DNA of 60,816 bases from a virus: positions 1-60,816 of the IMG/VR virus record IMGVR_UViG_3300037882_001949. The stretch is one strand, 5' to 3'. Below the pieces are notes generated by a model. That model was not told the origin of the DNA. It saw nothing but the letters and a program-made list of their open reading frames with translations, and made no database searches. Every line of letters begins with the position of its first letter. Position 1 is the stretch's first letter. The position numbers and the translations under genes were made by a program. Below are positions 1 through 60,816 of the stretch, piece after piece.

Positions 1-130
1 TACAATTATTACATATTATTTTAACTTTAGATTTTGCATTTATATAAGTTACTAAAGAATAATCATATTTATCATTATGTACAATTTTTGCTTTTTCAAT
101 AAATTGTTTTGTTGTTAAACGTTTTTTCAT
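1..130 (-). CDS. Partial DUF723-like protein, N-terminus (homing-nuclease-associated)
   Basis: This gene runs off the left edge of the window on the minus strand; only about 43 N-terminal residues are visible. They contain FIEKAKIVHNDKYDYSLV and YINAKSKVKIICNNC, the pattern of the DUF723-type repeat (FI.KA..IHG.KYDYS), which is common in phage proteins carrying a nuclease domain such as HNH or Vsr-like. The assignment is from family memory; the catalytic part would lie outside the window. A near-consensus host-type promoter reads into it at 135-166, leaving almost no leader. It is divergent from the gene at 193 and lies close to a NAMPT gene already invaded by mobile elements, so a homing role is plausible but not shown. 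Confidence 0.6.
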   Translation of the reverse strand, partial: MKKRLTTKQFIEKAKIVHNDKYDYSLVTYINAKSKVKIICNNC

Positions 131-134
131 AATA

Positions 135-166
135 CAAAGATAGTGAATAGTTCTGTAAATACCAAA
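135..166 (-). promoter_or_regulatory. Bacteroidota-type promoter for the leftmost minus-strand gene
   Basis: Read on the minus strand, a TTTG box (163-166) is followed after exactly 20 bases by TATCTTTG (135-142), a perfect match to the Bacteroidota consensus TTTG-N19/20-TAnnTTTG. The start codon at 128-130 lies only four bases beyond the -7 box, so the transcript would be leaderless or nearly so, or translation starts further in. Confidence 0.6.
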
Positions 167-192
167 TTATTTAACAAATATTTTAATAAAAA

Positions 193-678
193 ATGAAAAT
201 AACAATAACGGATAATCCAGATACAACTTCAAATGATGCTTTATTAGCTAATAATATATCTTTTGATGAGTTTTGGCAAAAACACATTTGTCCAAATACT
301 GAATATGAAGAATTAGAATTTTTTGATGAACCAACAGGAATAAGAACTTTTAATTCTATTTATATCAAAACACCTTTTTTAGTAGAAGATATAATAAAAA
401 TTGTATGTAGTTTTGAAAGAGGTGAAGATGATTATGATATTATAGCTAATGCAGGATATGGACAAACATCATCTATGACAAGAAGAAGTATAGTTGGTAA
501 AAAGGGTATATATAGAGTATCTCCAGATTGCATTGAAGATATAAGCATAAAACCTTTAAAAGAATTTTCTAAAGATTATCCTAAATTTAATCGTAAAATT
601 TATGAAACTCTTATGAATGCTGTGGATGATTTTTATGATAATTTAAGAAAAAATATTAATAATGAAAACAAGAATTAG
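193..678 (+). CDS. Hypothetical protein, 161 aa
   Basis: I do not recognise this protein. It is acidic in its first half (EYEELEFFDEP) and lysine-rich at the end, with no signal peptide or membrane segment. A central stretch, IANAGYGQTSSMTRRS, looks like a folded core. It ends in TAG and overlaps the start of the NAMPT reading frame by 17 bases. Its position just upstream of a NAMPT fragment lacking its N-terminal part raises the possibility that it sits inside a further intervening sequence, but no group I core elements were seen in 1-660. Confidence 0.65.
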   Translation: MKITITDNPDTTSNDALLANNISFDEFWQKHICPNTEYEELEFFDEPTGIRTFNSIYIKTPFLVEDIIKIVCSFERGEDDYDIIANAGYGQTSSMTRRSIVGKKGIYRVSPDCIEDISIKPLKEFSKDYPKFNRKIYETLMNAVDDFYDNLRKNINNENKN

Positions 679-2050
679 ACAATTAACAGAACAAGAAAAA
701 CGTTCAAAAGGTGAACAACAAATGATTACTGATTGGTTGAAGATATTCCCTAAAGGTATTCTTTCTATTGTATCAGATACATTTGATCTTTGGAAACTAA
801 TTACTGAATATTTACCAGCTAATAAAGAAGCTATTATGAAAAGAGAAGGTAAATTAGTAATTAGACCTGATTGCTATTCAGAAGATACTTTGTTTTTAAC
901 CAATTATGGTTGGAAAAATATTGATGCTATAAAACAAGGGGCATTAGTAGCACAAGTAGAAGAAGATGGAAGCTATACTTTTGTACAACCAAGTAGAATT
1001 ATAGATGAACCGTATGAAGGTGAAATGTATAAATATACAGATTTTCATGGTAAAATGGATTTACTTGTTACGCCTAATCATAGAATGGTTTATAAACAAT
1101 TTGATAATTGGAAAGTAGATTATGCTGAAAACTGTAAACCTAATAATTATACAAAACAATTTATTAGAAGTGCGAAGGCGGTAAATAAAGGTAGAAAACT
1201 TTCTTTTATAGAAAGATTGAATATTGCTTTTCAAGCTGATGGTAGTTACCAAACAGGCGTTACTTCATCAATTAGATTTAGTTTTTCTAAAATAAGAAAA
1301 ATCCAAAGATTAGAAAATTTACTTAGAGAAAATAATATTGAATATACTACTTATAATCTAGGTGACGGTAAAACTGAATTTAATATTAAAATAGATAAAT
1401 CACAAGTAAGTAAAGATTTTAACTGGGTAAATATTAATAATTTATGCTCTAACTGGTGTCAAGAATTTATAGAAGAACTTTCACATTGGGATTCATCTAT
1501 TAGAAATGATGGAAGAATAAAGTTTGATACTACAAATACTGCTGTAATTTACACTGTTGAACTTATTGCTTTATCTTCTGGATATGGTTGTTTGATTTCT
1601 GAATATGAAGATGAAAGAAGTGAACTTTTTTCTAAAGTCTATACTGCTAATATTTTAATAGAAAATAAACTTGGAGGTCAATCTGTACAAGTAGAAAAAA
1701 CAACTTATAAAGGAAATATAGTTTGTGTTACTGTACCTACAGGTAGAGTTGTTGTTAAAAGAAACAGATGTACAATGGTTTGTGGTAATAGTGGGGATCC
1801 TGTTGATATTATTTGTGGGACTTCTGTAGGTTTAAAAGGTAAACCCTATGAAAAAGGAGTAATTGAATTACTCTGGGACATCTTTGGTGGCACTGTCAAT
1901 GAGCAAGGATATAAAGTTCTTGATCCTCATATTGGAGCAATCTATGGTGATAGTATTACGACTGAACGTCAAGTACAAATATATGAAAGATTGGCAGCTA
2001 AAGGTTTTGCAGCTACTAATATTGTATTAGGTGTAGGTAGTTTTACTTAA
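662..2050 (+). CDS. nampt: Nicotinamide phosphoribosyltransferase (NAMPT) fragment carrying an intein (exon 1, stops at an in-frame TAA)
   Basis: NAMPT makes nicotinamide mononucleotide from nicotinamide and PRPP; phage NAMPT can rebuild NAD+ in cells whose defences destroy it. NAMPT signatures are FPKGILSIVSDTFDLW (residues 29-44), KLVIRPD followed after the intein by SGDPVDIICG, then DPHIGAIYGDSIT and NIVLGVGSFT. The RPDSGDP loop contacts the substrate in NAMPT enzymes and is split by the intein after Asp70. The N-terminal 200 or more residues, including the catalytic His of the AEHS motif, are absent here. At 2048-2050 a TAA stands where NAMPTs have Tyr in SFTYQY; the downstream codons (QYNTRDTLG, 2051-2077) continue the family sequence to the intron at 2078/2079. 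As it stands the product is truncated: an error, a nonsense mutation or a decaying gene. Confidence 0.85.
   Translation: MKTRIRQLTEQEKRSKGEQQMITDWLKIFPKGILSIVSDTFDLWKLITEYLPANKEAIMKREGKLVIRPDCYSEDTLFLTNYGWKNIDAIKQGALVAQVEEDGSYTFVQPSRIIDEPYEGEMYKYTDFHGKMDLLVTPNHRMVYKQFDNWKVDYAENCKPNNYTKQFIRSAKAVNKGRKLSFIERLNIAFQADGSYQTGVTSSIRFSFSKIRKIQRLENLLRENNIEYTTYNLGDGKTEFNIKIDKSQVSKDFNWVNINNLCSNWCQEFIEELSHWDSSIRNDGRIKFDTTNTAVIYTVELIALSSGYGCLISEYEDERSELFSKVYTANILIENKLGGQSVQVEKTTYKGNIVCVTVPTGRVVVKRNRCTMVCGNSGDPVDIICGTSVGLKGKPYEKGVIELLWDIFGGTVNEQGYKVLDPHIGAIYGDSITTERQVQIYERLAAKGFAATNIVLGVGSFT
872..1789 (+). mobile_element. Intein (about 306 aa) with degenerate LAGLIDADG-type endonuclease, inserted in NAMPT RPD/SGDP
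   Basis: The intein spans residues 71-376 of the frame starting at 662. It begins with Cys (CYSEDTLFLTNYGWKNIDAI, block A), has the block B TPNH motif in DLLVTPNHRMVY, and ends with NIVCVTVPTGRVVVKRNRC (block F) and MVCGN followed by the +1 extein Ser (block G). Cys1, the TxxH motif, the terminal Asn and the +1 Ser are all present. The penultimate residue is Gly rather than the common His, as in some active inteins. The centre (IAFQADGSYQT and later FIEELSHWDSSI) resembles the two helices of a DOD/LAGLIDADG endonuclease. Removing it joins RPD to SGDP, the uninterrupted family motif. Confidence 0.9.
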
Positions 2051-2078
2051 CAATATAATACAAGAGATACATTAGGGT

Positions 2079-3261
2079 TGAGTTTTCACAACTGCGAGCC
2101 CCCTTATACAGTGATGTATATTGAATAATTGGAAGAATTGCTGGGAAGTGTTTAAAATCATTATCAGCAGCCGAGTCTCATGGAAGTATGAGGAAGGTTC
2201 AGAGACTAGGGACACTATGGTGAGCCCACAGCATCCAACTACTTGTAAATCAAGTAGATGATATAGTCCAATAAAATTTAACAATAATTTAACATTAAAA
2301 AGTTGCAACCTTAAGATAAATGTCGTAATTTTATACTAAATTAAAAGTATAAATATGAGAAATTGGAATAAATGGACAGAAGAAGATGTAGAATATCTTA
2401 AAGAAATCTATCCTAATGGAGAATCTAAAGGTTGTATCAAGTTACATGATAAATTTACTTTATCCGCAATTAAATATAAAGCAATTAAGTTAGGTATTAA
2501 ATCTAATAATTTTACAAAATGGTCTTTAGAAGAAAAATCTTTACTAATAGAATCTTGGAAAAAAGATACAATGAAAGAATTATTAAATAAATTTCCTAAT
2601 AGAAATTATAATCAACTAATCCATAAAGCTAGTCAATTAGAAGTAAAGTCTGAAACTAATAGAGCTAGAAAAGGAAGTTTAGAATTTTTAAATGAATTAA
2701 ATCTTAAAAGTTGTTATTGGTGGGGATTTATAATAGCTGATGGTCATATATCACATAAAGGAGAATTGGCAATAACTTTATCAAATTTAGATAAAGAACA
2801 CTTGTTAAAATTATCTAATATTTTAGATTGTAATATTTCTGAAAAAGGAAATTTTGTACATCTTAGAATAGGAGATAAATCTTTTGGTGAAAAATGGCTT
2901 AATACACTATCTATAAACGCACCTAAAACATATTTTCCTCCAGATTTATCAATATTCTACACAAAAGAATATTTATTACCTTTTGTTATAGGATTAATTG
3001 ATGGTGATGGGTGTATATGGGAAAGTAAAAATTGGTTAAATTTAAGAATAGAACTGCACGGCAAGTGGTTAAATACTTTACAATTAATATCTGATAAATT
3101 AAAAGAATTTTATGATATTAATTGTAAAATAAAAACTAGTAAACGTGGTTTTTCTCAACTTAATATTAATACTAAAAAGGATTTAAAAATTCTTAAAGAT
3201 TATATTTGTAATGTTGATTATTTAGAAAGAAAATGGAACAAACTAAGCAACCTATAAAGTG
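2079..3261 (+). mobile_element. Group I intron with internal homing endonuclease, inserted in NAMPT
   Basis: Classical core elements are present: an R-like element GTTCAGAGACTA at 2197-2208, an S-like element AGATGATATAGTCC at 2256-2269, and P/Q-like segments before them (ATTGCTGGGAA and TTATCAGCAGCCGAG, about 2137-2175). Splicing after T2078 and G3261 follows the group I rule (exon ends in U, intron ends in G) and joins T to TC to give Phe, restoring GFAAKGAW, equivalent to GFAMKATW of other NAMPTs. GCCC at 2098-2101 could pair with GGGT at the end of exon 1 as the guide. The endonuclease gene lies 3' of the S element, in the P9 region, and ends four bases before the 3' splice site. Confidence 0.9.
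2355..3257 (+). CDS. Intron-encoded LAGLIDADG homing endonuclease
   Basis: This 300-residue protein carries two LAGLIDADG-type motifs, WGFIIADGHIS (about residues 123-133) and FVIGLIDGDGCIW (about 213-225), as expected of a single-chain two-domain enzyme with both acidic metal ligands kept. The N-terminal 95 residues contain two tryptophan-containing helical repeats (WTEEDVEYLKEIYP and WSLEEKSLLIESW) resembling Myb/SANT-like DNA-binding modules, a frequent companion of phage homing enzymes. It would cut the intron-less NAMPT allele and drive intron homing. It lies wholly inside the group I intron. Confidence 0.9.
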   Translation: MRNWNKWTEEDVEYLKEIYPNGESKGCIKLHDKFTLSAIKYKAIKLGIKSNNFTKWSLEEKSLLIESWKKDTMKELLNKFPNRNYNQLIHKASQLEVKSETNRARKGSLEFLNELNLKSCYWWGFIIADGHISHKGELAITLSNLDKEHLLKLSNILDCNISEKGNFVHLRIGDKSFGEKWLNTLSINAPKTYFPPDLSIFYTKEYLLPFVIGLIDGDGCIWESKNWLNLRIELHGKWLNTLQLISDKLKEFYDINCKIKTSKRGFSQLNINTKKDLKILKDYICNVDYLERKWNKLSNL

Positions 3262-3611
3262 TCGCAGCTAAAGGAGCTTGGTTTGAAGTACAATCTAATA
3301 AACTAGCAGGACATGGAGATTGTGGAACAAATTGTGTAAATGAGGATTGTAAATCAGATGATTGTCGTCATTCATATAATATCTACAAAGACCCAATTAC
3401 TGATGATGGTACTAAAAAATCTTTGAAAGGATTATTGTGTGTAAGCAGACATAATGGACCTAAAAATGATATTCTTGATGAAGGAGAAATTTATGTTATT
3501 CAAGAATGTTCTTCACAAGGAGAAGATAAAGGTTTATTACAAATAATCTATGAAGATGGTAAATTTTATAATTTTCAAACACTAGAAGAAATAAGAAATA
3601 AATTAAGATAA
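3262..3611 (+). CDS. nampt: NAMPT exon 2 (C-terminal part)
   Basis: Joined to T2078, this exon reads FAAKGAWFEVQ, then a cysteine-rich insert (CGTNCVNEDCKSDDCRH), IYKDPITDDGTKKSLKGLL, and ends at TAA 3609-3611. GF-A-K-x-W and KDP-T-D-GTKKS-KG are characteristic of the C-terminal region of bacterial and phage NAMPTs. The cluster of four Cys and one His in about 17 residues is unusual for the family as I know it and might bind metal. The first codon is completed across the splice junction, so the exon has no start of its own, although a methionine-less TTG at 3423 could initiate a short peptide. Confidence 0.85.
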
Positions 3612-3620
3612 ATTTAATTA

Positions 3621-3715
3621 TTGTACCAACAACCTCTGACTCAAGGTCAAGTGTTGAGTTCCCTAGATATGTAACGTTCTAACTCTAGGTAGCTATATAA
3701 GAATGTTTAGTACAA
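3621..3715 (+). ncRNA. Candidate structured RNA downstream of NAMPT
   Basis: No credible gene lies here. The segment is closed by TTGTAC (3621-3626) pairing with GTACAA (3710-3715). Inside are CAACA/TGTTG and CTAGA/TCTAG helices, giving a multibranch fold, followed by a terminator at 3729-3757. It does not fold as a tRNA. Function unknown; it could be a processed small RNA or the 3' untranslated region of the NAMPT transcript. Confidence 0.4.
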
Positions 3716-3728
3716 GGCTTATATTAAT

Positions 3729-3757
3729 CCAGAGAGCTAAAGTCGTCTGGTATTTTT
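3729..3757 (+). terminator. Rho-independent terminator candidate after NAMPT
   Basis: A short CCAGA/TCTGG stem (3729-3733 with 3746-3750) is followed by TATTTTT. It lies 20 bases before the next gene. The stem is only five pairs, so termination may be weak. Confidence 0.45.
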
Positions 3758-3777
3758 AAACTAAATAATTAAAACTT

Positions 3778-4023
3778 ATGAAAAAATTACTTTTAATATT
3801 ATCAATAATAACAATTACATTAACTAATTGTACTGAGAATCAAAGAGCTAGAAATTTTGGAGGAAAAGAGAAGCTTTCATTACCAACAAATCATGTATTA
3901 ATTACTTGTTGTTGGAAACAAGATGATTTATGGCTTTTAACAAAAGATACTATAACAAATACTTATTATTGTAGAGAAAAATCATCGTGGGGTATTTGGA
4001 ATGGTGAAATTATAATCAAATAA
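3778..4023 (+). CDS. Small predicted lipoprotein, 81 aa
   Basis: The protein starts MKKLLLILSIITITLTNCTEN: two lysines, a hydrophobic core, and a lipobox (LTNC) with Cys at about residue 18, so it should be exported and lipidated. The mature part is about 63 residues with two adjacent Cys (ITCCW) and several Trp. Short phage lipoproteins often act at the envelope against superinfecting phage; that role is inference only. It follows the terminator at 3729-3757 and is followed closely by the gene at 4052. Confidence 0.7.
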   Translation: MKKLLLILSIITITLTNCTENQRARNFGGKEKLSLPTNHVLITCCWKQDDLWLLTKDTITNTYYCREKSSWGIWNGEIIIK

Positions 4024-4051
4024 CAATAAATAATAAACAAATATATAACAA

Positions 4052-4243
4052 ATGAAAAAACAAGTAAAAAACACAACTAAAACATCTCAATCTATTAGTA
4101 CTCATACCAAAGTAAGTAAAGGTATTTATAAACAAGTAAGTGGTAAATATGCAGTAAGACCAACAGTAAATGGTAAACGTTTACATGTTACTTTTACAAG
4201 TATTAAAGCTGCTAAAGCTTATTTAAAAGGTATTAATGGTTAA
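4052..4243 (+). CDS. Small basic protein resembling an AP2/integrase-type DNA-binding domain, 63 aa
   Basis: The sequence is strongly basic. After a Ser/Thr-rich N-terminus it has GIYKQVSGKYAVRPTVNGKR, then LHVTFTSIKAAKAYLKG. Short beta strands (GIY-KYAVRP-KRLHVTF) followed by one helix fit the AP2-like or integrase N-terminal three-strand fold that binds DNA, as in proteins attached to homing nucleases or integrases. This is a fold-level guess. A perfect terminator follows eight bases after the stop codon. Confidence 0.7.
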   Translation: MKKQVKNTTKTSQSISTHTKVSKGIYKQVSGKYAVRPTVNGKRLHVTFTSIKAAKAYLKGING

Positions 4244-4250
4244 TTAATTT

Positions 4251-4279
4251 ACAGGGGATTAATTTCCCCTGTATTTTTT
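4251..4279 (+). terminator. Strong rho-independent terminator
   Basis: ACAGGGGA (4251-4258) and TCCCCTGT (4265-4272) form a perfect 8-bp stem with a six-base loop, followed by ATTTTTT. It closes the transcript carrying the genes at 3778 and 4052. Confidence 0.9.
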
Positions 4280-4301
4280 AAAATTATTTAAATTAAATTA
4301 T

Positions 4302-4817
4302 ATGAAAATATTAAAAATAAGTGAAGATAAAGCATTAAATTTATATAAAGATGCTTCTAAAGAATTAAAAGAAATATTAGAAGATTCTTTTGGTAAAGAA
4401 TTTTTTAAACCTAAATCAATTACTGATAGAATTAAAACTATTGAAGATGTGTTTGAAGAATTAGGTGAGGATTATAATGATTATATACCACCTTTTCCAA
4501 AAGCTAAAACAAAAGAAGAAAAATCATGTAATGCTCAAATGTTATTGTTTAAAATAGCTAAAGTTTATAATGAAGGAACTATTTTAGATTGGAAAGATTC
4601 AAATCAACCTAAATATTTTAATTATAAGTATTTTTCTGGCGGTTCTTGTTTGGTTGATTCTCTTAGTTGGAATACTTATTGTAGTTATTCGGCTGGTTTA
4701 TTTTATAAAAGTAAATCATTAAGTGAAGATTCTTATAATAAATTTAAAAATATTTATAACGATTATTACCTCTTGGTAAAAAATAAATACTTAAAAAGGA
4801 TTTTAGTAAATAATTGA
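4302..4817 (+). CDS. Hypothetical protein, 171 aa
   Basis: Not recognised. The N-terminal 60 residues are helical and charged (DKALNLYKDASKELKEILED). The C-terminal half is rich in Tyr, Ser and aromatic residues (FSGGSCLVDSLSWNTYCSYS), with two Cys but no membrane segment. The helix-then-beta arrangement is common among Bacteroidota phage proteins of unknown function. It is the last plus-strand gene before the convergent late block and ends 28 bases before the bidirectional terminator. Confidence 0.75.
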   Translation: MKILKISEDKALNLYKDASKELKEILEDSFGKEFFKPKSITDRIKTIEDVFEELGEDYNDYIPPFPKAKTKEEKSCNAQMLLFKIAKVYNEGTILDWKDSNQPKYFNYKYFSGGSCLVDSLSWNTYCSYSAGLFYKSKSLSEDSYNKFKNIYNDYYLLVKNKYLKRILVNN

Positions 4818-4844
4818 AAGATTCCTGATGAAAGTAAATAAACT

Positions 4845-4880
4845 AAAACCCCCAATTACAATTAAGTAATTGGGGGTTTT
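4845..4880. terminator. Bidirectional terminator separating the plus-strand left arm from the late block
   Basis: A perfect 15-bp inverted repeat (AAAACCCCCAATTAC with GTAATTGGGGGTTTT) has a six-base loop. It gives a T run on the plus strand and an AGTTT tail on the minus strand. It lies exactly between the converging genes ending at 4817 and 4906. Confidence 0.95.
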
Positions 4881-4905
4881 TTATTAATACCGTTATTTAT
4901 AAATA

Positions 4906-7900
4906 TTATTTTTTAATATAACTATCTTTATTCCATAATCTAGCAACATCAACTACAGGTTTAACTACAGGTATTACTGAAAGTAAACTACCTACAAATT
5001 TATTTTCATCTTTTTTACTACCTCTCTTAAATTTATCACCAGTAATTATACTAGGTGAATATTGTATAACCTTAAACAAATCCTGCATAGTTTTAAGCAT
5101 TGGTATACTTAATTTAGCAGGGTCTGTTAAAGCTTTAGGATTATAAAAGTATAATAAATCACCACTAATTTGATTTAATTGATTTATCATAAATTTATAA
5201 CTAGGGTCTTTACGTTTTTTATCATCTTCAAAACCAACACCTGCTAATATTGTAGCTAATATTAAAGTTAATTCAGTATAATTCTTACGCATATTATATA
5301 AATCAGTTTCATTAAAAGTATATTTTTCAATAGATTCTATATCACTTTGTAATTTAGCAATCATTAATTTAAATCCTTTAACATAAGTTCTATATCTACC
5401 TTCAATAGTCATATCTAATCTTTCATCAAACCTTTCACTACCAAATCTACTTTCAATAGCAGCAGGTATCCACTTTTTAAATTGAAAAACAGATCTAAAT
5501 AAACTATATTGTTGTAATATTGCAGAATCTTTAGCTGAATATCTACCATGAATCATCTGATTAATTCTATGAATTTTATTAGTAGTTTTAAATATAGTAT
5601 TATCATCAAGTTTCTCACCCATTAATTCTACTTTCCATTCACCTTTTTCATCAAAAGCATCCCACATATTAATAATATTACCATCTTTAGTTTTAACCTT
5701 AGTATGTAATAATAATGCTATCATAGTACTAGTTTGCATTTGTTTTTCACCCATTCTTTGAGGTAAATACATTAAAGATTTAATTTTATCTTTATATTCA
5801 TTAGAACCAACATTAATCTTTTCTAGGTTGGTATAATCTTCCAACTCCATTAAAGGATTAAATAATGCTGATATTTTATTTAACTTAGAATCTTCAACCA
5901 TGTTTTCAGCACTGAATATCTTAATTGCTTTTAAATAATCTTTAGTGTTAAAATGTTTACCGCCAATAGCTTCAATTAAGTTACCTATATTACCTATAAC
6001 AGCATTTGTAATAGCATTAAAAGGATTTAAACCTATTCTAAGTAGTGAGGTATACTTAAGCATAAAATCAATATGTGGAGCATATTTTTCTTCTTTCTTA
6101 GATTCACCTAATACTTGCATTTTAATAAATCCATCAACAATTTTATTTAAATTACTCTCTTCACCATTAATAGTTCTATTTTTATTAGTACTTTTAATGA
6201 AATCCTGTTCTTTAATTACCTCTTGAAATAACCTTGTTTTAGGTAATATTTCAGTCATTTGTTCATAAGAGTTAGTAAAATACATAAACTTTAATAAAGA
6301 TGAACCTAAGTCTTTAGATTTGACTTCTGAGCTTATTTTACCAACATACTTAACTGGTACTTCATCTTTAATTAATTCTTCATCTAAAAGCAATCCTGAC
6401 TGTTTACCTTCACTAATTTCTAACATATAGTTAATACTATCTTTCATTTTACCAGTAATATTCTTATCAGATTTTAATATATCTAATAGTGATTGTTCAA
6501 CTATATTAGGTATAAAATCACTAGATATTTTATCAGAATATTGTTTAGGTAATTTACTTTTAATTTCATTAATTTCCCTTTGAAAGAAATCATAAAACTC
6601 TTTTAACTCTTTAGTATTTTGTATTATTTTATAGTTATTATTAACATATTTACTATCTCTTGGTTTAAATTGTCTATTAATAGAATCATAAGTAGCTATT
6701 TTATTTCTAAAAGCTTTACCTTCATCAGGTTTCATTTTAAAACTCTTACTAATTTCATTATAAAATTCAGTAGTGTAAGGTTTAGTAAGCGTTAAAGTAC
6801 CATTATATTCTTGTATAAATGTGTCATATATACTATCACCTTTTAATCCTTTAGAATTCTGATAAGTAGTTAATTTATCAACAGCCTCTTTAACCTTAGT
6901 AAAAGACTTCTTATTATTAATCTCAATTATATTCTGAGCTTTTTTAATTAATAAACCTATAGTTTTAGCTAAATAATTCTTAATATCAGCTAAAGTACTA
7001 AAATTAGCTTCTAAAGCTGAAATATCAGTATCAACAGTATTAAATATAGTTTCATCAAACTCTTTACCAGTAACACTATTCATCTCATCTAAAATATATG
7101 TTTTAGCATATTTCATAGTTATTTCTAATAAACCTGAAACTCTATCTTTAACACCTACAAGATTCTCTAAAGTATGTAATACTTTAACAGTTTTATCAAT
7201 ATTATTAACATTTGGTTTATTACCACTATTAATAACTTGCTCTAAACCATCTAAATAACTTTCAATTTCATCTAAAGTTTCATTAGCTAAATTTAATAAA
7301 GCTTGTTTATTATTATTTTCTAATAATTCTTTTAAACTTGATTCTATTTTTTCAATTTTAGCTTTAGTTTCATCATATTCTTTACTATCTACAGTTAATT
7401 TTTTTAAAGTATTCTTTAATTTACCTGATAATTGACTATAATAAACATATTCTGGTCTTATTTTCTTATCTAAAACCTTAGTTTTATTATCTAAACTATA
7501 TAAAGTAAGGTTTAAACTATCAACTTCATTAATCTTTTTACCAGTTAATATATAATTAGATAATTGTTTACTTAAACTATCTAATTCATTTTCTATATTA
7601 GAATTAGGGTTAAAAAGCTTTATAAAGGCTTTTAAGAGGTTTTTAATAGTTTCCCATAACTTTATACCATCTTCACTATTTAATTCATTAGGAAGCATTG
7701 TATTAGCTATTTGTTTAGCTATTAATTTACCTAAGAATTCGTGTTTTAATAGATTATCATCATTATTATAAGCATCAACATACTCTTTACCTAATATCTC
7801 TTTATAATTTAATCTTGAAATAAGATTTAAAGACCTTTTAACCAATATATGTTCATCACCTAAAGCTAAAGTTAAATGATGCGCTAATTCTTCTGGAAAA

Positions 7901-8421
7901 GTCTCTAAATCAGCTTTATTAATATTAATCTTAATAACTCTACTAACACTATCCCATAATGCTACAGGGTCTAATTCATTAATAGCTGTTTCAAAGAATT
8001 CAACTTTAATATTATTAACCTTAGCATAATCATCTAAAAGAGTCTTGATTCTTGATGATAATTCATTTTTTTTATTTACCGTTTCTTCAGATAAACTAAA
8101 CATAGTAGTTTGAGTACCATATTTCTTCTCATAAGCATCAATTAACTTACTAGGTATAGTAATATCTACAATAGTACCATTAGGATTACTATTATTATCA
8201 ATTTGTACTAGACTACCATAAAATTTAGCTTGAAAAGTATTATCCAAATCTTTCTTAACTCTTCTAGCCCATTCATTAGTTTGGTCTTTAGTTTTAAGTT
8301 TTTCACTACCTATAGGTAATATTATCTTATTAGGTTTAAGTAAAGAAGCTGATGTTTTACCAACATTATAGGCTTCTATTATTTTATCTCTTATTTCATT
8401 TATAGCACAATTCCTATTCAT
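4906..8421 (-). CDS. Giant virion protein with zincin-like N-terminal region, C-terminal partner of the virion RNA polymerase cassette
   Basis: This 1171-residue protein is the last gene of the late block and is joined to the RNA polymerase gene by a TAATG overlap at 8421. Around residues 174-185 the sequence FPEELAHHLTLAL matches the zincin helix seen in crAss-like giant proteins, but Glu replaces the first His of HExxH, so peptidase activity is doubtful. The middle (about 330-620) is helical and charged with likely coiled coils. The C-terminal third contains Gly/Ile-rich hydrophobic stretches (LRIGLNPFNAITNAVIGNIG, LTLILATILAGVGF) that could contact membrane. In crAss-like phages proteins encoded beside the polymerase are packaged and ejected with DNA; that role is inferred from position. 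Confidence 0.8.
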   Translation of the reverse strand: MNRNCAINEIRDKIIEAYNVGKTSASLLKPNKIILPIGSEKLKTKDQTNEWARRVKKDLDNTFQAKFYGSLVQIDNNSNPNGTIVDITIPSKLIDAYEKKYGTQTTMFSLSEETVNKKNELSSRIKTLLDDYAKVNNIKVEFFETAINELDPVALWDSVSRVIKININKADLETFPEELAHHLTLALGDEHILVKRSLNLISRLNYKEILGKEYVDAYNNDDNLLKHEFLGKLIAKQIANTMLPNELNSEDGIKLWETIKNLLKAFIKLFNPNSNIENELDSLSKQLSNYILTGKKINEVDSLNLTLYSLDNKTKVLDKKIRPEYVYYSQLSGKLKNTLKKLTVDSKEYDETKAKIEKIESSLKELLENNNKQALLNLANETLDEIESYLDGLEQVINSGNKPNVNNIDKTVKVLHTLENLVGVKDRVSGLLEITMKYAKTYILDEMNSVTGKEFDETIFNTVDTDISALEANFSTLADIKNYLAKTIGLLIKKAQNIIEINNKKSFTKVKEAVDKLTTYQNSKGLKGDSIYDTFIQEYNGTLTLTKPYTTEFYNEISKSFKMKPDEGKAFRNKIATYDSINRQFKPRDSKYVNNNYKIIQNTKELKEFYDFFQREINEIKSKLPKQYSDKISSDFIPNIVEQSLLDILKSDKNITGKMKDSINYMLEISEGKQSGLLLDEELIKDEVPVKYVGKISSEVKSKDLGSSLLKFMYFTNSYEQMTEILPKTRLFQEVIKEQDFIKSTNKNRTINGEESNLNKIVDGFIKMQVLGESKKEEKYAPHIDFMLKYTSLLRIGLNPFNAITNAVIGNIGNLIEAIGGKHFNTKDYLKAIKIFSAENMVEDSKLNKISALFNPLMELEDYTNLEKINVGSNEYKDKIKSLMYLPQRMGEKQMQTSTMIALLLHTKVKTKDGNIINMWDAFDEKGEWKVELMGEKLDDNTIFKTTNKIHRINQMIHGRYSAKDSAILQQYSLFRSVFQFKKWIPAAIESRFGSERFDERLDMTIEGRYRTYVKGFKLMIAKLQSDIESIEKYTFNETDLYNMRKNYTELTLILATILAGVGFEDDKKRKDPSYKFMINQLNQISGDLLYFYNPKALTDPAKLSIPMLKTMQDLFKVIQYSPSIITGDKFKRGSKKDENKFVGSLLSVIPVVKPVVDVARLWNKDSYIKK

Positions 8422-11400
8422 TATTCACAATTATTTTCTAAATTAGGTAAATCCTTTGTATTATCAATCATTTTTTGTAAATCTTCAGCTTCTTTATCAG
8501 CAATATAATCCAATTCTTCTTGAGTTGTGGTATTATAAAATTCATTAATATCAAATGCTGGTTTATTTAAATCTTCAACTTTAACATCTGAATCTTCTTT
8601 AGAATTATTAAACTTTAAATATGATTTTTCAATATCTAAAGTAGGATTTATTTCTAAAACTGAAGCATTTTTACCTAACATAGTTATTTTTTCATATTTT
8701 AAAAAATCTATTTTCTTGTATAATTCTGGTTTTTTTGAAAATTTATCATAAACACTAATATACATAGGACTGTTAAATTCAATACCATCTTCAGTATAAA
8801 CTTTCCAAATCATATCATTATTTCTATTGCTAGAATCAACTAAGTCTTTATCTGTACTAATAGTACTAGGTAATGGTTTATCTTTTGTTAAACCAAACGT
8901 TTCTAAATCAAAAGTTTTAGTATAATTTCTAACATTGTTTCTAATTAATTGGTCTATTAGTCTTAACTTATTATCAATAATGACAGTTTTATCTTTAAAA
9001 CCATTAACTAAATCCTTCCTAACATTATTATAACCCAACTCTTTAGTTATTTCAGGACTAATTAATGTTGAATAACTGTTAATACCTTTAAAGAATCCTG
9101 TAGTTAAAAATGAATGTTTAATTAAATCAATAGCTAATTGTTTAGTATTATTATTTTTATATAATGCTGTAAACGATTGTATTATATTATTTTTAGTTTC
9201 CAAATCTAATCTATTACCTTTTAACCTTATTGTTGATATTTTATTTTGTTTATCAAAAACAACTTTTAATTGTCTTATAAATAAGTTATTTCTTATTTGA
9301 TTATAAGTTAAATTGTTTAATTTACTTTCTGAATTTATAGGACTATTAATACTATTAATTAAATTAGGTAATTCAATTAATAAATTATCATAATTATCAC
9401 TAATAGTATTTAATTCATTACTATAATAATCAGTATATGTTCTTATAAAATTATTAATATATTGTCTTTCTTCAACAGGTATCTCATATAATGATTTATT
9501 TGTTTGTAAAGATAATAATAATTTTTTAATATCAACATATTCTTTAGTAGAATAAGGAAAATATTGTTCAAACCACGATAAAGCTTCTTCGTGAATTTTC
9601 CATACAGATTTTAAACTAGGAATATTATTCAAATTAAAACCTTTTAATATATTTAAATTTGTAATATCACTTAATATCTCTTTTTTAGATAGTATATCTT
9701 CAATATTAGGACCAACTTCTTTATTTACAGCAAAGAACTTATTAACTTTATTTAATTCTTTAGCTATAGATTCTATATTCTTAAACTGATTTAATATTCT
9801 AACCTGATATGAATAATATTTTAATAATTCTTCAGGATTAGCTTTTTTAAATCTTAATTTATCTTTACCTTCAACAATATGACCTTTATATATATTATTA
9901 TCTTCAACTAAATATGTTTCTAAATATTCTAACATATCTGAAGATTTAATGTCTAACATATCAGGTGAACTATCATACATAGCTGTTATAAAGCTTTTAT
10001 ATTCAGGATTATCATTATCTTTAATATTATTAAGATTTTCATTAGCTAATTGAGTATAAGATTTTATTAAATTATCAACAGTATACCAACCTTCATTTCT
10101 ATCTTTAATTTTATTTTTATTACCTGATAATAACCTACTTAAATGTTTAATTGATGGTTGAGAAGTAAACATCAAAGCTGTTTCTATATCAACACCAGAC
10201 CTTATTATTGTTGCTAATACATCAATAGTATAATTATTAATACCTAATGGTTCTAATAAAGGATTCTTAATATCATCAAGAATAGCAGCCATTATACTAG
10301 CTAATTCATCAGCTATTAAATTACCGTTATCTGTATATAAACCACTAAAATTAGTTCTATTCTTACCATTAATATTAATACTTTTAGTTAAATCTAAAGA
10401 ACCATCTTCTAAGTAATCAGTACTATCTAAATTAGTTAATACACCATAAGAGTGTCCTGATACGTGTAAAGCAGCTTGACCTTTTAAAGCAATACCAATA
10501 TGATTTCTTTCTTTAAAATCTCTTTGTGTAATTGAACTAAAGAAATTTCTTTTGTTAAAATTACTAAAATACTTTTCTTTAAAATTTTCAATAACACTAA
10601 ATCCTGAAGGTGAAACAATTAAATTTAAATTGTTTAAACTTGTTAATAATTTTAAATAATTATCAACAATATTATTATTTCTACCAGATCTTGTATTCTG
10701 TTCATCAATAGTTAATTCTTGGAAATCTTCAAATGATATTCTATCCTTATTAGAAACTGTCTGACTATATTGGTAATACCTATCTCTAATAGCTTGGATA
10801 TTAGATTCTTCATTATATTTATAAAATATAAATTGATTATTTTCATCCTTAAAGAATTCCTTACCAAAGAAATATATTTTATCAAAGTCAAAGTCAGCAC
10901 CTAATTGTGTTGTAACTTCATAAGGTAATAATATAAAATTACCCATTGTTTCAGGTAAGAATTTAACTACCTTAATAGGTAACATACTATGTAAACCTTC
11001 TGTAGGAATACGATAAGCTATTAACACTCTTAATTCCTCAGGTATGTCATTAATATTAATTAAAGTACCATCTTTATTAAAGAATTGTTTAGTCCAACTA
11101 GGCATAGCACATTCAGCATATTCAATAGTACCATTTTCTTGATTAGGTTTAATCCACTTAAGTTCTTGTTGTAACAACTTAGCATCATTAGTTAAATTAA
11201 CTTGTTGTTCTTCTAAATTTCTAAATTTAAGACCTAAACTAGTAGCTTGTATTGCTGAACCACCAATATTAAATGATTGTTTAATAGCATTATTAGTATA
11301 AATACTACTAATCATATTCTCTATTTGTGTAGATAAAGTACCAGTATCTAAAGCATATTCAAAATCACCATTTTCAATATTTAAAGATTCTTGTACATTA

Positions 11401-14400
11401 ATAGTAGCTCCTCTTTTAGTAATCATATCTTTAATAAAATGAATAAAATTAACATTATTTTTAATATTCATCTTATCTTTTAATTCATTTAAAGATTGTT
11501 CATAGTTAATACTTTCCATTTTCATAATAGTATTAATTATATCAGAACCTTTAACATTATTATATTCTTTAGATTTATCAACAGAACCTAATATAAGCAT
11601 TTTTAATTGTCTCATAGAATCATTACCTTCATCCATATGGTCAGGATTATCTACTTGTACACCAAAATTATCAGTATTTAAGTCTAGTATCTGATATTCC
11701 GAGTTATTAGTAATATCATTTCTAAAACCAATAGCCGCTTTAAATGATGATTCATGAGCTAACATGTCAACATTAACTAATCTCATTTCTTCAAGTTTAT
11801 TCTTAAGTAATGGATTAATATCAACGTATTGCTTAAATAAAGGTAACATAGCGCACTTAACTTGTTCAAATCTTTGAATATTAAGTTCATTATCAAATCT
11901 ATTACCAAAGTAATATGGTTTAATACCACCTAATAATCTATGTAAAGATTCTTTAATATTACCTGTTTTAATACCCTCAGCAATATCATATGCTTCCTGC
12001 ATATCATTATTCCAAGTACCTCTGGCTACGTGTATTCTTTTGTATAATTCAGGAGTTATATATACTTGAGCATCAGTAACATTTATACCACTTTTATATT
12101 TACCAGCAATCTTTTCAATATCTTCATCATTAAAATCTTGTTGCTTTAAGGTTTCAACTAAACTGTCATATATTTCTGAACTAACCTCAACGTCTTTTAC
12201 AACAATAGTTTTAATAATTTTATTAGTAAAATTACCAAATACAGTCATTGCTTGACTTTGGTAAGTTCTTTTTTGTAAATCATTAGGTTTATATTGTGCA
12301 AAATCACCATTAAATATATTACTAAATTCAATGTTATGTAAATAAGTATTAGCACTAAAGTTAGCTATTAAACTAACTATTTGTCTATGTTCTAACTCAG
12401 GTGTATTAGTAATAATTGTTTCAACACCATCAACAGTTTCAATAATATTATCTAACTGTAATAATTTATTAACATATAGACCAGTATTATTATCTTTATA
12501 TATTAAACCTTTATCTTCTAATTCATTTAATGTATCTTTAAAATCTTTATTAATATCGTTATATAAAGCTGTTATAATACTTATTCTTTTATTTTCAAAT
12601 TGTTTTTCTAATTCTTCTATAGACATTTCAGTTTTAAGTATTTCTGAAAATTCATCTAGCATCTTATTATTAAAACCTATTGAAAAGTTATTAAATCTAT
12701 AAGCATTACCATCAAACATATTACTTATAGTATACCAATCATTATCAGTTAATTCATCTTTATTAATTAAATCTTTAAGTTTACCGTAATTCTTTTTAGA
12801 TACATGATAATGTTCAAGAAGCTGATTTAAGTTATACTTACCTTCTCCCTTATTAGTTAATATATCATTCTTAATAGAATTAGCTTTATTTATTCTAATA
12901 GCTTCACTTAAGAATACATTGTAAAACTTATTAAATATATCAGATTTACCAACATGAATATCAGTACCTTTCTCAGTAATACCTACAGTATATTTACTAG
13001 CATCAATTATAACACACATTGTTTTATCAGATGGTGTTAAATATATATATTTATTAGTTGCTCTTTTAATTGTTTTTTGTGAATCAGCTTTATTTTGAAA
13101 TAAAGATATTTGCATAGCCATAAAATCTTTAGGAGTCATATTGGTGAAAGTTGAACCTTCACCTGAACCTCTAAAATCTTTAAAACTATCAAGATATGTA
13201 ACTTTAAAATTATTCCTATAATCAATATTTTCAAGTTCTGATAATAAATTAGAATATTTATAAAAACCATCTTCAAGCATTTCTTTTTTATAATCTAAAA
13301 ATTTAGCTTTATTTTTAAATTTATTAACAGTTTTACTTATAAATGAAGGTAATTGAACTGTATATATATTTTTACCTTCACCATTTATAAAAGATGAAGT
13401 ATATTTATCAGTTAAAAAGTTAACTTCTTCATTAGATATATAAGATAAAGATTTTCTACCAGATTGTTCTAAATTTAAAGATAAACCTGAAGAATAATAC
13501 TTTAATAAAGTTGTTACATTATTTTTCCAAATATTACTATTATTTTTAATAATATTATCTAAAACAGAAGGTGAGTATTCTATACCAATTTTACTTAATA
13601 AAGGTATTAAAACCTTTTTATCGAGAGGTTTATTACTTTTAATAATGTTTTCCCAATCATTATATAACTTCTTAGCTTTATCGGTATTAATTATTTTATT
13701 ACCTTCAGAATCATACTTACCAATATTATCTTTAGATTCATCATAAACATTCTGTTCAAATTGATTATAAATTTCTCTTGATATAGTAGCTCTATTAGAA
13801 TCAATAATTTCATAAGTTACTTTACCTGTAGAACTATCAGTATTAAACTTAACCAAACTATAAGCTAGTTGTTGTTTACTAAAATTAGTTTTAAAATCAT
13901 TTCTGATGAGTTCAAATTGCTCATCTGTAATAAGAGATGATTTATTATTTAAAGTATCTATAACTTGCTCTAATGCATTATTATAAGGTATTAATTCCTT
14001 AAGAGTATCTAATTGTTCAGATAATTCATACTTATCTACTAAATTTCTTTCTATATAGTAATATAAAGATGTAAAATCATGATATAAAGGTATATTTAAA
14101 TTATCATGTACTTGTTTACCATCTTTAACAATAGGTATTGAAGATAAAAATAACTTTAACCTATTACTAGTAGAATTTAAACCACTAATACTTGTCCATT
14201 CACCTAAACCTTTAACAGTTTTAGATTCTAAACTATATATTTCATTATCCTCTATAACATCCTGATTTAAATTAGTTTCATATTCTAAAATACCTTCAGT
14301 TTGTATTTCAATCTCTTCTTTTATTTTATTATAACCTAATACTAAACCACTATTAACATTTCTATAAGAAAGAAACTTTTTAACTTCATCCCATAAATCA

Positions 14401-17400
14401 GGGAAATTAACAATTATTAAACCAGCTTCTTTTTCACTATTAGCATCTAATTTACCAGAAATTAATTGTTCTTTATAATGTTTTTGTATATTCTTTAGAA
14501 TACTATAAGAATCTGTTTTTAGATTGTTAAATGTATTTTGTTGATGTAAAGCTAAGAACCTATTACCTATTGTATTAACAATTCTTGTTTTATTAGAAAC
14601 ACCAAATTTACTATCTAACTTTTTAGAATAAGCATACTCATTGTATAAAGACTTGTTAGTTACAGAGTTAGATTTACTGTTTAATGTAGCTAACTTACCT
14701 TTATTAATATTTGAAAATAAATTATTTATGGTTGTGGTATCATTTGATTTAAATATTCTATATAAGTTGAATATTTTATTAAATAAATCTTTAATTTTAT
14801 TACCAAGTTTTGTCCAAAAAGTATTATCGTTTCTGTCATATGCATATTTTGCAAAATCATCTGCAAGTTGTTCTTCATAATATAAGTATGTTAATTGTTC
14901 TTTACTATATGTATTCTTTAAATCTTTCTGTAAATTATTTAAGTATTCTTCAGTAGGTTCAGGATATTTACTAACAGATTCATTAATTAAATCTTCACGC
15001 TGTTTAATTGTTAATAAGTTTCTAAATACACCATGAAATGACTCATGATAAGCTGTTTTCATACCAGCTCCTTCAAATAAATAAATTGTACTATCTCTAA
15101 ATAAACCAAAAGCATCTATTAAAGTATCTTGTAATTGATAAATACTTTTTACATCTGATAGTTTTAATTGAGGTAATTTATTATTAAGCCATTTATTAAA
15201 TTTAGTTCTATCTAATAAAGTTTTATCAAAACTTTGTGATAAAGCATCATTCTGATTTAAAGGTGTATCTAAATCAAGACTATTTAATTTATTTTTAACT
15301 TTCTCATCTAAAGAATTAACAGATTCATTTTCTGGTTGAATGGAAGTTAAATCTAATTTTTCTTTCTCAGTAATAACAGCAACTCCTAATGGTACATAAT
15401 TATTTTGTGTATATTCAACATAAGGTTGTACAAAATACTCACCTTCAAATGTTGTTGTATTTGTTAACAAAGTATTACGTTCAACTAATTGTTTTTGTAC
15501 ATCAACATTATTAATATTATTTTGACCAGTAATATTAATATTTTGTTTTAAAGATTTTAAACCATTTAAGAATATATTTCTCTTGTTAGTTTTAGATTCA
15601 AAATCATCCAATGTAATATTATTACCATTAGCCCAAAATTTAAGTTTACCATCTTCAAATTTAACAGTTAATGCAGCACCTCTTTTAGATTGTGAAGCAT
15701 ATATATAAGGTTGTAATAAAGATACAATTTCATTTAAAGGTGTATCATTAGTTAAACTTAATATAATTTTTGATATTTTATCAACAGTTATGTCTTCAAT
15801 ATTATTAGGATAAACTGGAATAGGACTCCATTCATTATTTAAATCTTTAACTAATTGAAATACTTTACCAGATTTACTAGTATAGTTATTTAATACACTT
15901 AATCTTTCATTTAAAGCGTTTATAGAAGCTTCTGATATATCAATGATAGGTAATGTTAATTTACCTTCAACATTACTATAAACAAAAATTAATTGATTTT
16001 CTAATTTATCTTTATCTCTAACATTAATTAAAGGATTAAACTGTAAATCAACTCTACCATCTTTGGTTAATTTAGTATATAAATTACCAGTACCTTTATT
16101 CAGAACTTTTTCTTCAACAATTTCATTATTATCAAGTTTATTAATAACAGCTTTCCTATAAAAAATTAAACCTTCTCTTATTCTTTTAGATAATTCAGGA
16201 TTTTTAGAATTATTATCTATAAGATGAGGTTGTTGTACAAAACCTATAAGTTGATTATTACGATAAATACCTATATGTTTACCATCAAAATCTTTTAAGT
16301 TAGTATATAAGTCATTAATTTCTTTAGATACTTCAACAAACTTAAGTTGTAAAACATCACCTTTATTTAATCTGTTTAGTGTGTTAATATTCAAATTAGA
16401 ATTATTATCCAATTTAGGATAACCTTCTTCATTTCTTACAAATTTAAAAATACCATCTTCTATAACATGTGAAAATAAATGAGTCATTAAAACATTATTC
16501 TTAAGATTTAATGTCTTATTTTCAATATTATTGTTAGTAATTTCAGAATTAGTTATTAATTGATTATTTTCAGATATGATATCTTGTAAATTATCAGCTT
16601 CAACATTATAAATAGTACCTAACAACTCTGATAGTTTAGGTAATTTATTTTTAGAATCTTCAATAGATTTAAGTTCTTTAATTCTATCTTCAATATGTTT
16701 TTGATTGTTTATAAAGAATTGTTGTTCACTATCATCTTTAAATGATGTGTTACCTGATTTAATATTATCGGCAAATAAATTTATCAAATCATTTAATTCT
16801 TTATTTTTTAATTTTAAAGATTCTTTTTGTTCTTTATTTAAGTAAGGATTATCTTTTAAACTATTATTTATAGTATTAAACTCATCAAGTGTATTAGTAT
16901 CTAAAGCAGCTACTAAATCAGTATTAACTTCATCGCTAATTTCAGATTCAGCAATTTGTTCTTTGGTTATAGTTTCAGGTTCATTAGCCTTTAATCTATC
17001 TTGTATATCTTTTTCTATAGATTTTTTATTATTAACAAAAGAAGTTAATGCTTCAATTTGTTTATCGGTATCCTTTAATGAATTATATTTATCTTTAGAT
17101 TCATCAAGTAATTTATATAAACCATCAATTTGTTTTTGATATTTAGTTATTTGTATTTGATTTTGAGGAATATCATTAAATATTACAGAGTTGTATTTAG
17201 ATAACTTATTATTTAAATCTTGTATTTGCTCTTTGTAAAATACTTGTTTAGATACTTCTTGAAAAGCAGCATTAAACATTTTATCAAGGTATTCTTCATA
17301 ACCTTTTATGCCTTCTAAAGATTTAACAGATTCAAATTCACTAACAATACTCATAGTATCATTATATAAATCTAATAATTGTTTAGCTTTCTGTTTTTTT

Positions 17401-18962
17401 TCAGTTATAAATTTATTTTCTTCAGATTTATCTGTATTATTTATTTTTTCAGAAACCTCACTAGATTTATCTATTTTATCATTAAGTATTTCTAAACCAA
17501 CATCACCTAATTTAAAAAAGGGTATAGCTGACCTTGTAAATATTTTATTATCTAAATAATTATATAATATTTCATTATCATCTAAAGCTGATAAATCTCT
17601 TATCTTGCTTTCTGTAATTTCATTTATAAAATCTTCAGTAGATTCTCTTAACTTAGTAGGGTTGATATTAGTTTGTACATCATTATCATCTCTATCATAT
17701 ATTTCATTATCAACACTAAATCCTTCAAAATTATCTTTTATAAGTTGAGATATAATATTAAAATTCTTAGTACGATATTCCTGTTTAGCTTGTCTTTCTT
17801 TATATTCACCAGAAACACCACCTATACTACCTAACACAGAACCTAGAACAATTGATTTAAGACCATCTGTAGTATTCAAAGTATTAAGATATTCATTAGC
17901 TACACCTTCAATAAAACCTAATTCAGTTTTACCTAAAGATTTATTAACCTCATAATTTTCAATAGATGTTTGACCACCTTCTTCAATTAATCCCTCAGAT
18001 ACAGATGAACCCAATATTGATTTAGAATAATCTCTAAGAGTATTTTTCTTAATAACAGGATTCTCCATTAACTTACCTGAAGCATCTTTAAATTCATCAA
18101 GCATTGATTTATCAGCATTATATCTACCTAATAAGTTTTTATTCATTACTGCATTAGGTAATATTAACAAAGCCATATTACTATAAAAAGTTTCTTTTGA
18201 AGCTCTAGCTATTTCTTCAGGAGAAGCTCCTTCAGATTTAAGTCTATCTCCAACACCTTTAGCTTCAGCTAATGATTCAATAGAAGTATTTAAAAGAGTT
18301 TGTGAGCCTAATTCTATATTATTAGCTGTCTCAGCACCTAAACCTAATTTAGATATCTTAGAAGCCATATTTAAGCTTTTTAAAGCTATTCCTGGACCCA
18401 TCATACCTAATAAATAACCAACACCATCTGCTCCATCACTAGACCAGAAAGAAGTACTTGATATATTATCTAATATACCACCTGTACCTGCTTTATAAGA
18501 TTTATAAACAGGTAATTCAGTTTTAATATTTTCATCAAATGATTCAAGACTATTTAACCAAACATTGTCTAAAGCTTCATTTAAAGTAATACCTTCACCA
18601 TCTTTACTAATATTATCTAAAGACCATTCACCTAATGAATATAAGTAAGCAGGTGTTTTAGCAAATTCAATACCTGCTTTCTCAGTAGCTCTTAATACAC
18701 CTAAACCAAGTTGTGTTAATCCTGATTGTTTTTCACCTCTTATATATTCATATTTACCTGAAGAAATATCTTCAGATTGTGTTTTACCAACCTCATCATA
18801 TTTAGAATCACCAAAGTCTGTATTACCAAATTGATTTTGTATAGGAGAACTTACTAAATCCTGATTAGCAGAATTTTCTAAACCTTTATAAGGCTTAACA
18901 GGTAAGTTATAATAACTTGGTAAACCATCAATTTTTATTTCTTTATCTTTATTATCTGGCAT
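8421..18962 (-). CDS. Giant virion RNA polymerase (crAss-like, DFDFD motif) with zincin-like domain
   Basis: At 3513 residues this is the largest gene. GADFDFDKIYFFG puts Asp2690, Asp2692 and Asp2694 in a DxDxD metal-binding motif, the signature of the crAss-like single-chain RNA polymerase (phage phi14:2 gp66 is the studied case), related to the double-psi beta-barrel catalytic core of cellular RNA polymerases and eukaryotic RNA-dependent polymerases. HESFH at residues 1306-1310 is an HExxH-type zincin motif. The N-terminus has glycine-rich hydrophobic segments (about 100-410), perhaps for membrane passage. The homologue is packed in the virion and transcribes early genes after injection. 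The length suggests fusion of polymerase and protease regions that are separate genes in some relatives. It starts by TAATG overlap with the upstream cargo gene. Confidence 0.93.
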   Translation of the reverse strand: MPDNKDKEIKIDGLPSYYNLPVKPYKGLENSANQDLVSSPIQNQFGNTDFGDSKYDEVGKTQSEDISSGKYEYIRGEKQSGLTQLGLGVLRATEKAGIEFAKTPAYLYSLGEWSLDNISKDGEGITLNEALDNVWLNSLESFDENIKTELPVYKSYKAGTGGILDNISSTSFWSSDGADGVGYLLGMMGPGIALKSLNMASKISKLGLGAETANNIELGSQTLLNTSIESLAEAKGVGDRLKSEGASPEEIARASKETFYSNMALLILPNAVMNKNLLGRYNADKSMLDEFKDASGKLMENPVIKKNTLRDYSKSILGSSVSEGLIEEGGQTSIENYEVNKSLGKTELGFIEGVANEYLNTLNTTDGLKSIVLGSVLGSIGGVSGEYKERQAKQEYRTKNFNIISQLIKDNFEGFSVDNEIYDRDDNDVQTNINPTKLRESTEDFINEITESKIRDLSALDDNEILYNYLDNKIFTRSAIPFFKLGDVGLEILNDKIDKSSEVSEKINNTDKSEENKFITEKKQKAKQLLDLYNDTMSIVSEFESVKSLEGIKGYEEYLDKMFNAAFQEVSKQVFYKEQIQDLNNKLSKYNSVIFNDIPQNQIQITKYQKQIDGLYKLLDESKDKYNSLKDTDKQIEALTSFVNNKKSIEKDIQDRLKANEPETITKEQIAESEISDEVNTDLVAALDTNTLDEFNTINNSLKDNPYLNKEQKESLKLKNKELNDLINLFADNIKSGNTSFKDDSEQQFFINNQKHIEDRIKELKSIEDSKNKLPKLSELLGTIYNVEADNLQDIISENNQLITNSEITNNNIENKTLNLKNNVLMTHLFSHVIEDGIFKFVRNEEGYPKLDNNSNLNINTLNRLNKGDVLQLKFVEVSKEINDLYTNLKDFDGKHIGIYRNNQLIGFVQQPHLIDNNSKNPELSKRIREGLIFYRKAVINKLDNNEIVEEKVLNKGTGNLYTKLTKDGRVDLQFNPLINVRDKDKLENQLIFVYSNVEGKLTLPIIDISEASINALNERLSVLNNYTSKSGKVFQLVKDLNNEWSPIPVYPNNIEDITVDKISKIILSLTNDTPLNEIVSLLQPYIYASQSKRGAALTVKFEDGKLKFWANGNNITLDDFESKTNKRNIFLNGLKSLKQNINITGQNNINNVDVQKQLVERNTLLTNTTTFEGEYFVQPYVEYTQNNYVPLGVAVITEKEKLDLTSIQPENESVNSLDEKVKNKLNSLDLDTPLNQNDALSQSFDKTLLDRTKFNKWLNNKLPQLKLSDVKSIYQLQDTLIDAFGLFRDSTIYLFEGAGMKTAYHESFHGVFRNLLTIKQREDLINESVSKYPEPTEEYLNNLQKDLKNTYSKEQLTYLYYEEQLADDFAKYAYDRNDNTFWTKLGNKIKDLFNKIFNLYRIFKSNDTTTINNLFSNINKGKLATLNSKSNSVTNKSLYNEYAYSKKLDSKFGVSNKTRIVNTIGNRFLALHQQNTFNNLKTDSYSILKNIQKHYKEQLISGKLDANSEKEAGLIIVNFPDLWDEVKKFLSYRNVNSGLVLGYNKIKEEIEIQTEGILEYETNLNQDVIEDNEIYSLESKTVKGLGEWTSISGLNSTSNRLKLFLSSIPIVKDGKQVHDNLNIPLYHDFTSLYYYIERNLVDKYELSEQLDTLKELIPYNNALEQVIDTLNNKSSLITDEQFELIRNDFKTNFSKQQLAYSLVKFNTDSSTGKVTYEIIDSNRATISREIYNQFEQNVYDESKDNIGKYDSEGNKIINTDKAKKLYNDWENIIKSNKPLDKKVLIPLLSKIGIEYSPSVLDNIIKNNSNIWKNNVTTLLKYYSSGLSLNLEQSGRKSLSYISNEEVNFLTDKYTSSFINGEGKNIYTVQLPSFISKTVNKFKNKAKFLDYKKEMLEDGFYKYSNLLSELENIDYRNNFKVTYLDSFKDFRGSGEGSTFTNMTPKDFMAMQISLFQNKADSQKTIKRATNKYIYLTPSDKTMCVIIDASKYTVGITEKGTDIHVGKSDIFNKFYNVFLSEAIRINKANSIKNDILTNKGEGKYNLNQLLEHYHVSKKNYGKLKDLINKDELTDNDWYTISNMFDGNAYRFNNFSIGFNNKMLDEFSEILKTEMSIEELEKQFENKRISIITALYNDINKDFKDTLNELEDKGLIYKDNNTGLYVNKLLQLDNIIETVDGVETIITNTPELEHRQIVSLIANFSANTYLHNIEFSNIFNGDFAQYKPNDLQKRTYQSQAMTVFGNFTNKIIKTIVVKDVEVSSEIYDSLVETLKQQDFNDEDIEKIAGKYKSGINVTDAQVYITPELYKRIHVARGTWNNDMQEAYDIAEGIKTGNIKESLHRLLGGIKPYYFGNRFDNELNIQRFEQVKCAMLPLFKQYVDINPLLKNKLEEMRLVNVDMLAHESSFKAAIGFRNDITNNSEYQILDLNTDNFGVQVDNPDHMDEGNDSMRQLKMLILGSVDKSKEYNNVKGSDIINTIMKMESINYEQSLNELKDKMNIKNNVNFIHFIKDMITKRGATINVQESLNIENGDFEYALDTGTLSTQIENMISSIYTNNAIKQSFNIGGSAIQATSLGLKFRNLEEQQVNLTNDAKLLQQELKWIKPNQENGTIEYAECAMPSWTKQFFNKDGTLININDIPEELRVLIAYRIPTEGLHSMLPIKVVKFLPETMGNFILLPYEVTTQLGADFDFDKIYFFGKEFFKDENNQFIFYKYNEESNIQAIRDRYYQYSQTVSNKDRISFEDFQELTIDEQNTRSGRNNNIVDNYLKLLTSLNNLNLIVSPSGFSVIENFKEKYFSNFNKRNFFSSITQRDFKERNHIGIALKGQAALHVSGHSYGVLTNLDSTDYLEDGSLDLTKSININGKNRTNFSGLYTDNGNLIADELASIMAAILDDIKNPLLEPLGINNYTIDVLATIIRSGVDIETALMFTSQPSIKHLSRLLSGNKNKIKDRNEGWYTVDNLIKSYTQLANENLNNIKDNDNPEYKSFITAMYDSSPDMLDIKSSDMLEYLETYLVEDNNIYKGHIVEGKDKLRFKKANPEELLKYYSYQVRILNQFKNIESIAKELNKVNKFFAVNKEVGPNIEDILSKKEILSDITNLNILKGFNLNNIPSLKSVWKIHEEALSWFEQYFPYSTKEYVDIKKLLLSLQTNKSLYEIPVEERQYINNFIRTYTDYYSNELNTISDNYDNLLIELPNLINSINSPINSESKLNNLTYNQIRNNLFIRQLKVVFDKQNKISTIRLKGNRLDLETKNNIIQSFTALYKNNNTKQLAIDLIKHSFLTTGFFKGINSYSTLISPEITKELGYNNVRKDLVNGFKDKTVIIDNKLRLIDQLIRNNVRNYTKTFDLETFGLTKDKPLPSTISTDKDLVDSSNRNNDMIWKVYTEDGIEFNSPMYISVYDKFSKKPELYKKIDFLKYEKITMLGKNASVLEINPTLDIEKSYLKFNNSKEDSDVKVEDLNKPAFDINEFYNTTTQEELDYIADKEAEDLQKMIDNTKDLPNLENNCE

Positions 18963-20812
18963 TATTCTTCTGTTAAATTTTCATAATTTGTTTTCTTAGG
19001 AGCTATTGAACTAGCTTGTCCCTTACCTTGATTAGTACTAAACCATTCTTTATTTAAAACTTCCATCATCTGAGCCATATTACTAAACTCTTCTCTTTCA
19101 CCTGTTTTAGGATTAAATAGTTCATATTTTTGTTCTAATCTGTTATTTTTATCACCTAAAGTTAAAGCAAGTTTACCATTAGGTAATATTACTGCTGATA
19201 TAGGTTTTAAACCTGAATAACCTGGTTTATTAAAACCATATTTTTCATTTAAATCTTTAACCTCTTTTGTATCAGCAGGTTTACCTGTTTTATAGAAATT
19301 TAAACCATCTTCTTGAATTTTAGCAACACCATTGTGATAATTCTTATCTTCTACTGCTAATGGTTGAGCATACATCTTTTTAGGAGTATCTCCTTCCATA
19401 TATTCAACTTCAATCATTGCTTGACCATTTTTATAAACTCTTCTACCAACTTTTAAGTTGTCTTTAGTTAAAGGATTTTTTTCATCTGTAGGTCTATCAA
19501 CAATAGGTTTACCTTTATCATCAGTATAACTATAATGGTCTGGATATTCAATTATATCATTTTTAACTACTTGTTGTTCATTAGGAATCATTTTATAATC
19601 AAAAGATACTGATTTAGCGCCTTCCATATATTTAGTTAATATATCATTATAATTATCAGATTTAATTTGATCTTTATATCCTATTGATTTTGCAGCATCT
19701 ATTATAAACTTAGCTAAATCTTTATGATTTTTTTCATTACTAGATTTAGAAGCACTCATGTTTCCAGCAGTACCCATAGTATATGGTGAACCAGAAGCTC
19801 CTTCAATTTTAATACCACCACCTAATTTAGTAAAATCAATATTAACTTTACCATCTTTAGTAGTAATAGCACTTTTAATAGATTCTGGTAATTCATCTGT
19901 TAGATTATAAACAGCAGACCCTGGTTGTGCTTGACCTAATCCTGGCATGTTATCTTCTGTTTCAGGTTTTCTAACATCTTTAGGAGCATATTTAAAATCT
20001 TTACCAGATTTAACTTTACTCATAATTTGATTCTGTCCAGCATTATATAAATAATCTTCCGAAGCTTTTAATAATTGTTCTTCATTCATTTTAGGATTAT
20101 AATAACTAACCATTTTAGCAAAATCCTGACCTTCTTTAGTAGCTAAGAAAGATTGTGATTTATCCTGAGCTAATTGTCTAATTCTATTAGAAGCTATTTC
20201 CTCTTTACCACCTTTAACACCAATTATGTTACCTGATTGGTCTAATTTAAAAGTATCATATTCATTAGCAAATGAACCAACTTTATCCATTTGTTTTCTA
20301 GCTTCTTCAGAATGATTTTGAATTTCACCCATACCTGTATACCTATAAGCATTAGGACCTTCTTTACCTTCACCTTTAAAGCCTAAGTAATTGTCATACC
20401 ACTCACCGTACTTATCACCCTTTTTAATCTTATCTTTCTGATATTCCTGATAATTACTATATGAATTTTCAAGTTCTTGTCTTGTAGGGTCATATTTAAA
20501 TTCTCTAACAAGATTATCAAGTTTTAATTTAGTATTATAATCTGTTGGATTTTTAATAAATTCTTCAGCTAGTTTCTCAACTCTTGGTTTATAAGATTCA
20601 ATTAATTGTTTCTTATATCCTTGATGTTTATCAACAGCATTAATTTTTAAGAATTCATCCTGAGCTTTATCAATATCAGAAACACCCTGTTTATATTTAT
20701 CAGAATAATTTTTAGCTAGATTGGTTAAAGCTTCTAATGGCATACCTACGTATTTTTGAGGTACGTAAGTACTTACATATTGTTGATTAGTATTTTCGTC
20801 AAAACGATTCAT
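18962..20812 (-). CDS. crAss-like virion cargo-type protein, 616 aa
   Basis: It opens with FDENTNQQYVSTYVPQKYVG and continues with PLEALTNLAKNYSDKYKQG and a long helical, charged region, the pattern of the conserved protein just upstream of the polymerase in crAss-like phages. By analogy with crAss-like virion structures it is probably an ejected cargo protein. No catalytic motif or membrane segment is visible. A terminator lies just upstream (20831-20860), so its messenger level may depend on readthrough from the 512-residue gene. Confidence 0.75.
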   Translation of the reverse strand: MNRFDENTNQQYVSTYVPQKYVGMPLEALTNLAKNYSDKYKQGVSDIDKAQDEFLKINAVDKHQGYKKQLIESYKPRVEKLAEEFIKNPTDYNTKLKLDNLVREFKYDPTRQELENSYSNYQEYQKDKIKKGDKYGEWYDNYLGFKGEGKEGPNAYRYTGMGEIQNHSEEARKQMDKVGSFANEYDTFKLDQSGNIIGVKGGKEEIASNRIRQLAQDKSQSFLATKEGQDFAKMVSYYNPKMNEEQLLKASEDYLYNAGQNQIMSKVKSGKDFKYAPKDVRKPETEDNMPGLGQAQPGSAVYNLTDELPESIKSAITTKDGKVNIDFTKLGGGIKIEGASGSPYTMGTAGNMSASKSSNEKNHKDLAKFIIDAAKSIGYKDQIKSDNYNDILTKYMEGAKSVSFDYKMIPNEQQVVKNDIIEYPDHYSYTDDKGKPIVDRPTDEKNPLTKDNLKVGRRVYKNGQAMIEVEYMEGDTPKKMYAQPLAVEDKNYHNGVAKIQEDGLNFYKTGKPADTKEVKDLNEKYGFNKPGYSGLKPISAVILPNGKLALTLGDKNNRLEQKYELFNPKTGEREEFSNMAQMMEVLNKEWFSTNQGKGQASSIAPKKTNYENLTEE

Positions 20813-20830
20813 CTTTTAGTTTAAAAAATA

Positions 20831-20860
20831 AAAGCTTTTAACTATTATGATAAAAGCTTT
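20831..20860 (-). terminator. Intergenic terminator or attenuator inside the late operon
   Basis: AAAGCTTTTA and TAAAAGCTTT form a perfect 10-bp stem with a 10-base loop. On the minus strand it is followed by TATTTTTTAA. It lies between the two cargo-type genes, so it probably lowers transcription into 18962-20812 and the polymerase cassette rather than ending it. Confidence 0.75.
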
Positions 20861-20895
20861 ACAAAGTTAATAATTATTTTATTATGTTGTATATA

Positions 20896-22434
20896 TTATT
20901 TGTATAATTTTGCTAATTCAGGGTCTTTCATTATCTCAGGATACCTTGAAGCTATAGTTTGTAAATACTGTTTATCTCTATCAGACATTTGTTTATTATA
21001 AGTATCATTTGATTTCTGAGCATTATAATCTCTTGTTTGACCCATTATATTCTGACCTATATTACTTATAGCAGCACCTTTTAAATTCCTAGCTTGAGCT
21101 TGATTTTGCATATTAGCAATAGTTTCCCTATCACCTGCTCCAGCATTATAATATTTAGCTTGATTAGAAATATTAGCATTTTGATTTTGATACTGCTGTC
21201 TAATATTAGAATTAGCCATCATTTGATTAATTGCTAAGTCTTTTCTATTTTGTAAATATGTAGAACTATTACCAACAGAAGCATTCTTTATATTTTCAGA
21301 AGCTAATCTACCCTGCATATCGTTATATCTTAAAGCTGCTGAAGAATCTAATAGTTCAGGAGTTACTCTATTATAAGTTTCTTTATCAACATTCATAGAC
21401 CTTTTTAAATCATATATATTACCTGCATTTTGAGCCAAACCTAAACCTAATTGTTTAGCTATTTGACCATAAGCAGGATTAATACCAGAATTACCAGAAT
21501 TATAATAAGGATTCTCACCTTGACCTTGAACATCCCAGTGAGATGTTTGACCAGCTTGACCCATTAAATTCTGATATTCTTGTTGACCTAATAATTCTTT
21601 ATAACCTATACTAGGGTCTTCTTCAAACATTGATGGTAACATTTCACCACCATCAGGATATTTGTTAATACCACCATATTTAAAATTACCTGACATACCT
21701 AATTTCTTAGCGTAATTATCAACTTTAGATTGTTTTAAGGCTTCTTGTTCTTCAAATAATGATTTAGATTGTCTTAATTTAGCTTCTTTCATTAATTGAG
21801 CAGTAACTTTTTGTAAGTTATTTGATTTTTTATCTTCAATTAATTTATCTTCTTTAGAACTATTAAATTTCTTATTAAGTTCAGCAAATGTTTTAGTAGA
21901 ACCTTTAGGTTTAAGCCTATCACTAAAAATTATCTCACCCTGTTCTAAATTAGTTTTAATACCACCTGCTTCATGAGTAGGACCATTATATTGTGTAAAC
22001 TCACCATTTGGTGATATACTATTTTCTTGTTTTTCAACCTCAGCATTAGGTGTAATATTAACACCACCATTAGTAAACATCATACCTTGGTTTTTATAAA
22101 CTTGTTCTTGAGGCTGTGAATTTTGAGGATTAAATTGACCTAAAACACTTAAACCAGCTTTAGTTACTGGTGCTGGTACACCCACTGCTTGTAAAGCAAA
22201 AGGTAAAGCTGCTTGACCTACTTTACCAGCTATATTACCATATTTAATAAATTTATCAGAAGAATTACCTTTGTAAGCATCATCTTTAATTACATTAGAT
22301 AAACCTAACATACTTAATGGGGTATCCACATAAGTTTTAGCCATATTACCTATAAATTGTCCAGTAGGATTTTCATTAAAAAAACCACCTTCAGGATATT
22401 TATTAATTTTAGGTTTAATTTTATTTTTTTTCAT
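20896..22434 (-). CDS. crAss-like virion cargo-type protein, 512 aa
   Basis: KYPEGGFF near the N-terminus, KYPDGGEML in the middle and the segment YNGPTHEAGGIKTNLEQGE followed by IIFSDRL are typical of the crAss-like protein encoded next to the muzzle gene. A Gly/Ala/Pro-rich hydrophobic stretch at about 65-95 (GKVGQAALPFALQAVGVPAP) might insert in membrane. The C-terminal third is Gln/Asn-rich and helical. The role, cargo or tail-lumen protein released at infection, is inferred from position. It is the first gene downstream of the late-type promoter at 22457-22495. Confidence 0.75.
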   Translation of the reverse strand: MKKNKIKPKINKYPEGGFFNENPTGQFIGNMAKTYVDTPLSMLGLSNVIKDDAYKGNSSDKFIKYGNIAGKVGQAALPFALQAVGVPAPVTKAGLSVLGQFNPQNSQPQEQVYKNQGMMFTNGGVNITPNAEVEKQENSISPNGEFTQYNGPTHEAGGIKTNLEQGEIIFSDRLKPKGSTKTFAELNKKFNSSKEDKLIEDKKSNNLQKVTAQLMKEAKLRQSKSLFEEQEALKQSKVDNYAKKLGMSGNFKYGGINKYPDGGEMLPSMFEEDPSIGYKELLGQQEYQNLMGQAGQTSHWDVQGQGENPYYNSGNSGINPAYGQIAKQLGLGLAQNAGNIYDLKRSMNVDKETYNRVTPELLDSSAALRYNDMQGRLASENIKNASVGNSSTYLQNRKDLAINQMMANSNIRQQYQNQNANISNQAKYYNAGAGDRETIANMQNQAQARNLKGAAISNIGQNIMGQTRDYNAQKSNDTYNKQMSDRDKQYLQTIASRYPEIMKDPELAKLYK

Positions 22435-22456
22435 ATTATTGTTTAAATGTAACTAT

Positions 22457-22495
22457 TATTAATATAATGTTTTAGAAAATAATATCCAAATATTA
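22457..22495 (-). promoter_or_regulatory. Late-type promoter upstream of the cargo/virion RNA polymerase operon
   Basis: On the minus strand TAATATTTGGA is followed after 18 bases by TATATTAATA. Both boxes are identical in sequence and spacing to the promoter at 48940-48978. Measured from TTTG the gap is 20 bases, the spacing of host promoters, but the downstream box differs from TAnnTTTG. The start codon is about 23 bases downstream of the TATATTAATA box. Confidence 0.75.
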
Positions 22496-22522
22496 TCTTT
22501 GTTATTAGATAATAAATAGATG

Positions 22523-25500
22523 TTATCTATCTGAAATTCTAAATTTTGTATTAGTATTATTTATTATAAATCTATTATTATTTATATTATCATACTCTAA
22601 ATCAATAATTATATATTTATCCCTAATTCTATCACCAAACAGTGTTTTTGTTAATACTGAAGGATTAAATATTGAATATGTTGATATAGCATTTGAATCT
22701 AAATTTACCTTATTTCTAGGTATTTGCACATTCCAACCTTGTTCAACCTTCTTTAAATTTGTTGAATTTAATTCTACAAAATCAGTATTTTGGTATTCAT
22801 TATAAACCCTAATCCTGTTTATAGTATCTTTTAAATTATTAACATTATCTGAATATGTAATATTATCTAAAATATCATCATAAGAAGTCCTATTATCTTT
22901 TATAGATTCAGTATTTATAGTTATATTATCAAAGATTTTTGTTTTAACTGGATTATTATTTACTATAAATTTCAAAGAACTTTTTTCTATATTATCATAA
23001 AACTTACCATATTCTCCAACATCATGTAAATATAGTTTAGTTGATAACCCATTAGAATAGTCTCTGGGAGAAAATATTTTAAAATGATTGTTTATATAAA
23101 TATAAGGTGTAAAACTATAGAATCCTGAAAAACTATTTATTAAATCTGAATAAACTAAAGTATATTTTTCAGGAAAAAAATCTTCACCTAAAACTGATAA
23201 ATTTAAAAAAGTATATAAAAATTCATTATTAAAGTAATCATAAGTTGTTAATATGCCTTTACCTATTATAGGATTATCATTAATTAAAATATAATCATGT
23301 AATAATTTATTTAATACACCTCTATTACCACTTTTATCACTTATACAATCTATAGTTTGGCCATTAAATAAGTATATTTTTTTACGTATTACATCTGTAA
23401 ATGTTATAGCATCATTAGATTTACTAATAGACCATTTATGATTAGTACCTATATCAACAGAGTGATATAAATGTTTATCTAAAGTACCTGAACTACCAAG
23501 ATTTAAAGGTTGATTATTACCATCTGTAATTACAGAAACAGGATTTATCATTAACATTGCTAAAGCATTTGACTGAATAGCATACATGTTATTTTTAAGA
23601 TTTATCAAACCTGTTATTGAACCATAACTACCATCTAAATCATAATAATTATTAGCAGGAAGTATACTCCAAGAATCATCTGGTTCACCATTTATTTTAA
23701 CATTAGACCAATATATTCTATTACCAAATTCATTTGTTTCATTAAAATTTGACGGTTTAGGTAAATATTTATATAAACTATTACTCATAGAATAACCTTT
23801 ATTATAAAAATATTGGTCATAAAAATCTGCTGAAGATCCTGATATATTTAAATCTGAATTTACTTTATTTCCACTTCTTAAATCTATATTATAAACAGAT
23901 TGTGTTGGGAAAAACCAAGCTTGAGAATGTGTTGTACCATCTGAAGGTAATGGTCTTCCAGAACCTGAGTAGTTTTTTAACGCTTTGTGTATATCTAAAA
24001 TACCATGAAACATATCACCACCAAAAACATTAATATTTTTTGAACCAGCAAAATCTATTCTATAATATGAACCTGTACTAATATATTCACTATTATCTCT
24101 TGATAAAGCTGTTCTACCACCATATTGAGATATTAAATTGGAAGGTTTAAAATGAATAGCTAATAATTTTGAATTACTATCTGAAGAACCAGAAACTGCT
24201 ACATTATTCCCACCAGAATTATAATCTGACCATATTATAGTATTAGTATTATCTAAAACCATTGCTATCTTTGGAGAACCTAAAGAATATGTTTGATTTA
24301 AAAAATTTCTATCAAAATTATTTATTGTTAAACCATCAATAATTTTAGTCCCACCTAAAGGTATATAATCTGAAGCTTTTACTTTCTTAATAGAGCTTGA
24401 TGAAAAACTAGGATTATTATATATAAAAGCATTAAAATCATAATATTTATTATTATAATAATAAGATTCAAAAGAACCTCCTGGTCCAGAACTAGAAAAA
24501 GGCCAAACAGCATTATTTATAGTTCTAATATATTTTTCAGTAATTATTAATTTATCATCTTTATCTATATTACTAGTTTCATCAACTAAATATGAAAAAG
24601 GATGAAAAGCTATCATTTTAGGATTTGCTCCTCCAGATAATGTAGAACTAACAGGATTCATAGAATCTGTACCATTAGGTCTCAAATAATGAGATATTGG
24701 TAAAAAACCATTATCACCATTAAAATTCATTATCTGATTAATTAAACCATGTTCACAAACTGTTCTATCTTGAATTTTTCTTTCAACTCTAACAATTTCA
24801 AAACCTGATATTAGTTTACTAAACTCTTCTGGTATATTTACCTCAAAGTTTATATATGGTAAAACAGAATATGCGCCACTACTATCATAAAACATACTTC
24901 TAAAATCAGGACACTTATTACCTAAAGTTGTAGAGCCTCTCATAGTTGAATCACAACTATCACTGTAATTTGGAAATTTTATATCAGCTATAAATTTTGA
25001 AAAACTACTATTCCCTGTTTTAGATTTAAATACTATTGCAAATCTATATATTTCATTATGTTGATAACTTTTATAATCTGCTCCAAAATACTCTAAGCCC
25101 ATTGTATTAAAAGCTACATCATTACCTGAAGCATAATATTTTTGAAAAGGTGCGTTGTTAGTTTTAAAAGGTGAAAAGTTTTGTGAATTACCACCAGCCA
25201 TTCTATAACCATTTTTATAAACTTGAGATGAAGAATTATTATCTCTGGTAGTACCTTGTGAAGAATCACCTAAAGAAGCTTGATTAGGTAATGTTGGAAC
25301 CATATCTGTTCTTAACAAAACTGTACCAAATTTAAATTTTATATTAGGACCTTCACCACCAATTATACTACTGTTTTTTAAATATTTAAAATTATTATTG
25401 TATAAAACATCATCTGAAACATCCATACCTAAATTTAATAAAGGTATATTATCATCATTGATATTTATTAAGTTGTAATCAGAATCATCATATGTACTAT

Positions 25501-27010
25501 ATGTATTATCTGATTCAAATTTTTTAACTCTTATTTCATTACTATTAAGATTAAATCTAAAAGCTCTTGCATCATAAGTATCTAAATAGTTAGATAAACT
25601 ATTTTTAACATTACCATAAAAAAGTCTATTATCTTTTTGCTCAATAGTACCACAGTGAGTAAAAGATATATTTTCAATTAAAAATTCAGACAATGATATT
25701 TCTATCATATTATCTGTATCATTTGTAAATTTAGTTCTTAATGTTTCTTTACCATTTATACTTAATGTTTGATATTTAAAAACAGTATAAAATCCAGGAG
25801 TATTATAATCTTGAATTATAATAAAAAACTCTATAGTATCATAAGAAGTATCAATACCATTAATTTCCCATTCTATAGCTTTATTAACAGAAGCTGTACC
25901 ACCTTCTAAAGATGAAAAATTAGGTTGTGGTGATATAAAATTTGAAGTAGGTTGAGGTATTAAATTAATCATATTTGAACATACAGAATAATTTGTTATC
26001 TCTGTATTGTTTTTAATTAATCTATATGAACATTGATAACTATTAGAACATATTAAATTATTTGTAGCCTGACCATCATGTATTTGATAAATTGTTGGTA
26101 TAGACATCTTAATTGATGCTCTTAGATTTAAAAAATCAGGTTCTATAGCAAACACATTATTATCCTTAACATTAATAGATCTTACATAATTATTATTATC
26201 TGACCAATATATTCTTTGAATACTGGGTATTTCATACCTACCTTGAAAAGCTATTGGTGGTATTGGAAAATCTTTATTAAGAGTTATATAATTATTATAT
26301 AATAATTTAAGTGTACTAGACTTAATTAATTCATTATATGTTAATTCCCAAAGTTGACCTGTTTTATTACTATTATTATCATGACAAGTTAACATATAAA
26401 TATTATTATTTATATATGTAGAACCTATTATAACTAAAGGGTTTGAAGAACTATAACTAGTAATATAAGGAACATTACTATTTGAAACAGTACCTGTAGA
26501 ATCTATATATTGTAGTTTTGAACCAGCCTGTACAGTTGTTATTGAAATAACAGGGTTTGCTGAATTAATTGAATTACAGAGTTTATATTCAGGATTTTGA
26601 TATATATAAATATAATCATTGTTAAATGATGTTGTAAAAGTATAATTAACACTATATATTCCATTATAACAATTTGGTAATTTTTTAATATAACTAATTA
26701 TATCTGAAGTTTTTGTATTTTCATAAATGTTTATATCAGCAGTTGTTTGACCATTAATATTTATATTTATTATACCTTTTTGAAATACATTACTTGAATC
26801 ATATACTTTAAGTATTTTAAATTTGTAAACTTCCCTTATAATAGGAAACGTAATTTCACAATTATTACCTTTAATATTTGTTAAAGAACCATTACCTGAA
26901 CCTAAATTACTAGTAGGTCTTAGATTTAAAGCTTTTAAGTATTTATCGTTATTTTCTAAATGTTTAGAAATATCACTATTCATACCTATAAATAAATTAT
27001 TTGTATCCAT
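22523..27010 (-). CDS. Muzzle-like (tail stabilisation) structural protein, 1495 aa
   Basis: The opening (NNLFIGMNSDISKHLENNDK, then YLKALNLRP) matches the start of the very long tail protein called stabilisation or muzzle protein in crAss-like phages. The rest is beta-rich with many Asn, Ser and Tyr residues and no catalytic motif or membrane segment, fitting a tail-tip barrel. Its start overlaps the stop of the 232-residue ring protein in a TAATG arrangement at 27010, so the two are translationally coupled. In related virions this protein closes the tail and is attached below the ring proteins; that placement is inference. Confidence 0.82.
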   Translation of the reverse strand: MDTNNLFIGMNSDISKHLENNDKYLKALNLRPTSNLGSGNGSLTNIKGNNCEITFPIIREVYKFKILKVYDSSNVFQKGIINININGQTTADINIYENTKTSDIISYIKKLPNCYNGIYSVNYTFTTSFNNDYIYIYQNPEYKLCNSINSANPVISITTVQAGSKLQYIDSTGTVSNSNVPYITSYSSSNPLVIIGSTYINNNIYMLTCHDNNSNKTGQLWELTYNELIKSSTLKLLYNNYITLNKDFPIPPIAFQGRYEIPSIQRIYWSDNNNYVRSINVKDNNVFAIEPDFLNLRASIKMSIPTIYQIHDGQATNNLICSNSYQCSYRLIKNNTEITNYSVCSNMINLIPQPTSNFISPQPNFSSLEGGTASVNKAIEWEINGIDTSYDTIEFFIIIQDYNTPGFYTVFKYQTLSINGKETLRTKFTNDTDNMIEISLSEFLIENISFTHCGTIEQKDNRLFYGNVKNSLSNYLDTYDARAFRFNLNSNEIRVKKFESDNTYSTYDDSDYNLININDDNIPLLNLGMDVSDDVLYNNNFKYLKNSSIIGGEGPNIKFKFGTVLLRTDMVPTLPNQASLGDSSQGTTRDNNSSSQVYKNGYRMAGGNSQNFSPFKTNNAPFQKYYASGNDVAFNTMGLEYFGADYKSYQHNEIYRFAIVFKSKTGNSSFSKFIADIKFPNYSDSCDSTMRGSTTLGNKCPDFRSMFYDSSGAYSVLPYINFEVNIPEEFSKLISGFEIVRVERKIQDRTVCEHGLINQIMNFNGDNGFLPISHYLRPNGTDSMNPVSSTLSGGANPKMIAFHPFSYLVDETSNIDKDDKLIITEKYIRTINNAVWPFSSSGPGGSFESYYYNNKYYDFNAFIYNNPSFSSSSIKKVKASDYIPLGGTKIIDGLTINNFDRNFLNQTYSLGSPKIAMVLDNTNTIIWSDYNSGGNNVAVSGSSDSNSKLLAIHFKPSNLISQYGGRTALSRDNSEYISTGSYYRIDFAGSKNINVFGGDMFHGILDIHKALKNYSGSGRPLPSDGTTHSQAWFFPTQSVYNIDLRSGNKVNSDLNISGSSADFYDQYFYNKGYSMSNSLYKYLPKPSNFNETNEFGNRIYWSNVKINGEPDDSWSILPANNYYDLDGSYGSITGLINLKNNMYAIQSNALAMLMINPVSVITDGNNQPLNLGSSGTLDKHLYHSVDIGTNHKWSISKSNDAITFTDVIRKKIYLFNGQTIDCISDKSGNRGVLNKLLHDYILINDNPIIGKGILTTYDYFNNEFLYTFLNLSVLGEDFFPEKYTLVYSDLINSFSGFYSFTPYIYINNHFKIFSPRDYSNGLSTKLYLHDVGEYGKFYDNIEKSSLKFIVNNNPVKTKIFDNITINTESIKDNRTSYDDILDNITYSDNVNNLKDTINRIRVYNEYQNTDFVELNSTNLKKVEQGWNVQIPRNKVNLDSNAISTYSIFNPSVLTKTLFGDRIRDKYIIIDLEYDNINNNRFIINNTNTKFRISDR

Positions 27011-27708
27011 TAATGTCTAAATTTTCTTTCTTGTTCACCAAGATTTTTAAAATTATCTTTAAATTCATTATGTTGAGGTAATAATCTAACCCAAATATTC
27101 TTAAGTCTTTCCATTTGATGAATATTTAAAGAATTAGCATCACCTTTAGCTTGTGTAATATACCATAAATATTCTTCTTCAGATTTATCTAAAACTTTAT
27201 CAGGAACATTACCCTTTCTCCATTCTCTGTAATCTAACATATAAGTTATATATTTAGAACAAGCCTCTAAAAATGAAGTTAATTCTGGTATTAAAGGATA
27301 ACCATCATCATCTAATACCATACCTAAATATGTTAAACTAATACAATCATTATTTTTTATATCTGTTATAATAAAACTATTATTAATATAAAAATAATTA
27401 TCTGTACAACATGTTGGTACTTTGCAATTATCTGAAGCATAATGTAATTTATTACTTGTAGACCATGATAAAGGTTTATTATTATATGTAACATATATTA
27501 ACTTATCAAAGTTTATAGGTAATTCAGCCTTACCATCTCTTAATTCTATTTGTTTTGTAATTTCTTCATATTGATAATATGAACCTATTTTATCTAAACA
27601 TTCAGAAATCCAACTTATTACATGAGATTCATTAATCTCAGTAGTTAAATTTAAATCTCTATATAGTTTATTTAAAACATATTTATAAGAAACATATTTG
27701 TAAATCAT
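27010..27708 (-). CDS. Ring/tail tubular protein, 232 aa
   Basis: A helical N-terminal segment (SYKYVLNKLYRDLNLTTEI followed by SHVISWISECLDKIG) leads into short beta strands with WSTSNKLHYASD and then a helical C-terminus rich in Trp. This layout matches the small adaptor/tail tube proteins encoded between the portal-proximal genes and the muzzle in crAss-like phages. Several Cys (CKVPTCCTDN) form a compact cluster. It is coupled to the muzzle gene by a stop-start overlap. Confidence 0.75.
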   Translation of the reverse strand: MIYKYVSYKYVLNKLYRDLNLTTEINESHVISWISECLDKIGSYYQYEEITKQIELRDGKAELPINFDKLIYVTYNNKPLSWSTSNKLHYASDNCKVPTCCTDNYFYINNSFIITDIKNNDCISLTYLGMVLDDDGYPLIPELTSFLEACSKYITYMLDYREWRKGNVPDKVLDKSEEEYLWYITQAKGDANSLNIHQMERLKNIWVRLLPQHNEFKDNFKNLGEQERKFRH

Positions 27709-27722
27709 ATTAGTATTTTATA

Positions 27723-28172
27723 TTATTGATTGTAATAATCTAATTTTTTATTATTTATAGCATCAGCTATCATTCTTGAAGCTTTTCTACAAGGTTTAAA
27801 AGTATAATATCTTTTACCTTTTACAACACATGTTTTTTTATACCATTGCCACTTATAACCATAAGGTGAACCAAAATACACTGTAATACCTTGTTCTTTA
27901 GTTTTTTTAAAATCTATTAACCATGTTTTTTTATTTTCTTCAGTATAAGACACTTCAAATTTTCTAATATATAAAGTACCTAATCTATAAGGCATTGCAA
28001 ATATAGCACTGTTGTATATTACTTTATCTCTAACTCTATTATTAAAATCTCTTAATAATTTAGCATATTCCTTATAAGGTCTTGGTTTAAGATTTTTATC
28101 AATACATTTCTTTTCATAAAAAGCATAAAAATCTTTTAAACTAACGTGTTTTGTAAAAGTAGCTTTAGCCAT
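27723..28172 (-). CDS. Conserved crAss-like protein of unknown function, 149 aa
   Basis: The protein is strongly basic (KLKPRPYKEYAKLLRDFNNR, KWQWYKKTCVVKGKRYYTFK) with a conserved-looking RVRDKVIYNSAIFAMPYRLG core. It sits between the two ring-type proteins with one- to fourteen-base gaps, a position usually held by a small conserved protein in crAss-like genomes. Basic charge and context suggest a DNA- or virion-associated role, but no motif proves it. Confidence 0.7.
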   Translation of the reverse strand: MAKATFTKHVSLKDFYAFYEKKCIDKNLKPRPYKEYAKLLRDFNNRVRDKVIYNSAIFAMPYRLGTLYIRKFEVSYTEENKKTWLIDFKKTKEQGITVYFGSPYGYKWQWYKKTCVVKGKRYYTFKPCRKASRMIADAINNKKLDYYNQ

Positions 28173-28173
28173 A

Positions 28174-28851
28174 TTATTTTAAAGGTTGTTTAGATTCATT
28201 ATTTGAATCATTAGTATTATCAGCAGGATATTGAAGATAAGGATAAACTTTTGTTTTTAATATAATGTTTGTTATATCCTCAGCCATTTTTAAGCTACAA
28301 GGATACTCTGAATTATAACTAAAACATGTTGAACCATTACATGCTGTATAAGCTATTAAATCATTAGGATTTTCAAATAAACCTGTAATGTTAATATTTT
28401 CAATTGATGTGTTACCAATTAAGTATATATAATTATTTTTAAAATACCATCTCAGTTTATTTCTTGAAAATCTATCAAATTCAGAATATTTACTTTCAAA
28501 AGGTGTTGTTTTAGATATAATCTCACCTATTGGTGTTTCAACCCTGATAATTAAATTATCATTATTAAATTCAATCGTATTAGGTATTTTTCTAACAGTT
28601 CTTAATATTTTGCAATTTGTTGTTATTTCACAACATTCTGATTTATCAACATCTGATAATTGTAAACAATTTATTTGTTGTAACCATATATCAGATATGT
28701 CTTTTCTTTTCTGTAAATCCTGAGATATTAATTTACTTCTTATTTGATTAACCCAAAATAATATTTGAGAATCTTCAATTTTAAAATCTATAGGATTAGA
28801 ACCACTTGTTGATATATTTCTTATATCAGCTATTATTTGTTTTGTTGTCAT
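28174..28851 (-). CDS. Ring/tail tubular protein, 225 aa
   Basis: The sequence begins MTTKQIIADIRNISTSG and has DSQILFWVNQIRSKLISQDL, matching the helical start of crAss-like ring proteins and paralogous in layout to the 232-residue protein downstream. Paired Cys (SECCEITTNC) and a C-terminal helix follow. A longer reading of the frame (start at 28887) would translate through the terminator hairpin at 28858-28882, so the ATG at 28849-28851 is preferred. Confidence 0.78.
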   Translation of the reverse strand: MTTKQIIADIRNISTSGSNPIDFKIEDSQILFWVNQIRSKLISQDLQKRKDISDIWLQQINCLQLSDVDKSECCEITTNCKILRTVRKIPNTIEFNNDNLIIRVETPIGEIISKTTPFESKYSEFDRFSRNKLRWYFKNNYIYLIGNTSIENINITGLFENPNDLIAYTACNGSTCFSYNSEYPCSLKMAEDITNIILKTKVYPYLQYPADNTNDSNNESKQPLK

Positions 28852-28857
28852 ATTTAA

Positions 28858-28882
28858 ATAAAAAAGGGTAGCTAAACTACCC
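28858..28882 (-). terminator. Terminator between the lysis cassette and the ring-protein genes
   Basis: On the minus strand GGGTAG-TTTAG-CTACCC is followed by TTTTTTATTT. It lies seven bases before the ring-protein ATG, so the same stretch would end lysis-cassette transcripts and form the leader of the tail operon. A weak late-type box (TATATTAATG) precedes it, so it could instead be a 5' stabilising hairpin. Confidence 0.7.
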
Positions 28883-28940
28883 AACATTAATATATAGTAT
28901 TATTCAATATAATAAAAATATATAACATAACAACAAAATG

Positions 28941-29489
28941 TTATCTTTTATTAAATATTGTGTATTTATATCCTAAATTAGGTCTTTTGTTTATTAAATC
29001 ATAACCTAAGTAAAAACCATTATTTCTAATAATTAATCCTAAACTAGGAGTAATATCATTAAAATTAGTATTTAATCCTAAATTAATTTGATATTTAATA
29101 TTATTATTTCTTATAATAGTAGTACTATCATATATTTTCAAAGGAACTAATAATTTATAATTAAGATTTCTTGAAGTTAGATAACCTAATATTGTATCAT
29201 GTAAGTATATTACAACATTACTATCTCTAACAGTATCATTATATACTCTATATTTAGGTATAATTTTATATTTATTAGTATCTATATTCTTATAAACTAT
29301 AATAGGTTCAAAAACAGTGTTTTCTTTAATTTTAAAGATGGTTGTAGTATCTCTAATAGTAGTAACAGTATGTTTTATTAAAGTGTCTCCAGAAGTATTT
29401 AAATCAATTTTAGGAGTATTACATTGTTTTATTGATAAAACTAATATAACAACTAATAATGCAGCAATAATATAATTTTTATATTTCAT
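28941..29489 (-). CDS. Membrane-anchored lysis-cassette protein, possible inner-membrane spanin, 182 aa
   Basis: A short basic N-terminus is followed by a membrane segment (YIIAALLVVILVLSI, residues 6-20) and then a long, Thr/Asp-rich extracytoplasmic region with DTTTIFKI and beta-strand repeats. An N-in, C-out anchor protein directly downstream of holin-like and lysozyme genes fits an i-spanin-like role, but no Rz signature is evident and the outer partner is not identified. It overlaps the preceding small membrane gene by 11 bases. Confidence 0.65.
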   Translation of the reverse strand: MKYKNYIIAALLVVILVLSIKQCNTPKIDLNTSGDTLIKHTVTTIRDTTTIFKIKENTVFEPIIVYKNIDTNKYKIIPKYRVYNDTVRDSNVVIYLHDTILGYLTSRNLNYKLLVPLKIYDSTTIIRNNNIKYQINLGLNTNFNDITPSLGLIIRNNGFYLGYDLINKRPNLGYKYTIFNKR

Positions 29490-29676
29490 TATTATTTTTA
29501 ATTTCAGTTATATGACCACCAACTATAGGTAAAACTATTGCTCCAAATACTTTTAAATAAGTACTAGGTAATGAAAAATCAAGTTTATCAATATCTAATA
29601 CTAATAATGAATTATATAAAGCTAATATATAACCAGCAATTGTTGCTTTTGTATTTTTATTTAAAAAATTTATCAT
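29479..29676 (-). CDS. Small membrane protein, candidate holin, 65 aa
   Basis: Two hydrophobic stretches (about residues 12-28, TIAGYILALYNSLLVLD, and 41-54, YLKVFGAIVLPIVGG) with charged ends suggest two membrane passes. Size, topology and position immediately after the lysozyme gene fit a holin that would release the endolysin. It overlaps the next gene by 11 bases, indicating coupling. Confidence 0.6.
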   Translation of the reverse strand: MINFLNKNTKATIAGYILALYNSLLVLDIDKLDFSLPSTYLKVFGAIVLPIVGGHITEIKNNNEI

Positions 29677-29677
29677 A

Positions 29678-30193
29678 TTATGTAAAATATAAATTTGCTT
29701 CAGCTGTTCTACGTCTAATTAAACCTTCTAATTTTAATTTTTCACCTATTTCATCAATTAAACCATCACCATCATCATCTTTAGAATTACGTGTACCATC
29801 ACCACCAAATACCCAAAGTAAAAAGTTATTTTTTATTGTTGGGTCATTACGATTAGTGTTTACTTTTTTTAATAAACTACTTGTTTTTAAAGCATTTGCA
29901 CCTAAATTATAAGTAAAACTTACTAAAGCATTAAATTGATTTTGTGTTAAATTATCATTACATAATGAGTCTACAGCTTTTTCATAAAAGCTAATATCAT
30001 TTTTTAAAAATATTAACGCTTGTTCTTTAGTTATAGCAGTATCTTTTAAACTTACTTTAATTCCAGTAGGATATCTTGTAGTACCATAACCTATTGTTGG
30101 AACATTAGCTGGACATAAATATGGTTTAGACCTAAATCCTTCAAAAGAAGTAATTAGTTCAATTCCTTTATTATCTATTTTAGTTATTTTCAT
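29678..30193 (-). CDS. Endolysin, GH24 lysozyme, 171 aa
   Basis: This is a T4/P22-type lysozyme that cleaves the glycan strands of peptidoglycan. The catalytic triad follows the family spacing E-8x-(D/C)-5x-T: Glu18 in SFEGFR, Cys27 in PYLCP and Thr33 in PTIGYG. Also typical are NQFNALVSFTYNLGANAL and the C-terminal GLIRRRTAEANLYF. Between WVFGG and that tail lies an extra acidic loop with DDDGDGLIDE, resembling a calcium-binding DxDxDG loop, which many relatives lack. There is no signal peptide, so release depends on a holin. Its start overlaps the stop of the 90-residue gene. Confidence 0.93.
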   Translation of the reverse strand: MKITKIDNKGIELITSFEGFRSKPYLCPANVPTIGYGTTRYPTGIKVSLKDTAITKEQALIFLKNDISFYEKAVDSLCNDNLTQNQFNALVSFTYNLGANALKTSSLLKKVNTNRNDPTIKNNFLLWVFGGDGTRNSKDDDGDGLIDEIGEKLKLEGLIRRRTAEANLYFT

Positions 30194-30465
30194 TATTCTA
30201 CTTCTATTCTGGTTTCTTTAGGTAAAATAGCATTAAATTTAAAAAAATTATCTCTATTTTTACCATTTACTAAATTATTACTTACTATATAATTATCAAT
30301 TTTTGATATAATTTGTTCATCAGTTTTTTCAAGTTTTATAATTCTTTTTTCATGGTCTTTAAAACCAGAATTTATTGTACTTATACCATAAATAAAAGAT
30401 GTTAATGCTCCTATAATATATATAACTTCTTTAGTATTAAAAGTTAAATCAAAAAATTTACCCAT
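30193..30465 (-). CDS. Small single-pass membrane protein of the lysis cassette, 90 aa
   Basis: A hydrophobic segment (EVIYIIGALTSFIYGIST, about residues 13-30) is followed by a helical, charged tail (HEKRIIKLEKTDEQIISKI), the layout of small phage membrane proteins of the XhlA or holin-accessory kind. The stop overlaps the lysozyme start (TAATG), placing it in the lysis operon. It may be a holin, a holin partner or an anti-holin. Confidence 0.6.
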   Translation of the reverse strand: MGKFFDLTFNTKEVIYIIGALTSFIYGISTINSGFKDHEKRIIKLEKTDEQIISKIDNYIVSNNLVNGKNRDNFFKFNAILPKETRIEVE

Positions 30466-30469
30466 ACCA

Positions 30470-30703
30470 TTAATCTTTTAATTTGAAATATTGAAATATT
30501 TGTATATTATTATTTAAAAAATTACCACTAATTTCTAAAGTAACATTATGTTTTTTTAAAAAATCTTTCATAATGTTATTATATTCATTAGTTATATTTT
30601 CTAATTTTAAATTATTACTAAGCTCTATAAGTTTTTTAGCTTTTTCAAGATTATTATCTTCAATTATATTTTTTAATTCTTCTTTATTTTCTGTATTTTC
30701 CAT
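30470..30703 (-). CDS. Hypothetical helical protein, 77 aa
   Basis: The protein is almost entirely predicted helix with an alternating charge pattern (EELKNIIEDNNLEKAKKLIE) and no membrane segment. It lies between the fibre genes and the lysis genes with short gaps, so it is probably co-transcribed with lysis functions. I do not recognise it. Confidence 0.6.
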   Translation of the reverse strand: MENTENKEELKNIIEDNNLEKAKKLIELSNNLKLENITNEYNNIMKDFLKKHNVTLEISGNFLNNNIQIFQYFKLKD

Positions 30704-30712
30704 AATATATAA

Positions 30713-31129
30713 TTAATCAAATTTACTTCCACCAATTTCAGAGGCACGAAATAGAGTAGTTTCTAAAATTAAGCCCCAGTAATTCTGTCCGCTTAAAATT
30801 AAATTATTAAAATGAGTGAATTGACCATCTGCATTTTCATAACCTTCGTCCCCAACGTTTAAAACCTTCATTTCGCTGTTGATTTTTATTTCGTCAGTAG
30901 CGGTTAAATTTCTCTCGTATTTTTGCAATGCAATTGAGTTGTTTATCCTATTCCCATGTTCATCTAAATAATACACATCCCATTTTAAAACTATTTGCTT
31001 TTGCGTTGGGAACGTTTCAATTCCCCTATCTAAAACTAACAATCTTTTAATGTTTGGAATTAAAGGATGCGGGTGGATTTCAATCTCTCCCTTAGTAGCT
31101 AGTCTGTTTATTAAATCTTGTTTTGTCAT
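30713..31129 (-). CDS. Hypothetical fibre-associated protein of foreign composition, 138 aa
   Basis: Codon use and GC content are visibly higher than in the neighbours, and this continues into the next gene. The sequence has KGEIEIHPHPLIPNIKRLLV near the N-terminus and NLILSGQNYWGLILETTLFR near the end. I do not recognise a catalytic motif. Its place right after a fibre gene, with matching foreign composition, suggests a small tail protein or chaperone acquired together with the receptor-binding gene, probably from a Flavobacterium-like genome or its phages. Confidence 0.7.
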   Translation of the reverse strand: MTKQDLINRLATKGEIEIHPHPLIPNIKRLLVLDRGIETFPTQKQIVLKWDVYYLDEHGNRINNSIALQKYERNLTATDEIKINSEMKVLNVGDEGYENADGQFTHFNNLILSGQNYWGLILETTLFRASEIGGSKFD

Positions 31130-31130
31130 G

Positions 31131-32282
31131 TTATACCAAAGTGAATGTTTTTGTTACCCCATTAACCCTTGCCTTATAGTCAGTTCCATCGAACCACACA
31201 TCTCCATTTATAGGTGAGGATGGAGCTACACCGATAGGGACATTAAGCGAAGCTCTGCCAGAAGTGCTTGCTGATAACGTTGCCTTGCCGTTAACAAAAT
31301 TAAAATAACCAATTGATGAATTCATGTGAGCTTCTATAAACATAGATGTGCTTGCGTTTAATCGTGAAGAAAAACTACTTGTTCCTGTGGCCGTTCCAGC
31401 AAATCCAAACTCAAAGGCTGCTATAGCTCCACTTGGTAAAGATGGAGACGCCGTGTTGTAAAATGCAAAAGATTCACTAGCTGGTCCTATTCTATATCTT
31501 GATGTGGAAATTGCTCCGCTGGCACCCTGTCCTACTGATAATATTGTGCCATTGTAAGCTAAATTACCAGAATCAATAGCTCTACCGTTTGTGGTCGTAA
31601 AGACAATTCTGCCACTTGTTAACGGTGTGTCGGCTAATACAAAATCTTTACGCGAATTTCCGCTAGTTATTACACCAGTGAATTTATCTCCAAAGAAATT
31701 AATCTTACCGGCAATAGCCGTGTCAGGTGCTGCGCTGGTTAATTGTATTACATTTCCTACTGAAAGAATATTGTTAGTAAAAGTTAAATTAGGAGAACTA
31801 ACTATTTTTTCATTAACATTACCAAAACCAATTTCTGTATTTTTTAATTTTATATTAATATTTTCTAAATCTAAAATATTATTAATATTTAAATTTTGAT
31901 AATCTTTAGCTTGTATTTTTAATATATAAATTAAAGCAACAGGATAACTACTTGGAGTACCAGTGAGCACAAAATCCCCCAACGTATTAAAACTGGTGAC
32001 ATCCACATCAACTCCACCACTTGTTTTTGGAAAAATACCCGCAGGTTGTCCGTTTTGGATTGTACTAACGTAGGCATCAATCCCTCCGAAGAATTGGTCA
32101 ACAAGAATTGTTGAGTTTGTGGGTTTTGTAATTGTTCCCGTTGAATTGTTAATTTCTGTAAAATATGTGATTTTATATTCATTTTCTTCAAGATAGGTTA
32201 CTCTTTCATCTAATAAAGGGTCTATCCCAGATGAAGCCAAGCTCCATATTCTACGAGGTTCCTTAATTAAACTTTGACCCAT
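31131..32282 (-). CDS. Mosaic tail fibre / receptor-binding candidate, 383 aa
   Basis: The protein has the layered Gly/Ser/Thr-rich beta pattern of tail fibres (SGRIVFTTTNGRAIDSGNLA, GTATGTSSFSSRLNASTSMF) and ends in NGDVWFDGTDYKARVNGVTK, a C-terminal cap common in Bacteroidota phage fibres. DNA composition changes twice inside the gene: both ends are GC-richer, while about 31790-31960 (LNINNILDLENINIKLKNTE) is as AT-rich as the rest of the phage. This indicates domain-level recombination. Which receptor it binds cannot be read from the sequence. Confidence 0.72.
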   Translation of the reverse strand: MGQSLIKEPRRIWSLASSGIDPLLDERVTYLEENEYKITYFTEINNSTGTITKPTNSTILVDQFFGGIDAYVSTIQNGQPAGIFPKTSGGVDVDVTSFNTLGDFVLTGTPSSYPVALIYILKIQAKDYQNLNINNILDLENINIKLKNTEIGFGNVNEKIVSSPNLTFTNNILSVGNVIQLTSAAPDTAIAGKINFFGDKFTGVITSGNSRKDFVLADTPLTSGRIVFTTTNGRAIDSGNLAYNGTILSVGQGASGAISTSRYRIGPASESFAFYNTASPSLPSGAIAAFEFGFAGTATGTSSFSSRLNASTSMFIEAHMNSSIGYFNFVNGKATLSASTSGRASLNVPIGVAPSSPINGDVWFDGTDYKARVNGVTKTFTLV

Positions 32283-32284
32283 AA

Positions 32285-32629
32285 TTATTTATAATATTGT
32301 ACGTGTAAAATTGTAATTCCTGATTGTACTCTTGTAATCCTAAAATTAATAAGATTTTGATAACCTACTATATCTATAACATCTAAAGAATTTAAACCTA
32401 TACCATCTGTTGTTGTTGGTTGAGTACCTGAACTACCTAATAAAAGGTGTCTTGAAGCAATTCCTGTATCTAAAGATTCAAGTTTCAATTCTGCATATTT
32501 AACACCATTAGGTACTGTTAAAGATTTAACTGTACCATCAACTGTTAATTTTTGATAAGCACAAGCTACTAATACTTTTTTATTTAAATTTATTAATTCT
32601 TGTAAATATGATTTTGATTGGTCTGACAT
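32285..32629 (-). CDS. Small structural-type protein, 114 aa
   Basis: After a helical start (SYLQELINLNKKVLVACAYQ) comes a beta-rich body with KLTVDGTVKSLTVPNG and HLLLGSSGTQPTTTDG, the pattern of small decoration or fibre-base proteins encoded beside Bacteroidota phage tail genes. No enzymatic motif is seen. It follows the fibre gene by three bases. Confidence 0.65.
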   Translation of the reverse strand: MSDQSKSYLQELINLNKKVLVACAYQKLTVDGTVKSLTVPNGVKYAELKLESLDTGIASRHLLLGSSGTQPTTTDGIGLNSLDVIDIVGYQNLINFRITRVQSGITILHVQYYK

Positions 32630-32640
32630 TTTATTATATT

Positions 32641-32916
32641 TTATTCACAATTACATAATTCACAATAAGTAATTGCTCTGTTATAAATTTTATTGAACTC
32701 TGTTTTACTTAGACAATTAATACTATTTTCTGTTGTATTATATTTAAGTAATAATTCTATAGTGTCGTTTAATATTAAAATATCATTAAAAACGTCTTTA
32801 TAATTTTTATTACTATATAGTTTATTTGTTACTAAAAAATTAGTTTTATTTGAAGAACAACATTTGAGTCTTTGAATATTCAAAGACAAATCTTCAATAT
32901 TTGTTAATAGACTCAT
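32641..32916 (-). CDS. Hypothetical cysteine-containing helical protein, 91 aa
   Basis: The protein is mostly helical with an adjacent Cys pair (LKCCSSNK), a lone Cys in the middle and a C-terminal CELCNCE, which could bind metal or form disulphides. The C-terminal Cys pattern echoes that of the 194-residue protein encoded at 33749-34333 (CKNINCNTCN), suggesting related head/fibre accessory parts. Function unknown. Confidence 0.62.
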   Translation of the reverse strand: MSLLTNIEDLSLNIQRLKCCSSNKTNFLVTNKLYSNKNYKDVFNDILILNDTIELLLKYNTTENSINCLSKTEFNKIYNRAITYCELCNCE

Positions 32917-32922
32917 ATATTA

Positions 32923-33741
32923 TTAAGGTAATGTTGCTAAGTAAGCTTTTAGATCAACAGCTGTTATAAATTCATACCCTGTATCAGTACTATTTCTTAT
33001 TAATATAGAATATGCACCATTACCTTCAGCAGGTATTAAGTTACCATCTGTTGTTTCGTACATAAAAGAATCAGCTCCTTTAACACCTCCTGGTGAAACA
33101 ATTGAGGGTGGTTGTAATATAGGAGTATTACCTGTATATTGTAAATCTAAAACTTCAATAATTGTACCGCTAACTATACTTGTAATCTTGTAATAACCAG
33201 AATTTTCTATATATAATATTTGACCTACACCCATCCATGATGTTCTAACAACAACTAATTCATAAATATCACCTCCCAGAGGTGTTGATGATACTATTGT
33301 TGTATAAGCATTTATACCATTAGGTCCAGGAGATCCTGTTGAGCCAGTTGCTCCTGTAGCTCCAGCACTACCTGTTTGACCAACTTCTCCACATATTGAT
33401 ATAGTCCAATCATTATGTGTTCCAGAACCTTTAGTATAATCTATATTAACTGTTATTAAATTTCCTGAAATAGCTGTTATAGGACCTTCTAAAACTTTAC
33501 TTCCATCATTAGATGAAAATCTTATTCTTTGACCTAAAGTATATGTTAAAGAAAGATTAGATGTAAAATTTTTAGAGCCAGTAGTTAGAAATTGAGGGGT
33601 TGTTGAAGAGCCTATTATTAAAGGTGATGTACCATTAGTACCATTAGTACCAGCAGAACCTTGAGGCCCTTGTGGGCCAACTGGACCTTGTGGACCAGAA
33701 AATATTGTTGTTGAATTTAAATTATCGTTACAGTCACACAT
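32923..33741 (-). CDS. Collagen-like fibre protein, 272 aa
   Basis: Two collagen-type Gly-X-Y tracts are visible: GPQGPVGPQGPQGSAGTNG near residues 16-34, and GQTGSAGATGATGSTGSPG in the middle. They are separated by beta-rich modules and followed by a globular C-terminal domain ending SILIRNSTDTGYEFITAVDL. Collagen-like stalks trimerise and are common in phage head and tail fibres. It begins with two Cys (MCDCND). Its position among fibre and head-accessory genes supports a fibre role. Confidence 0.78.
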   Translation of the reverse strand: MCDCNDNLNSTTIFSGPQGPVGPQGPQGSAGTNGTNGTSPLIIGSSTTPQFLTTGSKNFTSNLSLTYTLGQRIRFSSNDGSKVLEGPITAISGNLITVNIDYTKGSGTHNDWTISICGEVGQTGSAGATGATGSTGSPGPNGINAYTTIVSSTPLGGDIYELVVVRTSWMGVGQILYIENSGYYKITSIVSGTIIEVLDLQYTGNTPILQPPSIVSPGGVKGADSFMYETTDGNLIPAEGNGAYSILIRNSTDTGYEFITAVDLKAYLATLP

Positions 33742-33748
33742 TAGTATA

Positions 33749-34333
33749 TTAATTACAAGTATTACAATTTATATTTTTACAAAGTTTGTTTATTTCTTTT
33801 TTAATATTATTAAAGTTATTTTCATTAAAACATTCTGCTGAGTTTATTAAAGATGCTAATAATACTTTAACTTGTGTATAAGTATCCATTTTTTCTTTAT
33901 TTTCTTTTTTAAATAGATTATCTGTTAAATCTATTTTAGATAACATTTTATCAGCACAACATTTTGAATTACAATAAAAATAATAAGATATATTATAGGT
34001 AAATGTATTATTATTATCATCTAACAAAGTATACATAAATTCCCAATAACCATCTTCAATAGAAGTTCTTTCTAAATCTTCTAAATTAATAGTGTATTTT
34101 AAATCTTTATTTGTTGTTGGAAAATCTCCTGTACCAAATAAGTCTATTGTATATTCATTATTTGAAGGTGATATTACCTTTAAATTAGCTGATACAAAAT
34201 CATTTATTTCAGGATTAGGTGTTCCATAACCACCTACAGTTGTTTGAGAATTATATATCCCTGTTATATCACTAAAAGTTAAAGTGGTACAATCAGAAGC
34301 TAAACATATTTTTATTTTAGGAGATAAAGCCAT
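33749..34333 (-). CDS. Conserved head/fibre accessory protein, 194 aa
   Basis: The N-terminal 120 residues are beta-rich and contain CLASDCTTLTFSDITGIYN and a DDNNNTFTYNISYYFYCNSK strand. The C-terminal part is helical and ends in a Cys-rich tail (CKNINCNTCN). Beta domain plus Cys-rich helical tail in this genomic place is frequent in crAss-like and other Bacteroidota phages, where the protein is annotated only as structural. A terminator precedes it. Confidence 0.68.
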   Translation of the reverse strand: MALSPKIKICLASDCTTLTFSDITGIYNSQTTVGGYGTPNPEINDFVSANLKVISPSNNEYTIDLFGTGDFPTTNKDLKYTINLEDLERTSIEDGYWEFMYTLLDDNNNTFTYNISYYFYCNSKCCADKMLSKIDLTDNLFKKENKEKMDTYTQVKVLLASLINSAECFNENNFNNIKKEINKLCKNINCNTCN

Positions 34334-34349
34334 ATTAATTATTTAAAAA

Positions 34350-34383
34350 CTCTAACCGTAATATTTTACTATTACAGTTAGAG
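34350..34383 (-). terminator. Terminator downstream of the 422-residue structural gene
   Basis: CTCTAAC pairs with GTTAGAG, and GTAATA with TATTAC, separated by one C-A mismatch, giving a 13-pair stem. On the minus strand it is followed by TTTTTAAAT. It separates the head-proximal structural genes from the fibre genes. Confidence 0.8.
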
Positions 34384-34406
34384 TATATAACAAAAGGATA
34401 AAAGTA

Positions 34407-35675
34407 TTATATTGATATATTAGCAAAAGCTCTAGGAGTACTTGTCATCCAAGCATCAAGAATAGCTTTCACATCTGTTCCTGTAGAAGATAGTGTTGTA
34501 TAAGCACCATTAGTATTAATAGCTGGAAAAGCTAAAATAACTGATTTATTAGATATTACAGATACTCCTGTTGGTGTATTAATTGAATCATTGTATTCAA
34601 TAACAACCAAGTCGTATTTATATCTAACTTTAACAGCAGCAGTAGATAAAGCACTTGTTAAAACTGATGTTAAAACAGCTACTGTTGAACTTACAAAATA
34701 TTTAATTTCATAATTAACACCACCTAATTCAACTTTTTCACCTTCTCTAAGTATAGCAGCTACTGATGCACTAAATGTTACTCTATCTTCACCTGAAGTA
34801 CCAGTAACAGTTGGAACAATAGCAGCACTAAGTATAAAGTTACTAGTTGAGCTATAATCCAATACTGGTATAGGCCATAATCTGCGATTTACAACACCTT
34901 CTGTTCCAAATTCAAAATTTTCTATAGTATAAACTTCATCATAAGTACCATTACCATAAGAAAATGCTTGAATCTGTGTACAGGTTGTACTTGTACCAAA
35001 ACCACTAGCATCATTTACATGTGTTGAAAAATAAACCTTATTAGGTGTATAAGTTGTATTTTGAAATTGATTTACATCTTTAGACCATATTTCAACACCA
35101 TAATCAGTTGCTCCAGTTACACCATAAACACCTGTTCCATTACCTACAACAATAGCTGTAATTTGTGATTTAAAAGAGCTGTTATTAATAGTATTTGCTG
35201 TTTGTGTAGCAATGCTTAATTGAGTTGCTGTAGGAGATGATTGAAAATGAAAACTAGGTGCTTCTGGTCTTTCAGAATACAAACCTTTATCATTTTTAAA
35301 TCTGATTATAAAATTATAATCTACATCTGGTGCAACTTCAATACTACCAGAAGCTGATTTACGATTATAACCTATTGACCATACTTCTCTTTGAGAAGGT
35401 TTATAAGAACTACCTTTATAGGTAATTACTGAACTACCATTAATCTTGGTAGATTTTTTAGTATATGATACACCATTACTATCTGTTTTACTTTCAACAA
35501 TAAAAATTGAAGGTTGAGTAGTAATGTTATCATTACCAGCAGGATCTAAAGCTGTCCAATCTGAACCATATATACCAATTTTACCTGTTGTACAAGCAGT
35601 AATCGCTGAGTTATTAGCTGGTAATGCTGTACCATCACTAATAAAAATGTTTCTAACTTTGTGTAAATTATTCAT
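34407..35675 (-). CDS. Structural protein of the head/tail region, 422 aa
   Basis: The protein is Thr/Ser/Val-rich and beta-structured throughout, beginning MNNLHKVRNIFISDGTALPA and ending WMTSTPRAFANISI. There are no enzyme motifs, signal peptide or membrane segments. It stands between the 152-residue gene and the fibre genes, where crAss-like phages carry head-associated structural proteins. Its GC content is somewhat above the phage average, as expected for a highly expressed virion protein. A precise role is not assignable. Confidence 0.68.
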   Translation of the reverse strand: MNNLHKVRNIFISDGTALPANNSAITACTTGKIGIYGSDWTALDPAGNDNITTQPSIFIVESKTDSNGVSYTKKSTKINGSSVITYKGSSYKPSQREVWSIGYNRKSASGSIEVAPDVDYNFIIRFKNDKGLYSERPEAPSFHFQSSPTATQLSIATQTANTINNSSFKSQITAIVVGNGTGVYGVTGATDYGVEIWSKDVNQFQNTTYTPNKVYFSTHVNDASGFGTSTTCTQIQAFSYGNGTYDEVYTIENFEFGTEGVVNRRLWPIPVLDYSSTSNFILSAAIVPTVTGTSGEDRVTFSASVAAILREGEKVELGGVNYEIKYFVSSTVAVLTSVLTSALSTAAVKVRYKYDLVVIEYNDSINTPTGVSVISNKSVILAFPAINTNGAYTTLSSTGTDVKAILDAWMTSTPRAFANISI

Positions 35676-35719
35676 TTGTTTTTTAAGTTTGTAATTTTAT
35701 TTTTAATTTATTTAATTAA

Positions 35720-36178
35720 TTATGATAATATTGTAAATGATATTTTTAATGTTCCTGCTAAAGCATTTGATGTATGAATATTCATTATATTCAGAACAAA
35801 ACTTCCTGAACTAGGAGTTACATTCAATAGTATTGGATATCCATTAGTTAAAAGAGTTCCTGAATAACCTGTAATTGTTGCTAATATAACACTATTAGAT
35901 TTTACAGAATTGTTGGTTACAGTGAAAGCTGTAGCAGTACCACCTGCTAAAGTTGAGCTAACAGTTGTAATTGTACCAGAAGCTTTATTTAAAGTAACAC
36001 CTGTTGTAATTGATGTTATTTGAGTAACAACACCTGTAGATAATGTTAATTTACCTTCGGTATCTGTAATTGAATTTAACCTTGTTATAATTTCATCTAT
36101 TTTACTAGAATAAATCCTAGCATTTGTAATTAATGTACCTAAAAAATATTTAGGATTTATTTTTGCTAATACGCTCAT
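35720..36178 (-). CDS. Small structural protein, possible capsid accessory, 152 aa
   Basis: A short helical head (KYFLGTLITNARIYSSKIDE) is followed by a low-complexity, Thr/Ser-rich beta region (TGVTLNKASGTITTVSST) and a C-terminal beta sandwich-like part. Small proteins of this kind, next to connector genes, decorate capsids or form fibre bases in many Bacteroidota phages. The assignment is by composition and neighbourhood only. Confidence 0.6.
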   Translation of the reverse strand: MSVLAKINPKYFLGTLITNARIYSSKIDEIITRLNSITDTEGKLTLSTGVVTQITSITTGVTLNKASGTITTVSSTLAGGTATAFTVTNNSVKSNSVILATITGYSGTLLTNGYPILLNVTPSSGSFVLNIMNIHTSNALAGTLKISFTILS

Positions 36179-36194
36179 TTATTTAAATTTTTTA

Positions 36195-36926
36195 TTATTC
36201 GTTAGTGTTAATAATTTTTTGATAAGTACCTAGTCTTTTTGCTTCTATACCTTCTAATGCTATATCTACCATTAAATCTACAATTTCATCATGTGTATGT
36301 TCAGATAATTGAAATGTTTGATTATCTTGTAAACTAACAGTTAATGGTTTACTTATGTATCTAATTGTAAAATAATTTAAAATACAATTATCAGGTAATA
36401 TTAATTCTGCATAATTTTTATACATTAGTCTTAGTATTTTAGTATAATCAGCATTCTTAAAAGGATCTGTTATAATTTTATCTAATTCATAATGTTGTAT
36501 AGGTCTTACTTCAACTCTAATACCATCAGTTATAGTTGATGTTGAAGGTTCTCCAGGAGAGTTGTTAGATATTTTTATTTGTTCATTACAAATATTACAT
36601 ACTATAATAGCTCTTTCATTTATTGTAAAGAAATGATCTTCTGGTAATTGTGCAAATACAGAATTATAATCTATATTTTCAGTACTTTTATTAATTATAG
36701 CTAAAGTTTCATTTTTTAATATGTTCTTTAAATCTTCAGTTCTTTTTTGGTCTTCTTCAAAAGAAGTTCTTTTATTATTGTTAATACCATATCTTTGTTT
36801 AATAAATCTAATTTGAGCTTGATTAGCTATTAAATCTATTTCTTCAGGTTCAAAATTAGGATAATTTAAACTATCCAATTTATCTAACCTAAATTTAAAA
36901 TTAGTATGAACATCAGAGATTGTCAA
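36195..36926 (-). CDS. Portal-proximal connector / ring protein, 243 aa
   Basis: The N-terminus (MTISDVHTNFKFRLDKLDSL) and FEPEEIDLIANQAQIRFIKQ match the helical start of crAss-like connector proteins that sit between portal and tail. A central Cys pair (VCNICN) and a beta region with ILNYFTIRYISKPLTV follow, then a C-terminal helix. It resembles in plan the two ring proteins at 27010-28851. Tail or head-completion function is inferred from this resemblance. Confidence 0.72.
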   Translation of the reverse strand: MTISDVHTNFKFRLDKLDSLNYPNFEPEEIDLIANQAQIRFIKQRYGINNNKRTSFEEDQKRTEDLKNILKNETLAIINKSTENIDYNSVFAQLPEDHFFTINERAIIVCNICNEQIKISNNSPGEPSTSTITDGIRVEVRPIQHYELDKIITDPFKNADYTKILRLMYKNYAELILPDNCILNYFTIRYISKPLTVSLQDNQTFQLSEHTHDEIVDLMVDIALEGIEAKRLGTYQKIINTNE

Positions 36927-36938
36927 GATTATTAATTT

Positions 36939-37742
36939 TTATTTTTTTAATTTTTTAAGTTTAGTTTCTAATGTTAATCTTTCAGTTTGATTTTTAATAT
37001 CATTGAAATATTCAACACCTTCATTAATACTACTTGCTATAGTATCATCACCATATTTAATTGAATTACCTTTTCTAGTTAATAGTTTTTTCTCTAGTAA
37101 TTCATAAATAAAGATTTTAGTTTTAAGTTCTTTATCTGTAATAATGTCAAAAAACTGTTTAGGATTTTTCTTCATTTCTTCCATTAATTGTAGTTGAGCA
37201 ACATCTGTAGTCATTAATTCAGTACTAAACTTATTAAACATTTTTAGAGTTCCTTTAACTTCTTCTGGAGTTAATGATAGTATTTTTTTCATACCTTCTA
37301 ATTCAAAGTTTAGAGATTGTAAACCAGCTTTAGCTTTAGCTTCTTCATCATCAATGAAGAATATAACATTAGGTTTATTTCTTTCAAGTTCTGAATTAGC
37401 AACATCTGAATGAGCTAGAATAACTTTATACTTTAACTCATTTGTAACATTGTCTAAAAATAGTTCTGTTGTTTTAGTAGAATTTAATCTAATTGTATAT
37501 TGAGGTGATGAATTAAAAACTTCATTCCACCAATTACTATGTTTAGATAACTCTCCAGCTTTTAAACCTAGTTTTTCTTCATAATACCTCTCCTCATTTT
37601 CAGTTAAACCAGTGTTATAATGACCTTTACTGTTAAGTTGACAGGTTATAACATATGTTGATTTAGGGTAGGCATATAATCCAAAATATCCAGATTTAGG
37701 ATTCCTTTTAATTTTAATTACTTTAGGTTGTTCAACTTCCAT
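36939..37742 (-). CDS. Conserved head-region protein, 267 aa
   Basis: The N-terminal half has a beta-rich core with NPKSGYFGLYAYPKSTYVIT and WWNEVFNSSPQYTIRLNSTK. The C-terminal half is helical and charged (LTPEEVKGTLKMFNKFSTEL to TERLTLETKLKKLKK). A gene of this plan directly after the major capsid gene is common in crAss-like phages, where its role is unsettled. A terminator between it and the capsid gene suggests lower expression than capsid. Confidence 0.68.
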   Translation of the reverse strand: MEVEQPKVIKIKRNPKSGYFGLYAYPKSTYVITCQLNSKGHYNTGLTENEERYYEEKLGLKAGELSKHSNWWNEVFNSSPQYTIRLNSTKTTELFLDNVTNELKYKVILAHSDVANSELERNKPNVIFFIDDEEAKAKAGLQSLNFELEGMKKILSLTPEEVKGTLKMFNKFSTELMTTDVAQLQLMEEMKKNPKQFFDIITDKELKTKIFIYELLEKKLLTRKGNSIKYGDDTIASSINEGVEYFNDIKNQTERLTLETKLKKLKK

Positions 37743-37788
37743 TTTACTTTTATCTTTTTGTTTACTTTTATACTTATGTTTTTAAAAT

Positions 37789-37812
37789 AAAGGGTGTTAA
37801 GGTACACCCTTT
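37789..37812 (-). terminator. Terminator after the major capsid gene
   Basis: AAAGGGTGT and ACACCCTTT form a perfect 9-bp stem with a six-base loop, followed on the minus strand by ATTTTAAAAA. It lies 22 bases beyond the capsid stop codon. Confidence 0.85.
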
Positions 37813-37833
37813 AAAACCTTTTAATATATTTTA

Positions 37834-39291
37834 TTAAGACATATTTTCAACGTCCAAAATCATTTGACCTGCGTCTGTAGGGTCTTTAATCATAATACCA
37901 CATTCACTTAACACATGGAATTCATAACCATCTACAGGTGAACTTGAAGTACCATTTTTCTTCATACCAAAAGGTGAACATAATCCTTCAATATAAGTTG
38001 AAGCCATTTCTCTACCGTTATGATATACCTTCATTACATTAGATTCACCATTAGAGTTCATCTTAAAGTTCAAGAAAGTAGCTTTATATGATTCTGCTGG
38101 TTTACCTGTTTGAGGGTGTAATTGTCTATTTCTAACAACATTGTTATATAATGGACATTCTTTTAATGTAATCTTATCACCATTCAAACCAACATAAGTT
38201 TTAAACTGAGCTCCTAAAGTTAATTCCTGACCTGAACCAGTAATAAATTTAGTATCAATCAAGTTAAAATTACTAGCTGAACGTTTCATTGCTTGGTCAA
38301 ACAAATTCATGAATTGACGTCCACAAAGAGCTACATATTCTCTAGGTCCATCTTCGGTGCCATTATAAGACAAATCATCCATGAAATCACGAATAGTTTG
38401 TTCTGTAAGATTTGTATACTTACGTTTATTAGCTGGTGCAATTTGTTCTTCAAGACCTGCTCCTGAATAAATGGGATTTCCTGAAACACCTTTCATGTTA
38501 GTGATACCATTTTTATTAACGTTACCCTTACCATAAATATAAGCAATCTCCATTTCATCCATCCATTGTGCCCAGAATTCCCACTCAGCATACTTAACCC
38601 AAGTGTAAGAAGTTTCTTCACCTTCAGGATTCATAATACCAATTTTAAGAACTTTAGCTTGAGCAGCCCCTGATACAGAATACATTTTTCTAAATGTAGT
38701 CATGTAATTCTCCATCATAAATGGTGTAGCATAGGTTGTATCACCAGATGTTCTTGAATGGTCATGTTCAACAATGTTATAATCTTTTGATAATTCTTTA
38801 CCAACAGCTAATAATGATTGTGGTACATATAAAGTAGGGTCTTTTGTAACTAACTGTAAAGTATATACAAAATCATTACCATCTTGATATGGTTCATCCA
38901 TAACCCTTAATGAATACTGAGTATCATCAGGTACTAAAACGTCACCTAAGCTAAACCATTTCTCAGGTAAACCTACCCTAAAACTTGTTTGTGAAATACC
39001 AGGAGTAGAACCACCATCATTATATGTTGATTGAGCTATTGATATAGGTACAGCTTTTTGACTATCGCCCATTAATGGCCAACGATAAACAATGTTATCT
39101 AATCCTTTAGTTCTACCTGTACCAGATGTTAAGAAGGATAGTGCGTTTTTATAACCATTCATTTTGTTATATACACGTACAATTACTTCAGAAGCCATTG
39201 CTGGTTCAGTTAAAAAGAAATTTGCTAAATGTGTTGCTTCGGTAAGACCTGTATGCCAATTACCTTGACTTATTGCTAATTCTAATTGCAT
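37834..39291 (-). CDS. Major capsid protein, crAss-like (HK97 fold), 485 aa
   Basis: Length and sequence match the crAss-like major capsid protein: an N-terminal GNWHTGLTEATHLANFFLTE, then FLTSGTGRTKGLDNIVYRWP, a central EWEFWAQWMDEMEIAYIYGK and a C-terminal VYHNGREMASTYIEGLCSPF. It builds the icosahedral shell through the HK97 fold. Gene order (portal, scaffold, capsid in transcription order) supports the call. The local GC content is higher than average, as expected for a highly translated gene. A terminator follows, so capsid and scaffold form a strongly transcribed unit from the promoter at 40459-40497. Confidence 0.93.
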   Translation of the reverse strand: MQLELAISQGNWHTGLTEATHLANFFLTEPAMASEVIVRVYNKMNGYKNALSFLTSGTGRTKGLDNIVYRWPLMGDSQKAVPISIAQSTYNDGGSTPGISQTSFRVGLPEKWFSLGDVLVPDDTQYSLRVMDEPYQDGNDFVYTLQLVTKDPTLYVPQSLLAVGKELSKDYNIVEHDHSRTSGDTTYATPFMMENYMTTFRKMYSVSGAAQAKVLKIGIMNPEGEETSYTWVKYAEWEFWAQWMDEMEIAYIYGKGNVNKNGITNMKGVSGNPIYSGAGLEEQIAPANKRKYTNLTEQTIRDFMDDLSYNGTEDGPREYVALCGRQFMNLFDQAMKRSASNFNLIDTKFITGSGQELTLGAQFKTYVGLNGDKITLKECPLYNNVVRNRQLHPQTGKPAESYKATFLNFKMNSNGESNVMKVYHNGREMASTYIEGLCSPFGMKKNGTSSSPVDGYEFHVLSECGIMIKDPTDAGQMILDVENMS

Positions 39292-39323
39292 TTTTAATTT
39301 TTTATTTTAAGTTTATAAATTTA

Positions 39324-40448
39324 TTATTTAGTTATTATTTTTTTGAAACCTGCAAATGGACTATCTTCATCTTTTTCTTCAGTTACTCCACTTGATATTT
39401 TCTCTTTTGATGATTTACTATAATTTTTAAGCATATCACCAAACTTTTTACTTATTTTTGTTTCAACCTGTTTTTCTAATTTTTCCATATTAAAACCCAT
39501 AGCTGATTGTAAAGCAAATAATAATGAAGCTTCTTCATCTTTTTCTAAAGCTTCTTGATAAGCTGTTTTACCAGTCTTTTTATCTACAACAGTTAAATGA
39601 TTCCAAACAGTTTCTTTAATCTTAGGGGTCAATTTAAAACCTTTTATTTCTTCTTTTTTAAAGAAGTTATTTTTAAAATTCTCAAATTCTTCTTTTTCCT
39701 GTTTAATCTTTTTATCTTTTAATTCTTTTTGAGAATTAACTATTTCTGTTTTTTGAGTTACTTCATATTTTTGTAATTTAGTAAGTGCTGATTTAGCTCT
39801 TTTTTCTAAAGTACCATTATCTTTCCATTCAGTAACTATATCTTGAATATCTTCATCTGTTTCACCAGCTAATCTTAAAGATTCTTCAACAGCTAATACT
39901 TGTTTATTTTCATTGTCTATATTAAAGTTTTCCCAAGAGTGATTACCATAATATATATTTAAGAAATCTTTAGGGTTACCACCATTTTGTACAAAGTCAA
40001 GAAACTTACTGTATTCATCAGGTAAAGCTGAAACCCATTTATTAATTCTATTTTCAACAGTTTTAGAAACTAATTTCTCAATACCTTCCTCAGATTCTTC
40101 AAATTCTTCATCTGTATCATCAAAGTCAATAACTCCTTTATTATGTAACACTTTAGTAAACTCTCTTATGCCAGAAGATTCTTTTGAATCATCATTTTCA
40201 TCTTCTTCCTCATCTTCTTTTTCTGATTCATCTTTAGTTTTTTTAGCTATTTTATTAGCTTGTTTTTCTAAAAGCTTATCAGCTTCTAACATTCTTTTCT
40301 TCTCATCAGAATCTTCTTCATCTTTGATTAGGTTTTTATCACCTTCTTCAAAATCATCGTCCTCTGATTTATTTACTACAAATTCACCTTTGATTGGTCT
40401 AAACCCTGCAAAAGGGTCTAAATTCTCTTCTTTTTTACTTTTAGCCAT
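39324..40448 (-). CDS. Scaffolding protein candidate, 374 aa
   Basis: The protein is highly charged and helical, with an acidic N-terminal third (EDDDFEEGDKNLIKDEEDSD, EKEDEEEDENDDSKESS), long coiled-coil stretches and no enzyme motif, directly upstream of the capsid gene: the usual scaffold profile. The short motif DPFAGFRPI at the N-terminus is repeated as SPFAGFKKI at the C-terminus, perhaps two equivalent capsid- or portal-binding tails. No protease motif is visible. Confidence 0.78.
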   Translation of the reverse strand: MAKSKKEENLDPFAGFRPIKGEFVVNKSEDDDFEEGDKNLIKDEEDSDEKKRMLEADKLLEKQANKIAKKTKDESEKEDEEEDENDDSKESSGIREFTKVLHNKGVIDFDDTDEEFEESEEGIEKLVSKTVENRINKWVSALPDEYSKFLDFVQNGGNPKDFLNIYYGNHSWENFNIDNENKQVLAVEESLRLAGETDEDIQDIVTEWKDNGTLEKRAKSALTKLQKYEVTQKTEIVNSQKELKDKKIKQEKEEFENFKNNFFKKEEIKGFKLTPKIKETVWNHLTVVDKKTGKTAYQEALEKDEEASLLFALQSAMGFNMEKLEKQVETKISKKFGDMLKNYSKSSKEKISSGVTEEKDEDSPFAGFKKIITK

Positions 40449-40458
40449 GTTGTTATAC

Positions 40459-40497
40459 TATTAATATACTGTTTATTATTTATTTTGCAAATTTATT
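40459..40497 (-). promoter_or_regulatory. Late-type promoter for scaffold and capsid
   Basis: On the minus strand AATAAATTTGC is followed after 18 bases by TATATTAATA, the same downstream box as at 22457 and 48940. The upstream box keeps TTTG, 19 bases from the downstream box. The scaffold start codon lies about ten bases beyond the TATATTAATA box, so the leader is very short. Confidence 0.7.
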
Positions 40498-40579
40498 TAT
40501 GTTGTTTTATGTTTATAGGTTTTAAATCTTATAGCTTTTAATTTTTTGTGTATTATTCAGAAACTTATTTTCTATTCAG

Positions 40580-43117
40580 TTACTTCTTACTTTTAGAGGC
40601 TTTAGCTGCTTTAGCCTTAGCTGCTTGTAATTTTAACTTTTCAATACGTTCTTTAAAAATTAATTCTTTTTCTTTAAGTTTATGGTCTTTTTCTTGCATT
40701 AACTCTTGAGATTTGTTTTGAACCCTAATAGCTTCAATCTTTTTATTCTCAATATCAGCTTTCATTTTAAGTTCTTTATCCTTTAAAGATATTTCTTTAT
40801 CATGCTTATCTTTATCATGTATTAATTTTGATTTTTCACTAAAATATTTAGAATCCAAATCTCTTTCTTCTAATGATAACTTAGCTAATTCTACAGGGTC
40901 AGGAATACCATCACCATCTCGGTCTAAATTCTCTTGTCTTGAATATACACCAATTTCAGCAACCATTATCTTAGTTTCATTATTACTATCAATTTCATAT
41001 TGCTTCAAATCCCTATCAGCTTGTTTATCTTCAACCTGCATTTTAATTTGTTTTTCTTGTGAAACTAATTGTTGTTCTTGCATAGCCTTATCACGTTCAT
41101 ATTTAGACTTCTCACCACGTTGTAATATTCTAATGATATCAGAAGGGTTATCATTGATAATAGTGTCTATGATAGTACTTAAATCAGCTTTATCACTATT
41201 TAATGCCGCTTGAGATAATTGTTTTAAAGTTTCAACAACCATTAAGTCTTTTGAACTATTAGATATAAATACATTAAATTCAGAGTTTTCTAATTCCAAC
41301 TCTTCAATTTCAAGCAGTTCAATACCCATATCATCAAGAACATATTGTACTTTAGCCCCATCTCTAAAAGCTATTTTAGCACATTCTATTAAAGCTGTAT
41401 AAACCCTTCTTTTAACTTCATCATGTGAATCAAATAAATATTCTGTAATTAAAGCTGATTGTTGTACACTACGTTCAACATTACCAACTAATTCTTTATT
41501 ATCAATAGCTCCTAATCTTTGAGGACTAACACCACTAATAAATGCTACTTGTGTTTTAATATAATTTAACGTATCAATATACTGTTGTATTTGATTAGCT
41601 AAAGATAAGTCAATTGATTGAAACTGATTAAAGTTTGAAGTCTTACCTGTCATAGAACCTTTCTTACCCTCTTCATGACTATTAATAAAAGCAATCTTCA
41701 TAGCTTTTAAGTAATACATCCATTTTTCAACGTCCATACCTTCACTTCTAGGTATTTGTGCTAAGTCCATAAGCATTATTTTACCTTGATCACTAGCAAA
41801 TGCTAATTCTAACCTATAAGCTATAATATTATATAAATATTGGTAAGGTTTTATTCTGTCTATTAAAGATACACTAACACTATTAGTAGCATTATATATT
41901 AAACCTACATAACCTAACTTACAATAGTAAGGATTATCCATTCTTCTTCTCTGGTTTTGTTTAGGTTGTACATTAACAAATATACGTTCACCTATTTTAA
42001 TACCTTCCCAAGATTCATTAATCCAAAACTCTTCAACAGTAGCATCTGTAAAAACATCTTTAAAAATACTTAATTTAAAAGATTCATCTACTATTTTTTC
42101 AACAGGTAGTCCATCATCATCTGTATATGTTAAGTGATATAATTTCTTAAAAGATTTCCACTCAACTCTAACAACTCTTATTAATTCTGAATTAAAAGAA
42201 CCAGCAGTTGTGTTAATTGTTGAAAAATTAGACAAACCTGTGTCAACTACCCCACCTGTTTTATCTAAACTGAAAGCAGGATTGTTATTTACAAGATTAT
42301 AACCAGAAGTAAATCTTTTAGATATTGCTTCTATTTCACTTACCTGACTAGATTTTAAATCTTTACCAAATTCATCAAGTATGCTTGAAGGAGCTAACAT
42401 TCTAACTTCTATTACAGCTATAGCATCATCTATATAATCAGTATCACCATCTAATACTACTGTAACATTTAAAGGATTACATCTTCTAAAGTTAACTTCA
42501 TTATTACTAACACCTGTCCAGTATATTTCTTCACCAGCAACTAAAGCATCTTTCCAACCTTTCTTAAATACTTCTTTAGTATTTAATGATTTCTTTAAGT
42601 GTTTTAATATTTTATTAGCTTGAGATTCAATTAAATCTGATATGTTATGTTTTTCATACTTAATTATTTGTTCAGGGGTAGGTAATGGGTTATTAGGATC
42701 TATAGTACTAGGGTCTATCTCAGCCTGTAATTTTTGTTGTAATAATTGTACAATCTTATTTTTAAGATTAGTTTGTTTTCTGTTTATATCATTAGTACTT
42801 TGTGATATAACAATACAGTTATCATTTCTTTTAGTTTCTTCACCTATTAAAAGATTTAAAGGTGGTGATATAATATCATAATGTTGTAAGGTTGCTGGAA
42901 ATTCATTATCGTTTAACCCTAAAGGATTACAGACGTATTCTAAGTCAGCTTTATTAAACCTACCATTATGTAAATCATAATTTATCTTTTTATTGTAATT
43001 AGTAGTTCTATTAGAAGCTACCGAACTATAAGATAATCTCTCATAGTAATTAATTGTATCTCTTTTCCAATCTTCAGTTTTTTTACTGAAGGGTATTTTT
43101 TGAACTGGTAACGACAA
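40580..43117 (-). CDS. Portal protein, crAss-like, 845 aa
   Basis: The portal is the dodecameric DNA channel at the packaging vertex. The sequence has portal-like features in order: DIISPPLNLLIGEETKRND (about 100-120), KKGWKDALVAGEEIYWTG (about 185-202), RPYQYLYNIIAY-type long central helix (IKPYQYLYNIIAYRLELAFA) and FISGVSPQRLGAIDNKELVG, typical of crAss-like portals. It directly follows the large terminase. The C-terminal 150 residues are a long, charged coiled coil ending in an Ala/Lys-rich tail. A DRDGDGIPDPVEL segment before it resembles a calcium-binding loop. Confidence 0.92.
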   Translation of the reverse strand: MSLPVQKIPFSKKTEDWKRDTINYYERLSYSSVASNRTTNYNKKINYDLHNGRFNKADLEYVCNPLGLNDNEFPATLQHYDIISPPLNLLIGEETKRNDNCIVISQSTNDINRKQTNLKNKIVQLLQQKLQAEIDPSTIDPNNPLPTPEQIIKYEKHNISDLIESQANKILKHLKKSLNTKEVFKKGWKDALVAGEEIYWTGVSNNEVNFRRCNPLNVTVVLDGDTDYIDDAIAVIEVRMLAPSSILDEFGKDLKSSQVSEIEAISKRFTSGYNLVNNNPAFSLDKTGGVVDTGLSNFSTINTTAGSFNSELIRVVRVEWKSFKKLYHLTYTDDDGLPVEKIVDESFKLSIFKDVFTDATVEEFWINESWEGIKIGERIFVNVQPKQNQRRRMDNPYYCKLGYVGLIYNATNSVSVSLIDRIKPYQYLYNIIAYRLELAFASDQGKIMLMDLAQIPRSEGMDVEKWMYYLKAMKIAFINSHEEGKKGSMTGKTSNFNQFQSIDLSLANQIQQYIDTLNYIKTQVAFISGVSPQRLGAIDNKELVGNVERSVQQSALITEYLFDSHDEVKRRVYTALIECAKIAFRDGAKVQYVLDDMGIELLEIEELELENSEFNVFISNSSKDLMVVETLKQLSQAALNSDKADLSTIIDTIINDNPSDIIRILQRGEKSKYERDKAMQEQQLVSQEKQIKMQVEDKQADRDLKQYEIDSNNETKIMVAEIGVYSRQENLDRDGDGIPDPVELAKLSLEERDLDSKYFSEKSKLIHDKDKHDKEISLKDKELKMKADIENKKIEAIRVQNKSQELMQEKDHKLKEKELIFKERIEKLKLQAAKAKAAKASKSKK

Positions 43118-43136
43118 TTTGTATATATTTTAATTG

Positions 43137-45194
43137 TTAATATTTAATTTTATTATAAGTGTTTTTTTGAAAAAGTCTTTTAGAAAAAAAAGACTCTGAC
43201 TCTAACATTGTTTTAGGTTGTAATTCTAATAATTGTAGTTTATGCATTTCTTTAGCTTGTAATATACATAACATGAAAGCAACCACTCTATCTGTATTAC
43301 ATTCCCTATCGTAAGCTATTAATTCTTTTAATAAACCTATTGACTTTATAGTATGTAAGTTTAATATCTTAGTATCATCTGGTCCTGTTCTTTCTTCATA
43401 TAACCACTGATGAACATATATTTCACATTGGTCTTTAATACCTGTAGCACTACCAGTACCTCTATTCATATGAATACCATAACCTCTATTAACTTTAGAA
43501 TCTTTAACAATATCTTTAATTATCTGAGGTTGTTCACATAAATAATGTAAGCTATTCTTCATTTCAAAATAAGCTTTTAAACCTTTAAGTTGATTTTCAT
43601 ATAAGGCTTTACCATTATAATAAACACATAATCTTCTACATGTTTCATAGAATTCATCTGCCTTATCTGGTCTACCTGTATATTCAGCAACTATAGTATC
43701 ATAACTAGTACCATTATGTAAAAATCTTTTATATACTACACAAGAACCTAATGAATCACTTGATTCAGCTTTATCTTGGTCAAATGGGTCAATACCTAAT
43801 ATATATAATCCATAAGGAGGATTTTCTATAGGGTCTTCCCAAACAGTAATACAACCTTTTTTAGATTCATCACTACCTAATGGATAGTTAGTTATATCTT
43901 GTAAGTCAGGATTTAATTTAGCTTTTATCTTATTATCATGGTCAAAATATAATTCTACTTTTTTCTTATCATCTCTTAAATAAGAAGTAGTTTCTAAAGT
44001 ACTTAACCATTCTAACATTTCATGTGATGCAAAAACAGCTCCTTTATTCCTTAAAAAAGCTTCTTTCCATGTTGTAGGAAATTGAGTAACTGCTAAATGA
44101 AAAGCTCTTGAATCTAAACCACCCTTAGCTTGCTCTCTGTAATATATAATATCATCATAAGCAGCTTCTTCATTAGAGTTACCATTATCATCAACCATTG
44201 GTTGTTGGTACCATTTAGAATTAGGGTCTTTACAAACACCCCACCTACCCTTAGTAGATGAACTAAAGAATCCTATTATTTTAGTAGGGTCTTCTGGGTC
44301 TTGAAACTCTAACATATTATATTTTCTAGGATTAGTAAACATCTCATAAAAATATTTACTACCAGAATCCATATCTCCAGCAGAACCATATATTATAGCA
44401 ACTCCTGTAAAAGAACTACCATCTTTAATTAAAGGTTCTGTAAATCCCCAAGACTCAGTTATATTAGGAAATAAACCAGCTTCATCTAAAAGAATTATAC
44501 TAGCACTTTTTCCTGCCGCAACAGCAGGTCGGTCCTTAAATGTGAAAACTTCTACGCTTGATTTATAACCAGACCATACTTTAACACCACCAATATCTTT
44601 CTGATGTTGTGACATAAAGTAATCTTTTAAATCTGGATTTCTTATATGACCAAATGGAGTATAACTTGATATATGATTTAAATAACCTATGACCATATTC
44701 ATAGTACCTTGTGAATAAGTACTAAGAAATGCGCCTATAATACTTCTACTTTCTTTTAAGAAAGTGTATTCTTTAGTAACTATAGCAGCTCCTTTATAAG
44801 ACCATCCTTGACGCCTACCCTTAACAGCCTCTAAACCTTTTTCATTAAGTTTACAATAATCAATCATCCAAAAATATTCATAATCTAAATCTACAAATCT
44901 TGGAAAGTTAAAAGATTTCTTTTTTCTTTTAGTTTCCTCATCTTCAGATTGTGATAATATTGGACAGAAGTTTAAATAGAAGAAATTATCCCCTGTAATT
45001 TTTTGACCAACAGAGTTCTCCATACCAAACATACATTTGGCTTTAACATCTTTCCAAAATTCTTTATATTCTTCTTTCTCTTCAGGTATATTACAATAAT
45101 AACCATTCTTAGTAAAATAATCTGCTAAGTAAGTAAATTCTTTAGTATTACTAAAAGATTCTACATGAGGTATATATTTATTATCATTTCTCAT
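43137..45194 (-). CDS. terL: Large terminase subunit (TerL), 685 aa
   Basis: TerL pumps DNA into the prohead and cuts it. The ATPase shows a Walker A-type segment GRRQGWSYKG (residues 126-135) and Walker B ILLDEA (234-239) with the catalytic Glu. The nuclease part begins with YILGIDPFDQDKAESS, carrying the first acidic metal ligands, and later GLLKELIAYD. Its start overlaps the stop of the 102-residue gene (TAATG), the usual TerS-TerL coupling. Confidence 0.95.
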   Translation of the reverse strand: MRNDNKYIPHVESFSNTKEFTYLADYFTKNGYYCNIPEEKEEYKEFWKDVKAKCMFGMENSVGQKITGDNFFYLNFCPILSQSEDEETKRKKKSFNFPRFVDLDYEYFWMIDYCKLNEKGLEAVKGRRQGWSYKGAAIVTKEYTFLKESRSIIGAFLSTYSQGTMNMVIGYLNHISSYTPFGHIRNPDLKDYFMSQHQKDIGGVKVWSGYKSSVEVFTFKDRPAVAAGKSASIILLDEAGLFPNITESWGFTEPLIKDGSSFTGVAIIYGSAGDMDSGSKYFYEMFTNPRKYNMLEFQDPEDPTKIIGFFSSSTKGRWGVCKDPNSKWYQQPMVDDNGNSNEEAAYDDIIYYREQAKGGLDSRAFHLAVTQFPTTWKEAFLRNKGAVFASHEMLEWLSTLETTSYLRDDKKKVELYFDHDNKIKAKLNPDLQDITNYPLGSDESKKGCITVWEDPIENPPYGLYILGIDPFDQDKAESSDSLGSCVVYKRFLHNGTSYDTIVAEYTGRPDKADEFYETCRRLCVYYNGKALYENQLKGLKAYFEMKNSLHYLCEQPQIIKDIVKDSKVNRGYGIHMNRGTGSATGIKDQCEIYVHQWLYEERTGPDDTKILNLHTIKSIGLLKELIAYDRECNTDRVVAFMLCILQAKEMHKLQLLELQPKTMLESESFFSKRLFQKNTYNKIKY

Positions 45195-45502
45195 TAAAGC
45201 TCACCACCTTCTAATAAAGATAATTTAACATTACCTCTTATTTTAGATTTATCTTGTTCATCTAATGCAACTTTCTTTTCTAAAATAGCTAAGGTTTCAA
45301 TCCCTTTACCCATTTTTTCAATAATTGTTATAATACTAAGAGCTTTCTTAGAATCATCTTCACCATCATCTTTAGTAAAATCAATATTATTTAAATAATC
45401 CTTAAGCTTAAATAGTGATTCTCTTACAGAATCTAATAGCTCTTGACTTACTGTTTTATTAGCTTCTTTATTTTTACTTTTAACTTCCTTTTGTTTACTC
45501 AT
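45194..45502 (-). CDS. Candidate small terminase subunit, 102 aa
   Basis: The protein is small, helical and charged (SQELLDSVRESLFKLKDYLN, KKALSIITIIEKMGKGIETL) and lies directly upstream of TerL with a stop-start overlap. TerS proteins have this size, helical content and position, but no clear DNA-binding motif is visible, so the call is positional. Confidence 0.6.
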   Translation of the reverse strand: MSKQKEVKSKNKEANKTVSQELLDSVRESLFKLKDYLNNIDFTKDDGEDDSKKALSIITIIEKMGKGIETLAILEKKVALDEQDKSKIRGNVKLSLLEGGEL

Positions 45503-45504
45503 AA

Positions 45505-45879
45505 TTATAATCCTCCTTTAATTAAAGTAGAAATTGAATAAGATTTTAAATCTTTACTTTCAAAATCAATCATTCTATGTAATAATTCAAAACAAGCTTC
45601 TAAAAAATGTTCATAAAACATATCTCTAGTATATTCTAATGAAGTATTATATTTTTTCCTCATTAAACAATGTTCTATTTTAATAGAGGAGTTCATTCTT
45701 TCTTTATCTTGACTATAAATCAATCTAAATTCTAATTCACTATTATCAGGTTCATAATCTTCTTCTATTCTTATTGAAGCTCCGCTATAACATTTACTTC
45801 TTACCCCATCTTTTAATAGATTATTAACTGCTGATATATATTTTTCAAAAAATTCTTTATTTAACATACTTCTATCCAT
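45505..45879 (-). CDS. Hypothetical protein upstream of the terminase genes, 124 aa
   Basis: An N-terminal helix (KEFFEKYISAVNNLLKDGVR) is followed by beta-rich sequence (SGASIRIEEDYEPDNSELEF) and a helical end. It is separated from the TerS candidate by two bases and from the tRNA-Trp gene by 13 bases. I do not recognise it; a DNA-packaging accessory role is possible by position. Confidence 0.6.
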   Translation of the reverse strand: MDRSMLNKEFFEKYISAVNNLLKDGVRSKCYSGASIRIEEDYEPDNSELEFRLIYSQDKERMNSSIKIEHCLMRKKYNTSLEYTRDMFYEHFLEACFELLHRMIDFESKDLKSYSISTLIKGGL

Positions 45880-45892
45880 TTTTATTTATTTG

Positions 45893-45961
45893 CACACCCA
45901 TAAGGAATCGAACCTTATCCTTTAGTTTTGGAGACTAATTGGTTACCTTAACCTTGAATGT
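45893..45961 (-). tRNA. tRNA-Trp (anticodon CCA)
   Basis: On the minus strand the anticodon arm is TTAGT-CTCCAAA-ACTAA (anticodon CCA), and the T arm is TAAGG-TTCGATT-CCTTA. The acceptor stem ACATTCA/TGGGTGT has two G-T pairs, with discriminator G as in bacterial tRNA-Trp. The D arm is unusually short. CCA is not fully encoded (GCA follows the stem). Confidence 0.7.
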
Positions 45962-45966
45962 ATTTG

Positions 45967-46039
45967 TGGAATCTTGTGGTAACGCACCACATCCTCATGC
46001 TCTTCAGGCACACGCTTCTACTTAGTTAGCTTAGATTCC
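45967..46039 (-). tRNA. tRNA-Phe (anticodon GAA), atypical T loop
   Basis: GGAATCT and AGATTCC form a perfect 7-bp acceptor. The anticodon arm is TGTGC-CTGAAGA-GCATG (GAA, Phe), the D arm starts with GCTAACTAAGTAGAAGC, and the T arm is TGTGG-TGCGTTA-CCACA. The T loop departs from the usual TTCRANY, so standard search tools might score it low. It lies five bases from tRNA-Trp. Confidence 0.72.
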
Positions 46040-46117
46040 TGCTACAGAGTATCTTTTCAGCAATTTTAATTTATCCACAGTTGCTAGTCCCTCTGTAATG
46101 GAGTGTTATTCTGTTTG
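46040..46117 (-). other. Structured spacer between tRNA-Phe and tRNA-Thr
   Basis: On the minus strand CAGAG/CTCTG encloses AGCAA/TTGCT, giving a nested two-helix fold about 55 bases long. No cloverleaf could be drawn. It may be a processing spacer or a degenerate tRNA. Confidence 0.35.
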
Positions 46118-46190
46118 AGTTCCCTGTAAGAATCGAACTTACTATATCCTCATTACAAGTGAGGTACATCGCCAGCAATGCTTAGGAAAC
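46118..46190 (-). tRNA. tRNA-Thr (anticodon TGT)
   Basis: On the minus strand the acceptor is GTTTCCT/AGGGAAC (one G-T pair), the D arm GCAT/ATGT, the anticodon arm CCTCA-CTTGTAA-TGAGG (TGT) and the T arm GTAAG-TTCGATT-CTTAC. This is a complete cloverleaf with discriminator T. CCA is not encoded. Confidence 0.9.
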
Positions 46191-46271
46191 TAGTTTCCCT
46201 GATTGTCTTTATACTCCACTTCAAGGCTAAAAGAGTTTATAGATTATGTTCACTACCTTATTAGGTTTCCT

Positions 46272-46520
46272 CTATAATATTAATTTAGTATTACCATTTT
46301 CATCTAAATTATCTGGTACTAATATATTAGGTCGTTGTGTTGTATTATACCAATTACTAAAAAACATCATAGCTTCTTCTAAAGCTTGTATTCTAATCTC
46401 TTGTTCTTTATTAATTCTTTCTAATTCCAATAAAGCCAAACTAAGTTTAAATTGTCCATTTGTTGTATGTTTTTCAATTATATTCTTCTCACTTAAATAT
46501 TTTGAATTATCTATTTCCAT
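46272..46520 (-). CDS. Hypothetical helical protein, 82 aa
   Basis: A central helix (LSLALLELERINKEQEIRIQ) with coiled-coil character is followed by ALEEAMMFFSNWYN and a flexible acidic tail. It overlaps the stop of the upstream 89-residue gene by 14 bases and precedes the tRNA cluster. Function unknown. Confidence 0.6.
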   Translation of the reverse strand: MEIDNSKYLSEKNIIEKHTTNGQFKLSLALLELERINKEQEIRIQALEEAMMFFSNWYNTTQRPNILVPDNLDENGNTKLIL

Positions 46521-46776
46521 CTTTTTTATCTCTATCTTCTTTTATCCAAAATTCTATTAATTTATTTTCTTCAGGTTTATCAGTTAACATTTCCCTAATT
46601 CCCTGCATTAATGTTCTTCTTGTAGTATCTCCATAAGATATTATAACATTAAAATCTTCATCATATATTGTTACTACATCACAACTATTATTTTGGTGCA
46701 TATAAATAGTTTTAACATCTTCTGAACCATATGCCCCTTCTTCTATATAAGTTGTTTTTCTATATCTATGACTCAT
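46507..46776 (-). CDS. Hypothetical protein, 89 aa
   Basis: The protein is polar, starting MSHRYRKTTYIEEGAYGSED, with alternating beta residues in CDVVTIYDEDFNVIISYGDT and a helical acidic end. No motif recognised. The start overlaps the stop of the GroES-like gene (TAATG at 46776), so translation is probably coupled. Confidence 0.6.
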   Translation of the reverse strand: MSHRYRKTTYIEEGAYGSEDVKTIYMHQNNSCDVVTIYDEDFNVIISYGDTTRRTLMQGIREMLTDKPEENKLIEFWIKEDRDKKDGNR

Positions 46777-47027
46777 TATTCTACTATATAAACTTCATCT
46801 TCTTTTACAGATAGATATTTAACTTCATTTAATACAATCTCAATACCTACATGTTTATTAAAATGTACTATATCACCTATAGTAATCTCTTTAACTTCAT
46901 TACCTACTAATATTACTTTACCATTACTAGGTTTATCTTCACTTTTAGGTTGAAGTATAATACCTGATTTAGTTACCTTCTCTATTGGTGTAGGGTCTAT
47001 TAATATTCTTTTACCTATTGATTTCAT
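46776..47027 (-). CDS. GroES-like co-chaperonin, 83 aa
   Basis: The sequence matches the Cpn10 fold from end to end: KSIGKRILIDP, then KVTKSGIILQP and SEDKPSNGKVILVGNEV, IGDIVHFNKHVGIEIV and EDEVYIVE, corresponding to GDRVLIKP, TKSGIVLP, GKVVAVG, GDKVLF and EDDILAVIE in GroES. The mobile loop (IEKVTKSGIIL) that docks on GroEL is short. The ATG at 47025-47027 is chosen over one 18 bases upstream because it overlaps the upstream stop (TAATG) and has a GGAGGT Shine-Dalgarno sequence, rare here. No GroEL is in the window, so it probably works with the host chaperonin on virion proteins. Confidence 0.8.
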   Translation of the reverse strand: MKSIGKRILIDPTPIEKVTKSGIILQPKSEDKPSNGKVILVGNEVKEITIGDIVHFNKHVGIEIVLNEVKYLSVKEDEVYIVE

Positions 47028-47311
47028 TAAGCTACCTCCATCCAATCTTCAGCTAATGTATCACTCCCACTAGGAGTCCAAGTTGCAATATCTCCTTGTG
47101 CTGTTTTTAAGGCCCAGTAAGCACGATAAGGTACTAATTCACCTTTAAAATAATCTTTCATTACTTGTGTAGTTGCTGGATAAGCGTTAGCTGGTACAAT
47201 ATATGCAAACATCCCGCTTCCGTTCCATCCTTCTCTAGCAACTTTTTTACCTTTTTTAGCAAATTCAATAGCTTCTCCAAAATTCATTTTAATTCTTACT
47301 TCATTTTTCAT
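47027..47311 (-). CDS. tad2: Tad2-like (DUF2829) anti-Thoeris protein, 94 aa
   Basis: The family signature is clear: MNFGEAIEFAKKGKKVAREG at residues 9-28, WNGSGMFAYIVP, YRAYWALKTAQGDIATWTPS and a C-terminal DTLAEDW. Proteins of this family (Tad2) bind the cyclic ADP-ribose-type signal made by Thoeris defence and keep it from activating the NAD+-degrading effector. A start at Met9 (47287) would give the usual family N-terminus; eight extra residues are present if the first ATG is used. It stands in a small-gene operon behind the promoter at 48940-48978. Ligand binding is assumed from the family, not shown. Confidence 0.85.
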   Translation of the reverse strand: MKNEVRIKMNFGEAIEFAKKGKKVAREGWNGSGMFAYIVPANAYPATTQVMKDYFKGELVPYRAYWALKTAQGDIATWTPSGSDTLAEDWMEVA

Positions 47312-47327
47312 TTATCCTTTTATTTCT

Positions 47328-47618
47328 TTATTTACTTGTTTTTATTACTTGATATAAAGCATTACTAAATGAATCTACAAACTTCTCATCTTCAGATAAT
47401 TCTCTATAACCTAAAGATTCTAATATTGCATGAGTAGTTTCATGTAAAAAAGTATGCTCTTTTAATTCTTTTTTTAAATTCTTTCTAAGTTCTAATATTC
47501 CTAAATCAGACTTACATTGTCCTAAAACACTTTCACCATTATTAATTACTTTAGGTAATTGTATTACTTTGTAAGTTCTTGATATTAGATTAAATTGTTT
47601 AGGTATTGTAAATTCCAT
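47328..47618 (-). CDS. Small zinc metallopeptidase-like protein, 96 aa
   Basis: HETTH (residues 59-63) in HTFLHETTHAILESLGY is an HExxH motif, and a downstream Glu/Asp-rich helix (SEDEKFVDSFSNALYQVI) could supply the third ligand, as in ImmA/IrrE- or SprT-like small peptidases. Such genes recur in crAss-like phages. Substrate unknown; a repressor or virion protein are both possible. The start overlaps the upstream stop at 47618. Confidence 0.75.
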   Translation of the reverse strand: MEFTIPKQFNLISRTYKVIQLPKVINNGESVLGQCKSDLGILELRKNLKKELKEHTFLHETTHAILESLGYRELSEDEKFVDSFSNALYQVIKTSK

Positions 47619-47905
47619 TATTTATATCTTTTAGACTTATAAGCAAATCCTAATATTGGTATAGACCTGTTTAGTATTATTGTTTTAAGTTCTTCGTAAG
47701 GTTTATTAATCTTTAAGTATGCTTCTCTGTATATTACTTGTGAGTATTTAGTAACAGCTTTACCTGTCTTAGGATTAATATACTGCTCTAAACCTATTTC
47801 ATCTAAATCAAATAATTTCTTAATCTTACCATTCTTAACTAGTATTACAGGTTTAATACTATCTGTAACTATATTACTTATAATTTCAAGCTCCATTTTC
47901 CTCAT
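47618..47905 (-). CDS. Hypothetical protein, 95 aa
   Basis: The N-terminal half is Ile/Val-rich beta sequence (LEIISNIVTDSIKPVILVKN), with a GLEQYINPKTGKAV motif in the middle and a basic end (FAYKSKRYK). An alternative ATG three codons in (47896) is possible. It lies in the coupled gene chain between the metallopeptidase and the Cys-rich protein. I do not recognise it. Confidence 0.62.
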   Translation of the reverse strand: MRKMELEIISNIVTDSIKPVILVKNGKIKKLFDLDEIGLEQYINPKTGKAVTKYSQVIYREAYLKINKPYEELKTIILNRSIPILGFAYKSKRYK

Positions 47906-47912
47906 ACTATTA

Positions 47913-48206
47913 TTAATCTATCCAAGCATTTATCGGACATTTAGAATCTGGTGATTTTGTTTTTTGACTAAGTGGACATCCACAACCTGATTGTATACTA
48001 CCTTTAACCCTTAACTGTTCGTTATAAACAAATGTTTCTTTAACTATTCCTTGTTTATTCCTTGAACATATATTATTAACATTTAAAGGACAATCTGCAC
48101 ATATTTCAGCTCTTTTATCAGCTAGTTCTTTAACATTTTTATTATCAAACCAGTGATTTAACCAACCATCTTTTATTTCTCTTAACTTTCTAATATACTT
48201 GTTCAT
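47913..48206 (-). CDS. Cysteine-rich, probably zinc-binding protein, 97 aa
   Basis: Cys residues are arranged as CADCPLNVNNIC and later CGCPLSQKTKSPDSKC, a pattern that could hold one or two zinc ions, after a helical N-terminus (IRKLREIKDGWLNHWF). Small proteins with this C-x2-C...C-x-C layout are conserved in crAss-like phages near the HU-like gene. The function is not known to me; DNA or protein binding is plausible. Confidence 0.68.
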   Translation of the reverse strand: MNKYIRKLREIKDGWLNHWFDNKNVKELADKRAEICADCPLNVNNICSRNKQGIVKETFVYNEQLRVKGSIQSGCGCPLSQKTKSPDSKCPINAWID

Positions 48207-48448
48207 TATATCATCTTTTTACTTTGTTGACCATTTCTAAAAATAACCCTACCTTCTTGCATAGCTTTTAGGAATGTTGTAGGTTTAAACTTACCAATAC
48301 CTTTAATATGAACTTCTCTTAAATCTCTATTCTCTATATGTAAAGCTAATACTTTAAACTGAGTATCTATTATTCTTTCTAGTTCATATTTAGTAATATT
48401 ATGAGCTGCTTTCATATCTGATAATATTTCTTCAATTAACGGATTCAT
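48206..48448 (-). CDS. HU/IHF-like small DNA-binding protein, 80 aa
   Basis: A helical N-terminus (EEILSDMKAAHNITKYELER) is followed by a beta segment VHIKGIGKFKPTTFLKA, resembling the V-I-x-G-F/I-G-x-F signature of HU/IHF, but the protein is shorter and the DNA-clasping arm is reduced. IHF-like genes are a known part of crAss-like genomes, which supports the call. It overlaps the small gene upstream by 17 bases. Confidence 0.62.
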   Translation of the reverse strand: MNPLIEEILSDMKAAHNITKYELERIIDTQFKVLALHIENRDLREVHIKGIGKFKPTTFLKAMQEGRVIFRNGQQSKKMI

Positions 48449-48605
48449 TTAGTTTTAGTATTTTTAGTTCAATATTATTACCACTATATGTTATTTTAAA
48501 CTTAAAGTCCTTATTATTAGATTCATAATATTTTAAACCATTAAATAAACAATTTAAGAAATCTTCAAAATTTGTTATATTTTCAATCCTATAATTAGTT
48601 ATCAT
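48432..48605 (-). CDS. Small hypothetical protein, 57 aa
   Basis: This short gene fills the gap between the HU-like and the 110-residue genes. It starts at ATG 48603-48605, overlapping the upstream stop (DDN-stop at 48595-48597), and ends at TGA 48432-48434 inside the HU-like gene. The sequence, MITNYRIENITNFEDFLNCL onwards, has a helix then beta strands (FKFKITYSGNNIELKIL). Tight overlaps on both sides argue that it is real. Confidence 0.6.
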   Translation of the reverse strand: MITNYRIENITNFEDFLNCLFNGLKYYESNNKDFKFKITYSGNNIELKILKLNESVN

Positions 48606-48927
48606 CATGTATAATATAATTATAAGTTATCCAACCATCATTAATTATCTGTAATACTGTTGGGTTTAATATATAAGTTGCTGTTTTATCACCATCTAAT
48701 AAAACACCTTTATTTCTTAGTCTTTTAATATAGTTATTAGTTATTGCTTTATCTTTATCTAAAACCTTTCTTATATGTTCTCTAGTATCAGTATTTACTT
48801 CTAACCTATTACTATTCAGCATAGTAATAATTATATCTACTTCAAATGTAGATAAACTAAAGAATACCATTTTATTTAATATATCTTTATAGTATTCTTT
48901 TCTACTTATTACTTTTTCTAATATCAT
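48595..48927 (-). CDS. Predicted winged-helix-like regulator, 110 aa
   Basis: The order helix (FSLSTFEVDIIITMLNSNRL), helix (TDTREHIRKVLDKDKAITNN), basic recognition-like helix (YIKRLRNKGVLL) and a beta wing (ATYILNPTV) fits a winged helix-turn-helix of the kind used by crAss-like phages. It is the first gene behind the late-type promoter at 48940-48978, whose region includes an inverted repeat (AACATTTA...TAAATGTT), so autoregulation is conceivable. DNA binding is inferred. Confidence 0.65.
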   Translation of the reverse strand: MILEKVISRKEYYKDILNKMVFFSLSTFEVDIIITMLNSNRLEVNTDTREHIRKVLDKDKAITNNYIKRLRNKGVLLDGDKTATYILNPTVLQIINDGWITYNYIIHDDN

Positions 48928-48939
48928 TTGTTATTGTAT

Positions 48940-48978
48940 TATTAATATAACATTTATTTGTTATCTTTCCAAATATTA
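48940..48978 (-). promoter_or_regulatory. Late-type promoter for the small-gene/terminase operon
   Basis: On the minus strand TAATATTTGGA-N18-TATATTAATA, identical in both boxes and spacing to 22457-22495. An inverted repeat AACATTTA/TAAATGTT overlaps it and could be an operator. The start codon at 48927 is about 12 bases beyond the downstream box. Confidence 0.75.
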
Positions 48979-49017
48979 AAGATAATATCTAAATGTTATC
49001 TTTTTAAAAAGGACATA

Positions 49018-49295
49018 AAAATCCCCTTCTAAATTGAGTTTAAATTACTTTAAACCGATTTTAACCTTATAAGTTATTATAGATTAGTATTTAGCCCTAA
49101 TTGTATTTAAACAACCATCTGAGTGCTTTATTCTGTTATTTCAGAAGGATACTTCTTACCTAATGACTCAGCTATCTATTTTTCCTTAATTTAAGGTCTG
49201 TTTTTAGGATACAGGGGACAACTTTCAGCTATTTGCTTATTTAACCCTATGTCTTATCTCTTAATTACTTTTAGCCTTCAGAGATGAACTAGTCC
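49018..49295 (-). ncRNA. Candidate independently transcribed non-coding RNA, about 278 nt
   Basis: No credible gene lies between 48928 and 49337. A late-type promoter at 49299-49336 would start a minus-strand RNA near 49295 (GGACTAGTTC). It contains CTGAG/CTCAG enclosing TTCTG-AAATAA-CAGAA, several other helices, and ends with an AAGG...TCCTT hairpin followed by TTTTT near 49018. It resembles no RNA family I can name: no group I core, no tmRNA-like 3' end, no cloverleaf. Confidence 0.55.
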
Positions 49296-49298
49296 TAT

Positions 49299-49336
49299 TA
49301 TTAATATAATGTTTTTTTTCAATTATCCTAATTTAT
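49299..49336 (-). promoter_or_regulatory. Late-type promoter for the non-coding RNA
   Basis: TATATTAATA on the minus strand (49299-49308) with upstream AAATTAGGA, a one-base variant of the ATTTGGA box at nearly the same distance. The downstream ATTATATTAATAATAG context matches the promoters at 22457 and 48940 beyond the core box. Confidence 0.62.
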
Positions 49337-49337
49337 T

Positions 49338-49790
49338 TTAAATAATATTTAATTGTTTCATGAGTTTAGAAAGCTCAGATTTGTTTTTAATATTTCCTCT
49401 AAATATAAAGTCAGCTTTATAGTCATATATTTCAATATACCAATATCCATCACCTAAATTATCATGAAGATACATTTGAAATTCATCATCTGTATTAGGA
49501 TTAATAAAAAACCCACTTAATCCTCTTGTTTCACCATCAACCCATCCCAAACTCTCAATATCTTCTTGGTCTAAGTATTTGACTCTAATTGTTTTTTCAA
49601 ATAAGTGAGTTCCTAATTGTGATAATCTAATAGACTTTAAATCATATTTAAATCTGTGCCAATTAGTTCTGATAAACTCTTTTGGAAAATTTGAATATGA
49701 GGCCTCTCTATTATCAAATTTTTCATACTCAAATCCCACATAAAATTCTTCTATTGAAGGAGTATAGTATTTATTATCTTCTTTATTCAT
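49338..49790 (-). CDS. Hypothetical protein with EFYVGFEYE motif, 150 aa
   Basis: The start at 49790 (MNKEDNKYYTPSIEEFYVGF) is preferred because it overlaps the stop of the upstream gene (ATGAATAA). Proteins beginning with a -TP-EEF-VGFEYE motif are widespread in Bacteroidota phages and prophages and have no known function. The body is aromatic and acidic (DDEFQMYLHDNLGDGYWYIE), ending in a lysine-rich helix. It is the last gene of the early-looking minus-strand operon. Confidence 0.72.
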   Translation of the reverse strand: MNKEDNKYYTPSIEEFYVGFEYEKFDNREASYSNFPKEFIRTNWHRFKYDLKSIRLSQLGTHLFEKTIRVKYLDQEDIESLGWVDGETRGLSGFFINPNTDDEFQMYLHDNLGDGYWYIEIYDYKADFIFRGNIKNKSELSKLMKQLNII

Positions 49791-50010
49791 TACTAAAATC
49801 ATCCTCACCCATGATTATTTTTTTAAAATGTTCAGCTTTTTCATAATTAATCATTTCCTGATTAAGTTGTTTAAAGTGTTCACCATCACCTAAATCATCA
49901 TTATAATACTTCTTCTTAACACCTGTTTTAAGGTATAATACTCTTTTACCGTCAATTTCTAACACTCCTCTTATTTGTGAATCATTGAAATTCTGACTAA
50001 TTGTTCTCAT
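49783..50010 (-). CDS. Hypothetical protein, 75 aa
   Basis: A beta-rich start (QIRGVLEIDGKRVLYLKTGV) leads to a helical, acidic C-terminus. It overlaps the following gene by eight bases in a coupled arrangement. No motif recognised. Confidence 0.6.
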   Translation of the reverse strand: MRTISQNFNDSQIRGVLEIDGKRVLYLKTGVKKKYYNDDLGDGEHFKQLNQEMINYEKAEHFKKIIMGEDDFSNE

Positions 50011-50021
50011 TTATTGTTGTT

Positions 50022-50258
50022 TTATATATTTTTAAGTTTATCTGAAGTAATATTAAAATGGCTCATATAAGCGTTTTTAACATATTCTTTATAAGCATTA
50101 CCAATTTCAAATTTATCTATTTTTGATAAAAAATCTAATAGTTTAGCTTCTAAGTACATATTTGTTTCTTTAAGATTATCTGTTGTTTCATTAATAATTC
50201 TTTCTATTTCTTTACCTGTAAAATAAGCAAAAGCTGATATTATCTCCTCTTTATTCAT
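50022..50258 (-). CDS. Hypothetical helical protein, 78 aa
   Basis: Helices dominate (EEIISAFAYFTGKEIERIIN, EAKLLDFLSKIDKFEIG) with a basic end. It overlaps the preceding gene by eight bases. Not recognised; the size and position are those of early host-takeover genes. Confidence 0.6.
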   Translation of the reverse strand: MNKEEIISAFAYFTGKEIERIINETTDNLKETNMYLEAKLLDFLSKIDKFEIGNAYKEYVKNAYMSHFNITSDKLKNI

Positions 50259-50436
50259 TTATTGTTAATTTTAAATTAAACTTATTCTTAATATTCATAT
50301 CATTTAACTCATTTATAGCCTTTTTAAGACATTCTCCTATATTTTCATAGTATATATCGTCTATAATATAACCATTTCTTATAGGGTTTATAATTAGGTT
50401 TATATCAAATGATTTATCTTCTTTATTCGTATACAA
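50251..50436 (-). CDS. Hypothetical protein, 61 aa
   Basis: A compact sequence with beta strands (FDINLIINPIRNGYIIDDIY) and a helix (IGECLKKAINELNDM). It overlaps both neighbours (14 and 8 bases), supporting real translation. Function unknown. Confidence 0.55.
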   Translation of the reverse strand: MYTNKEDKSFDINLIINPIRNGYIIDDIYYENIGECLKKAINELNDMNIKNKFNLKLTINE

Positions 50437-50878
50437 AATCTACTGTTGTTATTAATCTTTTAACTTCTAAATCGCTATCTTTTAAATCTTCTAGTTGATT
50501 ATAAATATCTATATCCCATTTATACTCTTTCATATAATCAAAATTATTAAGTAATATATCTAACTTTTCTGGTGAACTAGCAAATCCATAACCTAAATCA
50601 TTTACAATTTCTCTAATCTGTCCTTTATAAATTATTAAAGATTTTATAATAAATTTATACCTAGTTAAATATCCTTCTTCTAACGATGTTACTATACAAG
50701 CATCCCAAGTCCCTAATTTACTTCTAATTTCTTCTAATCTATTAATTTCAATTTGTCTTTTTTCTTTTGTATTAAACCATTTATATTCAACATTAGGTTC
50801 TTTATGAATTTCTAAATTTAAAGGATTCCAAAATCCACCCCATTGATGTAATAAATATTCATATTTTAATTCTTTCAT
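50423..50878 (-). CDS. Hypothetical protein, 151 aa
   Basis: The N-terminus is Trp-rich (YLLHQWGGFWNPLNLEIHKE), followed by a helical region (EKRQIEINRLEEIRSKLGTW) and an acidic C-terminus. No domain is recognised. Its start coincides with the stop of the upstream gene at 50878. Confidence 0.6.
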   Translation of the reverse strand: MKELKYEYLLHQWGGFWNPLNLEIHKEPNVEYKWFNTKEKRQIEINRLEEIRSKLGTWDACIVTSLEEGYLTRYKFIIKSLIIYKGQIREIVNDLGYGFASSPEKLDILLNNFDYMKEYKWDIDIYNQLEDLKDSDLEVKRLITTVDFVYE

Positions 50879-51066
50879 TATTTAATCATTTTTTCTTTTT
50901 GTTTATTCTTAAATTCTGTATATTCTTTAGCCATAAGTTCATTATAAAATATAGCTACTGTTGGTCCACCACTTACTCTATCTGATTCATAATAATCTAT
51001 TACAGAATAACTAGTTTGAAAACCATCTAGTTTAGGGTGTATGTTTGTAAATACTTTATATACCAT
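50878..51066 (-). CDS. Hypothetical protein, 62 aa
   Basis: Starting at ATG 51064-51066 gives MVYKVFTNIHPKLDGFQTSY and a basic helical tail. This start overlaps the end of the upstream gene by 11 bases; an ATG 14 codons further upstream is less likely. Not recognised. Confidence 0.55.
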   Translation of the reverse strand: MVYKVFTNIHPKLDGFQTSYSVIDYYESDRVSGGPTVAIFYNELMAKEYTEFKNKQKEKMIK

Positions 51067-51391
51067 CTTTATGTTTTTTAATATGTAATTTAAAAGCTGA
51101 TTCAGCACTATAGGTTTCTCCTAATAGTGTAGTTCCATAATAAGCCTTAAACTTCTTAGTTTTACAATTCAATGTTATTTTATAAGGACCATGTTTCTCA
51201 TATAAATTAAATACCCACAAGTGTCTAACTCTACCAAATTGGTATCTTTTATTATTTACTGATATGTGGACATCAATACCCATCATACCAAAATTAAAAT
51301 TTTCATATCCTTGTTGACCAGTAATCATTACATATTCATTACTGGGTTTATTTTTTTCTAATGATTTTAATAAGTCTGTAAAATCTTTCAT
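51056..51391 (-). CDS. Hypothetical protein, first gene of the early minus-strand operon, 111 aa
   Basis: The ATG at 51389-51391 (MKDFTDLLKSLEKNKPSNEY) is preferred over one 12 bases upstream, because GGGAGAA, a Shine-Dalgarno-like sequence, precedes it and the predicted transcription start from 51409-51440 falls near the upstream ATG. The body is beta-rich with VHISVNNKRYQFGRVRHLWV and a basic end. Function unknown. Confidence 0.62.
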   Translation of the reverse strand: MKDFTDLLKSLEKNKPSNEYVMITGQQGYENFNFGMMGIDVHISVNNKRYQFGRVRHLWVFNLYEKHGPYKITLNCKTKKFKAYYGTTLLGETYSAESAFKLHIKKHKDGI

Positions 51392-51408
51392 TGTTTCTCC
51401 CATAAGTA

Positions 51409-51440
51409 CAAAATTAAGTATTATATTTCAATCTACCAAA
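51409..51440 (-). promoter_or_regulatory. Bacteroidota-type (early) promoter for the minus-strand operon
   Basis: TTTG (51437-51440) and TAATTTTG (51409-51416) are separated by exactly 20 bases on the minus strand, matching the host consensus TTTG-N20-TAnnTTTG. Expected transcription start is near 51402, just before the GGGAGAA ribosome site of the first gene. Confidence 0.75.
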
Positions 51441-51595
51441 TTTATTTTATAATTTTTTAAAATTTTTTTATTTTTTTTTTAATTTTTAAAATTTAGTGTA
51501 TATAAATTCTTAACCTACCCCACATCAATCACCCCCTCTTAACTTTGAACTAAAAGTCAAATCTATAACTTAAAAACAACTTAAAACTACATCTT

Positions 51596-51874
51596 ATGAA
51601 CAATCTTAACACAAATCTTGGCGTACCAGCAGGTAAATTAGTAGATTACCTTAAATCTCAAGGAGCTGTAACAGCTAGCCTTGTTAATGGCCCAAATGGT
51701 GACTTTGTTTCAGCTAAGAAGGCTGATGATACAACATTTACCCTACCTGTAGGTAAGAAATCACAAGGTGGTAAACTAAGTGAAATGAATGTTTTACTTG
51801 TACCAACTGATAGTGGTGAAGTAGCTGTTGCCACTATGAATAACTATAGTACTGTTGATACAATAGCTCTATAA
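51596..51874 (+). CDS. Hypothetical small protein, first gene of the divergent early region, 92 aa
   Basis: The composition is unlike its neighbours: richer in Gly, Ala and Val and in GC (VPAGKLVDYLKSQGAVTASL, TFTLPVGKKSQGG), which suggests strong expression. No motif recognised. A long hairpin follows the stop by six bases. A TAACTTTG box lies 48 bases upstream but lacks a partner, so its promoter is unclear. Confidence 0.7.
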   Translation: MNNLNTNLGVPAGKLVDYLKSQGAVTASLVNGPNGDFVSAKKADDTTFTLPVGKKSQGGKLSEMNVLLVPTDSGEVAVATMNNYSTVDTIAL

Positions 51875-51879
51875 GAGTT

Positions 51880-51924
51880 ACATGTAGTTGGTGTTATGCG
51901 TTAGCATAATGCCTTACTACATGT
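51880..51924 (+). other. Long RNA hairpin after the first early gene
   Basis: ACATGTAG...TGTTATGC pairs with GCATAATG...CTACATGT around a GTTA loop, nearly 20 pairs with one asymmetric loop. No T run follows, so it is more likely an RNA-stabilising or processing element than a terminator. Confidence 0.6.
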
Positions 51925-51965
51925 TATATATAATCAATTTAATTAATCTATTTAACTAATTAATT

Positions 51966-52265
51966 ATGGAAAAAAATAACTTATTAAAACTAGAAGATAA
52001 AATATATGCAGTTAATCTTTCTGGTCTTGCTTATATTAAATCGTCTAAGGGAAACTCATCAAATGTATATTTTACAACAAGTTGTGTTGTAAATACCAAA
52101 GATAATAGTGTTAAAGTTGAATATACTGTTGAAGCATTTGAAAGTGGTTGGGTAGATTATGTATGTTTTAAAACAACTAATTATCAAGAAGCTGTTGATA
52201 AATATAATGAATTAGCTATTAAGTGGAATGGTTACAGAGATATTAACAATAATACTACTCCTTGA
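51966..52265 (+). CDS. Hypothetical protein, 99 aa
   Basis: Mostly beta sequence (NVYFTTSCVVNTKDNSVKVE, YTVEAFESGWVDYVCF) with a helix near the end (YQEAVDKYNELAIKW). No signal peptide or motif. Its TGA stop lies in the loop of the hairpin at 52254-52279. Confidence 0.65.
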   Translation: MEKNNLLKLEDKIYAVNLSGLAYIKSSKGNSSNVYFTTSCVVNTKDNSVKVEYTVEAFESGWVDYVCFKTTNYQEAVDKYNELAIKWNGYRDINNNTTP

Positions 52266-52279
52266 AATATAGGAGTAGT
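52254..52279 (+). terminator. Hairpin overlapping a stop codon, weak terminator candidate
   Basis: ACTACTCCT and AGGAGTAGT form a perfect 9-bp stem; the loop holds the TGA stop of the preceding gene. Only ATTTAAAT follows, so termination is uncertain; transcript processing is an alternative. Confidence 0.5.
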
Positions 52280-52298
52280 ATTTAAATACTAATTAATT

Positions 52299-52439
52299 AT
52301 GAATGAATTAAACTATAACTCTAATTCACAATATGCTACATTCTATGTTGAAATTAAAGCATGTTATAATGATTTAATACAAGTTTGTACATATAATTTA
52401 GCATTACAAGCTCAATTTAGAAGTGCTGTATCAAACTAA
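52299..52439 (+). CDS. Small hypothetical protein, 46 aa
   Basis: A short frame beginning MNELNYNSNSQYATFYVEIK and ending FRSAVSN. It has an AT-rich leader like neighbouring genes and helical content (ACYNDLIQVCTYNLALQAQF). Not recognised; small size keeps confidence moderate. Confidence 0.5.
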   Translation: MNELNYNSNSQYATFYVEIKACYNDLIQVCTYNLALQAQFRSAVSN

Positions 52440-52445
52440 TAATAC

Positions 52446-52620
52446 TGTGGGTTTAAACTAATAAACAAGGAGCTAATTATTACGTGCAATAAGTTAGGCT
52501 GTTGTACCCACATCTCATTCATTGACTTCTAGTGCATTAGAAGTATTAAGTTATTACTCATAATGTCTAGCTAGAATTGATGATTATATAACTTATAAAC
52601 AATGATTATAAGTAGATTAT
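52446..52620 (+). ncRNA. Candidate structured RNA region
   Basis: TGTGGGT (52446-52452) pairs perfectly with ACCCACA (52506-52512) and encloses a long arm around AGCTAATTATT...AATAAGTTAGGCT. A second perfect hairpin, ACTTCTA-GTGCAT-TAGAAGT, follows at 52525-52544. The first unit has the length of a tRNA but no D or T arm. No reading frame of note is present before 52675. Confidence 0.5.
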
Positions 52621-52674
52621 ACACTGATCATAGTAGTATGGTCTACTTACTTTAACCTTTTAACAATAAATCAT

Positions 52675-52827
52675 ATGAAACACTTTATTAGAATATTAAC
52701 GTTTAAAGATAAAGATGATATATTATTATCATTATATTCTTGGTTAGTAATATTAATACTATTAGTCTACATATTACTAGTAAGTATTGTTACAAGTAAC
52801 TTCATTACTGAGCATAAATGCTTGTAA
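52675..52827 (+). CDS. Small single-pass membrane protein, 50 aa
   Basis: MKHFIRILTFKDKDD is followed by a membrane segment (WLVILILLVYILLVSIV) and a short polar tail ending HKCL. It lies 24 bases before tRNA-Leu. Small membrane proteins of this kind are common in phage early regions; role unknown. Confidence 0.55.
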   Translation: MKHFIRILTFKDKDDILLSLYSWLVILILLVYILLVSIVTSNFITEHKCL

Positions 52828-52851
52828 TTCAAAGAATTAGTAATATTACAT

Positions 52852-52931
52852 GCTCTCATGGTGAAACTGGTAGACACGCAGGACTTAAAATCCTGTTCTT
52901 ATGAGTATGAGTTCAAATCTCATTGAGAGTA
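52852..52931 (+). tRNA. tRNA-Leu (anticodon TAA)
   Basis: Acceptor GCTCTCA/TGAGAGT, anticodon arm CAGGA-CTTAAAA-TCCTG with anticodon TAA, T arm with GTTCAAATC, and a longer variable region as in Leu tRNAs. It reads TTA, a very frequent codon in this AT-rich genome. CCA is not encoded. Confidence 0.92.
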
Positions 52932-53184
52932 CACTATCACAAGTGGTGATTTAATGATGATTCTTGGTTTATTAGGTCTGTAAGACTTGATAAATCAGGA
53001 GTTATTGTTAAGATTGTAGTCATATCAATGATTTCAGATGATTAATTTAATCAATTAGTTGATTTTATTGATGATTTGAAGGTTGATTATGATGCCAAAC
53101 CAATCACATAACATTTACCTATTATCTAACATAACATCAATTTGTTATCTAACCCATATAATATATGGCTTTAAATTAAAAATT
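52932..53184 (+). other. Gene-free stretch with a strong hairpin
   Basis: An 11-bp stem TTTATTAGGTC/GACTTGATAAA (52968-52978 with 52984-52994, one T-G and one G-T pair) closes on a TGTAA loop; ATCAC-AAGT-GGTGAT lies before it. The rest is low-complexity and I see no gene. The long upstream extension of the PLD-like frame to 53083 is probably untranslated. Confidence 0.45.
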
Positions 53185-53776
53185 ATGAAATTAATTAAAT
53201 CATTTAATGAATGGTGTGATGAAGCATTACAACTATTAAAAGGAGCCGAATATTGTTTAATATCATCATTCAACCTTAATTATACAGAAGCATTAAATGA
53301 TAGTGTTTTTGATATATTACAAGCAACATCTAAAATACCTCATAGGATTATTATAGGTATTAGTACATCTCAATGTATTCCAAATTGTCCACATTGTATT
53401 ATTAATAATACTGTTAAATATCAAAATGTAGATAGACTTAAATCTATTACAAATAACTATAGAATAGTACAAGAATTACATATGAAATCATTTATTACTA
53501 ATAATGGTGTTATAATAGGTGGTATGAATATTACGGGTTCTGGATGGATTGATAGATGTATTAGTAGAATATAATAACCAAATATTTGGTAATGGTAAAT
53601 TATTAATAGATTTTACACTTAAAGTAAATCCTAAAGATAATACTATTACAATTAGAAAAATTAAAGATAATTGGAATAGAGAAGAAGTTATCAATCTTAT
53701 TCAAAAATTAGAAACAGATGGTGCTGATTATTTTGGACAAAAATTTTTAGAACAATGGATTGAAAATAATCTTTAA
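53185..53776 (+). pseudogene. Phospholipase D-superfamily protein broken by a GGAT duplication
   Basis: From ATG 53185 the protein has FNEWCDEALQLLKGAEYCLI, a CIPNCPHC cluster (Cys64, Cys68, Cys71) and the PLD motif HMKSFITNNGVIIGGMNITG with His99 and Lys101, typical of PLD-like nucleases that work as dimers. At 53542-53549 the sequence GGATGGAT shifts the frame and the first frame ends at 53574. Removing one GGAT gives GSG-LIDVLVEYNNQIFGNGK and an intact frame to 53776, about 195 residues. The substrate is probably DNA or phospholipid; which cannot be told. Confidence 0.75.
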
Positions 53777-53797
53777 AAATATTGTTTAACAGGTAAA

Positions 53798-53871
53798 GCT
53801 CTTGTATCTCAATTGGTTAGAGAGTCAGACTCATAATCTGAAGGTTATAGGTTCGAGACCTATCGAGAGCA
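53798..53871 (+). tRNA. tRNA-Met (anticodon CAT, elongator type)
   Basis: Acceptor GCTCTTG/CGAGAGC, D arm with CAATTGGTTAGAG, anticodon arm TCAGA-CTCATAA-TCTGA, T arm GGTTCGAGACC. The anticodon arm matches elongator Met tRNAs of Bacteroidota; a lysidine-modified Ile tRNA cannot be excluded from sequence alone. Confidence 0.9.
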
Positions 53872-54169
53872 CATTAAAATAATTGTATTACTTAATTTAG
53901 TGTGTGTTAAGGACAATTATTTAATACCCTAATTATAAGTTTAATTAGGGTTTAACTTATTACTAACAAATAAAATATAAAAATATGAGTAAATCTTCAA
54001 ACAAGCTTAAAATAGAATGTTTATTAGACTATTTAAAATCATTAAAAAGATAATAAAATACTAATTTTTAAAGTTATGAATTACAAACAAATCAAAACTC
54101 CTTATGGTGGTTACTAGTAATAGTATTTAGGTTAACCTTTATTAACAATAAAACATTTAAAAAACAATT
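53872..54169 (+). other. Stretch with only minute reading frames
   Basis: Apart from the 22-codon frame at 53985 there is a 13-codon frame at 54076-54117 (MNYKQIKTPYGGY), both with AT-rich leaders. The latter is followed by further stop codons. Nothing else is seen. Confidence 0.4.
53985..54053 (+). CDS. Possible micropeptide, 22 aa
   Basis: The frame reads MSKSSNKLKIECLLDYLKSL then KR and a stop. It is basic with an amphipathic helix. The ATG is preceded by AAAATATAAAAAT, like that of real genes nearby. Too short to be sure. Confidence 0.3.
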   Translation: MSKSSNKLKIECLLDYLKSLKR

Positions 54170-54523
54170 ATGAAAAAACAAGAAGTACCTTTAAAAGAAT
54201 TCTTACAATCTCGTGAATACGAAATTATTAATTCTAACATTAAAAGTTTAATAAATAACAATAATGTTATGTTTAATACAGGTTCTAAATTTAGAGATGA
54301 TATTAAATTTACAACAAATTTAATAAATCATAAAGAAATGCAGGAATCTTTTGTTAAATCACCTGAAGAAAGAAATAAATTAAGAGATTTTAAACAATTA
54401 TTTAAAAGTAAATCTTTTGATGTAATTAATCAGTTACTTAAAGCTAAGGAACAAGCAAAAGCTCAAATATTAAGCTATTCATTAAATATGCCTAATAGTA
54501 ATATAGTATTTATAAACAAATAA
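54170..54523 (+). CDS. Hypothetical protein, 117 aa
   Basis: Helical and basic, with EVPLKEFLQSREYEIINSNI, a flexible middle and a second helical block (FDVINQLLKAKEQAKAQILS). No domain recognised. It is preceded by an AT-rich leader (AACATTTAAAAAACAATT) typical of Bacteroidota translation starts. Confidence 0.65.
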   Translation: MKKQEVPLKEFLQSREYEIINSNIKSLINNNNVMFNTGSKFRDDIKFTTNLINHKEMQESFVKSPEERNKLRDFKQLFKSKSFDVINQLLKAKEQAKAQILSYSLNMPNSNIVFINK

Positions 54524-54534
54524 AAATATTAAAA

Positions 54535-54645
54535 ATGAAATTAATAATATTTGTAATATGCCTGTTTGGCGTATTAGCATATACAATAAAACAAAAAAAT
54601 GATGAAGAAGATAATGATGATAATGGTTATTCTACTAGTATTTAG
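54535..54645 (+). CDS. Small membrane peptide, 36 aa
   Basis: MKLIIFVICLFGVLAYTI is a membrane segment, followed by an acidic tail (NDEEDNDDNG). It overlaps the next gene by 47 bases in another frame. The overlap lowers confidence, yet initiation context and composition fit a small envelope protein. Confidence 0.4.
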   Translation: MKLIIFVICLFGVLAYTIKQKNDEEDNDDNGYSTSI

Positions 54646-54937
54646 TAGTAAATCACAAACAAAAAATAAAGATGATGATATTGAAATATCATTTAACATA
54701 TATTTAGATAATAAAAAAACTGAAACAGATTCTGTACAAGTTAAATTTGTTTCAAAAAATAACAAATCTCTATATGTTTACCCTACTTATATAACAGATA
54801 GTTTTATAACGTATTTTAAACCTAATAGGGTGTATAATATGGTTATATCACATCCTAAATATAATAATCAAATAGTTAAAATTAATACTTATAAAATTAA
54901 AAATAAAACTATTAATGTATATTTAAATAAGAGTTAA
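54599..54937 (+). CDS. Secreted protein with signal peptide, 112 aa
   Basis: MMKKIMMIMVILLVFSSKSQ is a signal peptide with probable cleavage after the Ser-rich stretch. The mature part is beta-rich and ends IVKINTYKIKNKTINVYLNK. It resembles in plan the lipoprotein at 56456 (N-terminal export signal followed by one small beta domain), so the two may be distantly related. Envelope role, possibly superinfection exclusion, is speculation. Confidence 0.6.
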   Translation: MMKKIMMIMVILLVFSSKSQTKNKDDDIEISFNIYLDNKKTETDSVQVKFVSKNNKSLYVYPTYITDSFITYFKPNRVYNMVISHPKYNNQIVKINTYKIKNKTINVYLNKS

Positions 54938-54939
54938 CC

Positions 54940-55101
54940 ATGAAATATTTAAAAGTCTCAATAATATTAATAATAATAATTTTTATAATGTTATTACTAG
55001 TAATGTTAGAAAAACATTATCAACCACTTATATGTTATTACATAATATGTTTTATGTTAGGTTGGAATTTTAGGTCAATATGTAAAAAATTTATAAACTA
55101 A
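54940..55101 (+). CDS. Small two-pass membrane protein, 53 aa
   Basis: Two hydrophobic stretches (VSIILIIIIFIMLLLVML and LICYYIICFMLGW) with a short loop between them; basic ends. It begins two bases after the preceding stop, so it is co-transcribed. Topology would suit a holin or envelope peptide, but it is far from the lysis genes. Not recognised. Confidence 0.55.
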   Translation: MKYLKVSIILIIIIFIMLLLVMLEKHYQPLICYYIICFMLGWNFRSICKKFIN

Positions 55102-55227
55102 AACATTTAAAATTAATAATAAACCACATTAATATCTTTAAAACTATTAAATAGTATTGTGCAGAGTTATCAATTAATTTTAATTAAAAACAAATAAACA
55201 ATAAATAAACAATTAAAAACAACAATT

Positions 55228-55725
55228 ATGAAAAGTACAGTAAAAATTACAAAAAATCCTAACACAAATGAAGTATTCACATTAAATACTAATCCTGATG
55301 GTTCAGCTAAATTGAGTAAAGATGGTCAACGTTGGGGAACTATTAGAGTTGAGCAACTTCAGGTTGTTAAACAAGGTAATATTTTAACTCCTAAACCAGT
55401 TTCAGCTTTAATAAGTATTTCTGAAGAAGGATATAAAAAAGCTAGTTCAATGTTAACAGAAGGTGCTGAATTTGGTGGTCAAATTATTCGTAAAGAAACT
55501 ACTGAAACTCAAAAAGATGGTTCACCTTTATTAGGTTGGAGAGAAAAACGTGCAGGTTCTGATGAAAATGCACCTGTTTGTAAAGTAAATGGTAAAACTA
55601 TTTACCAACAAACAATTCATACCGACGATTTAACTTTAACAGATGAGTTAATAGCTCATGATAATGCTGAAGAAATCAAAGCCTTCCAGGCTAAAACTAA
55701 AGCTGCAATGGCTTTAAACGGTTAA
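55228..55725 (+). CDS. Hypothetical protein with higher GC, 165 aa
   Basis: The protein is soluble, with beta-rich N-terminal sequence (VFTLNTNPDGSAKLSKDGQR, WGTIRVEQLQVVKQG), a central SEEGYKKASSMLTEGAEFGG, and an Ala/Lys-rich helical end (EEIKAFQAKTKAAMAL). Codons are less AT-biased than in neighbours, like the gene at 51596, which suggests high expression. Size and beta content would allow a small nucleic-acid-binding protein, but no motif supports this. A 126-base AT-rich leader precedes it. Confidence 0.7.
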   Translation: MKSTVKITKNPNTNEVFTLNTNPDGSAKLSKDGQRWGTIRVEQLQVVKQGNILTPKPVSALISISEEGYKKASSMLTEGAEFGGQIIRKETTETQKDGSPLLGWREKRAGSDENAPVCKVNGKTIYQQTIHTDDLTLTDELIAHDNAEEIKAFQAKTKAAMALNG

Positions 55726-55788
55726 TTTAAGCTGAATATAAACATATACTCTCTAATAGGCTATAATAGCTTATTAGGGGGTATTTAT

Positions 55789-55862
55789 GACCTTATAGCT
55801 CAACTGAATAGAGCAACAGGTTTCTAACCTGTAGGTTTTAGGTTTGATTCCTAATAAGGTCA
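55789..55862 (+). tRNA. tRNA-Arg (anticodon TCT)
   Basis: Acceptor GACCTTA/TAAGGTC, D arm with CTCAACTGAATAGAG, anticodon arm ACAGG-TTTCTAA-CCTGT (TCT), T arm TTTAG-GTTTGATTC. It reads AGA, the main Arg codon here. An inverted repeat (CTAATA...TATTAG) lies just upstream and may help processing. Confidence 0.9.
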
Positions 55863-56100
55863 CTTTAGTTAACAAATTAGTGTATTATACTTATTAAACA
55901 GCTACTGATTAACACTAAACAGTAATATACAAGGCCTTTTATAGTCTCTATCATTACAACAAAGATATAAGATTTGTTTAGGTTAGGTTAATGTATAAAT
56001 TCACTTAGCTCTTGTAATGAGTAAGTTAAGCGTTGAATCAATATACTCCACTTATAGGACAGTAGTTGTTTATTAAATAAATAAATTAAAATTTAAAAAC
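55863..56100 (+). other. Gene-free leader region with a stable hairpin
   Basis: No gene is visible. ACTTA-G-CTC and GAG-TAAGT form a hairpin around TTGTAAT near 56002-56027. The last 30 bases are an AT-rich leader for the gene at 56101. A promoter for that gene could not be pinned down. Confidence 0.4.
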
Positions 56101-56439
56101 ATGAAAATATCAATTAATGGTAATATAATAGAAACAGAGGATATTTATAGAATTAGTGAAATTACATCTAAAGATAAAGATCACATTAGTAATTTTTTTA
56201 CAATATATATGTTTAATAATCAAATATTACAAGTTTCTAATTATTCTGGTTGTTATATTGACAACAATTATATTTCTATCAATAATGAAAACACACATAA
56301 CACTAGAGATATAACTAAACTTAAAGAATTATTTGAAAAATTAAATAAAGAATGTTTAAATAAGATAATTAAAACTAGACAAGATATAGTTGATATATGG
56401 TCTAATAATCAAAGTAATATACCAAAATTCGAGTTATAA
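56101..56439 (+). CDS. Hypothetical protein, 112 aa
   Basis: Beta-rich N-terminal two-thirds (MKISINGNIIETEDIYRISE, FFTIYMFNNQILQVSNYSG) and a helical end (KELFEKLNKECLNKIIKT). The pattern suggests a small PH-like or ribbon domain, but nothing is recognised. It precedes the lipoprotein gene by 16 bases. Confidence 0.62.
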   Translation: MKISINGNIIETEDIYRISEITSKDKDHISNFFTIYMFNNQILQVSNYSGCYIDNNYISINNENTHNTRDITKLKELFEKLNKECLNKIIKTRQDIVDIWSNNQSNIPKFEL

Positions 56440-56455
56440 ATTAAAAATAAAAAAT

Positions 56456-56818
56456 ATGAAAAAAATAATGTGCTTAATGATATTAATAAGTCTAATATCA
56501 TGTCAAAAGAAAGATAAACCTATTGAAAAACTGTATAATATTGATATAACAGTATATCAGCAAGATACTAGTGCTATTATACCACAACCTGTTAGAAATG
56601 CTACAGTAATACTACAATCTAATAATTACTATGAGTATAAAGAGGTTATTGAAGGTAATTGTAACTTTAAATTCAATGATTTAAAAGAGAATATATATGA
56701 TTGTACAGTTATTGGTAAAATAACTACAGGTAGTTATAATGGTCAAGTTAGAAATAAAACATTAAAATTATATCTTAAAACTAATTATATTGATACTATA
56801 ATAGTTAAGAAAGAGTAA
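56456..56818 (+). CDS. Predicted lipoprotein, 120 aa
   Basis: Starting at ATG 56456 the protein has MKKIMCLMILISLISCQKKD, a lipoprotein signal with lipobox LISC. The mature part is a single beta-rich domain (ATVILQSNNYYEYKEVIEGN, DCTVIGKITTGSYNGQV) that resembles carboxypeptidase-regulatory or prealbumin-like folds common in Bacteroidota surface lipoproteins. An envelope function is likely, its target unknown. It ends nine bases before the tmRNA. Confidence 0.68.
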   Translation: MKKIMCLMILISLISCQKKDKPIEKLYNIDITVYQQDTSAIIPQPVRNATVILQSNNYYEYKEVIEGNCNFKFNDLKENIYDCTVIGKITTGSYNGQVRNKTLKLYLKTNYIDTIIVKKE

Positions 56819-56826
56819 AGATATTA

Positions 56827-57219
56827 GGGGAGCTGAGTTGGCTATTGACTCTAATATGTAAAGTATAATAAGCAAGTAGTGAGATGTAATCTATCACTTT
56901 AATACATGGTTATAAAGTCTTAATTGACAAAGTGGTAATCACCAACGAAGTAGGGTCACGTGCAGACGTCCTTGCGGTTGTAAAAAACGCTTCTGCAAAA
57001 GTGATTCAATTCACACCTTCTCCTAAAAAAGTAGAGTTAGAGTTAGCAGCCTAATTTAGGGAAATTCCATTTAAGGAGTCTTTGGGTATAAACTAAAATA
57101 TCTCAGATTTTATTTCTGTAAAAAATAAATAGTCTGTATTAGACAATAAACTTATACTAAACTTGTAGAAAATTATATAATACTATTGGAATACAGGGTA
57201 TCGTACACCCTGCTCTCCA
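56827..57219 (+). ncRNA. ssrA: tmRNA (trans-translation RNA) with extended tag frame
   Basis: The 5' end GGGGAGCTGAGTTGGCTATT matches the tmRNA start (GGGGCTGA...), and GGGGAGC (56827-56833) pairs over seven positions with GCTCTCC (57212-57218), followed by discriminator A and CA. The 3' part contains ACTAAACTTGTAG (57156-57168), like ACTAAGCATGTAG of E. coli tmRNA, then TTGGAATACAGGG and a T arm CAGGGT-ATCGTAC-ACCCTG. Between them lies a resume-type context ATAAAGTC at 56912-56919, where E. coli has AATAGTC, about 93 bases from the 5' end, then an open frame to TAA 57052-57054. tmRNA charged with Ala rescues stalled ribosomes and tags the peptide for proteolysis. Confidence 0.88.
56920..57054 (+). 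other. tmRNA tag reading frame, about 44 codons
   Basis: If translation resumes at TTA (56920-56922) the tag reads LIDKVVITNEVGSRADVLAV, then VKNASAKVIQFTPSPKKVEL and ELAA before TAA. The end LAA is the usual protease-recognition end of tmRNA tags. The segment has no ATG start and no ribosome site, and GC content is much higher than around it, which suggests a foreign or codon-selected insertion. Usual tags are roughly 8 to 35 residues. Confidence 0.7.
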
Positions 57220-57221
57220 CA

Positions 57222-57579
57222 GGAGTTTTGTTAAACAAAGTAATAGTTTATTAATATTATGTAAAAATAACTAACATCTAATAAATGTTATACTTGAGAT
57301 GAAACATATCAGGGTGCTGTTGTGAAACATCATAAAATCAGATTAACATAAAACTATCAAAGTTATCATAGTGAGATAGTCTTAATTATATTAGCTAACA
57401 GAGGTAGTAGTTTACTTAAGCTTGCTGAGTAATATAAATTAAGTTTAACATACAGGGATAACCAGTCATGAATGCTGTATGTAGTCACTAGACTTAGTGT
57501 TTCAAGGGTAAAGTATAAAAAGATTAAATGTCTTGATAAAAAAGAGAAGTCTTGAAACTAAGCAATTATTAACCAAATA
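57222..57579 (+). ncRNA. Candidate structured RNA downstream of tmRNA
   Basis: No gene is visible. Helices include CATACAG/CTGTATG, CACTA-GACT-TAGTG, TTACT/AGTAA and the long-range TTTCAAG (57500-57506) with CTTGAAA (57551-57557). A terminator ends the region. It could be one long RNA, several small ones or the leader of the gene at 57629. Confidence 0.42.
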
Positions 57580-57616
57580 AAAACTAGTTAGGCTGAGGCA
57601 AACCTAGTTTTATTTT
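57580..57616 (+). terminator. Terminator candidate closing the tmRNA region
   Basis: AAAACTAG (57580-57587) pairs with CTAGTTTT (57604-57611) around a 16-base loop and is followed by ATTTT. It lies 12 bases before the next start codon. Confidence 0.6.
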
Positions 57617-57628
57617 AAAATTATTAGT

Positions 57629-58757
57629 ATGAAAACATTTAAAATTGAAACATGTTCTTGCGGTTGTGGTAAATCATATCCTGTAGGAAAATCTAAACCA
57701 GCTGGTTGGAAACAAGAAGGTAATTCTGTTATTAGATTATCAGATAATGTAAAATTCTCTAAAGGTGATATTATACAAAGATTTACTGAACAAGGTAAAC
57801 AATATTGTGATATGATTATTAGCGATATTGATTTTTACTATAAAGGAAAAGATAGTAATCTTAGAGATACTTTTTATATAAGAGCTAAAATAGTTGAAAA
57901 TGCTGATATTCCTGAATATGTAAAATGTATTAAACAAATTTATGAAAATGATAATCCTAAAATAGGACAAATTATTAAAGCTGATATAAATGGTAATTTA
58001 CATGGTATATGTATGTATAATTCTATAACTTATAAAGATAATTTTATACCATCAACTAAAGAAGAATATGATGCTCAATTTGTTAAAAAAGATTATGAGA
58101 TATTATCTTTTAAAGTAAATACTTGCAAGTATACGTTAAAAGATAGTCAAAATGTATATAGCAACGGCATATTTAGCTATACATTAGAAAAAATATTATT
58201 TTATTTAACTGCTGTAAATAATCCAAGTGTAATACATAGTGTTAAACGTCTATCAGATGGTGAAATTTTTACTGTTGGTGTTTTGGGTACAACTTATTAT
58301 TTCAGGTGGATGGGAAAGTAATAATACAATATTATCAAAAATAGAAATATTAAATAGTAATGTTATATTTTATATTAATCAAAATGAACATAAAAATTTT
58401 AAATATGAACATGGTATAAATAATTGGAGAAAGTATATTCCTAAACAACCATTATTTAAAACTGAAGATGGTATTGATATTTATGAAGGTGATTCATTTT
58501 ATTGTGTAGATATTGGTCTGGTTAATAATTTTAAACCTTTTCCTAGATATGGTGGAGATGGTTTAGATTATAAATCTATAGAAGTTAAAAGTAGATGTTT
58601 TAAAGAATACAAAGCTGCTGAAAATTACATTAAATGTAATAAACCATGTTTATCATTAACAGAAGTATTAAATAATATTGATGGTTTAAATATATTAAAC
58701 AGAGATAATATTAAAAATAATATAACTAAACTAGTTAAATCTAAGTTAAATTTATAA
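57629..58757 (+). pseudogene. Hypothetical phage protein split by a one-base frameshift
   Basis: The first frame (57629-58321) has CSCGCGKSYPVGKSKPAGW at its start and HSVKRLSDGEIFTVG near its end. The second (frame of 58239-58757) continues with ISGGWESNNTILSKIEILNS, then KTEDGIDIYEGDSFYCVD and AAENYIKCNKPCLSLTEVL. In Bacteroidota phage proteins RLSDGE-F-VGD and EDG-EI-EGD segments occur together in one chain. Deleting one G of the GGG at 58285-58287 gives TVGVLVQLIISGGWESN and restores one frame of about 375 residues. Function unknown; the N-terminal Cys motif may bind zinc. Confidence 0.65.
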
Positions 58758-58760
58758 ATT

Positions 58761-59003
58761 ATGAAAACAATTAAGTTCATATTATGGTTTATATTACATA
58801 GTAATAATCAAGTACATATAATAAAAACATATTATACAGATTTAAAGTATTATGAATATAAAGTATATAAGTGTTATTATATATGTTGTTTAATACCAAT
58901 ATGGATAAAAATTGATAATTTTAATTCTATAAATGATAATAAAAAGTATTCATATTATGTAATGAATAGTAATATAATAACTGAAAATTTAATATACAAA
59001 TAA
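58761..59003 (+). CDS. Small membrane-associated protein, 80 aa
   Basis: A hydrophobic N-terminus (IKFILWFILHSN) and a second short hydrophobic patch with Cys (CYYICCLIPIWIKI) surround a Tyr/Lys-rich region. The second patch resembles a monotopic membrane anchor. It begins three bases after the preceding stop. Not recognised. Confidence 0.55.
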   Translation: MKTIKFILWFILHSNNQVHIIKTYYTDLKYYEYKVYKCYYICCLIPIWIKIDNFNSINDNKKYSYYVMNSNIITENLIYK

Positions 59004-59022
59004 CTAAAAATAAATAATAAAA

Positions 59023-59208
59023 ATGGGATTTTTAAGCGGAATGTTTAGTGCTGTGGTAAAAACAGCACTAACACCAGTAGCAATTGTGAAAGATATAGTA
59101 AATATAGCAACTGATGAAGAAGCGGATTCAACAAAATCATTACTTGAAAGTGCTGGTGAAGATGTTATACAAGCAGCAGAAGATGCTGGAGATGGTAACA
59201 TTTTGTAA
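59023..59208 (+). CDS. Small conserved Bacteroidota phage protein, 61 aa
   Basis: MGFLSGMFSAVVKTALTPVA is an amphipathic or membrane-seeking helix, followed by IVKDIVNIATDEEADSTKSL and an acidic helix ending DGDGNIL. Proteins of this MGFL-(V/I)K-ALTP-A-(V/I)KD pattern recur in Bacteroidota phages; their role is unknown to me. GC is higher than in neighbours. It directly precedes the LemA-like gene. Confidence 0.65.
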   Translation: MGFLSGMFSAVVKTALTPVAIVKDIVNIATDEEADSTKSLLESAGEDVIQAAEDAGDGNIL

Positions 59209-59249
59209 TTATAATAATAAATAAAAATTAACAATTAAAAACAATAAAA

Positions 59250-59798
59250 ATGAAAAAAATATTAACTATATCAATAATTTTAGGAGTGTTAATTACAGGA
59301 ATAGTAATTTTATCAGGATTTGTATCATTTTCTAATGAAGAAATTACTTTACGAAGTAGTTTTAAGCAGAAATACGATGAAAGAACAGCTTTTTATGATA
59401 ATATGTGGAAAACATTAAGTCAAAAAGGTCAAATTGCTGTTAAAAATGATAGTTCTTTTAGGAAAAATATAGATATTATCATGAGTGGTCGTAAAGATTC
59501 TCAAGGTTTATTTATGAAATGGGTTACAGAAACAAATCCTAATGCTAACTATTCAGAAGTATCTGATTTATATAAAGATTTAAGTAGAGCTGTTGAAGCT
59601 AAACGTGAACAATTCTTTGTTGAAGAAAAGTATATGCAAGATATAGTCATGCAACATACCAATTTAATACAAAGATTCCCAGGTTCTTTATATAATAGTT
59701 TTTATGGTAGACAGATGCTTATTTATAAACCAATTACATCAACTATTACTGATGAAGTAATGCGTACTGGTAAAGATGATAATGTAAAAATATTTTAA
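59250..59798 (+). CDS. LemA-like membrane-anchored protein, 182 aa
   Basis: An N-terminal membrane anchor (ILTISIILGVLITGIVILSG, residues 4-23) is followed by a long helical body: YDERTAFYDNMWKTLSQKGQ, SRAVEAKREQFFVEEKYMQD and a C-terminal RFPGSLYNSFYGRQMLIYKP. This plan, one anchor plus a three-helix bundle, is that of LemA-family proteins, several of which are found in phages of Bacteroidota. The phage role is unsettled; it may organise membrane complexes. Confidence 0.68.
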   Translation: MKKILTISIILGVLITGIVILSGFVSFSNEEITLRSSFKQKYDERTAFYDNMWKTLSQKGQIAVKNDSSFRKNIDIIMSGRKDSQGLFMKWVTETNPNANYSEVSDLYKDLSRAVEAKREQFFVEEKYMQDIVMQHTNLIQRFPGSLYNSFYGRQMLIYKPITSTITDEVMRTGKDDNVKIF

Positions 59799-59800
59799 TT

Positions 59801-60816
59801 ATGATTTGGTATGCATTATTAATACCTATTATATTAACAATACTTTCATATGTTATATGGCATAAATTCTTTATTTGGTGGGAGTTATTAATTCCTACAA
59901 GTATTAGTTTATTAGCTATTGTAATATCATATTATTCACTTAAATATGTGGATATGAAAGATGTTGAATATAATGGTTATATTATTACAGAAGCTCGTTA
60001 TTATGAATCCTGGGAAACTTGGGTTCATAAAACATGCTCTTATACTACTTGTACAGGTAGTGGTAAAACTAGACATTGTACAACATATCATTATGATTGT
60101 TCATATTGTGATTATAATTCAGCTTATTGGGTAGCTATAGATAATTTTGGACATCAATTTAGTATTTCAGAAACTAAATATAAATCTTTAATTAAAAAAT
60201 GGTCTGCTACACCTAAATTCAATGAATTACATCGCAGTATTAATCATCATGGTTATTGTGGTAAAGATGGGGATATGTACAGTATTAAATGGGATAATAA
60301 AATAGAAACATCAGAATGTTCTGTTTTAGAAAAACCATTTCAAAATATACTTAAAGTAAATCATTCAGCTTTTCAATATCCTAATATAAGTGATGAACAA
60401 GCTGATAGTTTAAAATTATATCATTATCCTAATTTTTATGATACTTATAAACAACCAGCTATATTAGGTTTAGAATTAACTGGATTATCTAGATTAACTA
60501 GAGATTCTATACAAACTAAATTTGAATATTTAAATGGTAATTTAGGTCCTAAAAATAAAGTTAAAACATTTACACTTATATTTAAGAATAAACCAATTGA
60601 TATAGCTTTTAAACAAGAAGCTTATTGGGATGGTGGTAATCAAAATGAAGTTGTTATATGTATGGGTATAGACAATATTAATAAACTAGAATGGGTTAAA
60701 GTATTTTCTTGGTGTGATAATAAACGTATTATTGTTGATACCAGAGAGGATATAATGGAACTTAAATATTTTAAACCTAATAAGATATATAATATTTATT
60801 ATAATAATATAAATAA
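59801..60816 (+). CDS. Membrane protein with Cys/His-rich segment, incomplete at the right edge
   Basis: The frame starts at ATG 59801, two bases after the LemA-like gene, and is open through the end of the window (338 codons). Two membrane segments lie at the N-terminus (YALLIPIILTILSYVIW and LLIPTSISLLAIVISYYS). After them comes a Cys/His-rich region (KTCSYTTCTGSGKTRHCTTY, HYDCSYCDY) that could bind zinc, then a long soluble part with aromatic and acidic residues. I do not recognise it; coupling with the LemA-like gene suggests a shared envelope function. Confidence 0.68.
   Translation, partial: MIWYALLIPIILTILSYVIWHKFFIWWELLIPTSISLLAIVISYYSLKYVDMKDVEYNGYIITEARYYESWETWVHKTCSYTTCTGSGKTRHCTTYHYDCSYCDYNSAYWVAIDNFGHQFSISETKYKSLIKKWSATPKFNELHRSINHHGYCGKDGDMYSIKWDNKIETSECSVLEKPFQNILKVNHSAFQYPNISDEQADSLKLYHYPNFYDTYKQPAILGLELTGLSRLTRDSIQTKFEYLNGNLGPKNKVKTFTLIFKNKPIDIAFKQEAYWDGGNQNEVVICMGIDNINKLEWVKVFSWCDNKRIIVDTREDIMELKYFKPNKIYNIYYNNIN

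Follow-up and report, generated by a model that had tools for sequence, protein, structure and literature searches.

Three kinds of homing element in a Namat-like half-gene of a crAss-like phage

In a crAss-like phage, homing elements of three different kinds appear to have invaded the C-terminal half of a Namat-like gene. An intein lies within it together with a group I intron, and the left edge of the DNA is the 5' end of a free-standing endonuclease gene, which brings the kinds of homing element in this one gene to three. The window analysed here is the 60.8-kb stretch from position 1 to 60,816 of IMG/VR record IMGVR_UViG_3300037882_001949. The phage is assigned to Crassvirales from its major capsid (PF23898, 2.1e-134) and terminase (phrog_6681, 5.1e-123) genes, found by profile searches. 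We consider the following explanation likely as a whole. The free-standing endonuclease gene would have inserted past the catalytic-histidine strand, splitting Namat into two genes. The intein lies in the RPD/SGDP substrate loop and the LAGLIDADG group I intron in the LG/FAAKG motif. Relatives with intact genes probably produce the halves as separate chains that assemble into one enzyme, and an acidic tail of the N-half and a basic leader of the C-half may aid the assembly. Unless its in-frame stop codon is a sequence error, the window copy is likely a very recent pseudogene, which after RNA and protein splicing would yield a truncated chain without Tyr396 and the Thr398-Arg399-Asp400 loop.

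The intein (872–1789, plus strand) is 306 residues long, includes a LAGLIDADG-type endonuclease, and extends from Cys1 to Gly-Asn, with Ser at position +1. Its ends are intact, and the motifs C1, TPNH, and GN/S align with those of Stab20, Tr1, and Stab23. The full-length identity is 50.6% to the NAMPT intein of Staphylococcus phage Stab20 and 47.6% to that of Citrobacter phage Tr1, and the nearest relatives of the intein occupy the same NAMPT site in Staphylococcus and Citrobacter phages. These relatives were found in a collection of named phages; a query with the intein alone identified none in IMG/VR. The RPD/SGDP loop is where the sequence-only reading had located the intein, and 872–1789 is predicted to be removed by protein splicing.

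The group I intron (2079–3261, plus strand, 1183 nt) lies in the GFA-K-W motif, as had been proposed, and its catalytic core spans positions 2079–2292. A 291-base stretch searched alone matched Rfam model RF00028 at 2075–2292 with 55.0 bits (gathering threshold 50, E 1.4e-13). Rfam scans of the whole window and of positions 1–8000 gave no match, which we ascribe to filter effects because the 291-base scan was positive. The LAGLIDADG endonuclease expected within the intron is encoded by the 300-residue frame 2355–3257 (plus strand; LAGLIDADG_3 4e-7, LAGLIDADG_1 6.9e-5, Pfam). The internal guide (2092–2101, plus strand) can pair with both exons: in P10, CTGCGA (2092–2097) with TCGCAG of the 3' exon (3262–3267), and in P1, GCCC (2098–2101) with GGGT of the 5' exon (2075–2078). 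The splice sites display a U.G pair at the 5' site, the pairings GGGU:GCCC and CUGCGA:UCGCAG, and G3261 as the last intron base, and the joining of 2078 to 3262 restores LGFAAKGAWFEV. Another split NAMPT gene, at locus L173, contains a homologous intron at the same site, the P10 of which (TTGCAA:TTGCAA) differs by two compensatory changes and the reading frame of which is 40% identical. Pairing in P1/P10, with co-variation between the window and L173, thus supports the predicted 2078/3262 junction to the exact base. Alignment of the intron core with nineteen phage introns contained two-sided changes in 22 of 33 pairs; folding the core from its sequence alone provided no information (z −1.5). 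The intron endonuclease alone retrieved no relatives from IMG/VR, whereas the intron-core pattern did. The intron is predicted to be self-splicing. The earlier claim that one gene harbors two selfish elements of independent origin is supported. Exchange of the gene among phages, also suggested previously, is supported by the intein relatives at the same NAMPT site, the intron homologue in L173, and the split locus, which also occurs in a crAss-like phage that is just 29–39% identical in capsid and terminase.

Exon 1 is interrupted by an in-frame TAA stop (2048–2050, plus strand) 28 nt before the intron. The codon corresponds to Tyr394 (numbering of SpbetaL1 Namat) inside the substrate clamp helix, a position occupied in 71 relatives by Tyr (64), Met (five), Phe (one), or Leu (one). 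Because the stop is located in exon 1, removal of the intein and intron provides no open frame, and the spliced RNA would still stop. We rejected a 5' splice site that precedes the stop, since it would delete the conserved QYNTRD. The chain truncated after both splicing steps would be inactive, which makes the copy most likely a recent pseudogene. The dN/dS ratio relative to L003 is 0.14 before the stop and 0.64 after it; for the intact pair L003–L004, it is 0.50 after this position. Past the tail region, the window exons do not deviate in any near-invariant column. Both observations are in line with a recent stop, and the window copy is probably a very recent pseudogene if the TAA is not a sequence error. 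We give a smaller but real chance to the TAA having arisen in sequencing or assembly, or representing a minority variant; the split Namat C-half of the window, with its intein and intron, would then be functional. The stop is a single substitution in exons that are otherwise perfectly conserved, exon 2 downstream of it among them, and a strict-pattern search of IMG/VR found neither a match to the TAA context nor another contig with a stop at that position. The contig also contains a second lesion, an apparent frameshift near 58,280–58,313. However, very long open reading frames of this contig, of 3513, 1495, and 1171 residues, are uninterrupted, which indicates a low general error rate.

The coding segments of the half-gene, all on the plus strand, are a first extein segment of 70 residues (662–871), a second extein segment that makes up the remainder of exon 1 (1790–2078), and exon 2 with the C-terminal 116 codons of Namat and a stop (3262–3611). 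Profile searches match the exons to the NAMPT family (Pfam NAPRTase 1.3e-21; NCBIfam PRK09198 2.2e-68). The family given to 662–3611 by the sequence-only reading is therefore correct, but the segment is not one complete NAMPT gene: it carries the TAA, is Namat-like rather than plain NAMPT, and covers only the C-terminal half, from residue ~238 (model positions 238–393 of 465). That reading mentioned none of these three features, nor the third homing element. The restoration of NAD+ that it envisaged is not supported for the window copy, since the contig lacks the N-half and a stop interrupts the C-half.

The gene matches Namat, a NARP1-type nicotinamide ADP-ribose transferase with the NAMPT fold, better than plain NAMPT. 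Its closest solved structures are those of Namat (9W5X/9W5W), with 213 bits versus at most 56 for mammalian NAMPT, and searches for sequence and structure relatives identified both the NAMPT fold and the RPD catalytic motif of Namat. The aromatic residues Phe392 and Tyr396 of the clamp helix are encoded (GSFT-QYNTRD aligned with 9W5X), although the Tyr396 codon follows the stop; mammalian NAMPT lacks aromatics at these positions. The clamp loop (SCL) of Namat falls in the N-half, which is missing from the contig. An Adps-like gene adjoins Namat in L003, L049, L173, L257, and L272; the Adps partner was not found in the window, which is a fragment of the phage genome. General NAMPT-family models also match the gene, and the HdNadV structures 9KE8/9KEO, titled NMN and NAM complexes, are fairly close as well. 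Nevertheless, the clamp aromatics, the nearest solved relatives, and the Adps-like neighbors make it unlikely that the enzyme is an ordinary PRPP-dependent NAMPT for NAD salvage.

It is very improbable that the stop in the Namat-like gene is read through or suppressed, with the full C-half made at a low level. Exon 2 is still constrained, and the account in PMC7886860 describes suppressor tRNAs of crAss-like phages, for UAG and UGA. However, TAA terminates 18 of the 20 window genes sampled, and none of the six window tRNAs (Thr, Leu, Met, and Arg by ARAGORN; Phe and Trp read by eye) is an ochre suppressor. Global reassignment of TAA was rejected because TAA ends most genes.

The C-half begins with the basic sequence MKTRIRQLTEQEKRSK, absent from unsplit relatives, and its start overlaps by 17 nt with a 161-residue open reading frame without a significant family match (193–678, plus strand). 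A noncoding spacer (131–192) precedes this frame, and the first 43 codons of an HNH-type free-standing endonuclease gene (1–130, minus strand) run off the contig (phrog_559, HNH endonuclease, 1.2e-8; phrog_681, endonuclease, 2.8e-8). The spacer is nearly identical to that of L003 around 3375–3450 (75 of 80 positions), and an exact 39-base piece of it occurs in no IMG/VR contig besides the L003 record. The minus strand of the spacer holds TATCTTTG, which we take to resemble the Bacteroidota -7 promoter element. Antisense HNH genes occupy the same place in L003 and L049, and synteny with L003 would put the endonuclease fragment between the two Namat halves. Of this putative gene-in-pieces arrangement, the window holds a C-half and the start of an endonuclease gene; a search of the whole 60.8 kb found no N-half, and a location of it elsewhere in the window was rejected. 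Synteny, the basic leader common with L003, and the endonuclease fragment suggest that the window gene is split. A single unsplit Namat with intein and intron, its N-half missing as a contig artefact, is scarcely credible: the contig ends 661 nt upstream of the Namat start, but this region comprises an ATG start with an L003-type leader, an unrelated frame, and an antisense endonuclease start, and no Namat sequence.

The split is directly visible in seven relatives, all divided at the same place just past the catalytic-histidine strand. Six of them (L003, L021, L049, L173, L257, and L272) contain an endonuclease gene between the halves, and the seventh, L082, a mere remnant. The endonucleases come from several families, among them two HNH types and GIY-YIG, and occur in both orientations. 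L272 and L279 form a natural occupied/empty pair, in which 34 nt are replaced by 969 nt between flanks that are 94% and 90% identical. A split intein at the His-loop was rejected because the C-half leader lacks an intein C-terminus. In split alleles, one half usually ends in an acidic tail and the other opens with a basic segment. The acidic N-half tail is a β-hairpin in the one case modelled by structure prediction, and the C-half leader is predicted to be disordered when the C-half is modelled alone. One common tail for all split loci had been suspected by eye. Shuffles supported tail homology solely within L003 and L049 and within L021, L082, and L257, and therefore we do not claim a single common tail. 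We propose tentatively, with the balance close to even, that the Namat His-loop is a recurrent hot spot split repeatedly by unrelated endonuclease genes (HNH, GIY-YIG, others). Split alleles would have gained a docking acidic tail (β-hairpin) and basic leader and would function as Namat enzymes of two chains; later loss of the endonuclease could leave the split in place, as in L082. The window would be one such allele with an added intein and group I intron.

The stacking of elements is new, as is the finding that Namat has been split repeatedly at a single site, whereas an intein with an intron in one phage gene (SPbeta nrdE) and endonuclease-split genes (Aeh1 nrdA) have precedents. The Namat of phage SpbetaL1 (NARP1; 9W5X/9W5W; PMC12774641) shares the fold family, RPD motif, Phe392/Tyr396, and TRD loop with the window gene, the relatives of which have an Adps-like neighbor; however, it is a single uninterrupted chain, and the window copy is a half-gene with intein, intron, and stop. 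In the genes-in-pieces nrdA-a/nrdA-b with mobE of Aeromonas phage Aeh1, as described in PMC2988022 and PMC3653736, a free-standing endonuclease gene in a conserved site likewise cuts an enzyme into two chains. Unlike in that description, the host gene here is Namat, several endonuclease families in both orientations share one site, L082 is still split without an endonuclease, and acidic tails recur among the split alleles. The nrdE gene of Bacillus phage SPbeta, likewise a gene of nucleotide metabolism, houses a group I intron as well as an intein, and the account in PMC3653736 mentions no split by a free-standing endonuclease. The NAMPT genes of Stab20 and Tr1 have an intein at the identical RPD/SGDP site (48–51% identical) but are otherwise unsplit, and Stab23 has another, distinct intein, which is inserted at the His-loop. 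The crAss-like phages of the Delta and Zeta groups are rich in group I introns and inteins, with several in a single gene (MCP, TerL, PolB, primase), and the host genes listed in the PMC7886860 account do not include Namat.

Namat counters NAD-depleting bacterial defences. If homing endonucleases target its gene persistently, an enzyme of anti-defence is being shaped by selfish elements, and phages have to cope with a version that is spliced several times and made as two chains, or else give it up. The series found in nature, of unsplit, split, split without endonuclease, split with intron, and split with intein, intron, and stop, together with the near-identical empty/occupied pair L272/L279, makes the survival of cut enzymes testable by a simple NAD assay. 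Of just three loci recovered by a genome scan, two belong to Dokdonia and Polaribacter MAGs.

Positions 662–3611 of the window encode a NAMPT-family sequence with two interruptions, and family matches and the location of both an intein and an intron uphold this claim of the sequence-only reading. That reading overlooked three features: the Namat type of the enzyme, the missing N-half and a stop codon in exon 1. The gene is likelier to encode the NARP1 nicotinamide ADP-ribose transferase (Namat) than a salvage NAMPT, because its best solved relatives are the Namat structures 9W5X and 9W5W (213 bits; mammalian NAMPT reaches no more than 56), it encodes both clamp residues that distinguish Namat, Phe392 and Tyr396, and an Adps-like (ribose-phosphate pyrophosphokinase-like) gene adjoins Namat in its relatives. 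In the split locus L049, the ORF at 3084–3638, flanked by the Adps-like gene and Namat, is macro-domain-like by eye and possibly encodes an ADP-ribose-handling partner.

The intein extends on the plus strand from a cysteine at 872 to an asparagine ending at 1789, and its removal leaves RPD|SGDP. Its proposed position in the RPD/SGDP loop agrees with NAMPT inteins at the same site in Staphylococcus phage Stab20 and Citrobacter phage Tr1, with which it aligns over its full length at 50.6% and 47.6% identity, respectively. Cys1, TPNH, QADGS, and GN|S are kept across the three inteins. Staphylococcus phage Stab23 has a different intein at PA|TEHS, adjoining the site split by endonuclease genes in other phages.

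The group I intron matches RF00028 of Rfam at 2075–2292 (55.0 bits, gathering score 50, E 1.4e-13). Alignment of its core with 19 other phage introns, two of which (L207 and L049) each pass Rfam alone, showed at least one two-sided change in 22 of 33 consensus pairs. The splice sites 2078/3262 can be regarded as well supported, since joining the exons there regains LGFAAKGAWFEV, the guide CTGCGA-GCCC (2092–2101) pairs with TCGCAG of the 3' exon and GGGT of the 5' exon, and P10 of a homologous intron in L173, TTGCAA:TTGCAA, differs from that of the window by two compensated changes. The L173 intron lies at the corresponding position in another gene of the NAMPT family; its LAGLIDADG ORF is 40% identical to that of the window. 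The Rfam match, the P1/P10-type guide pairing, and the compensation thus confirm the intron and support the junction proposed earlier. In L049 (3657–4013, 4099–4722, 4843–5325), the Namat N-half is apparently broken up by a second group I intron, one that carries an HNH ORF, so that the gene looks to be in three pieces.

Of about 174 surveyed loci, some of them duplicates, most are intact, with a single ORF in 166. A split occurs in seven distinct loci, always at one common place, between EHS and the next FPxG motif. One HNH family, in both orientations and with 47–56% identity, separates the halves in L003, L049, and L173. The halves are separated by a different HNH-like gene in L257 and a further endonuclease-like gene in L272, both typed by eye, and by a GIY-YIG gene in L021 (Pfam SegE_GIY-YIG). 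L082 has no gene between the halves, only a 26-residue remnant whose similarity to the GIY-YIG protein of L021 scores 58, as against 38 for the highest of 300 shuffles. A natural occupied/empty pair is formed by L272 and L279, an unsplit relative: the flanks are 94% and 90% identical, and 969 nt in L272 stand in place of 34 nt in L279. In a quick tree of C-halves, the eight split genes, including that of the window, need eight changes, at least six of which are forced by well-supported branches; a careful tree with six split genes gave six changes, at least four of them forced. The HNH gene between the L173 halves (10700–11330, minus strand) has several TAG codons in frame, so TAG may be read as an amino acid in this phage.

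The net charge in the five split loci scored is −3 to −9 for the N-half tail and +2 to +6 for the C-half start; the window C-half start has +4, and the matching segment in 65 unsplit ORFs (near-copies included) has −5 to +1. L257 fits this pattern by inspection and L272 weakly. The tails resemble each other significantly within {L003, L049} and within {L021, L082, L257}, at odds with body similarity: the bodies of L257 and L272 are 80% identical, whereas their tails are unrelated. An AlphaFold2 model of L257, the fold of which matches Namat structures, contains the tail as a β-hairpin (strands 256–262 and 268–275, block pLDDT 86 and 70). The acidic tail and basic start may dock the two halves.

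The window gene matches its NCBIfam model only from position 238 of 465, and no Namat N-half was found within the 60,816-nt window. Its closest split relative is L003, a 97-kb crAss-like contig with a capsid match, in which an HNH gene in antisense orientation and a small ORF lie between two genes, one for the N-half (1885–2766) and one for the C-half (3810–4682). The window and L003 share the C-half leader MKTRIRQLTEQEKRS and a noncoding spacer identical in 75 of 80 bases, yet capsid and terminase of the two phages are only 29–39% identical; the Namat locus has therefore moved laterally. The first 130 bases of the window are the 5' end of an HNH-type endonuclease gene different from that of L003.

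Exon 1 contains a TAA codon (2048–2050) 28 nt before the intron, so it would persist after both RNA and protein splicing. The position is Tyr in 64 of 71 relatives (Met in five, Phe in one, Leu in one). A chain ended there would lack residues that make contact with NAD+ in SpbetaL1 Namat, namely Tyr396 and Thr398-Arg399-Asp400 (PMC12774641). After the leader, every other near-invariant column of the C-half is kept and exon 2 is under normal constraint, so the stop is either recent or an error. An error is a real possibility, because another apparent lesion lies near 58,280–58,313 of the same contig. There, two overlapping plus-strand ORFs in different frames (57629–58321 and 58239–58757) match consecutive parts of phrog_11079, an apparent frameshift.

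Neither the stacking of three kinds of element on one anti-defence gene nor a recurrent split of Namat at a single site was found in the open-access papers searched. The separate elements are of known kinds. As described in PMC3653736 and PMC2988022, SPbeta nrdE is a phage gene with both an intein and a group I intron, and Aeh1 nrdA and T4 gene 60 are, like Namat, enzyme genes split by free-standing endonucleases. Inteins and group I introns, both carried by the window phage, are both abundant in Delta and Zeta crAss-like phages, according to PMC7886860.

The window is an entire IMG/VR virus record of 60,816 bases and a fragment of a Crassvirales phage, as marked by its capsid (PF23898, 2.1e-134) and terminase (phrog_6681, 5.1e-123). 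About 165 nt downstream of Namat (3612–3777) are noncoding. Weak Rfam matches to RT-18 (4767–4837) and NsiR1 (4815–4884), under the gathering score, are probably due to chance; the latter falls on an ordinary terminator hairpin.
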